A stretch of 64,000 bases of DNA from Pseudodesulfovibrio sp. zrk46 (GTDB lineage Bacteria > Desulfobacterota > Desulfovibrionia > Desulfovibrionales > Desulfovibrionaceae): assembly GCF_012516435.1 (NCBI RefSeq), contig NZ_CP051216.1:3223669-3287668 (forward strand). The letters are read 5' to 3'. Each line of letters begins with the position of its first letter. Positions within the stretch are counted from its first letter, which is position 1. A program made the translations under genes and the position numbers. Below, piece after piece: positions 1 through 64,000 of this stretch. The notes under the pieces are model-generated. The model was not told where the DNA came from and made no database searches. It was given only the letters and a program-made list of their open reading frames with translations.

Positions 1-2
1 TT

Positions 3-749
3 GTTTACATTCGTGACGTAACACAGGAAAAACAGATGCTTTCCTCCATGCAGCAAAGTGAGAAACTTGCGACAGTCGGGCAGTTGGCAGCAGGACTTGC
101 TCATGAAATTAATAATCCGTTGGGTGTAATCAAATGCTATGCAGAACTGTTGAAAGGAGCAGAGGCAGGACAAGAAATTGCTCCTGATGCAGAGATTATT
201 ATTAAGCACGCTTCTCAAGCAGAGAACGTGCTTCAGGAGCTGCTTAACTTTGCACGGCCAAAGCGTGTAGAGCCTGTTAGGCTTGATATCGGCAAAGCAC
301 TAACAGATGCAGTGAATATCTTCCGTGTTCAGGCTGAGAAAAAGGGCGTTGAGATCATTCCAGATGTTGCCGATTCTTTACCGCAGATAATTGCTAATGA
401 ACAATCAGTGGAACAGATATTCGCTAATTTGCTTAAAAATGCCTTAGACGCTGTGGAAGCAAGAATTGGCCGAATTGAAGTGTCAGCATCTATGGGGGAT
501 GAAGAGAGCGTGTTGTTAATTAAGGTTGCGGATAATGGGCCAGGAGTCGCCGAAGGAGATCGCAAGAAATTGTTTGATCCGTTTTTTTCGACCAAGGAAG
601 TGGGTAAGGGGACCGGACTTGGCTTGGCAGTAGTCTACGGATTGGTTCAAGAGATGGGAGGCAGCATTGATGTTGAAGCAGACGATGGCGCAGTCTTTCT
701 CATTCGATTGCCGGTGAATCGCGAGAGAAATGTCGGGGGTGGAAAATGA
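3..749 (+). CDS. Sensor histidine kinase, C-terminal part (cut by window start)
   Basis: The reading frame is open to the left edge, so the true start and most of any sensor region are missing. The first visible residues (VYIRDVTQEKQ) look like the end of a PAS domain running into a coiled-coil linker. Then come the HisKA phosphorylation box with LAHEINNPLG, an N box (NLLKNALDAVE) and the ATP-binding G boxes (DNGPGV, GKGTGLGLAVV). The type is NtrB/AtoS-like. Its stop codon overlaps the start of the sigma54 response regulator by 4 bases, so the two form a two-component pair. The signal sensed cannot be read from this fragment. Confidence 0.93.
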   Translation, partial: VYIRDVTQEKQMLSSMQQSEKLATVGQLAAGLAHEINNPLGVIKCYAELLKGAEAGQEIAPDAEIIIKHASQAENVLQELLNFARPKRVEPVRLDIGKALTDAVNIFRVQAEKKGVEIIPDVADSLPQIIANEQSVEQIFANLLKNALDAVEARIGRIEVSASMGDEESVLLIKVADNGPGVAEGDRKKLFDPFFSTKEVGKGTGLGLAVVYGLVQEMGGSIDVEADDGAVFLIRLPVNRERNVGGGK

Positions 750-2140
750 ATCGATCAGTAGGCATTCTTCTTGTTGACGATGAAAAGGATTTTGCAGTTG
801 GAATGGCTCGACTCATTGGACGTCAATACCCTGAGGAGCGTATTAAAGCTGTTCATTCAGGTGAAGAGGCCTTGGCTGAATTGCAACGGGATTATTATGG
901 ACTCATGCTCACCGATTTGAATATGCCAGGTATGGATGGGGTTTCTTTGCTTACAGCTGCAAAAGATGCTCATCCAGAGTTAAGCGTGGTCATGTTGACG
1001 GCATATGGAACAGTCGCAAAAGCAGTAGATGCCTTGAAAATTGGAGCTTACGATTTCCTTACCAAACCTGTAGAATCGGGTGAACTGTTTCAAGTTATTC
1101 AACGAGGTCTGGAACGGAGTTCGTTGTTGCGTGATAATGCTAGGTTGCAGGAAATGGTGGAGCAGTATTGTGGGCCCAATGAGTTAGTGGGGGATAGCTA
1201 TGCAATAAGGCGTCTAAAGGATGGTGTGGCGGCTGTTGCAGAATCAGATTATACAGTGTTGATTCGTGGTGAATCAGGAACCGGTAAGGAATTAGTTGCT
1301 AGAACTATCCATAAAATGAGCAAGCGACGCAACAAGCCTATGCTTACGGTAAACTGCCCGGCCATTCCTGATCAGCTATTGGAGAGTGAACTTTTTGGTC
1401 ATGTGAAAGGAGCTTTTACTGGAGCAGATCGTGATCGTAAGGGAATATTTGCATCTGCTAATGGTGGAACTTTGTTGCTTGATGAAATTGGTGATATCTC
1501 TCCGGGGATTCAGACAAAACTTCTGAGAGCTTTGCAAGAAGGGGAGATCCGACCTGTAGGCTCAAGCAAAACCATTCCAGTTGATGTCCGTATCCTTGCT
1601 TCCACCAATCAGCCATTGGAAGACAAAATTAAAGATAACAGTTTTCGTGAGGATTTGTATTATCGATTGAACGTCCTCAACCTTAATGTTCCTGCTTTGC
1701 GTGAGCGAAGTGAGGATATTGCCATGCTTACTCATCATTTCCTTGAAAGCGCTTGTGATGAGATGAAGATTTCACCCAAGGAAATCACTCCGGACGCGGT
1801 GGCTTGCTTGGTTGCTAAACCTTGGCCGGGTAATGTTCGAGAGTTGCAAAATTTTATTCGTAGGTTGGCTGTATTCTCTCCAAGTGACACCATTGAATTG
1901 GCGCATATCCGATTAGTAGAAGGTTTAGATGGTGTCCCTGAGAGCGGAGCACAAGGGCTTGCCCCCTATAAAGATGCGAAGGAAAAGGTTGTCGACGATT
2001 TTACTCGTGCCTATGTAGAAGAACTACTTACTCAAGCGCACGGCAATGTGTCTGAGGCCGCTCGTCGAAGTGGGCTTTCAAGGGTTGCTTTGCAAAAGAT
2101 ATTAAAGCGTTTGGAAATAGATGCAGTGATGTTTAAATAA
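746..2140 (+). CDS. Sigma54-dependent response regulator, NtrC family
   Basis: This 464-aa protein has the full NtrC/AtoC layout. A receiver domain covers about residues 5-120 with the phospho-acceptor Asp57 in LTDLNMPGMDG. A sigma54-interacting AAA+ domain follows, with Walker A GESGTGKE at 175-182 and the sigma54-contact motif GAFTGA. A Fis-type helix-turn-helix ends it (NVSEAARRSGLSRVALQKIL). Its start overlaps the upstream kinase stop (ATGA), so the kinase is the likely partner. It should activate sigma54 promoters after phosphorylation. Target genes are unknown, and I found no convincing -24/-12 promoter in the window. Confidence 0.96.
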   Translation: MNRSVGILLVDDEKDFAVGMARLIGRQYPEERIKAVHSGEEALAELQRDYYGLMLTDLNMPGMDGVSLLTAAKDAHPELSVVMLTAYGTVAKAVDALKIGAYDFLTKPVESGELFQVIQRGLERSSLLRDNARLQEMVEQYCGPNELVGDSYAIRRLKDGVAAVAESDYTVLIRGESGTGKELVARTIHKMSKRRNKPMLTVNCPAIPDQLLESELFGHVKGAFTGADRDRKGIFASANGGTLLLDEIGDISPGIQTKLLRALQEGEIRPVGSSKTIPVDVRILASTNQPLEDKIKDNSFREDLYYRLNVLNLNVPALRERSEDIAMLTHHFLESACDEMKISPKEITPDAVACLVAKPWPGNVRELQNFIRRLAVFSPSDTIELAHIRLVEGLDGVPESGAQGLAPYKDAKEKVVDDFTRAYVEELLTQAHGNVSEAARRSGLSRVALQKILKRLEIDAVMFK

Positions 2141-2146
2141 TGTAAG

Positions 2147-2173
2147 AAGGCCTTACGGATTCCGTAAGGCCTT
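2147..2173 (+). terminator. Intrinsic terminator after the two-component operon
   Basis: A 13-bp inverted repeat (AAGGCCTTACGGA with its complement) is followed by a run of seven T on the plus strand. It sits between the convergent response-regulator and hydF genes and may also slow minus-strand transcription. The stem shares its AAGGCCTTACGG core with the terminator at 14507-14538. Confidence 0.85.
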
Positions 2174-2176
2174 TTT

Positions 2177-3382
2177 TTAGCTCAGATTGAAGGGCTTTAA
2201 TACTCTATCCAAGACCCCTTGCAGTTTGGAAATAGCAACGCCGTAATTGGTGACTGGCACTCCCCGACGATTACATTCTTTGATTCTTCGTAGCATTTCC
2301 GTACGGTTGATCATGCAGGCTCCACAGTGGATTGCGAGTTTAAATCTCTCTAAGTCTTCTGGGAAATCATGGCCTGAGTAGAATTCGAAATTCAATTCTT
2401 TGCCTGTGTACTGGGATAGCCACCGTGGGATTTTTACTCGGCCAATATCATCGGCTACGGCATGATGAGAACATGCTTCACCCATTAGGATAGTGTCACC
2501 ATCTTCCAATTGGTCAATGGCTTCAGCGCCTTCTACCAATCGCGTAAGATCACCCTTATAGCGGGCAAACAACGTGGAGAAAGTTGTGAGTGGGATGTCC
2601 TCAGGTACATCTCCAGCAACACTCATGACGACTTGGGAGTCTGTAATGACTAATGCTGGCTTGCGGTGAAGATTAGAAATGGCCTCGTCGATCTCACGCT
2701 CTTTGACCGTGATACCAATGGCGTCACAGTCAAGAATTTCACGGAGTACCTGCACCTGAGGTAGGATAAGGCGTCCCTTCGGGGCAGCCAAGTCGATGGG
2801 AACTACACAGACAACCCAGTCCCCTTCGCTAATAAGATCTCCAGCAAGAACAGGGGCGCGTTTGATCTCGGGGGGGGCGATGTCAATGATAGCTTCTTTT
2901 ACGTCATTTACTCCCACCAACTCTTTTGCTGATGTAATAATGTGACGGATGCCGTTTTCTGTGCAAAAGGCAATATCTGAGGCCTTGGGGGATGTTAAAT
3001 CGCATTTGTTGAAGACAATGAGGAAAGGGATTTCCAGTTCATAGATTTCGTTGATTATATCTTTCTCATAGTCGGTTATACCTTGGTCTGAGACAACGAC
3101 TACAGCTACATCGGAACGCCAGAGTATTCGGCGGGTAGCTTTAATGCGTAATTCACCCAACTCTCCCTCGTCATCAAGCCCAGCCGTATCGTAAAAAGTG
3201 ACTGGACCTAGAGGCAGTAGCTCGTACTGCTTTGCAACAGGGTCAGTGGTAGTGCCAGGATGGTCAGATACAATGGCAATTTCTTGTTCGGTGATGGCGT
3301 TTATTAGCGAGGATTTGCCTGCGTTGCGTCGACCGGCTAGTGCGATGACAAGACGCACACCTCGAGGGGCTTTGGTGCTCAT
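2177..3382 (-). CDS. hydF: [FeFe]-hydrogenase maturation GTPase HydF
   Basis: HydF is the scaffold GTPase on which the 2Fe subcluster of the H-cluster is assembled before transfer to apo-HydA. The 401-aa protein has a TrmE/Era-like GTPase domain with P-loop GRRNAGKS (17-24), DTAGL and the NKCD base-recognition motif. The C-terminal part carries the FeS ligands: CSHH, then after about 50 residues the HCGAC pair, matching the CxHx(46-53)CxxC pattern of HydF. It is the last gene of the maturation operon; its ATG shares one base with the hydE stop. It ends facing the two-component operon. Confidence 0.97.
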   Translation of the reverse strand: MSTKAPRGVRLVIALAGRRNAGKSSLINAITEQEIAIVSDHPGTTTDPVAKQYELLPLGPVTFYDTAGLDDEGELGELRIKATRRILWRSDVAVVVVSDQGITDYEKDIINEIYELEIPFLIVFNKCDLTSPKASDIAFCTENGIRHIITSAKELVGVNDVKEAIIDIAPPEIKRAPVLAGDLISEGDWVVCVVPIDLAAPKGRLILPQVQVLREILDCDAIGITVKEREIDEAISNLHRKPALVITDSQVVMSVAGDVPEDIPLTTFSTLFARYKGDLTRLVEGAEAIDQLEDGDTILMGEACSHHAVADDIGRVKIPRWLSQYTGKELNFEFYSGHDFPEDLERFKLAIHCGACMINRTEMLRRIKECNRRGVPVTNYGVAISKLQGVLDRVLKPFNLS

Positions 3383-4380
3383 TATTTGATCCTTTTGGAA
3401 AATCCTTTGGAGGATGACGGCACAAGGCCAAGTGATTCAATCGTATTGCGTGCGGCGGCGAGCGATGCCGTCGCTGTAGCATGTGTTCGGTTTTTACCTG
3501 GGTAAATGTTATAGTCTCGGCGATGCTCCTCAGGTGTCATGGAGGGCATTAATACATTACAACCACGTAACAGAGCTTCTCCTTGGCTTTCATGACGTAA
3601 TGCTGTCAAAGCTGAAGTTGCTGGTATATTAGAGCCAGGATTTAGCAGGCGTAGCAGAGCGGTTACACGGTGAGATAGGCTGATGCTTCCAGGATTATCG
3701 TTGGCGAACGGTGTCAGCGGATTCGGAACGAAGGGGCCAGCCGCAATCATGTCCAAATCGAGATTTGATAAAAAGAGAATATCGTTCAACGTGGTTTCTA
3801 CGTTCATGCCTGGGAGGCCTACGATAATACCGGAGCCCACTTCATACCCCTGCTTGCGTAAGGCATCCACTCGCTCCAGCCGTTGAGAAAAGGATTCGCC
3901 CATACGATATTGAGCGTAAAGATCAGAGTCCGTGGTTTCTAGTTTCACCAAGCAGCGATCAGCGCCACAATCTTTCCAATAAGCGTATTCGTCTATCCCT
4001 CGATCCCCCACGGATAGAGTAATGGCGACATCGTGGCGCTCTCGAATTCTTTTAACCAATTCACCAATATCCTCGGTCGTGTATCGAAAATCGTCACCGG
4101 ATTGCAAAACAATGGTTCCCACTTCGTTTTGCGTTGCGATTTCTGCCGCGTCCAACATGGTCTCAATAGGCATGCGGTAGCGGGCGACTTCTTTGTTTGG
4201 TGAACGTAATCCACAATATTGGCAACGTTTATTGCAATGGTTAGAAAATTCGATGACAGCACGGATGAATATGTCGTTACCGAAGACACGTTTCTTCTCA
4301 GCGGCAGCTAGAGCGAAAAGTGCCTCATCGTTTCGGCCTTCAAGATATGCCTGAATATCATTGCGGCTTAAATGATGCAT
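3382..4380 (-). CDS. hydE: [FeFe]-hydrogenase maturation radical SAM enzyme HydE
   Basis: HydE is the radical SAM enzyme that processes the HydG-derived Fe(CO)2(CN)-cysteine synthon on the way to the diiron subcluster. The 332-aa protein has the radical SAM cluster motif CNKRCQYC (Cys49, Cys53, Cys56) followed by GLRSPN. A GSGIIVGLPG-type segment and a BATS-like C-terminal region follow. It overlaps the upstream 194-aa gene by 13 bases and hydF by 1 base, so all are translated from one mRNA. Biotin synthase and PylB are related folds, but the hydG/hydF context makes HydE the clear call. Confidence 0.96.
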   Translation of the reverse strand: MHHLSRNDIQAYLEGRNDEALFALAAAEKKRVFGNDIFIRAVIEFSNHCNKRCQYCGLRSPNKEVARYRMPIETMLDAAEIATQNEVGTIVLQSGDDFRYTTEDIGELVKRIRERHDVAITLSVGDRGIDEYAYWKDCGADRCLVKLETTDSDLYAQYRMGESFSQRLERVDALRKQGYEVGSGIIVGLPGMNVETTLNDILFLSNLDLDMIAAGPFVPNPLTPFANDNPGSISLSHRVTALLRLLNPGSNIPATSALTALRHESQGEALLRGCNVLMPSMTPEEHRRDYNIYPGKNRTHATATASLAAARNTIESLGLVPSSSKGFSKRIK

Positions 4381-4952
4381 TGATGCACCTCACACTTCAT
4401 TGCGTTGAGGCATTCGCAGATGAGTCTGTATGCTGCGACTTCGGTATCTGTGGCATATGTAGGCGTAACTCCTTGTTGCCTCCACTCAAGCAAAGCTTTC
4501 ACATCGGTCTGAACACATCCCCAAAAACCTTGTGGAGCGAAGATGCCGCAATGGGCGTATTGTCCGAAGACGATTGTATTGTCCACTATGATAATGGGCT
4601 GGCATGGCAACGCAGTCAGGGGGTGAACGAATACTTTTGTCGGACAGGCTATCTGCAGCTTTTCTAAAAAGTCATCTGAGGCTTGGATTTCTCTTAATTT
4701 CTGTTCTTCCGACGCTCCATTTCTCAATGTATTGAGAAAATCTGATCGCCAAGACTGTGTACCGCTTTTAGTTAAAGCTATGATATCGAGGCGTGCGAAG
4801 GAATCTTTACTTAAAGCTTTGGCCAAAGCTCTTCTGTGAGGCTTTGATTGAGCGAAGGGGCCATAAATAGCAGCATGCAATATGATGCGTTTTGATGCGT
4901 TACCGAATAGTTCCGGCAGATTGAAGGAAGCAAGTCCTGCGGTGAGTTTCAT
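4368..4952 (-). CDS. Uncharacterised protein embedded in the hydrogenase maturation operon
   Basis: I do not recognise this 194-aa protein. It overlaps aspA by one base and hydE by 13 bases, so it is part of the maturation transcript. It looks soluble with no signal peptide. It has about eight cysteines, mostly in the second half (CPTK, ALPC, HCG, WGC, CEC, CEVHQC), including a C-terminal group that could bind metal or FeS. A segment with VDNTIVFGQYAHCG faintly recalls the end of phospholipase-D-like folds, but no HKD motif is present. Position suggests an accessory role in H-cluster assembly or in using AspA-derived ammonium; that is inference only. Confidence 0.85.
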   Translation of the reverse strand: MKLTAGLASFNLPELFGNASKRIILHAAIYGPFAQSKPHRRALAKALSKDSFARLDIIALTKSGTQSWRSDFLNTLRNGASEEQKLREIQASDDFLEKLQIACPTKVFVHPLTALPCQPIIIVDNTIVFGQYAHCGIFAPQGFWGCVQTDVKALLEWRQQGVTPTYATDTEVAAYRLICECLNAMKCEVHQCII

Positions 4953-6385
4953 TAGTTGCTTATCTCGTCAAATTCATTAGGCGTGAAGCCAAGTTTGCAA
5001 AGGCGTTTAGGTGACAGTAGTTCATCGATAATTTCTTGGGAGGCGATGCCCTGATGAACTATTTCTTCGCGGATTGTGCGTTGGGATTTATGAGCGGTTG
5101 CAACTAACTCTTCTACCTTGGCATATCCAAGAACAGGTACGAGAACTGTTGCTAAGGTATTACTTCTTTCAACATGATTGAGACAGCGCATTCGGTTCGC
5201 TGTGATCCCAGGGATGCAGTGGGTAGATATACCTTCTGTGGCATTAATGAGTAAGGTGAGCGATTCCAGCATGGTATGCGCTAAAAGGGGCATGAGATGG
5301 TTGAGTTCCAATTGCCCCATACCAGCAGCAATGGCTATTGTTTGATCATTTCCCATTACCTGAAGGGATGCTTGAGTGACGGCTTCAGGCATAACCGGAT
5401 TCACTTTACCTGCCATAATTGAAGAGCCTGTTTGAAGAGGGGGCAGGGTTATTTCACCGAAACCGGTGGCTGGACCACTAGAAAGGAGTCGAAGATCGGA
5501 AGTGAGTTTCATCAAATTGGACGCGTATGCCTTGAGCATGCCTGAGACTTCTACCAGAGAGTCCATGTTTTGAGTTGCATCAACTAAGTTCTCTGCGCGA
5601 GAAACGGGCAAACCACAGATGTGGCGCAAATTCTCTGTGACTTTGAGGACGTAGTCGCGTGGAGCGCCAAGCCCGGTGCCTATAGCTGTGCCACCGAGAT
5701 TGACTTTTTTGATGCGTTCTCTGCTCTTGAATATACGCCAACGGTCTCGGGCAGCCCCGTCTGCAAATGCGCCGAAGGTCATGCCCAAAGTCATGGGAAC
5801 AGCGTCTGTTAGTTCTGTACGTCCTACTTTCGTCACGTCGCGGAACTCGTGCTCCTTGGCTTGGAGAACTTCTTGGAGTTTGGAAACTTTGCTTTCCAAT
5901 TCCGTGAGGAGAGATAGGCACGCAACTTTCAAAGCCGTGGGGTACACGTCATTCGTAGATTGGTGCATGTTAACATGATGGATGGGGTGGACCTTTTCGT
6001 ATTCTCCGAGGTTGCCGCCGAGAATCTCTTCTGCCCGATTGGCGATAACCTCATTGAAGTTCATATTGGTGGATGTCCCTGCGCCACCCTGGAAAGCGTC
6101 TACTACAATTTGATCATGCAGTTTTCCGTTTTCCATTTCGCGACAGGCCTTAATAATGGCATTGCTCTCGGCATCATTCAGATAACCTAGGGAAGAGTTA
6201 GTCGCTGCGCATGCTTGTTTTACTTGCGCGAATGCTTTGATGAATGGGAAGCGGAGGCTATATCCCGAAAAGGGAAAGTTTCGTATCGCCCGCAGGGTGT
6301 GAATACCGAAGTAAGACCCTGCGGGGATATCCAATTCGCCTAGCGCGTCGCGTTCGCGGCGTGTGTGGGCGTCGTGTGTAGTCAT
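4952..6385 (-). CDS. aspA: Aspartate ammonia-lyase in the hydrogenase maturation operon
   Basis: Aspartase converts L-aspartate to fumarate and ammonium. The 477-aa length fits the family. The fumarase/aspartase signature is present as GSSIMAGKVNPVMPE, with Ala-Gly where aspartases often have Pro-Ala. Substrate-loop motifs include TSTNMNFNEVIANRA and HVNMHQSTNDVYPTA. The gene lies between hydG (9 bases upstream) and the unknown 194-aa gene (1-base overlap), so it is co-expressed with the maturases. Aspartase genes recur beside hyd genes in other bacteria, and free ammonium could supply the bridgehead nitrogen of the azadithiolate ligand. A housekeeping fumarate/ammonium role is the alternative. 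Confidence 0.94.
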   Translation of the reverse strand: MTTHDAHTRRERDALGELDIPAGSYFGIHTLRAIRNFPFSGYSLRFPFIKAFAQVKQACAATNSSLGYLNDAESNAIIKACREMENGKLHDQIVVDAFQGGAGTSTNMNFNEVIANRAEEILGGNLGEYEKVHPIHHVNMHQSTNDVYPTALKVACLSLLTELESKVSKLQEVLQAKEHEFRDVTKVGRTELTDAVPMTLGMTFGAFADGAARDRWRIFKSRERIKKVNLGGTAIGTGLGAPRDYVLKVTENLRHICGLPVSRAENLVDATQNMDSLVEVSGMLKAYASNLMKLTSDLRLLSSGPATGFGEITLPPLQTGSSIMAGKVNPVMPEAVTQASLQVMGNDQTIAIAAGMGQLELNHLMPLLAHTMLESLTLLINATEGISTHCIPGITANRMRCLNHVERSNTLATVLVPVLGYAKVEELVATAHKSQRTIREEIVHQGIASQEIIDELLSPKRLCKLGFTPNEFDEISN

Positions 6386-6394
6386 GGTCTTGTC

Positions 6395-7819
6395 CTAGAT
6401 GTACAAGTCTCGTTCGCCTGCTTCCATTCGGGCTAGACGGTCCATGAGTATCTTTTTTCTCTTTGGATCGTCGTAGGCCTCTACTTCGCGTTGAATCAGG
6501 GCGTTACCTGCTGCCTTTGTTTCATCGGATGCGTAGTCTTCAAGGTATTCCTTGAAGGTTAATAATCCGTTAGGAAGACAAAACTCCTGAATGAAACCCG
6601 TCTTAGCAAGTTCCATGAAGTGTTCGCCAGTGCGCCCCATACGGTAGCAAGCAGTACACCAGGAAGGCACGTAGCCGTGTTCCCCCGCGATAGAGAGAAT
6701 GATCTCGTCAAGACTACGGTTGTCACCGATACAGAACTGCTGAACATCAGGACGATCGTACTCTGGATCGCTGTATGCACCTGGATATGTGCGAGATCCA
6801 GCCGAGATCTGAGAAACGCCCACCTCAATGAGTTCGCGGCGAAATTCTGCATTTTCGCGGGTGGTCAGAATAAGTCCAGTGTATGGTACCGCTATACGTA
6901 GGGCAGCGACGATTTTTTTGAAGTCGTGCTTGGAGGTCGGGTGGGGTGGATTAAAAGCAATTTCTGCTCCAAGCGCCGGTTCAAGGCGTGGGAAAGAAAT
7001 CGTGTGGGGACCGACGCCGTAATCGCGTTCCAATTGTTTTGCGTGATGGAGCAGGCCGAGGACCTCAAAGGTCGGATCATAAAGTCCGAAGAGTGCTCCC
7101 ATGCCAACGTCATCAATGCCTGCCTCCATGGCTCGATGCATTGCGTGGAGACGCCACAGGTAATCCGTTTTGCGACCGCCCGTGTGCAGCTTTTCGTATG
7201 TCTCACGATGGTATGTTTCGTGAAAACACTGATAGGTGCCAATACCTACTTCGTGGATTTTGCGGAATCCTGCTACGTCCAGCGGTGCACAGTTGATGTT
7301 AACCCTTCGAATTTCACCACTTTTGTCAGTGGTGACAGAGTATACGTCACGTACAGTCTGAGCAATCCAGTCTGCATCGTACTTGGGGTGTTCACCGTAT
7401 ACGAGCAGAAGGCGCTTATGTCCTTGATTCTCTAGTACCTCGACTTCGGCGCGGATTTCATCACTGTTGAGTGTGCGGCGTTCCAAATCCCGATTCTTCG
7501 CATTGAAACCGCAGTATTCACATTGGTTGCCACATTCATTTGTAATATAAAGAGGGGCAAAAAGAACGAGTCGGTTGCCATAGATGCCCTGTTTGATGGA
7601 CATGGCCGTCTCAAAAATCGCTTCATCAAGTTCGGGGTCGGTATTCTTGAGCAGAACGGCAGTTTCAAAAGGAGAAAGGCCGTTACGTTCAAGACCTTTG
7701 TTGAGAACTTCGCGAACTAGGTTAGGGCTGGGGTTTTCAGCCTTGGCAATCTCTTCGAAAATCAATTCTTCATCAATGAAATTTGTCAGTCCCTGACTAA
7801 GTGTGCTGTTTTTCTTCAT
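6395..7819 (-). CDS. hydG: [FeFe]-hydrogenase maturation radical SAM tyrosine lyase HydG
   Basis: HydG cleaves L-tyrosine to p-cresol and dehydroglycine, and makes the CO and CN ligands as an Fe(CO)2(CN)-cysteine synthon. The 474-aa protein has the N-terminal radical SAM motif CGNQCEYC (Cys96, Cys100, Cys103). At the C terminus is the auxiliary-cluster motif CTAC followed 22 residues later by another Cys (CX2CX22C). That second motif distinguishes HydG from its relative ThiH. The gene starts 11 bases after the TM1266-like gene and precedes aspA. Confidence 0.97.
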   Translation of the reverse strand: MKKNSTLSQGLTNFIDEELIFEEIAKAENPSPNLVREVLNKGLERNGLSPFETAVLLKNTDPELDEAIFETAMSIKQGIYGNRLVLFAPLYITNECGNQCEYCGFNAKNRDLERRTLNSDEIRAEVEVLENQGHKRLLLVYGEHPKYDADWIAQTVRDVYSVTTDKSGEIRRVNINCAPLDVAGFRKIHEVGIGTYQCFHETYHRETYEKLHTGGRKTDYLWRLHAMHRAMEAGIDDVGMGALFGLYDPTFEVLGLLHHAKQLERDYGVGPHTISFPRLEPALGAEIAFNPPHPTSKHDFKKIVAALRIAVPYTGLILTTRENAEFRRELIEVGVSQISAGSRTYPGAYSDPEYDRPDVQQFCIGDNRSLDEIILSIAGEHGYVPSWCTACYRMGRTGEHFMELAKTGFIQEFCLPNGLLTFKEYLEDYASDETKAAGNALIQREVEAYDDPKRKKILMDRLARMEAGERDLYI

Positions 7820-7830
7820 GGTTGTCTCCG

Positions 7831-8073
7831 TTAAGCAAGAAGTGATTTTACTTTGACGCCGTTAAGCATACCGAGTTTGCCAGTCATTGCGCCGAGTTCG
7901 TCAGTCGTAGCTTCAATGATCAGACTAATGCAGTTGACCTCTTTTTCACGGAAAGGGATGCCCATTCTGCCAACTACAATATCAGAGTTCTCACCGAGAA
8001 TTTTATTGACCGCTGGTGCGGATTCGTTCCTGTCTTGAATGAAGATGCCGATGATGCCGAGTCGTTTGTCCAT
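7831..8073 (-). CDS. TM1266-type iron-only hydrogenase system regulator
   Basis: This 80-aa protein matches the small 'iron-only hydrogenase system regulator' family (TM1266 type), which has an ACT/NikR-C-like ferredoxin fold. Visible markers are LGIIGIFIQDR, SDIVVGRMGIP and ISLIIEATTDELGAMTGKLGMLNGVKVKSLL. The frame stays open upstream to 8130, but the ATG at 8073 has a proper AAAGGG ribosome site eight bases before it, and family members begin with this MDKRLGIIGI-like segment. It is the first gene of the maturation operon, directly after the leader terminator. It has no DNA-binding domain, so it more likely binds a ligand or partner protein than acts as a repressor. Confidence 0.9.
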   Translation of the reverse strand: MDKRLGIIGIFIQDRNESAPAVNKILGENSDIVVGRMGIPFREKEVNCISLIIEATTDELGAMTGKLGMLNGVKVKSLLA

Positions 8074-8115
8074 GCGTTTTCCCTTTATTTGGTCGAAGGT
8101 CCATAAAGATGAAAA

Positions 8116-8140
8116 AGCCCGGGGTAGCACTCCCCGGGCT
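8116..8140 (-). terminator. Intrinsic terminator in the maturation-operon leader
   Basis: On the minus strand a perfect 9-bp GC-rich stem (AGCCCGGGG with its complement, 7-base loop) is followed by TTTTTC. It lies 38 bases before the TM1266-like start and directly abuts the closing stem of the upstream structured RNA. It therefore looks like the expression platform of a transcription-termination switch, or the end of a separate small RNA. Confidence 0.85.
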
Positions 8141-8285
8141 ATCTACGTGTGGGAACACAAGGCAGGAACCCTCGACAAATGGTGAATCCTGAAAATGCAG
8201 GCTGTCTCAAGCGGGCTTCCACCCTGGGGTTAGGCGAACCCTTCCCGCAGGTAGATAACTCCGAATATACGGAGGTGTTCTGAAG
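8140..8285 (-). ncRNA. Structured leader RNA (candidate riboswitch) of the maturation operon
   Basis: Read on the minus strand, this stretch folds as a multi-branched RNA. A short CTCCG/CGGAG hairpin (8259-8274) precedes a 7-bp closing stem TATCTAC/GTAGATA (8251-8257 with 8140-8146). Inside are an arm GCGGG/CCCGC (8244-8248 with 8211-8215) that holds a GGGTT/AACCC hairpin, an arm GACA/TGTC that holds CCTG/CAGG (8174-8206), and a GTGT/ACAC hairpin (8147-8158). The intrinsic terminator follows at once. I could not match conserved cores of cobalamin, TPP, FMN, SAM, glycine, c-di-GMP or molybdenum-cofactor riboswitches. A stand-alone small RNA is the alternative. Confidence 0.6.
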
Positions 8286-8289
8286 ACTG

Positions 8290-8318
8290 GGTATATGTGA
8301 ATACTTTCGCATGATCAA
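8290..8318 (-). promoter_or_regulatory. Sigma70-type promoter of the maturation operon leader
   Basis: On the minus strand a -35 box TTGATC (8313-8318) and a -10 box TATACC (8290-8295) are separated by exactly 17 bases. Transcription would start near 8283, just before the leader RNA. This supports the minus-strand orientation of the RNA. Confidence 0.6.
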
Positions 8319-8352
8319 GAAAAAAGTAGCATGTTTTGCATACTAAATTAGA

Positions 8353-8381
8353 AAAAGTATCACAAAAGGGGTGATGTACTG
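8353..8381 (-). terminator. Possible terminator after hydAB
   Basis: On the minus strand ATCAC and GTGAT form a short hairpin around CCCCTTTT, extended by flanking GTA/AC pairs, then ACTTTTTC. It lies about 100 bases after the hydB stop. The stem is AT-rich and weak. The rest of 8382-8483 shows no gene or clear signal. Confidence 0.4.
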
Positions 8382-8483
8382 AAATGCTGGGAGATAATGT
8401 GCCGCTAGAAGCGGAGAGGGGGAGAGTCTTCCGGCCCTTGGATCAGAATGGCATCCTTGCCGCAGGTCGGAGTGTATATTTAA

Positions 8484-8822
8484 TTAGAGAGCAAGCTCAA
8501 CGCCCTTGGCCTTGAGTGCTTCCAGCTTCTTGCTGCGATCCACATAGTGGGTGTGCAGAAGATGATGAGACTCATGACCGCAGGGGCCTTCATGCAGGAA
8601 ACCGTCTTTGTGGTCGTAAATTTTCTTGACCATAGGGTTGTCCTGGGACTTGCGAAGCTTGTAGATTTTGGGGTTGGCGTCGGCTGCGTAGACGGACTGT
8701 TGGCGCTGAGCCACAAATTCCATGGCGGCAGCAACTGCCTCTTTGGTGACGTTGAAACCGAGGACGGCATAACCAGCCATCACTGCGCCTGCTTTCAAGA
8801 AGTTACGTCTGTTGAATTTCAT
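8484..8822 (-). CDS. hydB: Periplasmic [FeFe]-hydrogenase small subunit
   Basis: This 112-aa protein is the small subunit of the heterodimeric periplasmic [FeFe]-hydrogenase of Desulfovibrio type. It starts with a twin-arginine signal, RRNFLKAG (Arg5, Arg6), followed by a hydrophobic core (AGYAVLGFNV). The signal should carry the folded HydAB dimer through the Tat pathway. The mature part contains the Fe_hyd_SSU features NPMVKKIYDHKDGFLHEGP and SHHLLHTHYVDR, which wrap around the large subunit. It lies 13 bases after hydA on the same transcript. Confidence 0.97.
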   Translation of the reverse strand: MKFNRRNFLKAGAVMAGYAVLGFNVTKEAVAAAMEFVAQRQQSVYAADANPKIYKLRKSQDNPMVKKIYDHKDGFLHEGPCGHESHHLLHTHYVDRSKKLEALKAKGVELAL

Positions 8823-8835
8823 CTCTCATTCCTCC

Positions 8836-10092
8836 TTAAGCGGTGGGCTTGCGGGTTCTGAAGCGACGGTTGATCTTGGCGACCGTGCTACGGAAGCGGG
8901 AGGCCTGGATTTCCGGATCGAGAGGCTGACCACCACCGTTAACGCAACCGCCAGGGCAGGTCATGATTTCGATAAAGTGGTAGGGAGACTTGCCGGCACG
9001 AACTTCGTCGCACAGCTTTGCTGCGTTCTGCAGGCCACTGGCGACAGCGATTTTCACAGTGCCGAAGTTGGGCACTTCTACGTCAGCAGTCTTGATGCCT
9101 TCATGTGCACGAACAACCTTGATATCTGGGTTTGCAAGTTTGGTGTTGGAGAGTTCCTCGTACGCGAGGCGAAGAGCTGCTTCCATTACGCCGCCGCTAG
9201 TACCAAAGATGGTAGCTGCACCGGTGGATTCACCAAGAACAGGATCAGGATTCTCATCCTTCAGTCCATTGAACTCGATACCGGCCTTCTTGATCATGTA
9301 TGCCAATTCACGAGTGTTGATGGTGGCATCAATGTCGCGATGACCGCTCTGGTTCATCTCAGGACGCAAGCCTTCGTACTTCTTGGCGACGCAAGGCATG
9401 ATGGAGACTGTGTAGATCTTCTTGGCGTCGGTCTTGGTCTCTTTAGCGCCGTAAGTCTTGGCAAGTGTGCCCAGCATAGCCACGGGGGATTTGCAGGTGG
9501 ACAGATTCGGAAGCAGGTCCGGGTAGTAAGACTCAACGAACTTGATCCATCCCGGGCAGCAAGAAGTGAACTGGGGCAGAGGGTGTTTGCCCTTGCCGCC
9601 TTCCTTGACGCGGGTAAGAAGTTCGGTGCCTTCTTCCATGATGGTCACGTCTGCAGCGTACTCGGTGTCCCAGATGTAGTCGAAGCCAAGTTTGCGAAGG
9701 GCTGCGTGCATCTTACCGCCGACATAGGTGCCTGTGGGGGCACCAAAGCATTCGCCCAGACCGTAACGAACGGCTGGAGCAGGCATAGATACCACGACTG
9801 TGTTGGGATCCTTCAGTTTTTCGAAAAGCTCGTCAACATAGGATACGCCTTCGTAGATTGCGCCGACCGGGCAGTTTGCCAGGCACTGACCGCAATTTAC
9901 GCAGGCAGCCGTGTCGATGACTCCGTGGATGTCATCATCATTGATGGGTTGGATTGCCCCGGTGGGACAGGCCGAATTACATTCACCGCAGCCTTCACAC
10001 TTGTCTGCATCGACCTGAACGAAAAAGATCTCGTCCGGATCTACGCCTTTGGGTGCGTTGCTTTGGTAGCTGATGCCTTCGATCTCAAGCAT
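8836..10092 (-). CDS. hydA: Periplasmic [FeFe]-hydrogenase large subunit
   Basis: The 418-aa large subunit catalyses reversible H2 oxidation, normally delivering electrons to periplasmic cytochrome c3. Two [4Fe-4S] ferredoxin motifs lie near the N terminus (CEGCGECNSACP and CVNCGQCLANCP). The H-cluster motifs follow: TSCCPGW, MPCVAKK and MTCPGGCVNGGG. It has no signal peptide of its own and should be co-exported with Tat-bearing HydB. The frame extends to 10167, but the ATG at 10092 has a strong AAGGAGGAAACT ribosome site and begins the usual MLEIEGISY-like sequence. A long open frame on the opposite strand (8812-10119) is a coding shadow. Confidence 0.97.
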   Translation of the reverse strand: MLEIEGISYQSNAPKGVDPDEIFFVQVDADKCEGCGECNSACPTGAIQPINDDDIHGVIDTAACVNCGQCLANCPVGAIYEGVSYVDELFEKLKDPNTVVVSMPAPAVRYGLGECFGAPTGTYVGGKMHAALRKLGFDYIWDTEYAADVTIMEEGTELLTRVKEGGKGKHPLPQFTSCCPGWIKFVESYYPDLLPNLSTCKSPVAMLGTLAKTYGAKETKTDAKKIYTVSIMPCVAKKYEGLRPEMNQSGHRDIDATINTRELAYMIKKAGIEFNGLKDENPDPVLGESTGAATIFGTSGGVMEAALRLAYEELSNTKLANPDIKVVRAHEGIKTADVEVPNFGTVKIAVASGLQNAAKLCDEVRAGKSPYHFIEIMTCPGGCVNGGGQPLDPEIQASRFRSTVAKINRRFRTRKPTA

Positions 10093-10170
10093 AGTTTCCT
10101 CCTTGCTCGGGTTGATTGAAGACTGGCCGATCATAAAAAATATGATTGGCTCTATAACCTCAAACAATAT

Positions 10171-10208
10171 CTTTCGTGTTGTTACGAAAGATTAAAATGT
10201 AACACGAA
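10171..10208. promoter_or_regulatory. Overlapping inverted repeats upstream of hydA (candidate operator)
   Basis: Two overlapping dyads are present. CTTTCGT and ACGAAAG (10171-10190) are perfect 7-bp arms around GTTGTT. TTCGTGTT (10173-10180) also pairs with AACACGAA (10201-10208). They lie about 80-115 bases upstream of the hydA start. The layout suits a dimeric regulator binding site; the regulator is unknown and the half-sites are not a clean CRP/FNR or Rex match. Confidence 0.45.
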
Positions 10209-10366
10209 TTAGCTATTAATCTAAAAAACGTGTCTTAGCAAGGGGGTGACGTGAAACAGTAAATGATCTTCAGTCGTATTAAAAATGTATATATTATAAA
10301 GAAATACCCACGGCATGGCACAGCAGTGGGTTATGTTGTTTTGTTGATCAACTTCCGTGCCTTTTT

Positions 10367-10393
10367 GATGGTTGTCCTAAAAGGATATCCATC
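10367..10393 (+). other. Stem-loop upstream of the cytoplasmic hydrogenase operon
   Basis: GATGG and CCATC form an outer 5-bp stem, TCCT and AGGA an inner one, with symmetric TTG/TAT internal loops. It lies about 210 bases before the first gene and has no T-run, so a terminator is unlikely. It could be a 5'-leader structure or protein site. Confidence 0.3.
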
Positions 10394-10606
10394 ATTCCCC
10401 CCTTAAAAAGATCTAAGAAGTTGCTACTATGTGAAAAAAAGGGTAATGTCGAGAATTTTGTCTGAATTGTATGATTTTAATGGGGTTTTATTAGTTAGAA
10501 AATTGTGTGTCATGTTAATAGAATGCGTTCTTCCTTCCATTCTCGAAGCAGATCATGTATGCCCTTGCGACCATCAAAGACTACGTAATTTTTTAGGGGA
10601 GAATCA

Positions 10607-12610
10607 ATGGCACGAGTTGTTTATGGTGTATGGGGCGGAGAGATCACTGATAATCGCGGTAAAAACCTCTTTGAGATTGAAGAAAATCCAGAGTTTGCTG
10701 AGTTTGATGCATTTAATCAGGGCAACCCGATCAACACATTTGTTGGGGATCGGGGTTTTTTCGTGTTTTCTCCTGATGCAAGTCTTCTCGACGCTTTATG
10801 GCTGTATATGGACAAAGCTGCGGAAGAGTCTTGTGGCAAATGTACTCCATGTCGCATGGGGACCCGCCTGATTAGGGACAGGTTGGCTGGATTGCGCTCA
10901 GAGGATATGCAGATCGATGATACAAATGCTGTATTGGACGAGGTCGAGATGCTTGCTAATCACGTACATAATACGTCTATGTGTGGTCTCGGGCAGTCCT
11001 GTACAAATGCCCTGCTAGCTGCATTGACGCATTTTCGCGATCAGTTGGAGCAAAATAGATATCTGCTACCGGCCAAGCATACCATGACATATGTAACGTC
11101 GCCGTGCATCGAAGCATGCCCTGCCAAAGTGAATGTGCCTCGTTATATCGACTATATTAAGGATGGTAAGCCTTCTCATTCGTTGGGTGTTATCCTTCAG
11201 AAATATCCTATGGCTGCTACTTGTGGTCGTGTTTGCGTTCGATTTTGTGAGATGGCCTGTCAGCGTTCCATGGTGGACGAGCCGGTGGGAATCAAGACCC
11301 TAAAGCGTTTCGTGGCAGATCATGAGCAGGTAATGAATGATGACCTTTTTTCAAAAGAGCTGATCCCTGAACATCAGCCGGACGATCTCAAAGTCGCTGT
11401 CGTGGGTGCTGGGCCCGCAGGTGTCAGTTGCGCTTATCATTTGTTGCTTAAGGGATATGCTGTGGATGTGTTTGAGGCTATGGGTGAAGCTGGTGGTATG
11501 GCTTCAATCGGTATCCCCAGTTATCGTTTGCCAAAAGACGTCTTGAAGTCAGAAACAGATATTATTGAACGTCTTGGTGGCAGGTTCATCTATAATCAAA
11601 AACTTGGGCGTGATTTTGATGTAAATGAACTCTTTGAGCGTGGTTATAAATCAGTATTTTTGGCTCTTGGTTGTTCCGAAGGCCGCTTAATGAATGTTGA
11701 TGGTGAAGACGTTTCTCTTGTTGGGTATGAACCTGGAATCGAATTTTTGCTCCGTGTTCATGACCACGTTGAGGGAGGAGGGGACATGGAACTCTCTGGT
11801 GACGTGGTCATCGTCGGCGGTGGAAATGTCGCCATGGACTGCGCTCGCTCTGCTTTGCGTATGGGGGCTGAGAATGTTCATCTGGTCTATCGTCGTACCA
11901 TGGAAGATATGCCTGCGGATCATGAGGAAATAGAGGCTGCCGAAAAGGAAGGGGTGCAATTCCATTTTCTGACCAATCCTACCCGAATATTGTCCAAAGA
12001 TGGAAACGTTACTGGTGTTGAACTTGTTGAAATGATTCAGACTGAGTCGAATCAAAGCGGGCGTCGAGGGGTGGAAGCGAAATCTGGAACAGAATATGTC
12101 CTAACTGCTAGTACCGTGGTTCCGGCAATAGGTCAGCGGGTTGCAGGAGATTGTTTTAAATCTAATGATGGTGTGAAGATAAATAAGTGGGGCTGTATTG
12201 ATGTGGATGGCTCTAACTTGGCTACCTCTCGCCCAGGAGTGTTTGCTGGTGGTGACTGCCAACTAGGCCCTTCCACTTTGATTCATGCCATGGCGCATGG
12301 TCTTAAAGCCTCTCGCTCTATTGATGACTACCTACAACTGGGTAGAATCCGCTTCTTCCCCAGAAGTCGTATGCGCCAGATCATTAATAAATACAAAACA
12401 ATGACCGACGAGTGGCTTGGGACTCCCGTTCAGCATCTCTACCGTGTTCCCATACAGGAAATGGATCCGGAAGTGCGGAAGACTTTGTTTAACGAGGTAG
12501 AGCAGACGATTACTCCCGAGGAAGCGTACCATGAGGCTGGACGATGTTTGCGTTGTTATCGTCTTTACGCACTAGTCACTGAGTATCCTATTCCTGAAGG
12601 CTGCGCCTAA
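10607..12610 (+). CDS. NuoF-type FeS domain fused to GltD-like NAD(P)H oxidoreductase (hydrogenase partner)
   Basis: This 667-aa protein combines two modules. Residues about 50-145 match only the C-terminal [4Fe-4S] domain of NuoF/HydB (ESCGKCTPCRMGT, Cys76, 79, 82, with Cys126 as likely fourth ligand). The usual NuoF FMN/NADH-binding part is missing. Residues about 160-660 form a GltD/NfnB-like flavoprotein: N-terminal FeS cysteines (Cys167, 171, 206, 210, 214, 218), FAD motif VVGAGPAG (265-272) and nucleotide motif GGGNVAMD (405-412) followed by YRRTMEDMP, whose arginines suggest NADPH. The start has a good AGGGGAGA site. It precedes the hydrogenase gene by 20 bases and should feed or accept its electrons. 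Confidence 0.92.
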   Translation: MARVVYGVWGGEITDNRGKNLFEIEENPEFAEFDAFNQGNPINTFVGDRGFFVFSPDASLLDALWLYMDKAAEESCGKCTPCRMGTRLIRDRLAGLRSEDMQIDDTNAVLDEVEMLANHVHNTSMCGLGQSCTNALLAALTHFRDQLEQNRYLLPAKHTMTYVTSPCIEACPAKVNVPRYIDYIKDGKPSHSLGVILQKYPMAATCGRVCVRFCEMACQRSMVDEPVGIKTLKRFVADHEQVMNDDLFSKELIPEHQPDDLKVAVVGAGPAGVSCAYHLLLKGYAVDVFEAMGEAGGMASIGIPSYRLPKDVLKSETDIIERLGGRFIYNQKLGRDFDVNELFERGYKSVFLALGCSEGRLMNVDGEDVSLVGYEPGIEFLLRVHDHVEGGGDMELSGDVVIVGGGNVAMDCARSALRMGAENVHLVYRRTMEDMPADHEEIEAAEKEGVQFHFLTNPTRILSKDGNVTGVELVEMIQTESNQSGRRGVEAKSGTEYVLTASTVVPAIGQRVAGDCFKSNDGVKINKWGCIDVDGSNLATSRPGVFAGGDCQLGPSTLIHAMAHGLKASRSIDDYLQLGRIRFFPRSRMRQIINKYKTMTDEWLGTPVQHLYRVPIQEMDPEVRKTLFNEVEQTITPEEAYHEAGRCLRCYRLYALVTEYPIPEGCA

Positions 12611-12630
12611 ACCAGCAAAGTGAGTCGATC

Positions 12631-14484
12631 ATGTACGCATATATCAATGGAAAAAAAATATCACTGGAAGTGAACGAAACGATTCTCGAAGCTGCACGCC
12701 GAAGTGGGCATTATATCCCAACCTTATGCGAATTGGCGGATATTGATCATAAGCCAGGCACTTGTCGTGTCTGTTTGGTAGAGATTCGTTATGACGGCAA
12801 GGAAGAAGGCAGTATAGTTACAGCCTGTAATACACCAATTCTTGAAGGGATGGAGGTATTCACTCGAACTCGTCAAGTGAGAGAAATGCAGCGCCTTCAG
12901 GTAGAGTTGCTTTTGGCTGATCACGATCAGGAATGCGCTACCTGTGTTCGTCACGGCAGTTGTGAAGTGCAAGATGTCGCTCAGTTCGTAGGACTTCAAA
13001 AGTCCCGGTACTATGAGCCGGAAAATGCTGATCGAGAAGTGGATGAAACAGCCCCAGGCTTTGTTCGAGATATGGGTAAGTGCATTCGTTGCTATCGTTG
13101 CGTCAAAATCTGTCGAGATGGACAGGGGGTAGACGCATTAGTCATGGCTGGACGCGGTACTGGAGCTGGGGTCGGAGTACGTCAAGGTATGACCCAAGGA
13201 TCAAGTGAATGTGTTAGCTGTGGGCAATGTGTATTGGTATGTCCGACTGGTGCTCTGGGAGAGAAAGACGAGACCGAAACAGTTGTTGATTATCTCTATG
13301 ATCCAGATGTGGTCACTGTGTTTCAATTTGCTCCTGCAATTCGTGTGGGATTCGGGGAGGAATTTGGTCTCCCGGCTGGCACCAATGTGGAAGGGCAAGT
13401 AATTTCTGCAATTCGTGCCATTGGTGCGGATGTTGTGCTGGATACTAATTTTGCTGCTGATATTGTCATCATGGAAGAGGGCACCGAGCTTTTAAAGAAG
13501 CATGGCGAAGGCAATAAACCGCTATTCACATCCTGTTGTCCTGCATGGATCAATTTTGCAGAGAAGCACTATCCACAAATCCTGCCTCATCTGTCATCAA
13601 CCCGTTCGCCGCAGCAGTGCTTTGGTTCTATCGCTAAAACTTACTTGCCCGAGAAGATGGATATCGATCCGTCAAAGGTGCGTGTGATCTCCATCATGCC
13701 TTGCATTGCCAAGAAAGATGAGGCTGGGCGTGGTATGTTCAAGAAGGATGGCATGAGGGATGTAGACGTCGTTCTTACGATTCGTGAGTTTGCCCGTCTT
13801 CTTAAGCGTGAGGGTATTGATCTCAAGTCATTGGAACCGTCAACTTTCGACAACCCTTATATGGGAGCATATTCTGGTGCTGGGGCAATTTTTGCCACGA
13901 CTGGTGGTGTAATGGAAGCGGCTGTTCGTACAATGTATTATGCGGTAAATGATAAGGAGCTTGAAGAGATAGAGGTGGAAGCATTACGAGGCTTTGAAGG
14001 CGTTCGCTCTGCGAAGGTGGACCTCGGCGGTAATATTGGAGAGGTGAAACTCGCTATGTGCCATGGTCTCAAAGGTGTGCGCGCTGTTGTCGAGGATGTG
14101 CTGGCGGGACGTTCAGACTTTGATTTCATCGAGGTCATGGCTTGTCCCGGGGGCTGTGTTGACGGCGGTGGGCATCTTCGTTCCAAAAAAGCATATCTTC
14201 CCTTTGCGCTCAAGCGACGTGATACCTTGTACAAAATAGATAAGAAATCTCAGTACCGTCAGTCTCACAATAACCCATTAGTACAGAAGCTCTATGATGA
14301 CTTTCTTGAACGGCCTTTGTCACAGAAGTCTCATGAATTGCTTCACACTCACTATATTGGTCGCCAACAGAAAATGAAGCAGACAATACGTGATATATGG
14401 AAGGATATTACCATGTCCACGTTGGTACACAGTGAATTCGATAACATCGATGAGACTGCTGCTTGCAAGTCAGATATCCTATAA
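12631..14484 (+). CDS. Cytoplasmic multi-cluster [FeFe]-hydrogenase, glutamate-synthase-linked type
   Basis: The 617-aa enzyme has no signal peptide. It begins with a NuoG-like [2Fe-2S] domain (Cys33, 45, 48, 66), then a His-ligated [4Fe-4S] motif (DHDQECATCVRHGSC), then two ferredoxin clusters (CIRCYRCVKIC from Cys151, CVSCGQCVLVC from Cys194). The H-cluster ligands are in TSCCPAW (Cys302/303), MPCIAKK (Cys358) and MACPGGC (Cys505, 509). A small-subunit-like domain (NNPLVQKLYDDF, SHELLHTHYIGRQQ) is fused at the C terminus, followed by an unusual tail of about 40 residues. Pairing with a GltD-like protein fits the HydDB group A2 description, 'glutamate synthase-linked'. Confidence 0.95.
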   Translation: MYAYINGKKISLEVNETILEAARRSGHYIPTLCELADIDHKPGTCRVCLVEIRYDGKEEGSIVTACNTPILEGMEVFTRTRQVREMQRLQVELLLADHDQECATCVRHGSCEVQDVAQFVGLQKSRYYEPENADREVDETAPGFVRDMGKCIRCYRCVKICRDGQGVDALVMAGRGTGAGVGVRQGMTQGSSECVSCGQCVLVCPTGALGEKDETETVVDYLYDPDVVTVFQFAPAIRVGFGEEFGLPAGTNVEGQVISAIRAIGADVVLDTNFAADIVIMEEGTELLKKHGEGNKPLFTSCCPAWINFAEKHYPQILPHLSSTRSPQQCFGSIAKTYLPEKMDIDPSKVRVISIMPCIAKKDEAGRGMFKKDGMRDVDVVLTIREFARLLKREGIDLKSLEPSTFDNPYMGAYSGAGAIFATTGGVMEAAVRTMYYAVNDKELEEIEVEALRGFEGVRSAKVDLGGNIGEVKLAMCHGLKGVRAVVEDVLAGRSDFDFIEVMACPGGCVDGGGHLRSKKAYLPFALKRRDTLYKIDKKSQYRQSHNNPLVQKLYDDFLERPLSQKSHELLHTHYIGRQQKMKQTIRDIWKDITMSTLVHSEFDNIDETAACKSDIL

Positions 14485-14506
14485 GCAACAGTAATCAAGA
14501 AAAATG

Positions 14507-14538
14507 AAAAGGCCTTACGGTTAACCGTAAGGCCTTTT
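14507..14538 (+). terminator. Intrinsic terminator after the cytoplasmic hydrogenase operon
   Basis: A perfect 32-base palindrome (AAAAGGCCTTACGGTT and its complement) ends in TTTT. It lies 22 bases after the hydrogenase stop. As it is symmetric it can act in both directions, also serving the minus-strand gene at 14566. Its core matches the terminator at 2147-2173. Confidence 0.85.
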
Positions 14539-14565
14539 GGCTCATGTACAAGAGAGCAAATGCTA

Positions 14566-14871
14566 TTATTGTTTAATCGTCCCTATCTCTGTTTCATAAG
14601 TCATTTGTGGGTGGGGTGGCTGAGTTGGTAATGTCCCAAACCCTTTTTCGACCATCCCAAGTTCTCGAATAATGAGGGAAACATTTTGCAGTATTTGTCT
14701 CAAATGATCACTAGAAAGGGGCTTGTAGATATCGTCTACATTAGTTCTTATGCGTTCAGCCTCTTTGAGGAGATGTTCTATTGCCCTTTCAAAGGCGTTC
14801 TGCGTGTTTAAAGTTTTGATCACAAGGTCGTCGATGATTTCAATTGCTTGTTTTGCACTGGGATTATTCAT
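14566..14871 (-). CDS. Small hypothetical protein
   Basis: I do not recognise this 101-aa protein. It is predicted soluble and mostly helical (KQAIEIIDDLVIKTLNTQNA, HLLKEAERIRTNVDDIYKPL), with a Pro-rich, polar C-terminal tail and no signal peptide or cysteine motif. The frame runs on to a TTG at 14916, but the ATG at 14871 is preferred; a GGAGGG lies 12 bases before it, a little far. It stands alone between the hydrogenase and ATPase operons and ends at the bidirectional terminator. Function unknown. Confidence 0.6.
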   Translation of the reverse strand: MNNPSAKQAIEIIDDLVIKTLNTQNAFERAIEHLLKEAERIRTNVDDIYKPLSSDHLRQILQNVSLIIRELGMVEKGFGTLPTQPPHPQMTYETEIGTIKQ

Positions 14872-15016
14872 GGAATGATTTGCCCTCCAATTCAGTGTTT
14901 TGGAATCTATAAGCAAATTTCAAACCTTGGTATGATAATAAATGTTAATTGCTTGTCTGGATTTGTTTAGTTTTCTTGTCAAATAAAGAGTTAGGACGTG
15001 GGGAGTAAACCTTACC

Positions 15017-15892
15017 TTAAAAAGGGCTGGTCATGGCCTCGGCTCCACCGATAATATCGAGTAGCTCATCGGTGATAGCTGTCTGGCGGGTCTGAAGAAA
15101 TTCTCCTCGGAGTCCGATTTGCATTTCTTCAATATTTTTTTCTGCTGCTTGCATAGCGGCAAGGCGGGCGGCGTTTTCTGCTGCCATAGAGCGAGCTAGA
15201 GAACCATAGAGTGACACGAACATGTGTTGTTCAAAAAGATTGGCAAACAAGATGTCTGTGGGGAGATTTGTTTGAGGTAGACATCTGTTAGGCCATGGTA
15301 TAGCTGTAATTTCTTCTTCCCACTGTCGATCAAGCGGCAGGACTCGTCGATGCATTGAGCCATATCCTTCCAATTTGTTTTGAGCGTTGTGTACAACGTA
15401 GAATTGGCCCCGGGCGTGTTTGTACCATTCAGCCATATGGCGCATTATGTCCCCGATTAAGTGATCGAGTCCACCAAGGGTGCCGGGCACCTGAAAGTGA
15501 TGTTGGGCAGTGTAGCCTTCGCTTTTGAGACCTGCATTCATCCGGTCGCCCACGGTCCAGAATGCTACTTCAAATCCCGCAGATTGAGCTTCATTTCCTA
15601 GCCTCAGTGCAGCTTGGATGGATAGTTCGTTAAATTGACCACACATGCCTTGATCTGTTCCGATAGCAAGTATGACGGTATGGGAATCTCGGCTTTGGGG
15701 AAGTATAATACCTTCTGATTGAAACAATACAATCCATGCCTTTTCAACGACATCGGCGTATTCGGTTAGGGAAAGAGCTGCCTGTTCGAAATGGCGGATG
15801 TTTACAGCGGCAAGACTCTTCATAGTTTTGACCACACTGAGTAGGTCGCTAGTCGTTTTGATTCTTTTTTTGAGAATGTCGAGGGATTGCAT
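15017..15892 (-). CDS. atpG: N-type ATPase gamma subunit
   Basis: The gamma subunit is the central stalk that couples rotation of the c-ring to the alpha3beta3 head. The 291-aa protein has the conserved N-terminal helix (LKKRIKTTSDLLSVVKTMKSLAAVNIR) and a matching C-terminal helix (MQAAEKNIEEMQIGLRGEF, then RQTAITDELLDIIGGAEAM). It is more divergent than housekeeping F-type gamma subunits, as usual for N-ATPases. It is the last gene of the operon, starting one base after the atpA stop. Confidence 0.93.
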   Translation of the reverse strand: MQSLDILKKRIKTTSDLLSVVKTMKSLAAVNIRHFEQAALSLTEYADVVEKAWIVLFQSEGIILPQSRDSHTVILAIGTDQGMCGQFNELSIQAALRLGNEAQSAGFEVAFWTVGDRMNAGLKSEGYTAQHHFQVPGTLGGLDHLIGDIMRHMAEWYKHARGQFYVVHNAQNKLEGYGSMHRRVLPLDRQWEEEITAIPWPNRCLPQTNLPTDILFANLFEQHMFVSLYGSLARSMAAENAARLAAMQAAEKNIEEMQIGLRGEFLQTRQTAITDELLDIIGGAEAMTSPF

Positions 15893-15893
15893 G

Positions 15894-17408
15894 CTATTCT
15901 ATATCCTCCACGATTCCTTCGATATCTCTATTGATATCTGCCCAGATAGCGTCATCCGGCTGCGAGCTTGCCAGGAAGTCGAGGCTGCCATGTTTTGATT
16001 CTAATTTAGCTAGAAGTACCTTTTCAGCTTTATGGATATCTGAAGTCAGAATTGTGTCAAAATGTCCGCTGGTGACAGCAAGAAGCACAGCTGCTTGTTG
16101 CCCAGCAGTGAGTGGCGAAAAACGATTCTGTTTGAGAATCTCTCTGACTCGGTGACCATGGTCTAGCTTCGCGCGTGTTTCCGTATCCAGTCGTGTGCCA
16201 AACCGAGCAAAGGCTTCTAGTTCTTGAAATTGAGAGTAGGTTAAGCGGAGATCTGCAGCCACTTTACGGTAGGCTTCCATTTGGGCGCGTCCCCCCACGC
16301 GGGAGACGGATGTCCCAACATCCACGGCAGGCAAAATGCCTTTTTGAAATAAGTCGGGGTTGAGATAGATTTGACCGTCAGTAATGGAAATTAGGTTTGT
16401 TGGAATATAGGCGGATATGTTCTGTGCTTCTGTTTCGATAATAGGAAGTGCAGTGAGAGTCCCGCCGCCATATTCGGGCTTTAGTCTGGTGGACCGCTCC
16501 AGCAGACGAGAATGTATATAGAATATGTCGCTTGGAAACGCTTCACGCCCTGGCGGACGACGAAGAAGTAATGAGAGTTGTCGGTATGCTTGAGCGTGAC
16601 GTGTCAGGTCATCATATACGATTAAAACATCTTTCCCTTTGTGCATGAAGTATTCGCCCATGGTCGTGGCTGCGTATGGAGCTATAAACTGCAATCCTGG
16701 GGGAGAGTCGCCTTCCACTACGACAGCTAGGGTGTAGTCCATAGCTCCACGCTTGCGTAGTTCTGCCATTGCCCTCGCTACGCTTGAGGCTCTTTGCCCA
16801 ATGGCGCAGTAAATACAGATAACATCTTTGTTTTTTTGATTGACGATCGTGTCTAAAGCAATAGCCGTTTTGCCTGTTTGGCGGTCTCCTAAGATCAGTT
16901 CCCTTTGTCCCCGTCCTATTGGAATGAGAGTATCAATAACTTTAATACCTGTTTGAAGAGGTGTATTTACTGGAGCACGATGTAGGATGGGTGGGGCTTC
17001 GCGTTCAACAGGCATGCTTTCACTCATGGTGGGTGGTCCAATCCCGTCTAGCGGTATCCCTAGTGGATTTATTATACGTCCGATGAGATTGTCGCCAACT
17101 GGAACTTTCAAGACGTTGTGGGTGCGAACAACTTCGTCCTCTACGCTGAGGGATTCACTGTGTCCGAGTAAAGCGATACCTACGGTGTCGGGTAGGATGT
17201 CTAGAGCTACACCAGGTACTTTACCTCCGATCAGTAGCAATTCCTCGGCCTGGACCGAACGCATTCCTTCGGCCATGGCAACGCCCTGGATTACGGAAGT
17301 GAGACGTCCGATCTCCTCGGGTTCGAGATCAGGATGTACCTTGTTGATGCCTTGCTCCATGGAATCGACGACCTGTTCTATGGTTGATTCGAGAAATCCC
17401 TTGCTCAT
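15894..17408 (-). CDS. atpA: N-type ATPase alpha subunit
   Basis: The 504-aa alpha subunit forms the non-catalytic nucleotide sites of the head. The P-loop is GDRQTGKTA, and the family segment [14 protein letters not shown] is present. Its N terminus differs from the usual F-type start, typical of N-ATPase alpha subunits. The ATG overlaps the atpF stop by 4 bases. Gene order atpD-C-Q-R-B-E-F-A-G without a delta gene identifies the N-ATPase type. Confidence 0.96.
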
Positions 17409-18148
17409 AGCTCCGCCTTTGTCTTGGGTAATTCTTCGAAGATCGCCCTTTCCATTTCATCTAGATAGCTGATTAAGTTCCATTCCCATTTGACGTCACC
17501 CACCAGCATGGTAATGCCGAATCCGAGGGTTGTGTCTACGGTAGTCTTAACTTCGGCGGATTTTGGGTTGAGGTTGAATAATCTTTCCTTGATTCTAGCT
17601 ATGGCTTCCTCGTATAATGGGAAGCCAGTACGGATTGTTACCGGACCGCATATGTCCGATATCCTAGAGGAGTTTGGGAGGCTGTTGAAGAATCTAAGTA
17701 TCGCAATGGAGTTCAAGTCTTCATCGGCTAAGTCTCGCAACACTTTATTTGTCGTTTGGATGATCTTCTCAGCCATGCGTGCTCGAAGCAATTCGGAAAG
17801 TTTAGCCTGTTCATGCTCTAAGGCTTTTTGCCATTCAAGATGTCGTGTTTTTATTTCTTTTTTTGTTTCATTAAGCAAATTGATACGTTCCTGCTCCACG
17901 TCGTTGCGCATCTGCGTTAACATTGCTTCGCTTTTTTGCATCAGTTCGTCATGCTTTAGCGATAATTCTTGTTCTCTAAGTTCCGCTTCTGTGCGCATCG
18001 CCTCAGCCGCTGCATGTTCGTTCGCAAGCTGCTGCTGTCGTTTCTTCATCCCTTCAATGATGGGGCCATATAGGAAACGTTTGAGCAACCATGCCAGGAT
18101 TAGGAAATTGATTCCTTGGGCGATAACAGTGAACCAGTCGATTAGCAC
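17405..18148 (-). CDS. atpF: N-type ATPase b subunit with delta-like C-terminal region
   Basis: The 247-aa protein has one N-terminal membrane helix ([22 protein letters not shown]), then a long charged coiled coil, as in b subunits that form the peripheral stalk. It is much longer than the roughly 156 residues of E. coli b. The last ~85 residues ([32 protein letters not shown]) resemble the C-terminal part of a delta subunit. This fits N-ATPases, which lack a separate delta gene. It overlaps atpA by 4 bases. Confidence 0.93.
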
Positions 18149-18151
18149 GGG

Positions 18152-18430
18152 CTATCCTCCGGCCTTGTCCAAGAAATAGTTCCAGAATGGGTTGGCAAAT
18201 AATAAAATCATGGCCAGCACGAAGCTATATATGGCTGTGGATTCAACCATGGCCATGCCTACAAACATGAATTTGACGATTGTATTGGTCTCATCTGGTT
18301 GTTGAGCAATGGAGGAAAGGCCGCGGGATAGGGCCATACCTTCGCCTATAGCTGGGCCAATGGCCCCTAATCCCATGCAGATTCCCGCGCCGATGACAGA
18401 GCCAATAGCGACTAAACCGAGGGTGTCCAT
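18152..18430 (-). CDS. atpE: N-type ATPase c subunit (rotor ring)
   Basis: The 92-aa two-helix protein forms the ion-carrying ring. The first helix has the Gly-rich stretch (GAGICMGLGAIGPAIGEG), including a glutamate in GEG. The second has the ion-binding carboxylate in AMVESTAIYSFVLAM, with Ser, Thr and Tyr nearby. The double carboxylate plus EST..Y pattern is that reported for N-ATPases and resembles Na+ sites. One N-ATPase ring (Burkholderia pseudomallei) was nevertheless found H+-specific, so the ion is open. The frame extends to 18499, but the ATG at 18430 gives a normal start one base after the atpB stop. Confidence 0.95.
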   Translation of the reverse strand: MDTLGLVAIGSVIGAGICMGLGAIGPAIGEGMALSRGLSSIAQQPDETNTIVKFMFVGMAMVESTAIYSFVLAMILLFANPFWNYFLDKAGG

Positions 18431-18431
18431 A

Positions 18432-19115
18432 TTATGTCTCCTTTGGTTGTTCGTGAGCTTGCAATCCCGAAGCAATGAAAACCGCTGCCAGGACCGCAAA
18501 GATATATGCTTGGACTACGCCGATGAGTAATCCTAGAAGCTGCATGATCACGGGTAAAAAGAGTGGGGCAAGAATCAGTAATATGGCTCCCATCATTGAG
18601 CCGCTCATTATGTTGCCGAAAAGACGTACGGCTAAGGCAAAGGTACGAGTTACTTCGCCCAGTATGTTGAACGGGAGCATAAAGGGAGTAGGTTGTAGGT
18701 ACCCTTTTAGGTACTTTCTAAGGCCGTACTTGCGGATACCGTAGTAGGGGACAGCAAAAAAGACTATAAGCGCTAGAGCTGAAGTTGAGGAAAGTGAGCC
18801 TGTTGGGGGTTTAAACCCTGGTACCACCGACAGAAGATTAGATACTAGGATGAAAAGAAAAAGGGTGCCGAGCAATGGCATGAATTGTTCAGGTTCCTGT
18901 CGGGTGGCTTCTCGAATTTGTTCCAGTAGTCCATCCACTAGGATTTCCAACAAATTCTGGAGTTGTCGCATTTGGGGCGAGATGGTCAGGCTGCGTGTCA
19001 CAGACCAAGAAATGATTACAACCAACGCCATGATTAGCCAAGTGAACACGATGGTTGCATTCATATTGACAATTCCCCATCGGGCATAAATGATGGCGTC
19101 TGGTGTGATGTGCAT
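18432..19115 (-). CDS. atpB: N-type ATPase a subunit
   Basis: The 227-aa membrane protein is the stator channel subunit next to the c-ring. It has several hydrophobic helices and the essential arginine in FALAVRLFGNIMSG. The last helix, GLLIGVVQAYIFAVLAAVFI, is typical of the family. It starts one base after the atpR stop and is followed by atpE after one base. Confidence 0.95.
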   Translation of the reverse strand: MHITPDAIIYARWGIVNMNATIVFTWLIMALVVIISWSVTRSLTISPQMRQLQNLLEILVDGLLEQIREATRQEPEQFMPLLGTLFLFILVSNLLSVVPGFKPPTGSLSSTSALALIVFFAVPYYGIRKYGLRKYLKGYLQPTPFMLPFNILGEVTRTFALAVRLFGNIMSGSMMGAILLILAPLFLPVIMQLLGLLIGVVQAYIFAVLAAVFIASGLQAHEQPKET

Positions 19116-19116
19116 G

Positions 19117-19404
19117 TTATCTCCCCAAATGAGTATTTATGCCAGTCAGTTTAGGTATTAAAATCATGCGCATGACATAGAACCCAGTGCAGGTTGCGAT
19201 GGTCGTGAGTGCCCCATATTTTTGAGCGAACCACATGCCGGTTAGGGTGACAGTGTAGCGCATTAAAAGGCCGCCATAGAACCAGAGTTTGGGGCGCGTT
19301 GTTCTTGGCAAGTAAACTAACGAGAGCCATAGGCCACCGAAATGGAATAGGGACAGGAGTCCTCCCCAAGCTAATCCTGCGCTAATGATCGTTAGGTTGT
19401 TCAT
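19117..19404 (-). CDS. atpR: N-ATPase-specific membrane subunit AtpR
   Basis: The 95-aa protein has about three membrane helices (ISAGLAWGGLLSLFHFGGLW, RYTVTLTGMWFAQ, TIATCTGFYVMRMILI). It carries a membrane-embedded arginine in VMRMILI, described as characteristic of AtpR and proposed to interact with the c-subunit carboxylates. AtpR occurs only in N-ATPase operons. The ATG has a GGAG site and lies inside the end of atpQ (23-base overlap). Confidence 0.9.
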   Translation of the reverse strand: MNNLTIISAGLAWGGLLSLFHFGGLWLSLVYLPRTTRPKLWFYGGLLMRYTVTLTGMWFAQKYGALTTIATCTGFYVMRMILIPKLTGINTHLGR

Positions 19405-19707
19405 TATCGCGCTCCTTAATAATTTTATTCCGCTGTCGATTTAGCCAGAGCCAAGCGTTTAAACAACCAAATCCAAGGCCGCCCACTAGCAACATTATGG
19501 TCCATGAACGGGATGATGGCCAATTCAGATCGATCCAGACTCCGAGTAGAACACCAAGTAGCGTTGGGAGAACAACGGACCAGCCGACAACACCGAACAG
19601 TCCAAGTCCATACCAAACTTCAATTTTAGCATCGCGTTCGGCCTTTAGCTTTCTTTGTTCTTTGATTCCTACTTCGTCTGGGAAATCTCTGTGTCCGTTG
19701 GGCATCA

Positions 19708-19708
<1 letters not shown>
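19382..19708 (-). CDS. atpQ: N-ATPase-specific AtpI-like protein AtpQ
   Basis: The 108-aa protein has two membrane helices (LGLFGVVGWSVVLPTLLGVL and TIMLLVGGLGFGCLNAWLWL) after a charged N-terminal region rich in Lys and Glu. This is the AtpI-like 'gene 1' layout of N-ATPase operons. Its function is probably assembly-related. The ATG at 19708 overlaps the atpC stop by one base (TGATG), with a GGAG site five bases before. Confidence 0.88.
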
Positions 19709-21500
<1,792 letters not shown>

Positions 21501-21724
21501 TTATCGAAGCGCCGGGACTGTTCGTTGGTATGGAATTGTCCCAAGATATTTCAATGTAGCTTATCGTAGCTTTAACTGACAGTATTTTTGTAGAGTAGAA
21601 CGATTATTGGGTGCTATGAGCAGAAAGATCTAACATTATAAGGAATTCTAATTGGGGGGGCATGCTGAAGTTAGAGGTATATTATCAGACTGATGGTTAA
21701 CTAAGTCTAAAAGTGCAATAGCAT

Positions 21725-21865
21725 ATGGGGAAGACTATAGATCCTTTTTTTGCATGTAAGTTGGCTCTGTTACGGATTTTTGTGTCTGGAATAATTGGAA
21801 TATATTCGATAGCCGTAGATAAGACTGAAACACAGGTTGAATCAATATCTTCTGCCAAGAACTAA
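21725..21865 (+). CDS. Possible small membrane protein (doubtful)
   Basis: An ATG-started frame of 46 residues has a hydrophobic middle (LALLRIFVSGIIGIYSIAV) and a polar tail (DKTETQVESISSAKN). A dyad begins at its stop codon, as a terminator would. Against it: there is no clear ribosome site, and length and composition could arise by chance. I do not recognise the sequence. Confidence 0.25.
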   Translation: MGKTIDPFFACKLALLRIFVSGIIGIYSIAVDKTETQVESISSAKN

Positions 21866-21891
21866 GAAACATAGGATGATCCTATTCTTAG
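21862..21891 (+). other. Inverted repeat in the atpD-dctP interval
   Basis: CTAAGA...TCTTAG encloses ATAGGAT/ATCCTAT around a single G, giving a 13-bp interrupted stem with a 3-base bulge. Only TTTG follows, so it would be a weak terminator. It may instead be an operator for one of the divergent operons. Confidence 0.4.
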
Positions 21892-22123
21892 TTTGTCATT
21901 TGTGGTCGGCGCTTGATGATTCAGAAAAGAGGGATGTAATTGGAGTCAACCTGTGAAATGTTATTGTGGTATGAGACGTCTGCCACTTAATCCCATTTTT
22001 ATGCCGTTCGGAAAAAAATAGGACCGCTTGAATAAGTCGATGTTTCGCCATTTATCCTTTCTAGTTTAGAAGAAATCTCCAAAGAGCAGGGGATTCCCCC
22101 CTAATCACCTTAGGAGGTTTTGG

Positions 22124-23197
22124 ATGAAATCCGCATTGAAATTTTTAGTTGTTTTGGCTCTGGTAGCTATGATGGCCTCGCCTGCCATGGCTGCGAAGAA
22201 GGTTCGCTGGAAGCTTGCTATGACCTGGTCTTCCACTTTAACTCCGTTTGCTTCTGCCCCCATTCAAATGGCTAAGATGGTCGAAGAGATGTCCGGTGGT
22301 AATTTTCAGATCCGCGTAGAAGGTTCCGAAAAGCACAAGGCAGCTCTCGGCATTCTGGATATGGTTAAGGGGGGCCAGTACGACATCGGTCATACTGCAG
22401 CTTATTATTGGAAAGGAAAGGATATGCAGACTGTTTTCTACTGCACCGTTCCTTTCGGCATGAATGCTGACGAACAGTATGCATGGTTCTACTATGGTGG
22501 TGGTATGGAGTTGATGGAAGAAGCCTTCGCCAAATTTAAAGTCCTCAGCTTCCCAGGTGGCAACTCAGGCGTGCAGATGGGCGGTTGGTTCAAGAAGGAA
22601 ATCAAGTCTGTTGATGATCTGAAGGGCCTTAAAATGCGTATTCCTGGCTTGGCTGGTGAAGTGTTCGCAAAGCTTGGCGTTAACGTCACTAACATCGCTC
22701 CGGGAGAACTCTACACATCTCTTGATCGTGGCACCATTGATGCCCTTGAGTGGGTCGGTCCCGCAATGGACATTAAGATGGGGTTCCACAAGATTGCTCC
22801 TTATTACTACACCGGTTGGCATGAACCTGCTACTGAACTGCAGTTCATCGTTAACAAGCGTGAATACGAAAAACTGCCTGAAGAGTATAAGGCTATCTTG
22901 AAGACCGCCATGAAGGCTGCTTCTATGGATATGTACATCGAGAACTTTGCTGGTTCTGTTGATGCTTGGGACAAGATGAAGACTGAATACCCGAATATTC
23001 AGGTTAAAGAATTCCCCATGCCTGTTCTTAAGGCCATGAAGGCTGCTGCAGATGAGTTGTATGAAACTTACGCAGCTAAAGATCCTGCTTTTAAGAAGGT
23101 GCTTGATTCCCAGCGTGCTTACATGAAGAAAGCTCGCGCTTGGTCTACCATTTCTGAGTACAATTACATCAAGACCTCCAACGCTGTTGCTGAATAA
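22124..23197 (+). CDS. dctP: TRAP transporter periplasmic solute-binding protein
   Basis: The 357-aa protein has a signal peptide (ALKFLVVLALVAMMASPAMA, cleavage near AMA-AKK) and the DctP fold. Motifs such as YDIGHTAAYYW, FPGGNSGVQMGGWF, KGLKMRIPGLAGEVF and ALEWVGPAMD place it in the TakP-like branch known to bind alpha-keto acids or lactate. The arginine of KMRIP is the usual carboxylate-binding residue. A strong AGGAGG site precedes the ATG. It should capture a small carboxylate for DctQM; the exact substrate cannot be read. Confidence 0.93.
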   Translation: MKSALKFLVVLALVAMMASPAMAAKKVRWKLAMTWSSTLTPFASAPIQMAKMVEEMSGGNFQIRVEGSEKHKAALGILDMVKGGQYDIGHTAAYYWKGKDMQTVFYCTVPFGMNADEQYAWFYYGGGMELMEEAFAKFKVLSFPGGNSGVQMGGWFKKEIKSVDDLKGLKMRIPGLAGEVFAKLGVNVTNIAPGELYTSLDRGTIDALEWVGPAMDIKMGFHKIAPYYYTGWHEPATELQFIVNKREYEKLPEEYKAILKTAMKAASMDMYIENFAGSVDAWDKMKTEYPNIQVKEFPMPVLKAMKAAADELYETYAAKDPAFKKVLDSQRAYMKKARAWSTISEYNYIKTSNAVAE

Positions 23198-23201
23198 GCA
23201 C

Positions 23202-23250
23202 TGCCATTAGTGGCATTATGGGCCGCTCCGCTTCTTCCGGGCGGAGCGGC
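23202..23250 (+). other. Tandem hairpins between dctP and dctQ
   Basis: A small hairpin (TGCCA/TGGCA, 23202-23215) is followed by a strong one (GCCGCTCCGC/GCGGAGCGGC, 23222-23250) with no T-run. It starts 5 bases after the dctP stop and 29 bases before dctQ. Such structures commonly protect the upstream mRNA, giving more binding protein than membrane subunits. Confidence 0.65.
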
Positions 23251-23279
23251 TTCAATGCTACAAACACATCGAGAGAATA

Positions 23280-23780
23280 ATGCAAAAGCTAGAAGCATTT
23301 ATAGGCCGTATCGTGGATAGCGTTGGCGTCGGCTTGGCCGTGCTGCTGGTCCTGATGGTTCTTAACGTCTCTTATGACGTTATGATGCGCTACATTTTCC
23401 AGGCAAGCTCGGTAGGCATGCAGGAAATGGAGTGGCATCTATTTTCCCTTATCATTTTGTTTGGCACCGGGGTTGCTTTGCGTCATGAAGGCCACGTTCG
23501 GGTGGACTTTATCTATGATCGTATGAGTCCGAAGAAAAAGGCTGTGATCAATATTGGGGGCACAGTCTTTATGCTTTTACCCCTAGCGTTGCTTATCTTT
23601 TTTGGGTCATTCGAGTATGTGAATGACGCATGGGTCACCAATGAAATTTCTGAGGATCCTGGTGGGTTGCCATATCGATGGATTATCAAGTCTATGATTC
23701 CGCTCTCCATGGCATTCCTCATTCTGAGCGCTGTTGGTTACATTCTTAAAAACATCATGCTTTACAGGGAGGCAAAATAA
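23280..23780 (+). CDS. dctQ: TRAP transporter small membrane subunit
   Basis: The 166-aa protein has four membrane segments, including VGLAVLLVLMVLNVSYDVMM and AVINIGGTVFMLLPLALLIF. The family-typical E-W-H segment (MQEMEWHLFSLIILFGTGVAL RHEGHVRVD) is present. It works with DctM as the Na+-coupled membrane part. It ends directly at the dctM ATG. Confidence 0.94.
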   Translation: MQKLEAFIGRIVDSVGVGLAVLLVLMVLNVSYDVMMRYIFQASSVGMQEMEWHLFSLIILFGTGVALRHEGHVRVDFIYDRMSPKKKAVINIGGTVFMLLPLALLIFFGSFEYVNDAWVTNEISEDPGGLPYRWIIKSMIPLSMAFLILSAVGYILKNIMLYREAK

Positions 23781-25109
23781 ATGACTGGTATTGTCATGTT
23801 CTTCGCAGCCCTGGTTCTGCTGGCTGTGGGCTACCCTGTTGCCTTCACCTTTGGTGCCTGTGCGATTTTCTTTGGGGCTATCGCTGCGTTTATTGAGATG
23901 ATGCCCGATCCGACCATTATGATGGTCTTTGAAGAGTTCGTCTCTATGTTCTCCATGATGCCATTTCGGATATATTCCATCATGACGAACACCATTTTGA
24001 TGGCCATTCCCTTATTTATCTTTATGGGAATTATTCTTCAAAAATCCCGTCTTGCCGAACGTCTACTCGAATCTATGGGAATGCTTTTCGGTAAGGTTCG
24101 CGGTGGGCTTGCAATTTCTACAATGCTGGTTGGGACTTTGTTGGCAGCGTCCACTGGCGTTGTCGGGGCATCGGTTGTCGCAATGGGAGTCATTTCCCTA
24201 CCGGTCATGCTCAAGTATGGATATTCTAAGAAATTATCTACTGGTACAATTTGCGCAGCAGGAACACTAGGGCAGATTATTCCGCCTTCAATCGTCCTGA
24301 TTATTCTGGGTGATGTTTTCCAGCAACCGGTTGGCGACTTGTTTCAAGCCGCTATGTTGCCTGGCTTGGTGTTGGTAGGAATATATATTCTTTATATCGT
24401 GGTGATCTCTTTCTTTGACAAGGAGGCTGCTCCGATTATTGAGATTCCTGAAGATCAGAAGAAAGGCATGATTGCACGTGCTGTCATGGCTATCGTCCCT
24501 CCTTTGACCCTGATCATCATGGTTCTTGGTTCAATCTTTGTCGGTATTGCTACTCCGACTGAGTCTGCTGCAGTTGGCGCTCTTGGTGCAATGGTCTTGG
24601 CTGGAATGTATAAGCGTTTTAGCATTAAGTTGGTATTGGATGCCGCTTCCGACACTGTCAAAATCTCAGCCATGGTATTTGCTATTTTAATCGGTGCCAC
24701 CGCCTTCTCCATGATTTTCGTCTACACAGGCGCAGACTACATGGTGGAAGAATTTATGCTCGGATTGCCCGGCGAGAAGTGGGGCTTTCTGATTCTGTCT
24801 ATGGGAGCTATCATGCTGCTTGGCTTCTTTATCGACTTTATCGAGATCTCCTATATTGTCGTGCCGATTCTGTTGCCTATATCTGAAACGATAGGAATCA
24901 ATCCAATTTGGTTTGCAATACTAATTGCAATGAACTTGCAGACATCGTTCCTCTCTCCCCCATTCGGTTTCTCCCTGTTCTACTTGAAGGGAGTGTGTCC
25001 AAAGGAAGTTCGCACGACAGATATATACAGAGGGGTAGTGCCATTTATTCTTATCCAGTTATTGGTCTTGGCATCCATCGTTGTCTTCCCTTCCATGTAT
25101 GGCCTATAG
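23781..25109 (+). CDS. dctM: TRAP transporter large membrane subunit
   Basis: The 442-aa protein is the ion-coupled translocation subunit, with about 12 hydrophobic segments. Family landmarks include the loop GTICAAGTLGQIIPPSIVLII and VGIATPTESAAVGALGAM. It follows dctQ with no gap. The size and motifs are those of a complete DctM. Confidence 0.96.
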   Translation: MTGIVMFFAALVLLAVGYPVAFTFGACAIFFGAIAAFIEMMPDPTIMMVFEEFVSMFSMMPFRIYSIMTNTILMAIPLFIFMGIILQKSRLAERLLESMGMLFGKVRGGLAISTMLVGTLLAASTGVVGASVVAMGVISLPVMLKYGYSKKLSTGTICAAGTLGQIIPPSIVLIILGDVFQQPVGDLFQAAMLPGLVLVGIYILYIVVISFFDKEAAPIIEIPEDQKKGMIARAVMAIVPPLTLIIMVLGSIFVGIATPTESAAVGALGAMVLAGMYKRFSIKLVLDAASDTVKISAMVFAILIGATAFSMIFVYTGADYMVEEFMLGLPGEKWGFLILSMGAIMLLGFFIDFIEISYIVVPILLPISETIGINPIWFAILIAMNLQTSFLSPPFGFSLFYLKGVCPKEVRTTDIYRGVVPFILIQLLVLASIVVFPSMYGL

Positions 25110-25157
25110 CCGACAATAATTGACGAAGCGGAATGATATCCGCACAATTGAAACAAA

Positions 25158-25193
25158 CCAAAAGATGGGGCCTTTATAGGCTCCCTCTTTTGG
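25158..25193 (+). terminator. Probable terminator after dctM
   Basis: CCAAAAGA and TCTTTTGG flank a TGGGGCC/GGCTCCC stem, making a long hairpin 49 bases after the dctM stop. The A-rich/T-rich arms supply part of the uridine stretch within the stem. It separates the TRAP operon from lytS. Confidence 0.6.
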
Positions 25194-25242
25194 GCTTTCG
25201 ATAAATCAGATATTTTGCAACCGCAGCCGCCACGGACAGAGC

Positions 25243-26934
25243 ATGGATACCCTTACTTTTTCAGTGAACAATGTCTTCTCGTTACTGCAGCAGATGTCAG
25301 TGTTTCTGGTTATCGCGTACTTGTTCACTAAGTCTCCGGTTTTTAAAACTTTTTCGATAGGTGATTTGCGTCCTAAGCAGATGCTAATTCTCTATGTTGT
25401 GTTTTCCACTTTTTCAATTATGGGTACCTACTTTGGGTTGCCGATTCAAGATGCCATAGCCAATACACGTGCAATTGGAGCTGTGTTAGCTGGTATAATT
25501 GGCGGGCCAATACTAGGTGGGGTTGTCGGTATGACGGCTGGTATCCATCGTTTTACACTCGGTGGATTTACAGCATTTTCCTGTGGAGTCTCGACAACTG
25601 TTGAAGGGTTGATCGGCGGTTTATTCCATCTCTATTTAGTCAGGAATAACCGTCAAGCTCAATTGCTTAGTCCTGTGGTAGCATTTATCGCTACGTTCAT
25701 TGCCGAAATGCTTCAGATGGTGATCATTTTGCTTATGGCTAAACCTTTTGAGGAAGCTCTTGCGTTGGTCCGAGTGATTGCTATTCCGATGATCGTTGCA
25801 AATAGTTTTGGTTCAGCTATTTTCGTCAGTATTATCCGTGATCAAAAATCCATGTATGACAAGTTAGGAGTTATTTTCTCGAATAAAGCAATGAAAATTG
25901 CGGATGAGACATTGTCAATCCTTTCTGCAGGGTTCAATCGAGATAGTGCTGCTAAATTGGCTAAAATTCTTTACAAAGAAACAGGTGTGGGAGCTGTCTC
26001 CATTACTGATCGAGAGCATGTTCTTGCATTTGAAGGTTTAGGAAATGATCATCACAAGCCGGGTATTCCTCTTAGCTCAATTGAGACGAAGCAGGCGATT
26101 AAAGAGGATCGTGTAATTTATGTTGATGGCATAGATAGACAGTGGCGCTGTACTTTGTCGGAAGTTTGTCCGCTTGGTTCGGTTCTGGCTGTGCCTCTTC
26201 GGTTTGAAGGAGAGGTGATTGGTTCAATTAATTTGTTTGAGCCCAAAGATAAATTGTTTCTTGTTATAAACAAGACATTGGGCGAGGGCGTCACCAATCT
26301 TATTTCTAATCAGTTGTTGCAAGCTAGGTATATCGAGCAGAAAAGCTTGCTGACCAAGGCTGAATTAAAGTTGGTCCAAGCACAGATAAATCCACATTTT
26401 TTATTTAATGCTCTTAATACCGTAATAGCGATACTCAGAAAAGACGCAGATCGTGCACGTGACTTACTGCTTAATCTTTCAACTTTTTTTCGTAAAAATT
26501 TGAAACGAAAAGGTAATACGGCAACCTTAGAAGATGAACTAAATCATGTTAATTCATATCTTTTAATTGAAAAGGCTCGATTCGAAGATCGACTTAATTT
26601 GGAAATGGATATTGATCCAGATCTGCTGTACGTCGAGGTCCCAGTATTTACTCTTCAACCGCTAATAGAAAATGCCATCAAGCATGGTGTCTCTAATATG
26701 GTTGAACCTGGATTGGTCAAACTATCCGCTAAGCGTGATAGTGATGTGATTCTAATTACCATTGAAGATAACGCTGGGTGTTATGTCGAAAATGAGAGCC
26801 AGGGCTTAGGCATGTCGATCGTTGAGAAACGTATCAAGAGTATTTGTGGCGATCAGTATGGTCTGCAGGTGTCTTGTATCCCTGACGAGCAGACACTGGT
26901 TACCATCAAGTTGCCAGTACAAAGGAATAAATGA
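25243..26934 (+). CDS. LytS/BtsS-type sensor histidine kinase
   Basis: The 563-aa protein has a 5TM-LYT membrane sensor (about residues 1-200, with GAVLAGIIGGPILGGVVGMTAG), a GAF-like domain (about 210-360), and a LytS-type kinase. The phospho-acceptor is His385 in AQINPHFLFNALN, followed by the N box (LQPLIENAIKHGV) and the ATP-binding region. E. coli BtsS of the same architecture senses pyruvate. It sits between a TRAP transporter and its response regulator (4-base overlap), so it may sense the TRAP substrate. The start has only a weak ribosome site. Confidence 0.94.
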   Translation: MDTLTFSVNNVFSLLQQMSVFLVIAYLFTKSPVFKTFSIGDLRPKQMLILYVVFSTFSIMGTYFGLPIQDAIANTRAIGAVLAGIIGGPILGGVVGMTAGIHRFTLGGFTAFSCGVSTTVEGLIGGLFHLYLVRNNRQAQLLSPVVAFIATFIAEMLQMVIILLMAKPFEEALALVRVIAIPMIVANSFGSAIFVSIIRDQKSMYDKLGVIFSNKAMKIADETLSILSAGFNRDSAAKLAKILYKETGVGAVSITDREHVLAFEGLGNDHHKPGIPLSSIETKQAIKEDRVIYVDGIDRQWRCTLSEVCPLGSVLAVPLRFEGEVIGSINLFEPKDKLFLVINKTLGEGVTNLISNQLLQARYIEQKSLLTKAELKLVQAQINPHFLFNALNTVIAILRKDADRARDLLLNLSTFFRKNLKRKGNTATLEDELNHVNSYLLIEKARFEDRLNLEMDIDPDLLYVEVPVFTLQPLIENAIKHGVSNMVEPGLVKLSAKRDSDVILITIEDNAGCYVENESQGLGMSIVEKRIKSICGDQYGLQVSCIPDEQTLVTIKLPVQRNK

Positions 26935-27644
26935 TGATTCGTGCTGTTGTAATCGATGACGAAATGCATGCTCGTGAAGAGATGGAAACCTTGCTTCGCG
27001 AAGCTGGTGGTGTTGAAGTCGTTGCATCCTGTGCCAATGCTTTTGATGCACTAAAAGCAATCAATAAGTTTCGACCAGATGTCGTTTTTCTTGATATTCA
27101 AATGCCTATGGTAAGTGGTTTTGAATTGCTTAGTATGGTTCCTCAGGAAATCATGCCTCATGTGGTTTTCGTTACTGCTTTTGACGAATACTCGCTTAAA
27201 GCTTTTGAAGAAAAGACATTGGACTATCTTCTCAAACCCGTTTCTCCTGACAGGCTGAAGAAGACCGTAGCAAAGTTGGATGAGTTCTTGGGTACTGATA
27301 AACCGACTGCATTTAAAGCAGAAACGATATCTCGTATCCCTTGTCTAATAGGAAAGCGAATCAAATTAATTCCTATCGATGACGTGGAATATGTTTCGGC
27401 TGGAGCCAAGGGTAACCATTTGGTCACCGGTGAAGGGGAGTTTTTTACGGATCTAACATTAAAAGTCTTTGAAGAGAGGACGGAGTTGTTGCGGTGTCAT
27501 AAGCAGTATTTGGTGAACATGTCTTTTGTTAATGAAATTGCTTTGTTAGAGAATGGTCTAGGTATGATAACTACTCCGTCTGGTACTGTACCAGTTAGTC
27601 GGCGATTTTTAAAAATGATAAAAGAACGCCTACTCTTACGCTAA
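26931..27644 (+). CDS. LytTR-family response regulator
   Basis: The 237-aa protein has a receiver domain (about 1-120, Asp55 in FLDIQMP, acidic pair DD9-10) and a C-terminal LytTR DNA-binding domain (about 140-237, with IKLIPIDDVEYVSAGAKGNH and LLRCHKQYLVNMSFV). It overlaps the kinase by 4 bases and is the obvious partner. LytTR proteins bind paired direct repeats upstream of targets; the neighbouring dctP or AEC genes are the first candidates. Confidence 0.95.
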   Translation: MMIRAVVIDDEMHAREEMETLLREAGGVEVVASCANAFDALKAINKFRPDVVFLDIQMPMVSGFELLSMVPQEIMPHVVFVTAFDEYSLKAFEEKTLDYLLKPVSPDRLKKTVAKLDEFLGTDKPTAFKAETISRIPCLIGKRIKLIPIDDVEYVSAGAKGNHLVTGEGEFFTDLTLKVFEERTELLRCHKQYLVNMSFVNEIALLENGLGMITTPSGTVPVSRRFLKMIKERLLLR

Positions 27645-27664
27645 TTGACTCAAGGATGAGTATG

Positions 27665-27700
27665 AGGACATGGCTTCCAAACGGGCCATGTCCTTTTTTT
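27665..27700. terminator. Terminator between lytR-like and AEC genes
   Basis: AGGACATGGC and GCCATGTCCT form a 10-bp stem with a ten-base loop, followed by seven T on the plus strand. It ends plus-strand transcription from the LytR-like gene and overlaps the end of the convergent AEC-family gene. Confidence 0.88.
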
Positions 27701-28607
27701 ATACTGCTGACAGAATCCAGTACCAGATTGGTAGTGTGAGGAAAGCTACAGGGATTCCTACGCCAAGCATGGTAGCTGCCAGTTCTGGGCGTGCTCCATA
27801 GCTCATGGCAATGATGCCTCCAGTGATCATTGGTCCCATGGCAGATTCAAAAATGGTCACTTTGGCGGTGATGTCGGTGGCATCAAGTACAAATACGTAC
27901 AAAATAAAAATGATAAGTGGCGCAATAATTAATTTGTAGCCTAATCCAATTGCAAGTTCTCGGAGGTTGTTGCGGATTGCGCCAAAACGCAAGGTCAGTC
28001 CTACTGATAGTAGTGCAAGAGGACTCAGTGTTCCTCCCATGCGCTCAAGGATGGAAATGAGCCAGCTTGGATAATCTATAACTTGAAATGCGAATCCAAG
28101 TAGTATGGCTACAAGTGGAGGAAATAAAAGTACTTTCTTCGCAAGTTGCTTTCTGTTTATTTCTTCGCCGGATATTTTGGATGCTAAAATAATACCTGGA
28201 ATTGCGAGGGCCATGAACGTTCCTGCCGTATCGCAAAGCATTCCAATACCCATGTATTCTGCCCCATAAAAGGCTTCAATCATAGGCAATCCAACAAATG
28301 AAGTGTTACCTAAACCTGCCGTTAGTGCTAAGCAAACTTTGGTCTTATCGTCTAAATCGAAGACCTTGTTCAGTGTATGAAAAAAGAGGATATACCCAAT
28401 ACCAAAAACGATCCAAGCCATTGCTGCTGGCAGAAATAGTTCTGGGCTTATGGGTAAATCATGAGCGTAGAGAAGGGCTAGAGCAGGCAGGGACATATGG
28501 ATGATTACAGCATTGATTGCGGCAGGCCCTTTTTCGTCAATAATTCCGGAGAGGCGCAAGGCAATTCCAAGCAAGAAACAGGTGATCAGTAGTATGAAGT
28601 TTTCCAT
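27699..28607 (-). CDS. AEC-family (auxin efflux carrier-like) transporter
   Basis: The 302-aa protein has eight to ten membrane helices and typical family features (LSLPALALLYAHDLPIS, LTAGLGNTSFVGLPMIEAFYG, AMSYGARPELAATML). Bacterial members move malonate, malate or related organic acids, and several are paired with two-component systems. Here it faces the LytS/LytR pair across a shared terminator. Transport direction and substrate are unknown. Confidence 0.9.
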   Translation of the reverse strand: MENFILLITCFLLGIALRLSGIIDEKGPAAINAVIIHMSLPALALLYAHDLPISPELFLPAAMAWIVFGIGYILFFHTLNKVFDLDDKTKVCLALTAGLGNTSFVGLPMIEAFYGAEYMGIGMLCDTAGTFMALAIPGIILASKISGEEINRKQLAKKVLLFPPLVAILLGFAFQVIDYPSWLISILERMGGTLSPLALLSVGLTLRFGAIRNNLRELAIGLGYKLIIAPLIIFILYVFVLDATDITAKVTIFESAMGPMITGGIIAMSYGARPELAATMLGVGIPVAFLTLPIWYWILSAV

Positions 28608-28717
28608 GATTTCTCCGTAATTATGTATTTACTACTGTCGTTCCCGTTAAATTACAAGCAGGCTTTAAAGCGAAGAGCTTAAAATCATAGTGAGTATTGG
28701 TATTCAAGCAAAAGAAA

Positions 28718-28748
28718 AAGGGTTTACGGAGTGTTTCCGTAAACCCTT
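28718..28748 (-). terminator. Terminator of tRNA-Pro
   Basis: On the minus strand AAGGGTTTACGGA and its complement form a 13-bp stem with a 5-base loop, followed by TTTTTC. It begins 8 bases after the tRNA 3' end. Confidence 0.85.
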
Positions 28749-28756
28749 GATTTTTC

Positions 28757-28833
28757 TGGTCGGGATGAGAGGATTTGAACCTCCGATCTCTGCGTCCCGA
28801 ACGCAGCGCTCTACCAGACTGAGCCACATCCCG
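28757..28833 (-). tRNA. tRNA-Pro (anticodon CGG)
   Basis: Read on the minus strand this 77-base gene gives a full cloverleaf starting CGGGATG and ending CATCCCGACCA, with the CCA encoded. The anticodon stem CTGCG/CGCAG holds the loop TTCGGGA, anticodon CGG, which reads CCG. The T arm GGAGG-TTCAAAT-CCTCT is regular. An apparent protein frame across it (28621-28827) is a shadow. Confidence 0.95.
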
Positions 28834-29067
28834 TCGTCGTGAGAGGTGTGTTTAGCGTAGGCAAAATGGAAAGGCAAGTGAAAAGATCATGTTTTTTTCT
28901 TAGATAGACAAAGATAGTAAATAGTCCTATCATGCCTTATTAAATGATATAAAATAATAATTTCTTTCGGGCGAGGCCGCGTATAGTGTGACTTTGGCCT
29001 TTATTGAAACTGGGTTCGCGTGGCTGGTCACAGTAGTTGCGGCGCAGGATATCCAAGGAGAAAATTA

Positions 29068-30123
29068 GTGATTAAAGTTCTTGTCGTGGATGATTCCGCA
29101 TTCATGCGGAAGGCCATAAGCACAATGCTCGATAAGGATCCGGGGATAAAGGTAGTTGGCACTGCGCGTGATGGGGCCGAAGGTCTTGAATTGGTTCGTA
29201 AGCTCGATCCAGACGTAGTTACGATGGATATCGAAATGCCTAAGATGGATGGGCTGACGGCTTTGAGGCACATCATGATGGAGTCTCCAAGACCAGTTCT
29301 CATGGTTAGTTCTTTGACTACTGAAGGTGCTGAGGCTACGCTAAAGGCCATGGAGCTTGGTGCAGTTGATTTTATCCCCAAGCAGCTTTCCAAAGTCTCT
29401 CTTGATATTATCAAAATCGAAAAAGATCTTATTGCGCGGGTTAAAACTGTTGCTGCTCGCAAGATGCGGCATGTTGCACCTGTTCGTCCTGCAGCCCGTC
29501 AAGTCGTTACTCCTGTTCGTAGATCTTCTTCGACTCCAACGGGAAGGCCTAAACGTGATGTGGTGGCAATAGGTGTTTCTACTGGTGGGCCACCTGTTGT
29601 TCAAAAGATTCTTTCATCTCTTCCTGCTGATTTCCCTGCAAGTATCATTATTGCTCAACATATGCCTGCTGCGTTCACTGGACCTTTTGCCAAACGTCTG
29701 GATGGAGTCAGTCAAATTTCTGTGAAAGAAGCTGAACCTGGTGATGTGCTTAAGCCGGGGCATGCTTTTGTTGCTCCAGGTGGGCGACATATTATTCTTG
29801 ATCAAAAGGTTAGTAGAGTCGATGTCGTCGTAACTGATGATCCTCCCGGTGAACTTTATAAGCCCTCTGCAAACGTTATGATTAGTTCTATGGCTGAGGC
29901 CGTTGGACGTCGAGGTTTAGGGGTTATCTTGACTGGAATGGGAGCTGATGGTTGTGAAGGAATTCGGGATCTTAAGGCAAAAGGCGGGCGTGCTATAGCG
30001 CAAAGTGATTCGACTTGCGTTGTGTATGGAATGCCAAAAGCGATAGTAGATGAGAATCTGGCCGATGAGATCGTTGATTTGGATGATCTGGCAGAATCCA
30101 TTGTTGCCAATCTTTATAAATAA
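29068..30123 (+). CDS. cheB: Chemotaxis protein-glutamate methylesterase CheB
   Basis: The 351-aa protein removes methyl groups from chemoreceptors and is activated by CheA phosphorylation. The receiver domain has DD8-9 and Asp54 in TMDIEMPKMDG. After a linker rich in Arg/Pro/Ser the methylesterase domain carries the catalytic Ser in GVSTGGPP, His in AQHMP and Asp in GMGADG. I chose the GTG at 29068, which has an AAGGAG site, over the open extension to 29020, because family members start with IKVLVVDDS. First gene of the chemotaxis operon. Confidence 0.96.
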   Translation: MIKVLVVDDSAFMRKAISTMLDKDPGIKVVGTARDGAEGLELVRKLDPDVVTMDIEMPKMDGLTALRHIMMESPRPVLMVSSLTTEGAEATLKAMELGAVDFIPKQLSKVSLDIIKIEKDLIARVKTVAARKMRHVAPVRPAARQVVTPVRRSSSTPTGRPKRDVVAIGVSTGGPPVVQKILSSLPADFPASIIIAQHMPAAFTGPFAKRLDGVSQISVKEAEPGDVLKPGHAFVAPGGRHIILDQKVSRVDVVVTDDPPGELYKPSANVMISSMAEAVGRRGLGVILTGMGADGCEGIRDLKAKGGRAIAQSDSTCVVYGMPKAIVDENLADEIVDLDDLAESIVANLYK

Positions 30124-30162
30124 CAGCTTAACCCTGCCAAGGGCATGAAGGGAGCTGAGATT

Positions 30163-32094
30163 ATGGCGGATTGTAAAGAATACCTCGCGTTGCTCAAAAG
30201 TGATGACAAAGAAATTGTTCGTGAGGGTGCTTTCAAGGCTGGTGAAGCCCAGTGTGTGGAGGCTGTAGGAATACTTGCTGAGCTTCTGCAAACGAATCAT
30301 CTAGGCATTCAAGAGGCTGCGGATAGTTCATTGCGACGAATTGGTGGAAAGGAGACTGTCCAAGCTGTACTCCCTTTGCTGCGTTCGGACGAGGCTCCAG
30401 TTCGCAATCTTTCAATGGATATACTCCGTGAAGTTGGAAGCCAGGACATGCCCTCACTTATCGAACTCATCCATGATGAAGATGCTGATATACGTATTTT
30501 TGTAAGTGATATTCTTGGTTCTACAGACAATATGTTAGCGGTAGAGCCTCTTTGCGAGGCTTTGTTAAAAGACCCAGAAGTTAACGTTCGTTATCAAGCT
30601 GCAGTAAGTTTAGGAGAGCTGCGCAAGGAAGAAGCTGCACCTTGTCTAAACAAGGCTATTAATGATGAAGAGTGGGTACAATACTCTGTGATCGAAGCTC
30701 TGACCAAAATTGGGCATTCGAGTTCTGTTGACGCTATGGTCAAGGCATTGGATACAGCGTCTGATTTGGTGGCATCCATGATCATTGATTCCCTTGGGGA
30801 AATGGGGAATGTCAAAGCAGTGACCATGCTTCTTAAACGTATGGATGATGCCCATACCGCTTTGCGTAATAAAATTGTAAAAGCTGTAGTTAAGATTCTG
30901 GGGGGAAAGTCTCTCGCTTTGCTTAACGATGACGAAAGAGAGCGTTTTCGTGAGTATTTGTTGGTTGCATTGACCGATGAAGATGAAGAAATTCAAGATG
31001 CCGCTATTCAAGGTTTGGCCTATGTTGGTGGAGAAATGGCATCAGAAGGCATTCTTAAAATAGCGAGCAGTCTCGATCAGGATCAAGATCAAGAAAGATT
31101 AGCAACGACGGTTGGGTATCTTGCAGAGATTGGGCTAACAAAGGCTCTTGAAGCTGGACTTTTGGATGAGGATCAGGACGTTGCAAGGGTTACCGTGCAA
31201 ACGTTGTCTCTCATTACTCCTGAGCAGTGTGAAAGAGAACATGACGTTTGTAAATTGCTGATGAAAGCATTTTGGCAAGTGAGCCTGCCAGTTCAGCGCC
31301 AAATTGTTAGTGTGGCAGCTACTAATGGTGATATTGGTGCTAAGGATTTCTTTATCCGCATTTTGGACGAGCATACTGATGGCACAGTCCTTAAGGGTGC
31401 TGTTTATATGTTGGGTGAAAAGCTCAAATTAACAGAGATTGTCGGAAGAATATTCCCGTTGTTGCAGCACCAATATGATGACGTAAAAGAAGCAGCTCTT
31501 GAAGCCTGTATTGCGATTGATGGGCCTGAGGTTAGAACTCGTTTTGAAGAGATGTTTGAAAGTTCAGAGCCTGTTGACCGTTTAATGTCAGTTTATGCGC
31601 TCGGAAAGATGGGAGCACTGGACAACATCGAAGTGCTGAAACGGGGGCTTGAGGATGTAGTTCCAGATATACGTAAGGTTGCAGTCGAAGCCCTTGCTTC
31701 GGCCTGTGATACGGGGGATGAGTGGAAGCCATTAGTAATGGCTAAGCTCACTGATGAGAGTAAGGATGTGCGGTTAACAGTCATTGAGACTCTTGGTCGT
31801 TGTTTTTCTGAAGACATGATTCCTTTTATAGCTGAAGCTCTTGAAGATGAAGACGACTGGGTAAAGATCCGAGCAATAGATGCTCTAGGGGAGCATGGTT
31901 CTGAGTCAGTAGTCGATAAGCTTACTCCAATGCTAGAGAATTCCAACCGTTTCGTGGTTATGAAAGTAATTGAGGCTTTAGGTAATATTGGCGGTTCAGT
32001 AGCCTTTAGCGCCTTGCTTGAAATCACTAACAGTGATGAATATGAAATGGTCAGTGCTGCAGAGAATGCTATCGCCAATATTCATGATTCCTAG
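30163..32094 (+). CDS. HEAT-repeat protein in chemotaxis operon
   Basis: The 643-aa protein is built almost entirely of HEAT/PBS-lyase-like helical repeats of about 31 residues (for example DEAPVRNLSMDILREVG, DPEVNVRYQAAVSLGEL, DDWVKIRAIDALGEHG). It has no signal peptide and no catalytic motif, so it is probably an interaction scaffold. An in-frame ATG at 30145 exists, but the ATG at 30163 has the AAGGGAG site. It sits between cheB and cheR, so a role in signalling-complex assembly is likely but unproven. Confidence 0.93.
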   Translation: MADCKEYLALLKSDDKEIVREGAFKAGEAQCVEAVGILAELLQTNHLGIQEAADSSLRRIGGKETVQAVLPLLRSDEAPVRNLSMDILREVGSQDMPSLIELIHDEDADIRIFVSDILGSTDNMLAVEPLCEALLKDPEVNVRYQAAVSLGELRKEEAAPCLNKAINDEEWVQYSVIEALTKIGHSSSVDAMVKALDTASDLVASMIIDSLGEMGNVKAVTMLLKRMDDAHTALRNKIVKAVVKILGGKSLALLNDDERERFREYLLVALTDEDEEIQDAAIQGLAYVGGEMASEGILKIASSLDQDQDQERLATTVGYLAEIGLTKALEAGLLDEDQDVARVTVQTLSLITPEQCEREHDVCKLLMKAFWQVSLPVQRQIVSVAATNGDIGAKDFFIRILDEHTDGTVLKGAVYMLGEKLKLTEIVGRIFPLLQHQYDDVKEAALEACIAIDGPEVRTRFEEMFESSEPVDRLMSVYALGKMGALDNIEVLKRGLEDVVPDIRKVAVEALASACDTGDEWKPLVMAKLTDESKDVRLTVIETLGRCFSEDMIPFIAEALEDEDDWVKIRAIDALGEHGSESVVDKLTPMLENSNRFVVMKVIEALGNIGGSVAFSALLEITNSDEYEMVSAAENAIANIHDS

Positions 32095-32106
32095 GAGTTC
32101 CGGACG

Positions 32107-32982
32107 ATGACGTCCCTTTTTGCTAAGACTATTTCTATGGGAAAGGATCTCAAGATCTCAGATCAAGAGTTCTCTGGCCTTCGTGATTTTATCTATGAGA
32201 AATGTGGTATCTATATTGCCGACAACCGAAAGTATCTTTTAGAAAATCGACTAGGTAATCGGTTGAAAAAATTGAATCTTCGAAATTTTGATGAGTACTA
32301 CAATTACTTGCGATTCGATGTGGGTAAAGAAGTGGAGCTTAAGCGACTTTTCGAAGTTATTACTACAAATGAAACGAGTTTTTATCGGAATCCGCCTCAA
32401 CTGAAAGTCTTTCAGGAGCAAGTCTTAACAGATGTTGTTAAGCAAGCAAGAACCAAGGGGCGAAAGATGCGGATATGGTCCGCTGGGTGTTCTACTGGTG
32501 AAGAGCCTTACACCATATCAATGATCATTCATGAGCTTCTCAAGAGTGAAGTATCGCAATGGGATATAAAGATTACGGCAAACGACCTATCAGAAAGAGT
32601 GCTGGAATCAGCCAGAAAGGGTGTTTATAACGACTATACTTTAAGGACTACGCCTCCTGAAGTCGTAAAGCGTTACTTTGCGTCAGACAATGGTTCAAAT
32701 GCAATCAAGGCTGACATTAAAAAGCTAGTTCAGTTTGGGCAAATCAATCTCAAAGATCGTACACAGTTAAGGCGTGTAGAACGATCACAGATCGTATTTT
32801 GTCGAAATGTCATTATCTATTTTGATGATGACATGAAGAAACGAGTGATCAACGCTTTTTATGACAACTTATTGCCAGGTGGATATTTGGTGATAGGGCA
32901 TTCCGAGTCGTTGCACAACATTACTCGTGCATTTAAGCCTATCCATTATCCCGGTGCGATCATCTATAAAAAAGAAGAGTAA
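32107..32982 (+). CDS. cheR: Chemotaxis protein methyltransferase CheR
   Basis: The 291-aa enzyme uses SAM to methylate receptor glutamates. It has the N-terminal helical CheR domain (FSGLRDFIYEKCGIYI, ENRLGNRLKKL) and a Rossmann methyltransferase domain with WSAGCSTGEEPYTISM and the IVFCRNVIIYF motif. An AGGAG site precedes the ATG. It follows the HEAT protein by 12 bases. Confidence 0.96.
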   Translation: MTSLFAKTISMGKDLKISDQEFSGLRDFIYEKCGIYIADNRKYLLENRLGNRLKKLNLRNFDEYYNYLRFDVGKEVELKRLFEVITTNETSFYRNPPQLKVFQEQVLTDVVKQARTKGRKMRIWSAGCSTGEEPYTISMIIHELLKSEVSQWDIKITANDLSERVLESARKGVYNDYTLRTTPPEVVKRYFASDNGSNAIKADIKKLVQFGQINLKDRTQLRRVERSQIVFCRNVIIYFDDDMKKRVINAFYDNLLPGGYLVIGHSESLHNITRAFKPIHYPGAIIYKKEE

Positions 32983-33086
32983 GGCGCATAGATGGCTGTA
33001 CAGCCTTTGTCGAAGTAATGTGAAGCACCTTACGGTGATATTTGATAAACGGGCCATCACCATGCTATTGGGTATTAGGAGGAATC

Positions 33087-33455
33087 ATGGCTAAACATAT
33101 TCTGATTGTGGACGATTCTAAGACTGTAAGGAATCTTGTTGCCTTTATTATGAAAAAGGAAGGTTTCAAGGTCACTACCGCTGAAGATGGTCTTGATGGT
33201 TTAGAAAAATTATACAGTGCAACTGGTGTCGATCTGATTGTTTCTGATATCAATATGCCCCGTATGGATGGATTGACATTTATAAAAACAGTTCGCGAGC
33301 AGGATGCTTATAAGGATATTCCTATCGTTGTTCTTTCAACTGAGGGGCAGGACAAAGATATTCACACAGGTCTCACTGTTGGAGCTAATCTGTATATGGT
33401 TAAACCTGCTCAGCCTGAAAAATTAGTGAGAAATGTCAAAATGCTGCTCGGCTAA
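33087..33455 (+). CDS. cheY: CheY-like single-domain response regulator
   Basis: The 122-aa protein is one receiver domain with DD9-10, phospho-acceptor Asp54 (SDINMPRMDG), the Ser/Thr of VLSTEG and the Lys of VKPAQP. The frame opens at 33042 but the ATG at 33087 has TTAGGAGGAATC just before it. Position before cheA makes it the likely output or phosphate-sink regulator of this system. Confidence 0.94.
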   Translation: MAKHILIVDDSKTVRNLVAFIMKKEGFKVTTAEDGLDGLEKLYSATGVDLIVSDINMPRMDGLTFIKTVREQDAYKDIPIVVLSTEGQDKDIHTGLTVGANLYMVKPAQPEKLVRNVKMLLG

Positions 33456-33543
33456 TTAATAGCTGCTGACAAGATTTAAATGATCATTTCCGAACAAGTT
33501 GGAGTGATCGAAAGAACTTTTCCCTTATCAACAGAGGGTAATA

Positions 33544-36531
33544 ATGAGCCAGGAATTTCTTGATCCAGAAATATTAGCTGATTTTTTTGTCGAAGCTAAA
33601 GAACACTTAGAAACCATTGAGCCCAATTTACTTGAACTGGAAAAGGCTCCTGAGAATCTAGGATTGCTCAATGAGATCTTTCGTCCAATGCACTCCCTTA
33701 AGGGGGCATCTGGGTTTCTTGGATTAAACAAAATTAACGGACTTGCCCACAAGGCAGAGAATATCCTTGATGAATTGCGACAGGGGTCTATGCAAGTGAC
33801 TGGCGCAATTATGGATTTGATATTATCTGCAACAGATGCTCTTCGTACAATGGTGGACAATTTGGAAGAGAGTGGCGTGGAAGGGGATGTTGATACCTCA
33901 CCAATTATTGCCCAGATTGAAGCCGCTCTTGCCGGAGATTTGTCAGAAGATGTTTCCCCGACTTTATCTGATGATACTGTTGAGGAGGCTCCATTTAATA
34001 GTGAGCCGAGCGTTAGCAAAGCTGTGGACGGCGAAGTTGTTGAGCCTGTCACAACCATGGACCCCGAACCCGCACCTGTTGCGGCTGATACGGATAACAT
34101 TGTCATGACTGCAGTATTCCAACCTGAGCCTGACCCAAATTTCGATGATACCCCGTATGTATTGACTACAGTTGGTGAAGGTCATCTTGCAGATTTCCTT
34201 GAGGAAGCACAGGAAATCATCGAAAATTTGAACCGTTGTCTATTAGCTTTGGAAGGTGAGCCTGATGGAGCCGATGAACTAATCAACGACACATTTCGTT
34301 ATTTCCACAACCTTAAAGGCAATAGCGGTATCATTGGCTTCAAGGAGTTAAATGCTCTGACTCATGAAGCCGAAACGTTGCTTAATAAGGTTCGTAAAGG
34401 GGATATGGCATCTAGTCAGGCACTTATTGATTTGCTTTTGTCTGCTGTCGACCTTATCGAAGAGTTGGTTGGTAAAGTGGATGTTGAGACCAATAAGGTG
34501 ACCCCTGTTGACACTAGTATTATGGCACAGCTTTTACAGAAGGTGACGGAAGAGTTGGATGTATCAGTTGTTCAAGGATCTGTTCCGAGCAGCAAGCAGG
34601 GAACTGAGACATCTGTTGTTGAGGAAAGAGATGTTGCAGTAGATTCAGTAGAGGCAGTGATAGAGCAGGCTAACGTAGCATATGACCCGGAAGATGTGGC
34701 TCTTTTTGTTTCTACTATCAACCAGCAACTTGAGGCTGCCGCTGTAGCATTGGAAATGCTACGTAAAGACGCTGGGCAATCAGATATTATAGATGGCTTG
34801 TTTCGGACCTTCCAAACTATGCAGAATTCTGCTGGCTACATGGGCTTTGATGAGATCAAAGAATATGCAGGTCGAACTGTTGGCTTAGTTGATCAAGGTC
34901 GCAAGACTGATATGGATTTTTCCCTGATGCTTGATATTCTAGATCAGGAATTTGCCATTTTAAAAGACATGTTGCTCAAAGCCATGAGTGATATTTCGGG
35001 GGCTCCAGTATCTGATCCTACAATGAATATGAGTGTGCCTGCTGCCAATAATTCAGATGTAAGCAAAGAGTCTGAACCCACTATTGAAGAACTTCCTTCA
35101 AGTTCTCCTGAGCCTGAGAAGGCTTTGGAGAAGACTGTGTCAGAGCCGGTTGCAGCTGTTCCTGAGCCCCGTGTAGCTCCTAAGCCCGTTGCGTCTGCTC
35201 CTAAACCCGCCCCATCTGCTCCGAGCAGAAATGCTGGTGGTGCAAGCGGGGGAGGTGCTCAGCCTCCTGCTCGTCCCAAAGTTTCTAGTACAATTCGTGT
35301 TGACCATCATAAATTGGACCATCTGATGAATGTCATTGGTGAGCTTATTATTAATCGAAATCGATACGCAATGCTCGCTCGTGCCTTAGAAGAGGGCCAT
35401 GAAGAAGTTCATGTGGTCGCCCAGCAGCTAACAGAAACGACATATGCGATGGCACGTATATCAGACGACCTTCAAGATACCATTATGAAGGTTCGCATGG
35501 TACCAGTACAAACCGTTTTCTCTCGCTTCCCTCGTTTGGTCCGAGACCTTAGTCGAAAATCAGGCAAGCAGGTTGAGTTGATCATGGAAGGTGAAGAAAC
35601 TGAATTTGATAAGTCGGTAGTTGAAGAAATCGGAGACCCGCTGGTGCATCTTGTCCGTAATGCGGTTGATCACGGATTGGAAGATGAGCAGGAACGAGTA
35701 GCTGCAGGGAAAAAGCCCAAGGGGCATGTTTGGTTACGTGCTTACCATAAGGGTAACTCTGTTGCCATTGAGGTTGAAGATGATGGTCGAGGCATGGACC
35801 CGGAAAAACTCAAGCAGGTTGCCATTCGGAAGGGAGTTATTACTCCAGAAGAAGCTAATGCAATGGATGATCGTGAGGCGTTGGATCTTATCTTTGCGCC
35901 AGGCTTCTCTTCAGCCGAGAAGGTGACGGACATTTCTGGACGTGGGGTTGGGATGGATGTTGTAAAAACCAACATCAAAAACCTTAAGGGAAGTGTTCAT
36001 ACTCAGTCAGAAGTTGGTAAAGGTACAAAACTGACTTTGACTCTACCTCTAACCTTAGCAATTATTGATGCTCTCATGGTTCAGGTTGCAGGTGATACCT
36101 TTGCTATCCCACTTGATGCTGTATCCGAGACTACTAAAATTGAAGTAGAGAAGCTTTCTGATGTGAATAATCGTAAGGCCGTCACATTGAGAGGCGAGGT
36201 CTTAGGTATTGTAGAGCTTTCGGAACTCCTTGGACTGCCTCAGACAATGGATGAACGTGATGTTCTGCCTATGGTTGTTATTCAGGATAATGATCGCCGT
36301 TTAGGCCTCGTTGTCGATCGCCTCCTTGAGCGCCAGGAGATTGTGATCAAACCTCTTGGGCAATATCTCAATAATTTTAATCTTAAAGGCCTTTCTGGTG
36401 CCACTATTATGGGTGATGGTTCTGTTGTTTTAATTCTTGATCCACATGAGATCTATAGCCTTTCCACTCAACTTGGACGCCGACAGGATGCTGCTACTAT
36501 TGGTGCTGGCTTGCCACCCAGTAAAGCCTAG
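33544..36531 (+). CDS. cheA: Chemotaxis histidine kinase CheA with repeated Hpt domains
   Basis: The 995-aa protein is longer than standard CheA (about 650). It has three Hpt-like units. The first carries His50 (FRPMHSLKGASG) and the second His255 (FRYFHNLKGNSG). The third has Gln424 in the equivalent place (FRTFQTMQNSAG), so it should not be phosphorylated. A Pro/Ala-rich linker follows, then the dimerisation helices, kinase core (LVRNAVDHGLE, DDGRGMD, GRGVGMDVV) and a CheW-like domain at the C terminus. No cheW or receptor gene is in this cluster. Confidence 0.96.
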   Translation: MSQEFLDPEILADFFVEAKEHLETIEPNLLELEKAPENLGLLNEIFRPMHSLKGASGFLGLNKINGLAHKAENILDELRQGSMQVTGAIMDLILSATDALRTMVDNLEESGVEGDVDTSPIIAQIEAALAGDLSEDVSPTLSDDTVEEAPFNSEPSVSKAVDGEVVEPVTTMDPEPAPVAADTDNIVMTAVFQPEPDPNFDDTPYVLTTVGEGHLADFLEEAQEIIENLNRCLLALEGEPDGADELINDTFRYFHNLKGNSGIIGFKELNALTHEAETLLNKVRKGDMASSQALIDLLLSAVDLIEELVGKVDVETNKVTPVDTSIMAQLLQKVTEELDVSVVQGSVPSSKQGTETSVVEERDVAVDSVEAVIEQANVAYDPEDVALFVSTINQQLEAAAVALEMLRKDAGQSDIIDGLFRTFQTMQNSAGYMGFDEIKEYAGRTVGLVDQGRKTDMDFSLMLDILDQEFAILKDMLLKAMSDISGAPVSDPTMNMSVPAANNSDVSKESEPTIEELPSSSPEPEKALEKTVSEPVAAVPEPRVAPKPVASAPKPAPSAPSRNAGGASGGGAQPPARPKVSSTIRVDHHKLDHLMNVIGELIINRNRYAMLARALEEGHEEVHVVAQQLTETTYAMARISDDLQDTIMKVRMVPVQTVFSRFPRLVRDLSRKSGKQVELIMEGEETEFDKSVVEEIGDPLVHLVRNAVDHGLEDEQERVAAGKKPKGHVWLRAYHKGNSVAIEVEDDGRGMDPEKLKQVAIRKGVITPEEANAMDDREALDLIFAPGFSSAEKVTDISGRGVGMDVVKTNIKNLKGSVHTQSEVGKGTKLTLTLPLTLAIIDALMVQVAGDTFAIPLDAVSETTKIEVEKLSDVNNRKAVTLRGEVLGIVELSELLGLPQTMDERDVLPMVVIQDNDRRLGLVVDRLLERQEIVIKPLGQYLNNFNLKGLSGATIMGDGSVVLILDPHEIYSLSTQLGRRQDAATIGAGLPPSKA

Positions 36532-36546
36532 CTTTTTGAGAATGTA

Positions 36547-36579
36547 AAAGGGCCAGGGAGTTATTCTTCCTGGCCCTTT
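36547..36579 (+). terminator. Terminator of the chemotaxis operon
   Basis: AAAGGGCCAGG and CCTGGCCCTTT form an 11-bp stem with an 11-base loop, then TATTATTT. It lies 15 bases after the cheA stop and can also serve the convergent gene ending at 36603. Confidence 0.85.
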
Positions 36580-36602
36580 ATTATTTGTGATTTGATGATT
36601 GG

Positions 36603-37985
36603 CTATTTGTCAATGGCATATCCTGCACGGTTCCATGCAATGTATCCACCTGCCAAGCTACGAACATTCCAGTATCCATGTTTCTGGAGATAGGAAGCAG
36701 CTATATTAGAACGGTAGCCTCCTGCGCAGTATAAAATATGATGGGCATCATCAGGCAAGTCAAACATGCCATCAAGGATATCTGCCAGTGAAATGTTAAT
36801 AGCTCCCGGAATTCTACCGTTATGCCATTCACCGGGAGTTCTTACGTCAACAAGACTAATGTCTTTCCCTTCATCTTGGCAGTTCTGCAGAGATTGTGCT
36901 GAGTCTATATAAAGATTGTCTACGGGGCGTCCGCTGAAAACCCATGCTTGAATGCCTCCAGAGAGATAGCCAAGGATGTTATCGTACCCTATTCTATGCA
37001 GCTCTATGCGCATGCGTTCATAGTCATCTTTAGATTCGACAACCAGTAATATATTCGATTTGGGGTCAACCGTCATACCTACCCAATTTGCGAGGCTGGG
37101 TTCGAATCCAATATTAAGGGAGCCCGGTATATGGTAACCAGCGTATGCTGCAGCATCACGTACATCGATAACGATAGCCCCTGTCTGCATCTTTTCTTCA
37201 AATTTGAATGGGTTCATGGCCAAATCGAGCGGGCATCGTTCCAATAGAGGGGCACCATGTGTATTTGTCTGTATAATATGGGTAAAACTTTTAGGACGAG
37301 CTGGGAAATCTTGGCTCATCATAAGATGAAACGCTTCATACGATTCATATCTTAACATTGCGTTGTGACGACGTTCAAAACCGAGTGTTGAGCTGGGCTT
37401 CGAACTCATACCTCGTCCACAAAGAGAGCCGGCTCCATGAGCAGGGAACACTTCTAAGCTGTCAGGGTACTGGCTGAACTTGACGTAGAGTGTGTTCCAT
37501 AGATTTTGAATCTGCTCATCAAGTTTTGTATCACCTACTAAGTCAGGCCGACCTATGTCATTGACGAAAAGTACATCTCCAGTAAGAAGCATCCATGGTT
37601 CATTTCCGCGTGTAAAATCTGTTACGAGCAAGGAAAGGGCGTCAGGAGTGTGCCCTGGAGTGTGTACAACTTTAAGCCCGGCGTTGCCGATCACAAGTCT
37701 TTGACCTTCTTTAAGTGGAGCAAATTCATAGTCTACCGGCGAGGTTTCATAAAGCAAAATATCGCATCCTGTGTGTGATTTGAGCTCTTGAGCTCCTGAT
37801 ACATGGTCGGCGTGAACGTGTGTGTCTATGACATGAACGATTTTCATGCCTTCTTCACGTGAAATATCTAAATAATCCTGAACATCTCGTTTAGGATCGA
37901 TAACGACCATTTCACCAGCAGCAGGGCAGCCAATTACATAAGAAAAGCAACCAAGGCCAGGCGTAGTAATCTGCTTAAAGTACAT
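36603..37985 (-). CDS. MBL-fold hydrolase with two rhodanese domains
   Basis: The 460-aa protein has an N-terminal metallo-beta-lactamase domain of persulfide-dioxygenase type (THVHADHVSG with His56, His58, Asp60, His61; TPGHTPDALSLL; NDIGRPDL). Two rhodanese domains follow. The second has the active cysteine in YCAGGYRS; the first (AIVIDVRDAAAYAGYHIPG) shows no cysteine at that place (VVESKDDYERM) and is probably inactive. This is the CstB/BlrP-like layout used in sulfane-sulfur handling. Two ATGs are adjacent; the second (37985) is better spaced from AAAGGAG. Confidence 0.92.
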   Translation of the reverse strand: MYFKQITTPGLGCFSYVIGCPAAGEMVVIDPKRDVQDYLDISREEGMKIVHVIDTHVHADHVSGAQELKSHTGCDILLYETSPVDYEFAPLKEGQRLVIGNAGLKVVHTPGHTPDALSLLVTDFTRGNEPWMLLTGDVLFVNDIGRPDLVGDTKLDEQIQNLWNTLYVKFSQYPDSLEVFPAHGAGSLCGRGMSSKPSSTLGFERRHNAMLRYESYEAFHLMMSQDFPARPKSFTHIIQTNTHGAPLLERCPLDLAMNPFKFEEKMQTGAIVIDVRDAAAYAGYHIPGSLNIGFEPSLANWVGMTVDPKSNILLVVESKDDYERMRIELHRIGYDNILGYLSGGIQAWVFSGRPVDNLYIDSAQSLQNCQDEGKDISLVDVRTPGEWHNGRIPGAINISLADILDGMFDLPDDAHHILYCAGGYRSNIAASYLQKHGYWNVRSLAGGYIAWNRAGYAIDK

Positions 37986-38080
37986 CATTGCTCCTTTGAG
38001 ATTAACTCTTCATGCCTAGATATGTATAAGTCTTCAGATATATTGAGGCAAGGCCATAGGGAGTGGAAGTGAGAATGCAG

Positions 38081-39115
38081 TTATTTTAGGTCCTTTGCGG
38101 CATCTCTAAATTCTTGAGCTAGATTATCAAGTACTTCAGATGCAGTTTTAAAGGCCTTAAGTTTGCCTTCAGGCTCATTGAGCACCCGTCGATAGCTCCA
38201 TTGTGCCAAGTAAAATAGTTCAGAATCCGGACAGCCGGTACAAGTCTTTTTCATGCGAGTAATTAAAGAACTTTTAATCTGTTCTCTTTGCATGATAGCT
38301 TGTTTAAGGCGAGTGCTTGCTTCAGAAGTAGATTTCCCGTCAGCTATAGCGTTTTGAAGCTGAACGTTGGCTCGTCCGACAGCGCGTTGAGCCTGAAGGT
38401 ATTTTCCTGCAGATTCAGTTATTTTTGAATCAGAACCAATGGCTCTAAGGATTATAGAAGTTTGTTCAATACGGCGCGCATTCAGTTTGAGCATTACAGC
38501 AGTTTCATAGCCGTCCAATACGCGTCGTTCTGTTTCAACTCCCACTTTATATTCACGTTCTTCACTGGTCGCACTGTCAATGAGTTGAGCGATAAATGCA
38601 GATTTGTACATCCCATAGAGCATATTAATAATGTTGGGGGTGAAAACATAGTCTAATAAGCGTTGACGGGCTTGAAAGATGTCATCTCCATCAATAGAAA
38701 AGCCGTCCATTTCTCTTCCGAAGTACATGTTGAGAGATTTGGCAGAAGCCAAAGTTGCAGGCTTACCATTTTCATCCTGGGGAGTGAAACGGTTGAGTAG
38801 ATAGTCAGAGAGAGATTCTACAAATGTGAAAGTAACGATATTGTTTTCAGCGACTTCAATCACACCTATTGGCTTGTCGTTTTGCTCTGGTGTGGGTGTG
38901 GCATTATGTGCTTCTGCATCAATGGGGGTATAATCTGGGGTTGCGTTTTGTCCTTGATCAACCCAGTCAGGAGCTGCTGCAGTTTCTTCTGGAGGAGATA
39001 CGGCATGTCGATAGGTTGACTCGTTGGGCTCTGATTTAGATAGAAGAATATATGCGCCAGCAGTAAACATAAGAGCGCAGACTATGAGTATAATAGCAGT
39101 GCGATGACGATTCAT
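38081..39115 (-). CDS. Membrane-anchored periplasmic protein of unknown function
   Basis: I do not recognise this 344-aa protein. It has an uncleaved-looking N-terminal helix (TAIILIVCALMFTAGAYILL), a Pro/Glu/Thr-rich low-complexity linker (about 35-85) and a mainly helical domain (about 90-344). That domain contains a coiled-coil-like stretch (LRAIGSDSKITESAGKYL, QRAVGRANVQLQNA) and one CxxC (KTCTGCPDSEL). It follows the Na/Pi-cotransporter-like gene by 32 bases and may be co-transcribed. Confidence 0.85.
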   Translation of the reverse strand: MNRHRTAIILIVCALMFTAGAYILLSKSEPNESTYRHAVSPPEETAAAPDWVDQGQNATPDYTPIDAEAHNATPTPEQNDKPIGVIEVAENNIVTFTFVESLSDYLLNRFTPQDENGKPATLASAKSLNMYFGREMDGFSIDGDDIFQARQRLLDYVFTPNIINMLYGMYKSAFIAQLIDSATSEEREYKVGVETERRVLDGYETAVMLKLNARRIEQTSIILRAIGSDSKITESAGKYLQAQRAVGRANVQLQNAIADGKSTSEASTRLKQAIMQREQIKSSLITRMKKTCTGCPDSELFYLAQWSYRRVLNEPEGKLKAFKTASEVLDNLAQEFRDAAKDLK

Positions 39116-39147
39116 TATGAGGCCTCCATTGAGGCTTGATTATCAGG

Positions 39148-40806
39148 TTATTCTTCGAGTTTCCAGGCGAATTCGTTCTCTTCGTTGGCTGCTCCGCAGG
39201 TCACTTCTTTTCTACGGAGATCGGCCCAGTAATATGTTCCTTTCGTTGCCTGCTCACACATCAGTCGCATATTAGAATAGTAGTCAAGAAGGGATACCAT
39301 TCGTCCCAAGTCTAGTTGTCCTTCCGCTCCAAGTTGAAGCAATTCATCTTTGAGTCGGTGGTATTCATCGAGTAGTCCATGTAAGCGAGGCTGTAATTCG
39401 TTGAATTCGGGAGCACACGGAGTGTGTGCAACATTAATGATATCCTTTACTTCTCGACGAAAATGGCGGGCAGATTCTGACTCTGGGCCAGGCAATTGAT
39501 GATCCAATAGTGCATGTTCGTGAGATACTTCTTCAATAATATTAACAGTTCGTCGAAAGTACTGAATGACCCTTAAAGCTCTTGGTAGTTTTGAAGCTAC
39601 TGCTTCTGGTAAGTCTGAGTGCTGCATATTGATGCAATATTTTCGAATAGCGAGAATAAGGGATTCAACAGCAGCTTTGTCTTTTATAAAATCTTTATGT
39701 CTGAATTGCGAAACCAAGGCTTTTTGCCCCATTAGGCGAACCTTTTCTCCCAAGCGTCCTAGCTCCATAAAAAGAGCATCCATTGCCAGTGTAGGTGTTT
39801 TAAGTACATTTTTGTCCAAGTATTTTGGCTTACCAAGTTCTGCAACTTCTCTTCCAATATGGCGGTCAAGGAGATGTACAAGTTTATTTGTAAATGGGAG
39901 GAAAATAAATACGCCTAAGAGATTGAATGAGGTATGGAATATCGCCAGATTCGCGGCAAGATTGCTAGTACCTTCAAGGCCGGACAACATTGAAGAGATA
40001 TCAAGAAAAATTGGGATCAGGAAAATGGCTACAATTCCAGTAATTAGATTGAAGAGAATGTGTGCAGCAGCAACTTTCTTTGCATTATAAGTTGCACCAA
40101 TCACTGAGAACATTGCAGTTGTTGTGGTGCCGATGTTCGTGCCGACAACAGCTGCCGCCGCACTTTCTAAAGTTACGACGCCAGACATGGCGGCAGTGAG
40201 AACCAAAGCCATTGCTGCACTTGAACTCTGCATTAGCAGAGTTAAAACGAATCCAATGAAAACAAATACGATGATGCCTAGAACGCCACCAAAGTTGTAC
40301 GCAGCCAAATTGATGGTTGATTCCAATGAATGAAAAGAGGTTTGAAGCACTTCGATTCCTAGGAAGAACACGCCAAAGCCCGTGAACGCATCTCCAAGGT
40401 ACCGCCGACGAGAATTCCCACCCGTAAGTCTGAGAATTGCTCCTATGCCTATTAGTGGTAAAGCTAGCAGTTTAACCTTCAAACTGATTCCAACTGCGGC
40501 GACAATCCAACCGGTAATTGTCGTACCAATGTTGCTTCCGAAAATAACACCAATTGACTGGCTCATTGTCATAAGGCCTGCGTTGACAAATCCGATAACT
40601 GCAACAGTAATGGCGCTGGAAGACTGGACTAACGCGGTAATGAGGAAACCTGAAAATAGGCCGCGCACCGGTGTTTTTGTCCATTGGCCAAGAATGTGGC
40701 GCAGCGCAGGACCTGCCGCATTTCGTAAACCTTTGGTCATGAGGCGCATGCCAAGAAGAAAAAGACCGAGCCCGCCAACTAGGCCTGCAAGAATGGAAAA
40801 TATCAT
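39148..40806 (-). CDS. Na+/Pi-cotransporter family protein with PhoU-like domain
   Basis: The 552-aa protein has two Na_Pi_cotrans repeats (GFLITALVQSSSAITVAVIG and VLTLLMQSSSAAMALVLTAA, each with QSSSA). A cytoplasmic helical C-terminal region of PhoU type (about 340-552) follows. Family members import phosphate with Na+ or export it; the PhoU-like domain probably gates this. No pst or pho genes are nearby, so phosphate as substrate is by family only. Confidence 0.92.
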   Translation of the reverse strand: MIFSILAGLVGGLGLFLLGMRLMTKGLRNAAGPALRHILGQWTKTPVRGLFSGFLITALVQSSSAITVAVIGFVNAGLMTMSQSIGVIFGSNIGTTITGWIVAAVGISLKVKLLALPLIGIGAILRLTGGNSRRRYLGDAFTGFGVFFLGIEVLQTSFHSLESTINLAAYNFGGVLGIIVFVFIGFVLTLLMQSSSAAMALVLTAAMSGVVTLESAAAAVVGTNIGTTTTAMFSVIGATYNAKKVAAAHILFNLITGIVAIFLIPIFLDISSMLSGLEGTSNLAANLAIFHTSFNLLGVFIFLPFTNKLVHLLDRHIGREVAELGKPKYLDKNVLKTPTLAMDALFMELGRLGEKVRLMGQKALVSQFRHKDFIKDKAAVESLILAIRKYCINMQHSDLPEAVASKLPRALRVIQYFRRTVNIIEEVSHEHALLDHQLPGPESESARHFRREVKDIINVAHTPCAPEFNELQPRLHGLLDEYHRLKDELLQLGAEGQLDLGRMVSLLDYYSNMRLMCEQATKGTYYWADLRRKEVTCGAANEENEFAWKLEE

Positions 40807-40887
40807 CAGGTGTGTAACTCCTAGCGTTTATTCTAGAATTGCACATTAAAGTGTTAAAATGTCGAAGTAAACAGGTTTTGGGGAGTT

Positions 40888-42021
40888 CTAATCAAGAGTG
40901 CGTCTATACCTTTTGAGTCCAATTATTATTACAGTAGCCCAAAAGATAAGAATTGGCCAAACATGTGGCATGGAATCTATACCCCCATTCCCTTTCAAAA
41001 GAATTCCTCTAACGAGCCTAAGATAGTGAGTTAGAGGAAGTACAGATCCAATCGATTGCGCCCATGCAGGCATACCTCTGAATGGAAACATGAATCCTGA
41101 GAGCAGCAAAGATGGAAGAAAAAAGAATACAGACATCTGTACGGCTTGAAGTTGATTGCGAGCAATTGTGGATATCGTTACCCCAACAGATAGATTGGCT
41201 CCGATAAAAGCAAGTGAAAGGACAAAGACCAAAGGAATACTCCCATGCATTGGGACTCCAAATAGGAAACGAGCTGCCAATGTTATTAAAGACATCTGTA
41301 TATAACCTACTAAAATATAAGGGATGATCTTGCCTAGCATTACTTCAATTGGTCGAATGGGGGTAGATAGAAGATGTTCCATTGTCCCTCGTTCGGATTC
41401 TCGGGTAATGGCAAGTGATGTGATCATGACGAGGGTAAGGGTAAGTATGACCCCCATAAGTCCGGGGACAATATTGTACTGAGTTATTCTCTCAGGGTTA
41501 TAGTCATTGTGGATTCGAATGATTACCGGAGAAGGGGATTGGTTCAGGTGTTCAAATGGTCCTCTGAGATCTTTGGATAGTGCTCTTCTAACAATTTCTG
41601 GAAAAGCACCGGTTCCTCCACCTGTTGCTGAAGGGTCTGTTGCATCTGCCTCCAGAAGTAATATCGGGCGATCTCCACGTAATAAATCTCGGCTAAAGTT
41701 TTCAGGGATGGTTACGGCGAATTGAACGACGCCTTCGCGAATTAGACGTTGCGTTTCTTCTCTAGTTCTAGGGTGTTCTGTTATATGAAAGTAAGTGCTA
41801 GTTTGCATTGCAGCAACAATAGCTCTCGAATAGGGAGAATTATCTCCACTAAGAACTGCTGTTGGCAGATGGCGCGGATCAGAGTTTATAGCATATCCAA
41901 ACAGAATCAGTTGGATAAGCGGAATGCCGATCATCATTGCAAAAGTGAGCTTGTCTCGCCGCATTTGGATGAATTCTTTGTTTATCATAGCGGCAAATCG
42001 AATTGGGGAGAATTGGTTCAT
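40888..42021 (-). CDS. ABC-2 type exporter permease
   Basis: The 377-aa protein has one N-terminal helix (LTFAMMIGIPLIQLILFGYA), a large periplasmic domain and five C-terminal helices. It carries the family motif ITRESERGTMEHLLSTPIRP. It resembles the YbhS/YbhR/YhhJ group. Its start shares one base with the ATPase stop. Only one permease gene is present, so it probably works as a homodimer. Confidence 0.93.
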   Translation of the reverse strand: MNQFSPIRFAAMINKEFIQMRRDKLTFAMMIGIPLIQLILFGYAINSDPRHLPTAVLSGDNSPYSRAIVAAMQTSTYFHITEHPRTREETQRLIREGVVQFAVTIPENFSRDLLRGDRPILLLEADATDPSATGGGTGAFPEIVRRALSKDLRGPFEHLNQSPSPVIIRIHNDYNPERITQYNIVPGLMGVILTLTLVMITSLAITRESERGTMEHLLSTPIRPIEVMLGKIIPYILVGYIQMSLITLAARFLFGVPMHGSIPLVFVLSLAFIGANLSVGVTISTIARNQLQAVQMSVFFFLPSLLLSGFMFPFRGMPAWAQSIGSVLPLTHYLRLVRGILLKGNGGIDSMPHVWPILIFWATVIIIGLKRYRRTLD

Positions 42022-42959
42022 TATAGATTTCCTTTGCTTTGCTGCATGAGATCAATAAAGACTTCTTCTAAGGTGGTCCCAATTCGATTCCAGTCGTAGG
42101 GGGGGGTGTTAAAGGGTGAGATTGCGTGAAAGAGGTGTTCAGCGTTTCGACCACTTACATGTAGAGTATTACCAAAAACTACAACTTGATCTACCCCGGA
42201 AAGGGGGGCCAATTTACTGTGTAAATCGTTTATGCTTAATTCATTGTTTTGGGTTACAACACTCCAAGTGGTTAGGCCTGAGTTTCTGACCATTTCTTCT
42301 GCGCTTCCTGATGCGAGAAGGTCTCCATAAGCAATGTATGCTAGACGGTGACAACGCTCAGCTTCATCCATGTAATGAGTTGAGATAAGGGCGGTTATAC
42401 CTTGCGAAGCTAAAGAGTGTAGTTGGTCCCAGAAATCTCTGCGAGCGCCCGGGTCTACTCCTGCAGTGGGCTCATCTAGAAGTAAGAGTTTTGGGGAATG
42501 AAGGGTGCATACGCCGAGTGAAAGGCGTTGCTTCCACCCACCTGATAATGCTCCAGCTAAATGGTTCTTAAATGGAGTTAGTCCCATGCGATCTATACAT
42601 TCAGTCACAACAGCTGAAGAAGAGTGAATCCCATAGACGCTTGCAGCAAAGTCAATATTTTCTCGAACCGTTAGATCCTCGTACAAGCTGAACTTTTGCG
42701 TCATGTAGCCTACATGAGGCTTAATGAGATTTGATTCCGTTCGGATGTTATAACCTAAACATGTCCCTTCACCGGAGTCGGGGCTGAGAAGGCCGCACAA
42801 CATTCTGATAGATGTTGTCTTGCCCGATCCATTGGGTCCAAGAAAACCATAAATTTCCCCCTTTTTTATTTCCATATTTAAACAGTTAACTACTGTTTTG
42901 GAGCCAAAAGACTTAGTCAGGTTGCTGACTTTAATCGCCGTTTCTAGAGAATGACTCAT
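42021..42959 (-). CDS. ABC exporter ATP-binding protein
   Basis: The 312-aa ATPase has Walker A GPNGSGKTT, signature LSGGWKQRLS, Walker B LLLLDEPTAGVDP and the H-loop STHYMDEAE. The C-terminal region resembles the DrrA/CcmA exporter group. It overlaps the HlyD-like gene by 4 bases and the permease by 1 base, giving a three-gene efflux operon. Confidence 0.95.
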   Translation of the reverse strand: MSHSLETAIKVSNLTKSFGSKTVVNCLNMEIKKGEIYGFLGPNGSGKTTSIRMLCGLLSPDSGEGTCLGYNIRTESNLIKPHVGYMTQKFSLYEDLTVRENIDFAASVYGIHSSSAVVTECIDRMGLTPFKNHLAGALSGGWKQRLSLGVCTLHSPKLLLLDEPTAGVDPGARRDFWDQLHSLASQGITALISTHYMDEAERCHRLAYIAYGDLLASGSAEEMVRNSGLTTWSVVTQNNELSINDLHSKLAPLSGVDQVVVFGNTLHVSGRNAEHLFHAISPFNTPPYDWNRIGTTLEEVFIDLMQQSKGNL

Positions 42960-43942
42960 TTGTCCAAGGTACTCTTTTCGTGGAACAGGTCAGGAATTGT
43001 GATATCTACAGGCTGTCCGGGGTGAATTTGAGAATTGGATTTTTGCGTTGGTCTCGCCTTAATCATAAAGACAAGCTTGGCTCGGCTTTCGCTCGAGTAA
43101 ATCACAGGTGGGGTATATTCAGCAGAAGGTGAAATATAGTACACTGTTGCTGGTGTGGGCGTAAGCCGTCCATCCACAATCACGTTTACTTTTTGGCCAA
43201 TTTCTAGGTCTCCAATGAATGCTTCAGGTACATAGAAACGAATCTCAATATTTTCTGGTGGTAAAAGTGAGACTACAGGTTGACCTGGTTGTACCCACTC
43301 ACCAACTTGAAAAAGAGTGTCGTAGACCAATGCATTCGATGGAGCGACTTGTGATTTGCGATTGAAGTTCCATTTTGCTTGGTCAAGCTTTGCATTGGCT
43401 TTTTTTACTTGGGCTGCGGCAGAACGGATTTCATCGCTACGGGCACCTAGTCGAGCTGTGGTTAATTGTGCAGATAAGTTGCGGACATTGTATTTTTTTT
43501 GATCGTAATCACTTTTAGCTTGGTCCAATTCTTCCTGTGAAATAGTTTGCTCTTTTATAAGTTTGACCCGTCGGTTGTATTCAATTCGGGCTAAACTGGA
43601 TGAGGCTTTTGCTTGTTTTAGTTTGGCTTCAATGGAGGCTATTTCTGACGGGCGCTGCCCTTTTTCAAGGTTTGCAAGATTGTCTAGTGCACTTTGTAGG
43701 GCATGGGTGGCTTCATCCATTGCAGCACGTTCAAAGTCTCGTTCAAGGACGAATAAAGGTTCGTTAAGTACAACCTGTTGCCCCCTGTGAACTGATAGGG
43801 TTGTTAAATAGCCGCCAAGTGGGGCAGCAATATGAACATATTCGCCTTCCACGTAACCTTGAAAAAGGTTGTTTTTCGCTTCGGAGCATCCTGATATCAA
43901 CATGAGGATGAGTGTCAGATAAGTGTATATAATTTGTTTCAT
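42956..43942 (-). CDS. HlyD-family membrane fusion lipoprotein
   Basis: The 328-aa protein has a lipoprotein signal (LILMLISGC, lipobox LISGC) and then the YbhG/HlyD periplasmic-adaptor layout: lipoyl-like half-motifs (YVHIAAPLGGYLTTLSVHRGQ), a coiled-coil hairpin with repeated Ala/Lys/Gln, and a beta-barrel domain (NIEIRFYVPEAFIGDLEIGQ). It links the inner-membrane ABC pump to an outer-membrane channel encoded elsewhere. Confidence 0.93.
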   Translation of the reverse strand: MKQIIYTYLTLILMLISGCSEAKNNLFQGYVEGEYVHIAAPLGGYLTTLSVHRGQQVVLNEPLFVLERDFERAAMDEATHALQSALDNLANLEKGQRPSEIASIEAKLKQAKASSSLARIEYNRRVKLIKEQTISQEELDQAKSDYDQKKYNVRNLSAQLTTARLGARSDEIRSAAAQVKKANAKLDQAKWNFNRKSQVAPSNALVYDTLFQVGEWVQPGQPVVSLLPPENIEIRFYVPEAFIGDLEIGQKVNVIVDGRLTPTPATVYYISPSAEYTPPVIYSSESRAKLVFMIKARPTQKSNSQIHPGQPVDITIPDLFHEKSTLDK

Positions 43943-44014
43943 GGTGACGTAGTGTTATTGTTGAGTTTGTAACAAAATACGTCAGCAAGAATTAAAATTC
44001 AATAATTCAAAAAA

Positions 44015-44039
44015 AAAGCCGCGCGATGCGCGGCTTTTA
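44015..44039 (-). terminator. Terminator of the 54-residue membrane-protein gene
   Basis: AAAAGCCGCGC and GCGCGGCTTTT form an 11-bp stem around three bases. On the minus strand it is followed by an unbroken T-run (the A-run at 44010-44018). It therefore ends a minus-strand transcript coming from the small gene at 44063-44227. Confidence 0.88.
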
Positions 44040-44062
44040 GGTGGTAGTATCGTTGAGTGGGT

Positions 44063-44227
44063 CTAACTGAAGTAGCGATTTTTATCTTCTCGTTCTTTTG
44101 CTGTGTCGAAGTCAATGTTAATGCTTGGACGATTAGTCGAACTGGTTTTAGGAGTACGAGCAAAAATGGCAAAGACCAAAATTGCGCCTGCGCCGACGAT
44201 GATAGATGCGATAGTCAAAGTGTCCAT
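44063..44227 (-). CDS. Small single-span membrane protein (54 aa)
   Basis: An ATG-started 54-residue frame encodes one N-terminal membrane helix (LTIASIIVGAGAILVFAIFA), then a basic stretch (RTPKTSSTNRPS) and a charged tail ending DTAKEREDKNRYFS. The basic residues after the helix suggest a cytoplasmic C terminus. No strong ribosome site is visible (AAGCTTCTTCTT before the ATG). Support comes from the protein-like pattern and from a strong minus-strand terminator 24 bases after the stop. Function unknown. Confidence 0.7.
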   Translation of the reverse strand: MDTLTIASIIVGAGAILVFAIFARTPKTSSTNRPSINIDFDTAKEREDKNRYFS

Positions 44228-44341
44228 AAGAAGAAGCTTGTAACCGAATCACTAATGGGCTTCAAGCTCCTTTTATGTGAATACCTCAATTTTGAGAGAG
44301 CGGTTCCAATTGGTTACGGTAAAGAACAAAAGATAAAAAAA

Positions 44342-44370
44342 GTCCCCCTAATCAAATTGATTAGGGGGAC
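44342..44370 (-). terminator. Terminator of tRNA-Asn copy 1
   Basis: GTCCCCCTAATCAA and its complement form a long stem with almost no loop. On the minus strand it is followed by CTTTTTTTATC. Confidence 0.85.
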
Positions 44371-44380
44371 GTTTTGTCGA

Positions 44381-44456
44381 TGGCTCCCCAGCACGGACTT
44401 GAACCGCGAACCTAGTGATTAACAGTCACCCGCTCTGCCGATTGAGCCACTGGGGA
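44381..44456 (-). tRNA. tRNA-Asn (anticodon GTT), copy 1
   Basis: The minus strand gives a 76-base cloverleaf starting TCCCCAGTGGCTCAAT and ending GGGGAGCCA with encoded CCA. The anticodon loop CTGTTAA has GTT. It is identical to copy 2 across the mature region. Its own promoter (44497-44525) and terminator (44342-44370) frame it. Confidence 0.95.
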
Positions 44457-44496
44457 GTATCTCGCTTCAACAGCTGTGCTGTCTTGCGAAGAGATG

Positions 44497-44525
44497 TTTC
44501 TATCCAAAACAAAAGTTCAAGGCAA
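44497..44525 (-). promoter_or_regulatory. Promoter of tRNA-Asn copy 1
   Basis: On the minus strand TTGCCT (44520-44525) and TAGAAA (44497-44502) are 17 bases apart. The spacing and position match those before the other two tRNA-Asn genes. Confidence 0.6.
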
Positions 44526-44600
44526 GCTTTTTTTTGAAAAAAAATGGAGTCCTATAGGAATTCAAAAAACAATAAATTTACTAATTAATGATTAAAGAAA

Positions 44601-44630
44601 AAAGGCTCTTGTGAATTCACAAGAGCCTTT
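44601..44630 (-). terminator. Terminator of tRNA-Asn copy 2
   Basis: A perfect 30-base palindrome (AAAGGCTCTTGTGAA and complement) is followed on the minus strand by TTTTTC-like sequence. It begins 8 bases after the tRNA. Confidence 0.85.
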
Positions 44631-44638
44631 AATTTGTA

Positions 44639-44714
44639 TGGCTCCCCAGCACGGACTTGAACCGCGAACCTAGTGATTAACAGTCACCCGCTCTGCCGAT
44701 TGAGCCACTGGGGA
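44639..44714 (-). tRNA. tRNA-Asn (anticodon GTT), copy 2
   Basis: This 76-base gene has the same mature sequence as copy 1, with anticodon GTT and encoded CCA. Its flanks are unrelated to those of copy 1 except for a CGAGAGA-type element shared with copy 3 between promoter and tRNA. Confidence 0.95.
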
Positions 44715-44738
44715 GTGTGTGTCGTTAAGACGAGAGAA

Positions 44739-44767
44739 TTACTATGTAATAGTTCAAGAAGAGTCAA
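44739..44767 (-). promoter_or_regulatory. Promoter of tRNA-Asn copy 2
   Basis: On the minus strand TTGACT (44762-44767) and TAGTAA (44739-44744) are 17 bases apart, 24 bases upstream of the tRNA 5' end. Confidence 0.65.
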
Positions 44768-44829
44768 GAGTTTTTTTGATTAAATTGCTATATATTTAAA
44801 TGATATATATGAAGAGTATTACAAAAGTA

Positions 44830-44857
44830 AAAGGCCCTTGAAAAAACAAGGGCCTTT
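44830..44857 (-). terminator. Terminator of tRNA-Asn copy 3
   Basis: AAAGGCCCTTG and CAAGGGCCTTT form an 11-bp stem with a 6-base A-rich loop, followed on the minus strand by TACTTTTG. Confidence 0.8.
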
Positions 44858-44866
44858 GAATATCTG

Positions 44867-44942
44867 TGGCTCCCCAGCACGGACTTGAACCGCGAACCTA
44901 GTGATTAACAGTCACCCGCTCTGCCGATTGAGCTACTGGGGA
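44867..44942 (-). tRNA. tRNA-Asn (anticodon GTT), copy 3
   Basis: This 76-base gene is like copies 1 and 2 but has A instead of G at position 9 (TCCCCAGTAGCTC). The anticodon is GTT and CCA is encoded. It has its own promoter and terminator. Confidence 0.95.
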
Positions 44943-44966
44943 ACATTTGGTGTCGAAGCGAGAGAC

Positions 44967-44995
44967 TATTTATGGAAAAGTCTTGCAGTGGTCAA
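44967..44995 (-). promoter_or_regulatory. Promoter of tRNA-Asn copy 3
   Basis: On the minus strand TTGACC (44990-44995) and TAAATA (44967-44972) are 17 bases apart, about 24 bases before the tRNA 5' end. It is the best consensus match of the three. Confidence 0.7.
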
Positions 44996-45049
44996 GTGAA
45001 AAAACGATTAAAATATCGAATAATGGGGAGTGTGCAAAATCATATTAAA

Positions 45050-45092
45050 GGGAGTCCATTTTCTTGACGGGAGTCCATATATAGCTTACGCA
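45050..45092 (+). promoter_or_regulatory. lysS promoter with a direct repeat
   Basis: TTGACG (45064-45069) and TACGCA (45087-45092) are 17 bases apart, giving a possible sigma70 promoter about 50 bases before the lysS start. The 10-base sequence GGGAGTCCAT occurs twice, at 45050-45059 and 45069-45078, on either side of the -35 box. This could be a regulator site. Confidence 0.4.
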
Positions 45093-45144
45093 TTCAACGT
45101 CTCTTGTATTTTTCTAGACTTCGCAAGAGCCAGGGATAAAAAAA

Positions 45145-46728
45145 TTGTCGCAAAATAAAAAAAAGAACAAGAAAATCAAGCTCGCAACCAAGTCCGAACA
45201 CGCGACTCGGTTCATGCCCATGCTCGAAGCCTTGCAAGCCAAGGACGAGTTGAACGCCGTCATTAAGACCCGTGTAGAAAAAGCGTGTGGTCTTTTGGAC
45301 GAAAATATTCACCTCTACCCCAACGACTTTAAACGAGAGAACCAGATTTGTGAAATTTGGGAACAGCACGAAGAATCTGATGCTGAAGTTCTTGAAACGT
45401 TGGACGCCGAATACGCTATAGCCGGTCGAGTGGTTTCATACCGTTCATTTGGCAAGGTCACTTTTTTCCATCTTCAAGATCAGAGTGCAAAGATTCAGGT
45501 TTATGCAGCCAGAGATGATCTTGGCACTGAGAAATACCAAAAGTTCAAAAAAACCGATATTGGCGATATCGTAGGGCTCGTTGGAACGCTGTTCCGTACC
45601 AAGACTGGTGAACTCACTGTAAAGACCAAGTCTTTTAAATTGATTACTAAGTCAATGCGTCCTTTGCCCGAGAAGTATCATGGACTTAAAGATGTTGAGA
45701 CCCGCTACCGCCAGCGTTATGTTGATCTGATAGTTACCCCACGCACCAAGGAAATTTTCAAAATGCGTACAGCTATTGTGCGTGAGCTTCGTAACTTCCT
45801 TGATGAGAAGGGGTTCATGGAAGTTGAAACTCCCATGATGCAAGCCATCCCAGGTGGTGCTACTGCTAAGCCTTTTGAGACACATCATAATGCGCTTGAT
45901 ATGAAATTATATATGCGCATTGCACCAGAACTCTACCTTAAGCGCCTGCTTGTAGGTGGCTTCGAGCGCGTGTACGAAATCAATCGCAACTTCCGCAATG
46001 AAGGTATATCGACTCAGCACAATCCCGAGTTTACAATGCTCGAGTTTTACTGGGCTTATGCCAACTTTGAAGATCTTATGGATTTAACAGAAGAGATGTT
46101 TTCCCGCATTGCCGAGAAAGTGACAGGTTCTTCTGTGGTTCCATATCAAGGTGAGCAAATCGATTTGTCCATTGGTGCATGGACTCGTATGGCATTCCAT
46201 GAATCTCTTGAGAAGATTGGCGGTGTTCCTGAGGACGTTTATTCGGACTATGAAAAATGCAAGACGCTAGTGAAGGAGAAGGGAGAGAAAGTCGTCGAAG
46301 GGGAGGTGCTGGGCAAGCTCCAGGCCAAGCTTTTCGATTTGCTTGTCGAGCCTAAACTTATTCAACCGCATTTTATTTATCATTACCCAACTGATATTTC
46401 TCCTCTTTCCCGTAGGAATGAAGAAAATCCAGATATCACGGACCGTTTTGAACTGTTCATGACGGGACGAGAATTAGCGAATGCCTTCTCTGAACTTAAC
46501 GATCCTGTTGATCAGCGTGGTCGTTTTGAAGAGCAGGTGAAGGAAAAAGAGGCTGGCGACGAAGAAGCTCATTTCATGGATGATGACTACGTTCGTGCTC
46601 TCGAGTACGGCATGCCTCCGGCTGCCGGGCAGGGAGTCGGTATTGATCGATTGGTCATGCTGTTGACTGATAGTGCCTCCATTCGTGAAGTAATTCTTTT
46701 CCCGTTGCTTAGACCGGAGGTTGGGTAG
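45145..46728 (+). CDS. lysS: Lysyl-tRNA synthetase, class II
   Basis: The 527-aa enzyme charges tRNA-Lys. It has the OB-fold anticodon-binding domain (about 80-190, GRVVSYRSFGKVTFFHLQD) and the class II catalytic core with motif 1 (GFMEVETPMM), motif 2 (FRNEGISTQHNPEFTMLEFY) and motif 3 (GVGIDRLVML). I took the TTG at 45145 as start, as an AGGGA site precedes it. The next in-frame ATG (45214) has none. This gives a very Lys-rich first 16 residues. It leads the outer-membrane biogenesis operon, 29 bases before lolC. Confidence 0.96.
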   Translation: MSQNKKKNKKIKLATKSEHATRFMPMLEALQAKDELNAVIKTRVEKACGLLDENIHLYPNDFKRENQICEIWEQHEESDAEVLETLDAEYAIAGRVVSYRSFGKVTFFHLQDQSAKIQVYAARDDLGTEKYQKFKKTDIGDIVGLVGTLFRTKTGELTVKTKSFKLITKSMRPLPEKYHGLKDVETRYRQRYVDLIVTPRTKEIFKMRTAIVRELRNFLDEKGFMEVETPMMQAIPGGATAKPFETHHNALDMKLYMRIAPELYLKRLLVGGFERVYEINRNFRNEGISTQHNPEFTMLEFYWAYANFEDLMDLTEEMFSRIAEKVTGSSVVPYQGEQIDLSIGAWTRMAFHESLEKIGGVPEDVYSDYEKCKTLVKEKGEKVVEGEVLGKLQAKLFDLLVEPKLIQPHFIYHYPTDISPLSRRNEENPDITDRFELFMTGRELANAFSELNDPVDQRGRFEEQVKEKEAGDEEAHFMDDDYVRALEYGMPPAAGQGVGIDRLVMLLTDSASIREVILFPLLRPEVG

Positions 46729-46757
46729 GCTTTCGGGCCCCCATTAAGAATCCATTC

Positions 46758-47987
46758 ATGCGATTCGAATCGTTCGTAGCACTGAGATACTTGTTCGCTC
46801 TGCGGAAGCAGTCGTTCATATCTATCATTTCGCTTTTTGCTATTTGTGGTGTGGCGATTGGAGTTGGTGCACTTATCGTCGTTATTGGGGTGATGAATGG
46901 ATTTTCTTATGATCTCCGTGAGAAAATTCTTGGTGTCAATTCTCATATTTTGGTCACCTCTCTTCGTGGTGGAATTAAGGAATATAGAGAACTGGCCGAT
47001 GAAGCAGCTAGAGTTCCGGGCGTCACAGGCGTGACGCCCTTTGTCTATTCTGAGGTTATGCTATCTACCAGATCCGGCGTTAAAGGTGTCGTTCTTCGTG
47101 GCATTGATCCTAATACCTCAGATTCCGTATTAAGTCTGTCCAAAGATATGATCAGCGGCGATGTGGCTAACCTTGAAGCGGGAAGTCAGGTTCCAGGGAT
47201 AATAATTGGATCAGAGTTGGCTAAGAGACTAGGACTGACTCAAGGCTCCGAAGTCAATCTGTTGTCACCATCGGGACGTTCTGGGACTGCTGGTTTTACT
47301 CCAAGAGTAAAGCGGTTTATAGTCGCAGGTGTTTTTCGTACCGGTATGTTTGAGTACGATTCTTCTCTTGGTTATGTAACTATTCCCGCAGCAAGAAAGT
47401 TATTGGGATTTAAGGGAGATGTCGTTTCTGGATTGGAGATTAGGGTTGATGATGTCTATAATGTTGAAAAAATAACCAAAGTGTTGAAAACGAAGATCGG
47501 TTCTTTTACTGTATATGTACGTCATTGGCAGGAGATGAACGCTAATCTTTTCGCCGCATTGGAACTAGAAAAGACCGCGATGTTCATCATCTTGGCGATG
47601 ATTGTTCTTGTTGGCTCTTTCTCCATTGTCACAACACTTGTTATGCTGGTAATACAGAAAACCAAGGACATTGCCGTACTTATGTCTATTGGTGCAGACA
47701 CCGCTAGTATTCGCCGTATTTTTATGCTGCAAGGGACTTTTATTGGTTTAGTTGGTACCTCTCTTGGCTTTTTAATAGGTGTTCCGCTTAGTCTTTTATT
47801 GAAAAAGTATCAGTTTATTAAATTGCCTAGCAATGTGTATCCTGTAGACTATCTACCAGTTAGGCTAGAGGCTGTTGATTTAGTTACCATTGGTATTGCA
47901 GCCTTTTTGTTATGTTTTTTGGCAACCATTTATCCTGCTCGAAGGGCTGCGTCTTTAAGTCCAAGCGATGCCTTGCGTTATGAATAA
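46758..47987 (+). CDS. lolC: Lipoprotein-releasing ABC permease LolC/LolE
   Basis: The 409-aa inner-membrane protein has an N-terminal helix (SIISLFAICGVAIGVGALIV), a large periplasmic domain (about 50-270) and three C-terminal helices, with the FtsX/MacB-type ending. Together with LolD it extracts lipoproteins and hands them to LolA. A single LolC/E-type gene here suggests a homodimeric LolF-like permease. The following lolD starts inside its last codons. Confidence 0.93.
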   Translation: MRFESFVALRYLFALRKQSFISIISLFAICGVAIGVGALIVVIGVMNGFSYDLREKILGVNSHILVTSLRGGIKEYRELADEAARVPGVTGVTPFVYSEVMLSTRSGVKGVVLRGIDPNTSDSVLSLSKDMISGDVANLEAGSQVPGIIIGSELAKRLGLTQGSEVNLLSPSGRSGTAGFTPRVKRFIVAGVFRTGMFEYDSSLGYVTIPAARKLLGFKGDVVSGLEIRVDDVYNVEKITKVLKTKIGSFTVYVRHWQEMNANLFAALELEKTAMFIILAMIVLVGSFSIVTTLVMLVIQKTKDIAVLMSIGADTASIRRIFMLQGTFIGLVGTSLGFLIGVPLSLLLKKYQFIKLPSNVYPVDYLPVRLEAVDLVTIGIAAFLLCFLATIYPARRAASLSPSDALRYE

Positions 47988-48663
47988 AGAACCGATATAT
48001 CAATTGGTTGCAGTGGATAAGGAGTTTGATGGTCCCTCTGAGGTTGTCAAAGTTCTGAGAAATGTAGATCTGACTATAGAGCAGGGGGAGTCACTTGCAG
48101 TACTTGGGGCGTCAGGTTCTGGCAAAACGACCCTTTTGCATTTGCTTGGCACGCTAGATACGGCGTCAGCCGGTGACATTTTGTTGAATGGTGTCAATTT
48201 GAACTCCTTAGGTAATAAGCAACGAGCTGAACTTAGAAATCAAGAAATTGGCTTTGTCTTTCAATTTCATCATCTATTGCCTGAGTTCTCAACTCTTGAG
48301 AATGTGGCAATGCCTGCTCTTATTGCCGGAATAGGGCGTACTGAAGGTGTCAAATTGGCAAAGGAGGCTCTTGATATGGTCGGACTTGCACATAGACTCG
48401 AGCATAAAGTGACGACTTTGTCCGGTGGGGAGCGGCAAAGAGCCGCAATTGCCAGAGCTATTTTGCTGAGGCCAAAAGTTCTTTTGGCCGATGAGCCGAC
48501 GGGAAATTTAGATGAGGAAACTGGTTCAATGATCGGTGATCTTCTCGTTTCTCTTAATAATGAATTGGGTATGACATTCGTAGTCGTGACGCATAATCCA
48601 GATTTGGCTGGAATGATGCATCGACGCGTTGAATTGCGTTCAGGAGAACTGTATGCTCATTAG
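47980..48663 (+). CDS. lolD: Lipoprotein-releasing ABC ATPase LolD
   Basis: The 227-aa ATPase has Walker A GASGSGKTT, signature LSGGERQRAA, Walker B VLLADEPTGNLD and the H-loop VTHNP. The ATG at 47980 overlaps the lolC stop by 8 bases; four further residues upstream are open but unlikely. It powers lipoprotein release. Confidence 0.95.
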   Translation: MNKEPIYQLVAVDKEFDGPSEVVKVLRNVDLTIEQGESLAVLGASGSGKTTLLHLLGTLDTASAGDILLNGVNLNSLGNKQRAELRNQEIGFVFQFHHLLPEFSTLENVAMPALIAGIGRTEGVKLAKEALDMVGLAHRLEHKVTTLSGGERQRAAIARAILLRPKVLLADEPTGNLDEETGSMIGDLLVSLNNELGMTFVVVTHNPDLAGMMHRRVELRSGELYAH

Positions 48664-51370
48664 TAAATTCCGCAGCTTTGTGACTATCTCTCTGGTCTCA
48701 TTGATTATTTTTCTCAGCGCTACTGTTCAAGCTGCAGATAAGGTCACCCAGGATGTGAAGGTTGCGGTGTTACCGTTTACCGTTAATGCTGGGGATGATC
48801 TTTCTTATCTCAAAGAGAGTCTTCCTGAACTGTTGTCTGATCGTCTTAAGGAGGCTGGATTTGAAGTCGTCGATATAGAAGCGATCGGAAGATTGATCGA
48901 CGAAAAAGGGATATCCTCTATTTCAACTAAAAATGCACGAGAACTGGGACTTTTGTCTGGAGCAAGTTTCTCTGTATATGGCTCCTTAAATCAGATTGGT
49001 GATGACCTAACTTTAGATGCTCGTTTGGTCGATTCTTACGGAAATGCACCTGGTAAGAAAATATCTGTCACTAAAGAGGGGTTGATTAACCTTTTGCCCG
49101 CTGTAGATGACCTTGTAGATAGGATGAAGATGGATTTGCTTCGTCTTGATATAATCGCAGAGGTAGATGTTGAAGGCACAAAGGTCTTGGACAAGGATGT
49201 CGTCCTTATGCGTCTAACGCTTCAAAAGGGTGACATGCTAACTGCTAAGTCAGTTAATACGGCATTAAAAAATATTTATGATCTTGGCTATTTTGATGAC
49301 GTAGAAGTCAAGGTTGACACCATACCAGATGGTAAAAAGGTTATTTTTGCCGTTAAAGAAAAGCCTCGCATTCAGGCATTAGGTGTGCGCGGTTCTGATG
49401 CTATTGACTCTGAAGACATTATCGAAGCTATTTCTACTAAAAAAGGTGGTGTGGTAAACCCAAAAGTATTGGCGGATGACATTCGCCTTATTCGCGAAAT
49501 GTACCGTCGAGATGGATACTACAAGGCTAAAGTTACCCATGAAGTAGAGGATGCTGGAGCAGGTGTAGCTCGTTTAACCTTCGTGATTGATGAGGGGCCA
49601 AAACTTTATATTCAGAATGTGGTAATTGATGGTGCTAAACAGATGGACCCTGATGATATTAAGGACGTCTTGGCACTTAAAGAGCGCGGCATGTTCTCTT
49701 GGATATCTAATTCTGGTGTACTTAAAGAAGAGCTTCTTGATCGTGATGCTGCTGCTATACAAGCCTTTTATCAGAGCAAAGGCTTCATTGATGTCAAGGT
49801 TGGTCGTCCTCAAGTGGATATCAAAGACGAAGGCATTGATGTCGTTTATCAAGTTTGGGAAGGCGAACGTTACAAAATGGGCAACGTTCTCTTCAAAGGT
49901 GATCTGATCGAAGAGAATGAAAAGCTACTTGAAGTTATCAGCATCGATCAGCTTAATGCGGATAACGATTACTTTGATAGATCCTTGCTTAAGAAGGACG
50001 TAGACAAGCTAACAACACACTATAATAACTATGGTTATGCTTACGCCGATGTTAAGGTTAATATTAAAGATAAACCGGAAGAGAAAATAGTAGATGTTGT
50101 CTATGACATAACGAAGCACCAACGGGTACATATTCGTCGAGTACTTGTCGAAGGTAACACTGTTACACGTGATAATGTTATTATGCGTGAAATGCGACTT
50201 GCTGACGGTGATATGTTTAATGGAAAGAAACTTACTCGCTCCACTCAACGCCTTAATAATCTGGGTTACTTTGAGAAGGTTGACGTCTCTCCAGTGCCAA
50301 CAGGTAACCCGGAAGAGATGGATTTGGTAGTTAAGGTGAAAGATAAACCTACAGGCCAAATCAGTGGCGGTATCGGTTATTCGACTTACGATAGCGTGTA
50401 TTTTGCAGCTAATATTGCAGAAAGTAACTTATTTGGTAAGGGGTATGGACTTAGCTTAAATGGTGCTTTTAGCGGAAAGAAAACAGCATTTGCTCTTCAG
50501 TTTAAGAATCCAAGAGTGAATGATACTGATGTTGGTTTTGGTGCTGAAATATATAATCGTAGTGAAGAGTTTTCTACTTACGATAAAAAGAGCACTGGTG
50601 GGGTGTTTGACTTTTCGTATCCTATTGGTGAGTACTCAGCTGTGTCGTGGGGGTATAACGCAGAATATTATGTTTTGGATGACATCGATGACGACGCATC
50701 AACAACGATCAAAGATGATTCTGGTGCTCATTTCTTGAGTAAGCTTATAGGTACAATTGCTCGGGATACGCGTGATTCATATCAAAATGCACGTACAGGC
50801 ACACGTACAGTTTTCAGTATCAACTTTGCTGGTGGACCAATCGGAGGTACTGACGATTTCGTAAAGTACACGGGTGAATATAATTGGTGGACTCCTGCCT
50901 TTGAAGAAGTTGTTTTCCATTCAAAGTTTTGGGCTGGCTTTGTGCATAAAAACTTTGGAGGAAGCGATATCCCGGCTGATGAGCGTTTTGAGTTAGGGGG
51001 GCTCAGCTCAGTACGAGGTTATTCGAATGAGGCAATATCTCCCTTGGATGGTGAAGGTAAAACCGAGGGTGGAAATAAGGCATTCTATTTAAACTTAGAG
51101 TTTAAACGTATGCTTAGTAAAGAGTACGGTATCTCCACCTTGGCATTTTTTGATGCAGGTAATGCTTGGAATGAAAAGGAAATGATGTTTTCTTCGCAGG
51201 TTCGAGAAGGAAATAAGCCTGCTTTGATCGGTTTGTACAAGAGTGTTGGTGCTGGGTTGAACTGGTATTCGCCAATGGGACCAATCGGTTTTATGTACGG
51301 TTACGGTCTGGATAAAGTTGGAACTAGTGGACGTCATAAGTTCGAACTGCTGATGGGGCAACAATTCTAG
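48653..51370 (+). CDS. bamA: Outer-membrane assembly protein BamA with extra N-terminal domain
   Basis: BamA inserts beta-barrel proteins into the outer membrane. This 905-aa version has a signal peptide (VSLIIFLSATVQA), then about 140 extra residues before the POTRA domains. The extra part (VAVLPFTVNAGDDLSYLKE, LLSGASFSVYGSLNQIGDD) resembles the CsgG/LpoB/TolB-N type of fold. Five POTRA domains and a 16-strand barrel follow, with the L6 motif VRGY and a terminal Phe. The ATG at 48653 overlaps the lolD end by 11 bases. Confidence 0.95.
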   Translation: MLISKFRSFVTISLVSLIIFLSATVQAADKVTQDVKVAVLPFTVNAGDDLSYLKESLPELLSDRLKEAGFEVVDIEAIGRLIDEKGISSISTKNARELGLLSGASFSVYGSLNQIGDDLTLDARLVDSYGNAPGKKISVTKEGLINLLPAVDDLVDRMKMDLLRLDIIAEVDVEGTKVLDKDVVLMRLTLQKGDMLTAKSVNTALKNIYDLGYFDDVEVKVDTIPDGKKVIFAVKEKPRIQALGVRGSDAIDSEDIIEAISTKKGGVVNPKVLADDIRLIREMYRRDGYYKAKVTHEVEDAGAGVARLTFVIDEGPKLYIQNVVIDGAKQMDPDDIKDVLALKERGMFSWISNSGVLKEELLDRDAAAIQAFYQSKGFIDVKVGRPQVDIKDEGIDVVYQVWEGERYKMGNVLFKGDLIEENEKLLEVISIDQLNADNDYFDRSLLKKDVDKLTTHYNNYGYAYADVKVNIKDKPEEKIVDVVYDITKHQRVHIRRVLVEGNTVTRDNVIMREMRLADGDMFNGKKLTRSTQRLNNLGYFEKVDVSPVPTGNPEEMDLVVKVKDKPTGQISGGIGYSTYDSVYFAANIAESNLFGKGYGLSLNGAFSGKKTAFALQFKNPRVNDTDVGFGAEIYNRSEEFSTYDKKSTGGVFDFSYPIGEYSAVSWGYNAEYYVLDDIDDDASTTIKDDSGAHFLSKLIGTIARDTRDSYQNARTGTRTVFSINFAGGPIGGTDDFVKYTGEYNWWTPAFEEVVFHSKFWAGFVHKNFGGSDIPADERFELGGLSSVRGYSNEAISPLDGEGKTEGGNKAFYLNLEFKRMLSKEYGISTLAFFDAGNAWNEKEMMFSSQVREGNKPALIGLYKSVGAGLNWYSPMGPIGFMYGYGLDKVGTSGRHKFELLMGQQF

Positions 51371-51402
51371 TATAAAAGTATAATATGTTAAGGAGATATA
51401 AG

Positions 51403-51921
51403 ATGAAAAAAGTATTGTTTTTAGCTGTTGTATTGCTGCTTTGCATGCAGACTGTAGCTTTTGCCGAATCTAAGATTGGTGCTGTGAGTATGCAGGGTGT
51501 CTTGGTTAATTGTGACTATGGTAAAGCCATGGAAGCAAGGATGAAGGCAAAATTTGAGCCCTTGCAAAAGGAACTTGAGAAGGAAGCTGCAGCAATTCAA
51601 AAATTGGAATCTGAGTTGAAGAACCAAGACCTTGCTCTTAAGCTCGAAGCTAAGCAGGATAAGCAGCGTGAGTATCGTCGTAAAGTTCGTGATCACCAGG
51701 ATAGCGCAGTAGCATTTCGTCAGAAACTTCAGGCTGAAACTCAAAAGCTTCAACAGCCTATTCTTGAAAAGATTATTAAGGTCATCAATGAATATGGTAA
51801 AGCTAATGGTTATTCTATGATCCTTGAAATGCGTGGTGTCACATTGTTTGTTTCTGATGCTGTTGATATTACGAATAATGTTGTTGACGAACTGAATAAG
51901 CTCAAGAAAGCAGGCAAGTAG
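51403..51921 (+). CDS. skp: OmpH/Skp-family periplasmic chaperone
   Basis: The 172-aa protein has a signal peptide ([18 protein letters not shown]) and a long Lys/Glu/Gln-rich coiled coil (about 40-125), ending in the OmpH-type [20 protein letters not shown]. It holds unfolded outer-membrane proteins for BamA. The ATG at 51403 has an AAGGAG site. Confidence 0.94.
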
Positions 51922-51926
51922 AGCAT

Positions 51927-52973
51927 ATGCAAATCAAGTTATCGGCTTTGGCCGACAAGCTTGGGTTGGAATACAGGGGAGAGGATTTCGAAATTGTCGG
52001 GGTGAACACTCTTGATAAGGCCGGGCCACAAGAAATCTCTTTCCTGGTTAACCCAAAATACGTAGCTCAATTAGAGACGACTCGGGCCGGATGTGTTCTC
52101 ACTTCCGGCCCGTATGCCGACAAGGTCAACACTGCACTTGTTAGTTCTAATGTCTATATGGATTTAGCAAAGATCGTAGATTTTTTTGCAGAACCACAAG
52201 GATGTCTTCACGGTGTTAGTGACCTCGCATTCGTACATGCAGATGCTGAGCTCGCTGAAGACGTAACGATTTATCCGTTTGCCTTTGTTGGTGAAGGGGC
52301 AAAGATTGGCGCTGGTACAACGATTTTTGCTGGTTGCTATATTGGCGAAAAGACCGTTGTTGGATCCAATTGTTTACTCTACCCCAACTCTGTGGTTATG
52401 GGGGGGCTAGTTGTAGGGGATAATGTTATTCTTCAGCCTGGGGCTGTTTTAGGTGGTGATGGGTATGGTTATGCCCAGACTCCAGGAGGCCACATGAAGA
52501 TTCCTCAGATTGGCAATGTTGTCGTTGAGAATAACGTAGAGATTGGTTCAAACACTGCCATTGATCGGGCGGCCCTCGATACCACGCGAATTGGAATGGG
52601 ATCAAAAATTGATAACCTTGTGCAAATTGGCCATAATGTTGAGATAGGCCAGCATTGCTTGGTTATTGGTCAGGTTGGTATAGGCGGCAGTACCAAAGTT
52701 GGGAATGGAGTTGTGCTCGCAGGTCAGGTCGGCGTAGCAGATAACGCTGTAATTGGTGATGGCGCCATGATTGGCGCTCAGAGTGGCATTTCTGGAAAAA
52801 CACCAGCAGGCAGCAAATTAGCCGGGAGTCCGGCAATGCCAGCTGGCACCTTTCTCAAAGCGGCTGGTGTATGCATGCCTAAGTTGCCAGATTTATTCAA
52901 ACGAGTAAAAAAGCTTGAAAAAGAACTTGAAGTGGTAAAAAAAGCCGCAGCAAATGGTGGAGACAATGAATAA
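51927..52973 (+). CDS. lpxD: UDP-3-O-acyl-glucosamine N-acyltransferase LpxD
   Basis: The 348-aa enzyme adds the second acyl chain in lipid A synthesis. It has the N-terminal uridine-binding domain ([16 protein letters not shown]), a left-handed beta-helix of hexapeptide repeats, and the catalytic His in [11 protein letters not shown] Lys/Glu-rich coiled C terminus follows. It overlaps fabZ by 8 bases. Confidence 0.96.
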
Positions 52974-53424
52974 CGAGTCCTACCTCGATATTAAAATGAT
53001 CATGAATATGTTGCCTCATCGATACCCATTTTTGCTGGTTGACCGGGTGACAGACATCGTTCCAGGTGAAAGCCTAACGGCATATAAAAACGTGACTATG
53101 AATGAGCCTTTTTTTCAGGGGCACTTTCCCGGATTACCGGTTATGCCAGGAGTTTTACAACTTGAGGCTTTGGCTCAAGCCGGTGGAGTTTTTGTAATTA
53201 ACTCTTTCGACGAGCCTCTTGAAGACAAGGTCTTTTTGTTTACAGGCTTGAACAAAGTAAAGTTTCGACGTCCGGTTGTTCCAGGAGATAAGCTGGTTCT
53301 TAAAGTCTTTTATGAGAAGCATAAAATGAATATCTGGCGCATGCGGGGTATAGCAGAAGTAGATGGGCAAGTTACAGCCCAAGGTGAGTTTTCTGCTGCC
53401 ATAGCTGATAAAGGGGATATGTAA
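52966..53424 (+). CDS. fabZ: 3-hydroxyacyl-ACP dehydratase FabZ
   Basis: The 152-aa hot-dog enzyme dehydrates 3-hydroxyacyl-ACP and competes with LpxA/LpxD for substrate. It shows [12 protein letters not shown] with the catalytic His, and [20 protein letters not shown] with the catalytic Glu. The ATG at 52966, with a GGTGGAGA site, lies in the end of lpxD. Its stop shares one base with the lpxA ATG. Confidence 0.96.
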
Positions 53425-54233
53425 TGGCTACCGATATACATTCTACTGCCATTATTGATCCCTCCGCAGAGATTGGGGTGGATGTTCGAATCGGTCCGTA
53501 CGTTGTTGTTGGCAAGGATGCCAGAGTCGGAGATGGTACTTTTCTTGAGTCTCATGTTGTGATCAAAGATTACACTGAGTTGGGGGCCAACAATCATATT
53601 CATCCACAAGCTGTAATTGGTGGTGAGCCTCAGCACACTGCGTACAAAGGTGAGAAGACTTATACACGCATAGGTGACAATAATATTCTTCGAGAATGTG
53701 TCACTATCCACCGTGGGACCGTCCAAGGCGAAGGACAGACCGTCCTAGGCTCTGGTTGTATGCTTATGGCTTATTCGCACGTAGCCCATGATTGCAATAT
53801 TAGTGACAACGTCATTCTTGCAAATTCTGTTCAATTAGCAGGTCATGTCGAAGTTGGGCGTAACGTCATTATTAGTGGCATGTCCGCAGTGCAACAATTT
53901 ATCAGAATTGGCGATTATGCTTTTCTTGGTGGTCATAGTGGGTACAAGCTTGATGTTCCACCATTTATGCTTGCTCATGGAGTTCGGGGTATGCTTTTTG
54001 GGCCGAATTTGATAGGCCTTCGTCGAAATGGTTTTGATTCTACGGCTTGTAAAGGTCTAAAAAAAGCGTACAAGATTATTTTCCGATCCGGCCTTAAGAA
54101 GGACGAAAGTCTTAAGAGGGTAGAAGAGGAAATTCAGGGAATTCCTGAAGTGGAGCGTTTGGTCCAGTTTGTTCGTGAGAGCAAGAATGGTGTGACTCCT
54201 GATCACAAGCAGCGTAGCGGTAATTCAGACTAA
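53424..54233 (+). CDS. lpxA: UDP-N-acetylglucosamine acyltransferase LpxA
   Basis: The 269-aa enzyme performs the first step of lipid A synthesis. A hexapeptide-repeat beta-helix covers most of the protein, with catalytic His in YSHVAHDC and the substrate-binding NSVQLAGHVEVG segment. The helical C-terminal domain contains GPNLIGLRRNGF. Standard length. Confidence 0.97.
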   Translation: MATDIHSTAIIDPSAEIGVDVRIGPYVVVGKDARVGDGTFLESHVVIKDYTELGANNHIHPQAVIGGEPQHTAYKGEKTYTRIGDNNILRECVTIHRGTVQGEGQTVLGSGCMLMAYSHVAHDCNISDNVILANSVQLAGHVEVGRNVIISGMSAVQQFIRIGDYAFLGGHSGYKLDVPPFMLAHGVRGMLFGPNLIGLRRNGFDSTACKGLKKAYKIIFRSGLKKDESLKRVEEEIQGIPEVERLVQFVRESKNGVTPDHKQRSGNSD

Positions 54234-54241
54234 ATCATTCT

Positions 54242-55075
54242 ATGGATAAGAGTCCGACCACCATTGGCCTGATTGCAGGAGGCCGACAGTTTCCTATTCT
54301 TGTTGCTCAAGGCGTTAAAGCCATGGGGAGCAGGTTGGTGGTGGCCGGTTTCACTGGGCATACTAATATGGATGTAATTGAGTACGCTGATGTTTGGCAA
54401 GAACTTAAGCTGGGCAAATTAGGCAAGCTCATTTCCTTTTTCAAATCCAATAATGTGGATAAGATTCTCATGGCTGGGACTATTAATAAGCCGAAAGTTA
54501 TGGATGTTCGTCATTTGGATATGCGTGCCATTAAGCTTATTTTTAAGCAGAAAAACAAAGGCGATTCAGCCATCCTCGGCAGCTTGGCTGCTGAATTTGA
54601 ACGGGAAGGTATGCCAGTAGTCCCTGCGCACGAATTCCTTCCAGATCTGTTAACTCCTGAAGGAACTCTTACTCAGCGTGAGCCCGACGACCGAGAGTGG
54701 GAGGATCTTGCTTTCGCATGGAAGATTGCTAAAAACCTCGGTGAAATGGATATCGGACAGTGTTTAGTCGTACGGGAAGGTATCGTTTCTGCTGTTGAAG
54801 CTCTCGAAGGTACCGATGCTACCATTCAGAGAGGGTGTAAACTTGGTGGTGAGGGATGTGTAGTCATTAAGGTCTTCAAACCTGGCCAACAGGAAGAAGT
54901 TGATCTTCCAAGTCTCGGTTTAGACACTATTAAAGCTATGGCCGACGGTGGCGCCACTTGTCTCGGTGTAGAAGCCGAAAAATCTCTCTTTTTTGATCGT
55001 GAACAAGCGATCTCCTTAGCGAATAAGCACGGCATCGCTGTGGTTGGTCTTTCTTCCGAAAAATTCTTCTCCTAG
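54242..55075 (+). CDS. lpxI: UDP-2,3-diacylglucosamine pyrophosphatase LpxI
   Basis: The 277-aa enzyme hydrolyses UDP-diacylglucosamine to lipid X, replacing LpxH in many non-enteric bacteria. It shows the LpxI features IGLIAGGRQFPILVAQGVKA, DKILMAGTINKP, GEMDIGQCLVVREG and TDATIQRGC, with DGGATCLGVEAEKSL near the end. It follows lpxA by 8 bases. Confidence 0.95.
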   Translation: MDKSPTTIGLIAGGRQFPILVAQGVKAMGSRLVVAGFTGHTNMDVIEYADVWQELKLGKLGKLISFFKSNNVDKILMAGTINKPKVMDVRHLDMRAIKLIFKQKNKGDSAILGSLAAEFEREGMPVVPAHEFLPDLLTPEGTLTQREPDDREWEDLAFAWKIAKNLGEMDIGQCLVVREGIVSAVEALEGTDATIQRGCKLGGEGCVVIKVFKPGQQEEVDLPSLGLDTIKAMADGGATCLGVEAEKSLFFDREQAISLANKHGIAVVGLSSEKFFS

Positions 55076-55204
55076 TCCTCATCTTTTTGAACATTCTTTC
55101 TCATCTCATCCTGTCTTGCAATGGACTGGGTGTTATGCGATTACTTGTTGAACTATTTGGAACTTTATTCCGAACCATTCGATGGTATTTCAACAGGATC
55201 AAGA

Positions 55205-56092
55205 ATGAACACCTCATTAGAATGCATGCCATGTTTTATGAAGATGGCACTCAGGGAAGCTCGGCTTGCCTGTCCTGACGATGAAGCTAAGCATTACGAA
55301 ATATTAGTGACTTGGGGGCGTATGCTGGGTGAACTAGACCTTAGTTCTCCTCCACCTGCTATTGCTCGACACTTAACAGAAATGATTCGCGAGCAAACGG
55401 AGTGTGGTGATCTCTACTATGATGATAAGCAGGCGGCCAATGTTCGTGTTATGGAACTCTTGCCCAGTTTAAAGCAGTTGGTTGAGGCAGAGCGGGCTAA
55501 GCCAAAAGGCGACCCCATTGCCTTGAGTTTGGAACTGGCAATAATCGGTAACTATATTGATCGTGGCATTGATCTGGATGTAGATTGGGAGGCTGAATTG
55601 GCGAATGTTTCGGAATCACTCCCTGATGATGTCTTATCTGAGTTTAAAGCCAAACTTCTCCCTGGCGCGAATATTCTTATCCTGGGTGATAATACAGGGG
55701 AAATTGTTCTTGATATGTTGCTTGTTGAAGAGTTGCAGAAAAAAAAGTGCGACGTCACCTATGCTGTGCGTTCAAAGCCTGTAATTAATGATTGTACTTA
55801 TACTGATGCTGAAATGGTTGGCATGACTAAATTATGCCGAGTTGTGGAAAGCGGTGTTGATACTCCTGGCACAGTATTGAACAGATGCTTGCCAGAGTTC
55901 ATAGATCGGATGAAAGATGCTGATTTAATTATCAGCAAAGGCCAAGGCAACTTTGAGGCTCTTGAGGGTAACTGGCCTGAGATATTTTGTGCATTTAAAG
56001 TAAAGTGTAGACGAGTTGCGAAGGATTCTGGGTTAGATTTGAATAGTTCGGCATTTTATATCACCCAGAAGGACGGAGAAAGTTGCAGGTAG
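55205..56092 (+). CDS. DUF89/ARMT1-like damage-control phosphatase family protein
   Basis: The 295-aa protein matches the small DUF89 family: the N-terminal C-x-x-C (ECMPCFMKMALREA), the metal-site motif GDNTGEIVLDML, RSKPVINDCTYTDA and ISKGQGNFEAL. DUF89 proteins are metal-dependent phosphatases acting on damaged sugar phosphates or related metabolites. The frame is open to 55121, but the ATG at 55205 has an AGGA site and family-like start. It sits in a lipid A/envelope operon, where its substrate is unknown. Confidence 0.9.
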   Translation: MNTSLECMPCFMKMALREARLACPDDEAKHYEILVTWGRMLGELDLSSPPPAIARHLTEMIREQTECGDLYYDDKQAANVRVMELLPSLKQLVEAERAKPKGDPIALSLELAIIGNYIDRGIDLDVDWEAELANVSESLPDDVLSEFKAKLLPGANILILGDNTGEIVLDMLLVEELQKKKCDVTYAVRSKPVINDCTYTDAEMVGMTKLCRVVESGVDTPGTVLNRCLPEFIDRMKDADLIISKGQGNFEALEGNWPEIFCAFKVKCRRVAKDSGLDLNSSAFYITQKDGESCR

Positions 56093-56094
56093 AT

Positions 56095-59000
56095 ATGGTC
56101 AGACGCTCTCTGGTCTTATTTTTGGAGTTCTGTGCCATTGTTATTGTTGTACTGGCGATATTTCTCTTTTGGGCATCATATTATGTTGATACTGACGAAT
56201 TCCGAGAGCGATTCGTCGGCATGCTGGAACAGGTGACAGGTGAAAAGGTAACCTTGGAAGGAGAGTTTAATATTGCTCTGTATCCAACAATATCACTTGA
56301 GATAATTGATTTAGTTGTAGGTGGCGATGGTGATTCTTTGCCTTTGGCGAAGTTCAATAATCTTCAAGTTAGCGCGCGTTTGATGCCCCTTTTATCTGAA
56401 CGTTTGGAGTTACGAACGATTGTTGTTGAGGGCATGGTAGTTAACCTTGTTCTTGGCAGAGATGGAATATTAAATTGGCAGAAGCTAATTGATAATCAAA
56501 TCGCTACTTATTCGAAATATAGTGACAAGAGTGAATCTGCTAGAATTATCTCTTTGGATGGTTTCGAAGTACTTAGTGCTTCAATTGTTTTTCGTGATGA
56601 AAATGATAGTGATGCATATTCGTTCAGTGGTATTGAACTGAGAACTGGAGAGATTGCGCCAGGGAATGATATTTCTTTTTCAGCCAAAAGTAACTTCTCT
56701 TGGCAAAATGGTGCCGTAAAGTCTGATTTCATTTTGAAAGGAGTGTTGGATTTCAGTCAGAATGGACATATTCTTTTAACAGATTCAAATATTTATGCGT
56801 CTGTTGGGGGAGATTTTCTACCAGAGGGGGCTAACCCTGGTGAGATAACAGCTAGTCTTGTTGTGGATGGAGATAAACGTTCTATATTCTTGGATGATGT
56901 CCGTATGCGTTTTCTTGGTGTGCGTGCAGAAGCCAGTCTCAAGAGTGGTGATTGGGAAGATAATTTATCAGCTCAAGGGCATATCAAAGTTAGATCATTT
57001 GTGCCTGCAGACATCCTATTGAGGTACTTTCCAAACATTCCTATTTCGGAGATCAAAGGGCTGCAGAGCAGCTCTTTTACCAGTTTTTTTAAGGTGAATG
57101 ACACCGGCATAGAACTAAATCAATTACAAGCCATAGTGGATGACATCTCTGTTCAAGGTCATTTTAAAATTGAGGACTTTCAACATCCGAAAAGTTCATT
57201 CTCTTTGAGAGCTACTGATGTTGATCTTGATCGTTATCTTCCATTGTTTAGAACTGGAACTCCATTTGTTTGGGGTGATTTTTACTTGTCTTTTTGGGAA
57301 CAATTTAATGGGAATGGCAATGTCTTAGCGAGTAGCTTTACTGTTTTGGATCAAAAGCTGACGAATGTAAGACTAACGGTTGATACGGAGAGTGATGCGA
57401 TAAAGGCTGATGTGGTCGCTGGCTTTCATGGGGTTAGGGATTTATCTGGAAATGCTGAGTTTCGAGTTGGGGTAAATGAGAACGGCAAAGTACCAACATT
57501 TGCCGCAAACATGTCGTTAAGGGCAAAGTCTTCTCAAGAAGGTTTTCCTAATGTCGACACGGGAACGTTGACTGTGAGAGGTGAGGGGAGTGTTGGTCTG
57601 ACTCTAAGCGTTGAGCGGATGGATTGTCCCCCTTCAGAACGCTCAATCGGTGTACTTAGACATCTTAGTGGTGACGTTGAATTAGTGTTGGGGAATGGAG
57701 AGATTGACTACATACACGATGGTATCATGTATGCTTATCCATATACCTCATTAGATCTTGTGACTAAATTTATGCCTCGAAATGGAAATGGGACTGAGCA
57801 TTTTGAATTTGATACAAACGTTAGTGTAAAGAGTCTTGGGACAAAGCGAGTAAGGAATTTTTCGGCTTCCTTGAGTGGCCCAATTAGTACATCGGTAGAG
57901 CGCAATTACCTGATGAGCCGTGGCCTGTTGGCGAAAACTAATATTTCTGGACCGTTATTTTCTGCACAGAATAGTCGTTTTAATGGGAGTGGATTGATCC
58001 GTTTTGATACCGATGAGAATCGGTTCGATGCTAGCGAAATAACTGTACGCACCCTTGAGACGACTATTCGTGGAAATTCTCAGTTTAGCAAGAGTAATGG
58101 TACGGTGACAGGCAAAGGTCGCTTGGAAATTCCCAACGCTAATGTGCGACGTATGATCTTTTTACTTTCCAAATTTGCAATAAAAACAAAGGATCCAAAG
58201 GCATTATCCTCGGCTAGTTTGCAAGCTGATTTTATTGTTAATGATACAGAATTTCGTCTTACCAATCTTGAAGGGCAACTGGATGGTATGACATTCAATG
58301 GTAACGTCGTTGGGCATGGACTCAAGAATCCTATGCTGGCATTTTCTTTGGCTGCTGGTTCTTTTGATCTCGACCGTTATCTTCCTCCGTCACGTTCTCT
58401 ATCCATCAAAGGCAGGCGAGAAGAAAACGTTCTTCCAAAAGCTCCACCAGTAGATTTGCCACTAACCTTTTTGCGCATGTTGCGACTTAATGGAAAGGCA
58501 TGGTTTGAAGAATTTAAGTTGGCGAAAATTCGTGCTCGTGGTTTATCTGCAGTTGTGGAGGCTGATGATGGCAGGATTCATATTTCCAAGGCAACAGGAA
58601 AGGTTCATGGTGGTGCTTTAACCGCTGATTGGACAGGTAAAGTTGGGAAGAATAATTTGTCCACTCATCTTGTGTTGCATGTTGAGGATCTTCAATCTGG
58701 TAGTCTTCTAAAAGATATGTTTAGTCGAGAATATATTCGTGGAGAGGGAGATATTGATTTCGACTTGATCAGTTTTGGTAGGACTGATGATGAAATTGTT
58801 GCCAATCTTGATGGTAAGGCGTGGGCTAGAATTAGAAATGGTTCCTTCAAATTTACTGGATATGATAAACCTGCATCCAAAGTCTCTAGGCATAATGATA
58901 CAATGCTGCCTTCTCCCAAAGAAGTGGAACGACGAACCAGTTTTCATAAAGCGGTTGGCGAGTTTACTGTAAAGAAGGGGAGCTTTAAAATCGATAAGTT

Positions 59001-59247
59001 CCGTTTAGAAGCTCCACCAGTATTACAGTCCTATGGGCAAGGTTATTTTAGTTTGCCTGATAATATCATAGATATGACGATAAGAAATGACTTTGTCGTC
59101 GTTCCAAGTGTTACCCTGCAGTTGCAGGGTAAACTGAGTGATCCGAAGGTTCATATACCAACAGGTGAGATTTTAGATAAGACTGTCCGAAACATTTTGA
59201 GCCTCCCTGAGAAATCTTTCAATTTTCTTCGAGACCTTTTTCAATAG
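56095..59247 (+). CDS. AsmA-family inner-membrane protein
   Basis: The 1050-aa protein has one N-terminal helix (SLVLFLEFCAIVIVVLAIFLFW) followed by a long periplasmic AsmA/TamB-like beta-rich domain starting YYVDTDEFRERFVGMLEQVTG. The AsmA C-terminal domain (GEGDIDFDLISFGRTDDEI, LNGKAWFEEFKL) is recognisable. Such proteins bridge the periplasm and carry phospholipids toward the outer membrane. A TTG at 56083 is possible, but the ATG at 56095 lies just after the DUF89 stop with an AGGT site. Confidence 0.92.
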   Translation: MVRRSLVLFLEFCAIVIVVLAIFLFWASYYVDTDEFRERFVGMLEQVTGEKVTLEGEFNIALYPTISLEIIDLVVGGDGDSLPLAKFNNLQVSARLMPLLSERLELRTIVVEGMVVNLVLGRDGILNWQKLIDNQIATYSKYSDKSESARIISLDGFEVLSASIVFRDENDSDAYSFSGIELRTGEIAPGNDISFSAKSNFSWQNGAVKSDFILKGVLDFSQNGHILLTDSNIYASVGGDFLPEGANPGEITASLVVDGDKRSIFLDDVRMRFLGVRAEASLKSGDWEDNLSAQGHIKVRSFVPADILLRYFPNIPISEIKGLQSSSFTSFFKVNDTGIELNQLQAIVDDISVQGHFKIEDFQHPKSSFSLRATDVDLDRYLPLFRTGTPFVWGDFYLSFWEQFNGNGNVLASSFTVLDQKLTNVRLTVDTESDAIKADVVAGFHGVRDLSGNAEFRVGVNENGKVPTFAANMSLRAKSSQEGFPNVDTGTLTVRGEGSVGLTLSVERMDCPPSERSIGVLRHLSGDVELVLGNGEIDYIHDGIMYAYPYTSLDLVTKFMPRNGNGTEHFEFDTNVSVKSLGTKRVRNFSASLSGPISTSVERNYLMSRGLLAKTNISGPLFSAQNSRFNGSGLIRFDTDENRFDASEITVRTLETTIRGNSQFSKSNGTVTGKGRLEIPNANVRRMIFLLSKFAIKTKDPKALSSASLQADFIVNDTEFRLTNLEGQLDGMTFNGNVVGHGLKNPMLAFSLAAGSFDLDRYLPPSRSLSIKGRREENVLPKAPPVDLPLTFLRMLRLNGKAWFEEFKLAKIRARGLSAVVEADDGRIHISKATGKVHGGALTADWTGKVGKNNLSTHLVLHVEDLQSGSLLKDMFSREYIRGEGDIDFDLISFGRTDDEIVANLDGKAWARIRNGSFKFTGYDKPASKVSRHNDTMLPSPKEVERRTSFHKAVGEFTVKKGSFKIDKFRLEAPPVLQSYGQGYFSLPDNIIDMTIRNDFVVVPSVTLQLQGKLSDPKVHIPTGEILDKTVRNILSLPEKSFNFLRDLFQ

Positions 59248-59325
59248 CCAATATCTTGCCTGAATACGAAGCAATGATGTAAGTTCAATAGTGCTAATTC
59301 TATGACTTTCTGAAATGGAGTGATT

Positions 59326-60705
59326 ATGACACCAGCCAAAATCGTGAAGACCAAGTTGGATTTCAAGCAACACTTTTCAGAGAGTATCTGGAAGCGGAAT
59401 GCTCCAGGCACACCTCTTCATATCAAGATTTGGCGTGGTGCATGTCGCTTGAGCTATCTAATCGGTTTTGGCTTTTTTAAAGATCAGTGCATCATTCGTG
59501 CGGCAGCCCTAACGTTTACTACGATTCTCTCTATAGTGCCATTTCTGGCCGTTGCTTTTTCTATCTCCAAAGGGTTTGGATTACAAAATTCTGAAATGAT
59601 GCGAGAGTGGGTGCTTCGATTGACCACAGGTCGACCTGAAGTTGCTGATAAAATCATCGAGTATATCGACCGCACTAACGTTCAGGCTTTGGGGTGGGTT
59701 GGAGTTGCTACTCTACTTTTCACAGTGCTGTCCCTTATTGGTACGATTGAAAAAGCTTTCAATACCATTTGGCATGTACAGAAAGGACGATCCACTTGGC
59801 GTAAAGTCACGGATTTTTTCCCTGTTATCGTTTTTGGTCCGATTATATTGTTTGTAGCATCCAGTTTTAACGTCAGCCTTCAGCAGCAAGAAATTGTGGC
59901 TCAAGTCCTGAGTGTTGAGGCTATTGGTTATCTTGAAGCAATGTTTCTCAAGATGACTCCTTACATGCTAATCATCTTCGCCTTTTCTATGATGTATGCT
60001 TTCATTCCTTATGTGCGTGTGAAATTTAGCTCAGCGTTAATTGGAGGGATGGTCGGCGGCATCCTGTGGCAGCTTGCTCAGTGGGGATATATCCACTGGC
60101 AAATCGGTGCAGCCAAGTACAATGCCATTTATGGAAGTTTTGCTCAATTTCCCGTCTTACTTATGTGGATTTACATAAGTTGGGTGATTGTGCTGCTTGG
60201 TGCAGAGGTAAGCTACTCGTGGCAGAATATTAATTCGTTTGTAAAACAAAGGTACTTTGGAGAAGCAACGCCATTTGAGCGTCAAAAGATAGCAGTGCTA
60301 ATGATGATTGTTTTGACAAAGAGATTTCATAGGGGGCAGCAGTTGCCTTCAGTTGAAGAAATATCAGATGGCCTCATGGCCCCAACTTCACTGGTCTCTG
60401 ACCTTTTTATACTGCTTCAGAAGGCTGGATACACGGTTCTTACCGAAAATCAAGAGCAAGAGGTTTATGCTCCTGCGAGAGCCTTAGACAAGGTGCGAAT
60501 TCTTGAAATTATTCGGGTTGTGAATATGGATGCTGATAATCGGGTATTTCAAGAGTTTGCTGAAAAATTCGGTTTTCTTGATAAGCTGTTTGAAAAACTT
60601 GGTGAAGCCACAATGGGGAGTGAAGCCAACATGACGTTGCTGGAATGTGCTGAGAAATACCCAGCTTATGTGCTTGATATCATTCCAGAGGAGGATGCTT
60701 TTTAA
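59326..60705 (+). CDS. YihY/BrkB-family inner-membrane protein
   Basis: The 459-aa protein has six membrane helices of the YihY (UPF0761) family, starting CIIRAAALTFTTILSIVPFLA and including YGSFAQFPVLLMWIYISWVIVLLGAEVSY. A cytoplasmic C-terminal domain of about 170 residues with a winged-helix-like segment follows. Family function is unsettled; the older RNase BN label is wrong. The ATG at 59326 has a GGAG site. Its stop overlaps the convergent DUF218 gene by 4 bases. Confidence 0.92.
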   Translation: MTPAKIVKTKLDFKQHFSESIWKRNAPGTPLHIKIWRGACRLSYLIGFGFFKDQCIIRAAALTFTTILSIVPFLAVAFSISKGFGLQNSEMMREWVLRLTTGRPEVADKIIEYIDRTNVQALGWVGVATLLFTVLSLIGTIEKAFNTIWHVQKGRSTWRKVTDFFPVIVFGPIILFVASSFNVSLQQQEIVAQVLSVEAIGYLEAMFLKMTPYMLIIFAFSMMYAFIPYVRVKFSSALIGGMVGGILWQLAQWGYIHWQIGAAKYNAIYGSFAQFPVLLMWIYISWVIVLLGAEVSYSWQNINSFVKQRYFGEATPFERQKIAVLMMIVLTKRFHRGQQLPSVEEISDGLMAPTSLVSDLFILLQKAGYTVLTENQEQEVYAPARALDKVRILEIIRVVNMDADNRVFQEFAEKFGFLDKLFEKLGEATMGSEANMTLLECAEKYPAYVLDIIPEEDAF

Positions 60706-61352
60706 GTGGCTTCATCGGTGGAGCGAAATACACCACCCAATAGATAGTGGAGTGTCTTGGCGAATTCCATGACTAATGTTTGCGCAGAAATCTGATCCGT
60801 CCACCATTTCTTTTTGAAAGATCCAATCTCGGTCGATGCTACAACTATATCGCAATCGGGGAGTATTTCCATAAAGATCATTTTGGCCCGCCGTGCGTGG
60901 TAGGGGGAGGTTACAATAAGCAGGCGTTTGTTTTTGCCTTTCAGATGCTTTTTAAGTGCCTCAGCCTCTTCCATTGTGCTGATATGGCCATGCCCAAATT
61001 CCTCTAATTGAATATTATTTATTCCCAGCAAAGGGATAAGCCTACTATAATACTCTTCGCGGGAATAATTGGGATACCCCATTTCCCAATGCAGTTGCTG
61101 TAAAGGACTCGGTGGTCGCTTTAAGGCATTACTGATTAGGATGATAGGGGCATACCCTTGTTTGTAGAATTCGATGGCCTTGAGCATCCGGTGTTGGTCG
61201 CCAGCAAGTGGTAGAATATAGTCTGCCTTGATAGGGCTATCATTAACTTTCATCCAACTTCCAGCGAAAGCGAGAAGAATAAATGTGGCAAGCGCGCCGA
61301 GTATTGTCAGCGCGCCGACCATTTGAAGTATCAATCGGATGAGCTTGCCCAT
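60702..61352 (-). CDS. DUF218 (YdcF/SanA-like) membrane-anchored protein
   Basis: The 216-aa protein has an N-terminal membrane helix (VGALTILGALATFILLAF) and a periplasmic DUF218 domain (YILPLAGDQHRMLKAIEFYKQG, IILISNALKRPPSP, RLLIVTSPYHARRAKMIF). DUF218 proteins such as ElyC and SanA act in envelope maintenance. It follows tgt by 3 bases. Confidence 0.9.
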   Translation of the reverse strand: MGKLIRLILQMVGALTILGALATFILLAFAGSWMKVNDSPIKADYILPLAGDQHRMLKAIEFYKQGYAPIILISNALKRPPSPLQQLHWEMGYPNYSREEYYSRLIPLLGINNIQLEEFGHGHISTMEEAEALKKHLKGKNKRLLIVTSPYHARRAKMIFMEILPDCDIVVASTEIGSFKKKWWTDQISAQTLVMEFAKTLHYLLGGVFRSTDEAT

Positions 61353-61355
61353 ACT

Positions 61356-62474
61356 CTATTTGGGGGCGTATGCCGCTTCATATTTGGCTTTGAGTTCGGC
61401 AAAGGAGCCTTTCTCAATCGCTGCCCGAACCTGTTTCATAAGGTCTAGATAGAAGTACAGGTTGTGATAGGTGTTCAGCCTGTACGAGAGCAACTCTTTG
61501 GCTTGATATAAGTGTCGCAGGTACGCTTTGGTGAAGTTGCGGCAAGTGTAACAGTTGCAGTTGGCATCAAGTGGAGAGTCGTCCTCCGCGTATTCGGCGC
61601 GTTTTATATTGATCTTACCCTGCGAGGTAAAAAGAGTGCCGTTGCGTGCGTTGCGGGAGGGGAGTACGCAGTCAAACATGTCTACGCCGGCGGAAACTCC
61701 TTCTAGTAGATCGAGTGGGGTTCCAACCCCCATGAGATAGCGAGGCTTTTCTTCCGGCATTTTGGGCGTTATGTGGTGCAGAATTTCATACATCTCCTCA
61801 GAAGATTCCCCAACGGATAGACCGCCAATGGCAAAGCCTTCGAAATCAATTTCGCGAAGTTGCTCAAGGCTCTTCTCGCGCAGGTCCTTGTAGAAACCTC
61901 CCTGGACAATTCCAAACATGATTTGGCCGCCGCTGCCCTTTGGGTAGTGTTCACGGCAACGTTTGGCCCAGCGGGTAGTCATCTCCAGCGATTTGTTAGT
62001 GTAGTCTTTGTCTGCGCCGTAACCAACGCATTCATCCAGCACCATCATAATGTCGGAACCGAGGTTCTTCTGGATGTCGATAGCCTTTTCTGGTGAAAAG
62101 AAATGTTTGGAGCCGTCAATGTAAGAGCGGAACTCAACGCCTTCTTCGGTGAGCTTACGAATTTCCTTGAGGCTGAATACCTGAAAGCCACCGGAATCTG
62201 TGAGAATAGGGCGTTTCCAATTGGAAAAATTGTGTAGACCGCCACGTCGTGCAACCAGATCGTCTCCAGGACGTAGATAGAGGTGGTAGGTGTTGCCTAG
62301 GATGATCTGTGCGTCCATTTCCTCAAGGTCCAAGGGCGTCAGACTCTTGACTGTTCCCTGTGTGCCTACAGGCATGAAAATTGGGGTCTGGATATCGCCA
62401 TGGGCAGTGCTAAGGGTGGCACGGCGCGCGTGGCCGTCAGTACAGTGGACTTTGAATTCACCGGGGGTACTCAT
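61356..62474 (-). CDS. tgt: tRNA-guanine transglycosylase
   Basis: The 372-aa enzyme exchanges guanine-34 for preQ1 in tRNAs with GUN anticodons, including the tRNA-Asn genes in this window. It has [12 protein letters not shown] with a catalytic Asp, GIVQGG, and the zinc site [20 protein letters not shown]. The start directly follows the nth stop. Confidence 0.97.
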
Positions 62475-63110
62475 TTATTTAACTCCCTTTTTCGGGCAGA
62501 TGTCGTTTAATTCGCACTCGTCACATTTTGGCTTGCGGGCAGGGCAGACCTCCCGACCAAAGAAAACGAGATAATGATTGATGTCTCCCCATGCCTCTTG
62601 GGGATACAGGGGGATGAGGTCCTTTTCCACCTGATTGGGATCAGTTTTGGAAGTCAATCCCATACGGAAAGCGAGGCGTTTCACATGAGTGTCTACGGCA
62701 ATGCCTTCATTTATGTTGAAGGCGTTGGCCAGAACGATGCTTGCCGTTTTACGGGCTACGCCGCCCAAAGTAATCAATTCGGCCATGGATTTTGGCACTT
62801 CACCATCATACACTTCCATGATGCGGTTTGCAGCTGCCTTAATATTTTTAGCCTTGTTGCGGAAGAATCCGGTGGAACGAACCACTTCTTCAATTTGGGT
62901 GACGTCGGCATCAGCCGCGTCTTTAATAGAGGGCCAGCGCTCGAAAAAGACCGGGGTTACCATATTGACCCTTTCATCCGTACATTGCGCGGACAGGGCG
63001 GTTGCCACCAAAAGTTCCCAAGGTGTGGACCAGGTTAAGGCCGGTTCCGGGAAGGGATATCGTTTTGCCAAACGATCGTAGATTTCGATAGCGCGTTCTT
63101 TCTTTTTCAT
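62475..63110 (-). CDS. nth: Endonuclease III
   Basis: The 211-aa DNA glycosylase/AP lyase removes oxidised pyrimidines. It has the helix-hairpin-helix LGGVARKTASIVLANAF with the catalytic Lys, the catalytic Asp in VDTHVKRLA, and the C-terminal [4Fe-4S] motif CPARKPKCDECELNDIC. First gene of the nth-tgt-DUF218 operon. Confidence 0.97.
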   Translation of the reverse strand: MKKKERAIEIYDRLAKRYPFPEPALTWSTPWELLVATALSAQCTDERVNMVTPVFFERWPSIKDAADADVTQIEEVVRSTGFFRNKAKNIKAAANRIMEVYDGEVPKSMAELITLGGVARKTASIVLANAFNINEGIAVDTHVKRLAFRMGLTSKTDPNQVEKDLIPLYPQEAWGDINHYLVFFGREVCPARKPKCDECELNDICPKKGVK

Positions 63111-63243
63111 ATTCTCTCCAAAGTGTGCGGGCTTTGGTTAGCACCACTCAGATAGAGTCTCAAGTCACAAATATTCTGGATAGTCGTTGCGTTGGTCATG
63201 GAAGCATGTATCATTTCCATATTGATTATCAAGGAGAGATATC

Positions 63244-63558
63244 ATGACGAAAATGTTCGTGTATATGACGTGTGAAACTGAAAAGGAAGCTGAATGCATC
63301 GGAACCGTCTTGGTTGAACGTCGCTTGGCTGCATGTATCAATATTATTTATGGTATGAAAACTATGTATTGGTGGGAGGGCAAAGTGGAGACGGCTAACG
63401 AGGTCGTACTTATTGCCAAGACCAAGTCGAGCCTAGTCGGCGAGTTGACTGAAGCAGTAAAGGCAATTCACAGCTATGACGTCCCTTGCATAGCCGCTTT
63501 GCCCATACAGGGCGGGAATCCAGATTTTCTTGCTTGGATCGTGCAGGAGACAAAGTAG
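63244..63558 (+). CDS. cutA: CutA-family divalent-cation-tolerance protein
   Basis: The 104-aa protein matches CutA1 (MTCETEKEAECIGTVLVERR, AACINIIYGMKTMYWWEGKV, VPCIAALPIQGGNPDFLAWI). CutA forms very stable trimers; its role in metal tolerance is uncertain. An AAGGAG site precedes the ATG. It is divergent from nth. Confidence 0.95.
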   Translation: MTKMFVYMTCETEKEAECIGTVLVERRLAACINIIYGMKTMYWWEGKVETANEVVLIAKTKSSLVGELTEAVKAIHSYDVPCIAALPIQGGNPDFLAWIVQETK

Positions 63559-63636
63559 CTGTAGCAGGTTCCGTTGACTCTAAAGGCGCAACCCTTTACT
63601 CTCACGGCCAATAAAACGGAATCTTCAGGAGGAAGA

Positions 63637-64000
63637 ATGCAAATCTATATTTCTGGGTCTCTTGCCTTTGATCGCATCATGACCTTTCCCGACAAATTTT
63701 CCAACCATATCCTTCCGGATAAAATTCATATTTTGAATGTTTGCTTCTTAGTGGATGGCATGTCCGAACGCTTTGGCGGTACGGGTGGTAACATTGCTTA
63801 TAATTTGGCCTTGCTGGGCGAAAAGCCTATTTTGCTTAGTCAGGTCGGTAAAGATTTCGCATCGTATGATACTTGGCTGCAGAAACACGGTATCACCGTC
63901 GAAGGAATCCGTACCGTTGAACAGGAATTCACAGCTGGGGCCTACATCACTACTGATCAGTCGGATAACCAGATTACCGGTTTCAATCCTGGTGCGATGA
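63637..64000 (+). CDS. PfkB-family sugar/nucleoside kinase, N-terminal part (cut by window end)
   Basis: The ATG at 63637 has an AGGAGGAAGA site and the frame stays open to the edge (121 codons). The visible part starts MQIYISGSLAFDRIMTFP and has the substrate-binding GGTGGNIAYNLALLGEKP and SQVGKDFASYDTWLQKHGI. It is PfkB-type and looks most like bacterial adenosine kinases of the mycobacterial kind. The catalytic half lies outside the window, so the substrate is tentative. Confidence 0.88.
   Translation, partial: MQIYISGSLAFDRIMTFPDKFSNHILPDKIHILNVCFLVDGMSERFGGTGGNIAYNLALLGEKPILLSQVGKDFASYDTWLQKHGITVEGIRTVEQEFTAGAYITTDQSDNQITGFNPGAM

Follow-up and report, generated by a model that had tools for sequence, protein, structure and literature searches.

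A conserved RNA core linked in cis to H-cluster assembly genes, and its probable role in a transcription attenuator upstream of the hydrogenase maturation operon of a Pseudodesulfovibrio strain

What does the folded RNA encoded between the hydrogenase structural genes and the H-cluster maturation genes of Pseudodesulfovibrio sp. zrk46 do, and does it act on the genes that follow it? The window analyzed here, a stretch of 64,000 nucleotides from contig NZ_CP051216.1, carries on its minus strand two ORFs that we take to be hydA (8836..10167 as listed; the true start may be internal) and hydB (8484..8822), encoding the large and small subunits of a periplasmic-type [FeFe] hydrogenase. Both assignments draw on relatives and that of hydB also on position, with only a weak NCBIfam match. 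They are followed on the same strand by a gene of the TM1266 family (7831..8073; PF21699, TIGR03959; a relative of PDB 2nzc), annotated as a putative iron-only hydrogenase system regulator, and then by hydG (6395..7819; TIGR03955, 503 bits), an aspA-like ammonia-lyase gene (4952..6385; NF008909), a gene for a protein X (4368..4952), hydE (3382..4380; TIGR03956), and hydF (2177..3382; TIGR03918), the ammonia-lyase, hydE, and hydF matches all being above cut-off. NCBIfam and Pfam thus agree with the names that a preliminary description of this DNA had given to TM1266, hydG, hydE, hydF, and the aspartate ammonia-lyase. Protein X, whose gene separates aspA from hydE, has no match among Pfam or NCBIfam models and is conserved in relatives (33-49% by tblastn). 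The presence of an ammonia-lyase gene near hyd genes is already on record in the part of PMC11736057 available to us.

The same description had placed a promoter, a folded RNA, and a GC-rich terminator in the hydB-TM1266 gap of the minus strand, and this layout was borne out. The leader RNA runs from a conserved AGAACACC at 8281 to the end of the U-run (8112..8281), its 5' end being set by the promoter. The promoter had been called consensus-like; TTGATC (-35, 8313..8318) and TATACC (-10, 8290..8295) are indeed present with a 17-nt spacer, but the site is weaker than claimed, scoring 8/12, and a promoter scan with a threshold of 9/12 returned no site. In a scripted search, the best promoter-like site had a 17-nt spacer in 22 of 29 genus leaders, and in 19 of the 29 it read TTGA.. 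followed after 17 nt by a hexamer starting with TA. Abutting the -35 element on its upstream side is an imperfect inverted repeat, AGTATGCAAAACATGCTACT (8325..8344, minus strand), read from the sequence as a possible regulator site. By eye, AT-rich inverted repeats also lie upstream of the leader -35 in relatives, with AAAAAGTTAT...ATAACTTTTT in many members of the genus.

The stretch from 8113 to 8318 folds with a minimum free energy (MFE) of -72.7 kcal/mol versus a mean of -59.85 for shuffled sequences (z = -2.64), and 2 of 200 dinucleotide shuffles fold as well as the real sequence. In the MFE fold, a 5' hairpin P0 (CTCCG/CGGAG, 8259..8274) precedes a multibranched junction (8140..8257) that contains the core discussed below and a P4/P5 arm and is closed, as described, by the 7-bp stem P1 (8257-8251 with 8146-8140). 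Then comes the intrinsic terminator (8116..8140), a GC-rich 9-bp stem, AGCCCGGGG/CCCCGGGCT, running on the minus strand into a U-run (8112..8116); it was found by a terminator scan, and its upper stem and loop GGAGTG (8133-8128) are conserved in the alignment of relatives. Positions 7500-9500 hold 3 terminator-like sites versus 2.2 expected from shuffles, and that of the leader has much the strongest stem. The reported 38-base distance from terminator to gene is correct, because the last T is at 8112 and the TM1266 ATG at 8073. No ATG that might begin a leader peptide was seen by eye within the conserved part of the leader.

The RNA had not been matched to known riboswitch cores, and Rfam 15 gave no match above the gathering score in the window, in a 391-nt region, or in relatives. 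The window returned 4 tRNAs only. The 391-nt region gave three subthreshold matches at E ≤ 10, of which the best, anti-hemB (19.4 bits versus a cut-off of 49.5), was rejected; this weak match includes the terminator hairpin. There was no match in 13 related loci, nor at E ≤ 1 in locus L184. The T-box model had no match in the window, the 391-nt region, or the 13 related loci, and the 6S model none in the window or the 391-nt region. T-box leaders carry an AGGGUGG-type string just before the terminator. The present leader resembles them in having an AGGGUGG string and a terminator before the gene for a tyrosine-using enzyme, but the string is in the leader's 5' half, which is the wrong place, and with no Rfam match we rejected the T-box reading. 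The preQ1-I riboswitch is an example of control of a terminator by a small aptamer. Its likeness to our leader lies in the short conserved core in a 5' untranslated region (UTR), the pathway genes downstream, and the terminator overlapping a candidate alternative helix; our core differs in having no Rfam match and in being present in an extra copy 3' of the upstream gene. The molybdenum-cofactor riboswitch described for Pelobacter aorA genes (PMC3543383, in the excerpt available) is likewise a case of candidate RNA control of a metal-cofactor enzyme in an anaerobe, but it has no Rfam match in the window or the 13 related loci. No description of the core appears in the available portions of the literature searched, including PMC3543383, PMC11109978, PMC8632094, PMC7266159, PMC2864571, PMC10043782, PMC9431212, and PMC11736057. 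The core is therefore new as far as this search extends; a prior description is possible, one large list of 224 candidates lying outside it.

A BLAST search recovered the leader from 26 of the 36 genus genomes, and a diverged copy in G155 that BLAST had missed brings this to 27. All the genus copies examined sit between hydB and TM1266; two genomes (G104 and G171) have two such loci each, and in G072 the operon is duplicated. A terminator-like leader match at L063 was set aside as chance, as were DNA matches at G046:C3 and G004:C45, in which only a 20-nt stretch is alike. A whole-leader model, R1, built from 14 leaders, matched 32 of 288 genomes of the family in 4 of 44 genera, and because its reach was limited to these four genera, the comparison was moved to the core.

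The core is a stretch of about 31 nt, CCUGCGGnnAGG..YCUGAnCCnnAGGG, at the heart of the leader. It would form an irregular hairpin in which C1C2 pairs with G34G35, G6G7 with C28C29, and G11-G12-n13 with n22-C23-U24 beneath the apical loop, the internal loops UGC/nnA and nnA/GAn between these stems being conserved. The copy in the window's leader, CCTGCGGGAAGGGTTCGCCTAACCCCAGGG (8222..8251, minus strand), matches the core model R2 with 38.7 bits and falls within the covariation of the core described below. A second copy, CCTGCGGCAAGGATGCCATTCTGATCCAAGGG (8435..8466, minus strand; 26.5 bits, E = 0.33 over the whole genome), lies directly 3' of hydB; it was absent from the preliminary description and was found by reading relatives. 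Common to both is CCUGCGGnnAGG...CUGAnCC..AGGG, the leader copy (8251-8222) being without the G of CUGA. An R2 search of the 4.08-Mb genome gave no third good match, the next having an E value of 9.8. The 3'-hydB element (8430..8471) is enclosed by a closing stem, TCCG (8471-8468)/CGGA (8433-8430), that is supported across 28 elements. In leaders of the window's type, C1 of the core and P1 share a base, and core and P1 therefore cannot form together.

Two core copies are often present in Desulfovibrionaceae. This recalls tandem riboswitches, with two copies of one core per intergenic region, but here one core lies in the hydB 3' UTR, upstream of a new promoter, and the other in the leader (for tandem riboswitches, review PMC9481103). 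Together with the small, hairpin-like nature of the core, the paired copies would also suit a site for an RNA-binding protein, possibly one through which TM1266 regulates its own expression, rather than a metabolite aptamer.

The preliminary description had called for covariance models from related loci, and these revealed compensatory change both in the core and in the P4/P5 arm. In a core alignment fitted to R2 (A6; 76 matches, 75 distinct), one inner-stem pair was GC in 31 rows, AU in 29, GU in 9, UA in 2, and UG in 2, such that all 73 scorable rows (2 have gaps) hold a standard pair, of five types, and none is unpaired; at the pair next to it, 24 of 73 rows are unpaired. The whole structure showed 54 two-sided cells versus 13.2 in shuffles (0 of 500 as good), and shifting the partner by one column lowered the paired cells from 96.0% to 76.7 or 64.4%. 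A separate MAFFT alignment of the core (A5) agreed: the inner-stem pair was AU13, GC11, and UA1, paired in 25 of 25 rows, with 14 two-sided cells versus 5.3 in shuffles (0 of 500 as good). The number of pairs with two-sided changes in A5, 2, was not unusual, since 253 of 500 shuffles had as many. The outer CC:GG and GG:CC pairs are nearly invariant and therefore beyond proof by comparison. In the whole-leader alignment (A3, 14 rows), five pairs change on both sides, all of them in the P4/P5 arm (7 of 500 shuffles reach five), and there were 9 two-sided cells versus 2.9 (0 of 500 shuffles). P0, P1, and P3 are nearly invariant in A3, with four pairs of P0 formed in every one of the 14 rows; pairing of P2 is incomplete.

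For the stems that close the core, we used duplex energies with permuted partners, because the register slips and fixed-column counts were unsuitable. The sequence of the 3'-hydB closing stem varies between genomes and pairs within each (-6.49 versus -3.31 kcal/mol with permuted partners, 0 of 500, n = 28; 4 of the 32 rows, whose coordinates did not start at CC, were left out). For leader copies the pairing of the flanks was only modestly better than with permuted partners (5 of 500, n = 45), and for copies before the second operon described below the improvement was not significant (35 of 500, n = 9). Like a riboswitch, the core is thus a conserved, structured 5' UTR domain with compensatory changes, and the claim of a conserved, covarying RNA tied to the H-cluster maturation operon holds.

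The association with these genes extends well beyond the genus. A core pattern with a 2-nt linker occurred in 31 of 288 genomes of the family (7 of 44 genera) and a looser pattern in 7 of 395 genomes of the phylum, both counts being lower bounds. The 2-nt-linker pattern misses the window's own copies. Read backwards, the patterns had no match in either set (0 of 288 and 0 of 395). Six of the looser-pattern matches lie beyond the window's own genome: three (G360, G392, and G485) between hydB and TM1266 and three (L113, L114, and L117) inside other ORFs. A core scan of 84,980 species genomes yielded 63 stretches with 68 copies. In 29 of the 63, a TM1266 match starts less than 500 nt downstream on the same strand; among the other 34, in two (L128 and L165) the only hyd gene is hydB, immediately upstream, one (L174) has hydG downstream, and 31 have no hyd gene, 29 of these being called inside an ORF. 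The ORF test for chance matches has little power, because half of the copies with TM1266 downstream (17 of 34) likewise lie inside a mechanical ORF, and one of the 29, L134, may be a real copy, because it differs by one base from the core of G045, a member of the family, and lies close to the end of a contig. Two intergenic matches have no hyd gene nearby (L162, 451-479, 153 bases before an ORF of 694 aa, and L169, 7963-7993); these may be either chance or another target.

The hyd-linked set includes Moorella (2), other Bacillota, Lentisphaerae (2), Omnitrophota, Candidatus Desulfofervidaceae (2), Desulfonauticus, Desulfomicrobiaceae, and several Desulfovibrio-like genera, so that the core, again like a riboswitch, is associated with the genes of one pathway across distant bacteria. 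In a gene-first search, TM1266 was found in 21 of 296 phylum genomes. R2 at E ≤ 1 matched 7 of the 21 loci (3 weakly), and a relaxed form of the core, composed as a regular expression after the sequences had been seen, occurred within 300 nt upstream in 13 of 21 loci (L189 and L194 weakly) versus 1 of 777 control windows. The other 8 TM1266 loci had no form of the core by this relaxed search over 300 nt upstream. By eye, three loci without the core (L183, L185, and L187) have the string CTGA.GC..AGATTT..TC.A.G before TM1266, possibly an alternative RNA. We conclude that the core defines a genuine RNA family, linked in cis to H-cluster assembly genes and present in several phyla.

This distribution bears on the suggestion, made at the outset, of a separate small RNA, taken here as acting in trans from a promoter and terminator that only happen to precede the operon. 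The promoter-like site, the terminator, and the unit fold of the window's leader would fit such an RNA. Intergenic copies of the core, however, adjoin hydAB, TM1266, hydG, or the second operon, save L162 and L169, and in G360, G392, and G485 the core lies approximately 20-70 bases past the end of hydB and 105-130 short of the TM1266 match; because it is so near both genes, there is little room for a separate unit. Gene order speaks for cis action. Complements to the core's GGG that are specific to each operon, discussed below, would not be expected of a trans-acting RNA either. The presence of the core in other phyla and before another type of operon weakens the suggestion, and we regard it as very improbable.

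The second operon encodes a [NiFe]-hydrogenase large-subunit-like protein (here NiFeL), HydE, a NifH-like protein, and two NifD/K/E-like proteins (loci L109/L111 in G105, L101 in G065, L203-L209, L213, and L214). HydE is above cut-off (261 and 257 versus 254.6), and the two NifD/K/E-like proteins have weak BchN/NifE matches. NiFeL has a strong match in 7 genus genomes and a partial match in G163. The core lies upstream of NiFeL in all 7 strong matches; HydE follows in 7 of 7 and NifH in 6 of 7, the seventh stretch ending inside HydE, and in L214 HypE comes next. HydG is above cut-off in 23 of 36 genus genomes. NiFeL was found in 6 of 6 genus genomes that have hydAB, the core, and TM1266 without HydG (partial, at a contig edge, in G163), and together with HydG only in G154 among the 23. 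G166 has NiFeL without HydG, and 6 genus genomes have neither. The core's presence before a second operon in HydG-free genomes suggests that the CO and CN ligands may be supplied in another way. From gene content, we propose the NiFeL operon as a candidate HydG-free route of H-cluster assembly, in which the Fe-CO-CN unit might be fed by Hyp proteins. Activation of a hydrogenase in vitro without HydG is discussed in the available part of PMC9431212. In a different setting, L115 (2408-3742; G360, Candidatus Desulfofervidaceae) has HypE and HypC within the TM1266-aspA-hydF operon of an [FeFe] hydrogenase, and in its relative L127, hydF is followed by HydE and NifH-like genes.

These operons also bear on the protein-site reading. 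That TM1266 lies close downstream of so many of the scan stretches and is annotated as a putative regulator would suit a TM1266-binding RNA, but the core also stands before operons without TM1266 (NiFeL, and hydG in L174), where TM1266 may be elsewhere in the genome, and 8 of 21 TM1266 loci have no core. We judge a protein site, rather than an aptamer, to be somewhat unlikely.

How might a core in cis act on the operon? The preliminary description had read the locus as a termination riboswitch or attenuator in which CCCCAGGG could partly pair with the terminator arm as an antiterminator. We searched for Watson-Crick complements of at least 7 bp to the core's GGG and following bases within 150 nt downstream; a scan allowing G-U pairs (at least 7 bp in 18 of 27 leaders and 327 of 702 cross-pairings) was replaced because poly-U swamped the results. 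In a chosen set of 27 leaders, consisting of L130, L140, L174, and 24 that came from TM1266 loci or from outside the family, such a GGG-to-CCC helix was possible in 8, versus 8 of 702 cross-pairings. In an enlarged set of 42 leaders from outside the window's genus, with 13 of other Desulfovibrionaceae genera and two weak ones added, it was again possible in 8, versus 23 of 1,722 cross-pairings; no GGG helix of 7 bp was found in the other 34. Seven of the 8 positive leaders (L120, L166, L137, and L145 from Bacillota, L127 and L142 from Desulfofervidaceae, and L182 from G485) have this CCC within an intrinsic terminator; L130 shares no terminator. The helix would be 12 bp in L182 and 9 bp, spanning more than 100 nt, in L137 and L145. 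Because L120/L166 and L137/L145, two pairs of related Bacillota, each share a helix sequence, the positives amount to approximately four lineages plus L130. An energy test against shuffled flanks, for 17 copies with a called terminator, gave 5 clear, 4 borderline, and 7 negative cases and 1 unusable; its terminator finder called a terminator in 17 of 76 copies, that of the window not among them.

Because the GGG complements overlap terminators, the core's GGG appears to be contested by the core's CC and the terminator arm. In the attenuator that we propose, a folded core, stabilized by an effector, would hold its terminal GGG against the 5' CC, so that the terminator could form and the genes would be off; in an unfolded core, the GGG and following bases would pair with a stretch ending in the terminator CCC, blocking the terminator and letting polymerase read into TM1266-hydEFG. 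The complements come from comparison of leaders; that the helix forms, that folded means off, and that an effector of a given nature stabilizes the core are what we infer from them. The window's genus differs in having its own leader promoter, a larger junction, and the second core in the hydB 3' UTR. When the window transcript was ended before the 3' arm of the terminator, the fold paired 5' CACCUCC with GGAGUG of the terminator. The antiterminator proposed earlier thus goes in the right direction, since a GGG pairing with the terminator is possible in the seven leaders (four from Bacillota and three from other families of the window's phylum); in the window itself a different pairing is predicted, and 5' CACCUCC may take that part. 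The conserved terminator loop fits this pairing because AGUG is kept in 22 of 29 leaders (manual count); ACACCU is also kept in leaders without a terminator, which the pairing leaves unexplained.

Some copies of the core, by eye, have no terminator nearby (G149, G168, and the relatives g7, g24, and g10). With the copy in the hydB 3' UTR, these would be at home in an element of processive antitermination or transcript stability, the folded core modifying RNA polymerase or protecting an mRNA end; the seven leaders with complements over the terminator have instead the layout of a local attenuator, and we hold such an element to be quite unlikely. Overall, conserved covarying RNA, terminator, and linkage to hyd genes partly support the original reading, and the leader is probably a cis-acting, riboswitch-type transcription attenuator for H-cluster assembly genes in which the folded core favors termination.

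The simplest candidates for the effector are the end product of the H-cluster assembly pathway or one of its intermediates, or else TM1266 itself. We put forward, tentatively and as the less probable side of the question, that the core is a riboswitch class of its own, sensing an Fe-CO-CN species, a bridging-ligand precursor, or a matching signal. We know of no earlier RNA sensor for hydrogenase cofactor biosynthesis. If this is true, the class would be found in at least four phyla and would also govern a HydG-free operon with a [NiFe]-like subunit, HydE, NifH/D/K-like proteins, and HypE.

How the supply of maturases is matched to the demand of the [FeFe] hydrogenase is a question to which the available portions of the literature searched hold no answer. 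The element described here probably decides the transcription of hydrogenase cofactor genes, and its conservation makes this question testable with an RNA of 31 nt; the core's effector would reveal what the cell reads out about H-cluster assembly.
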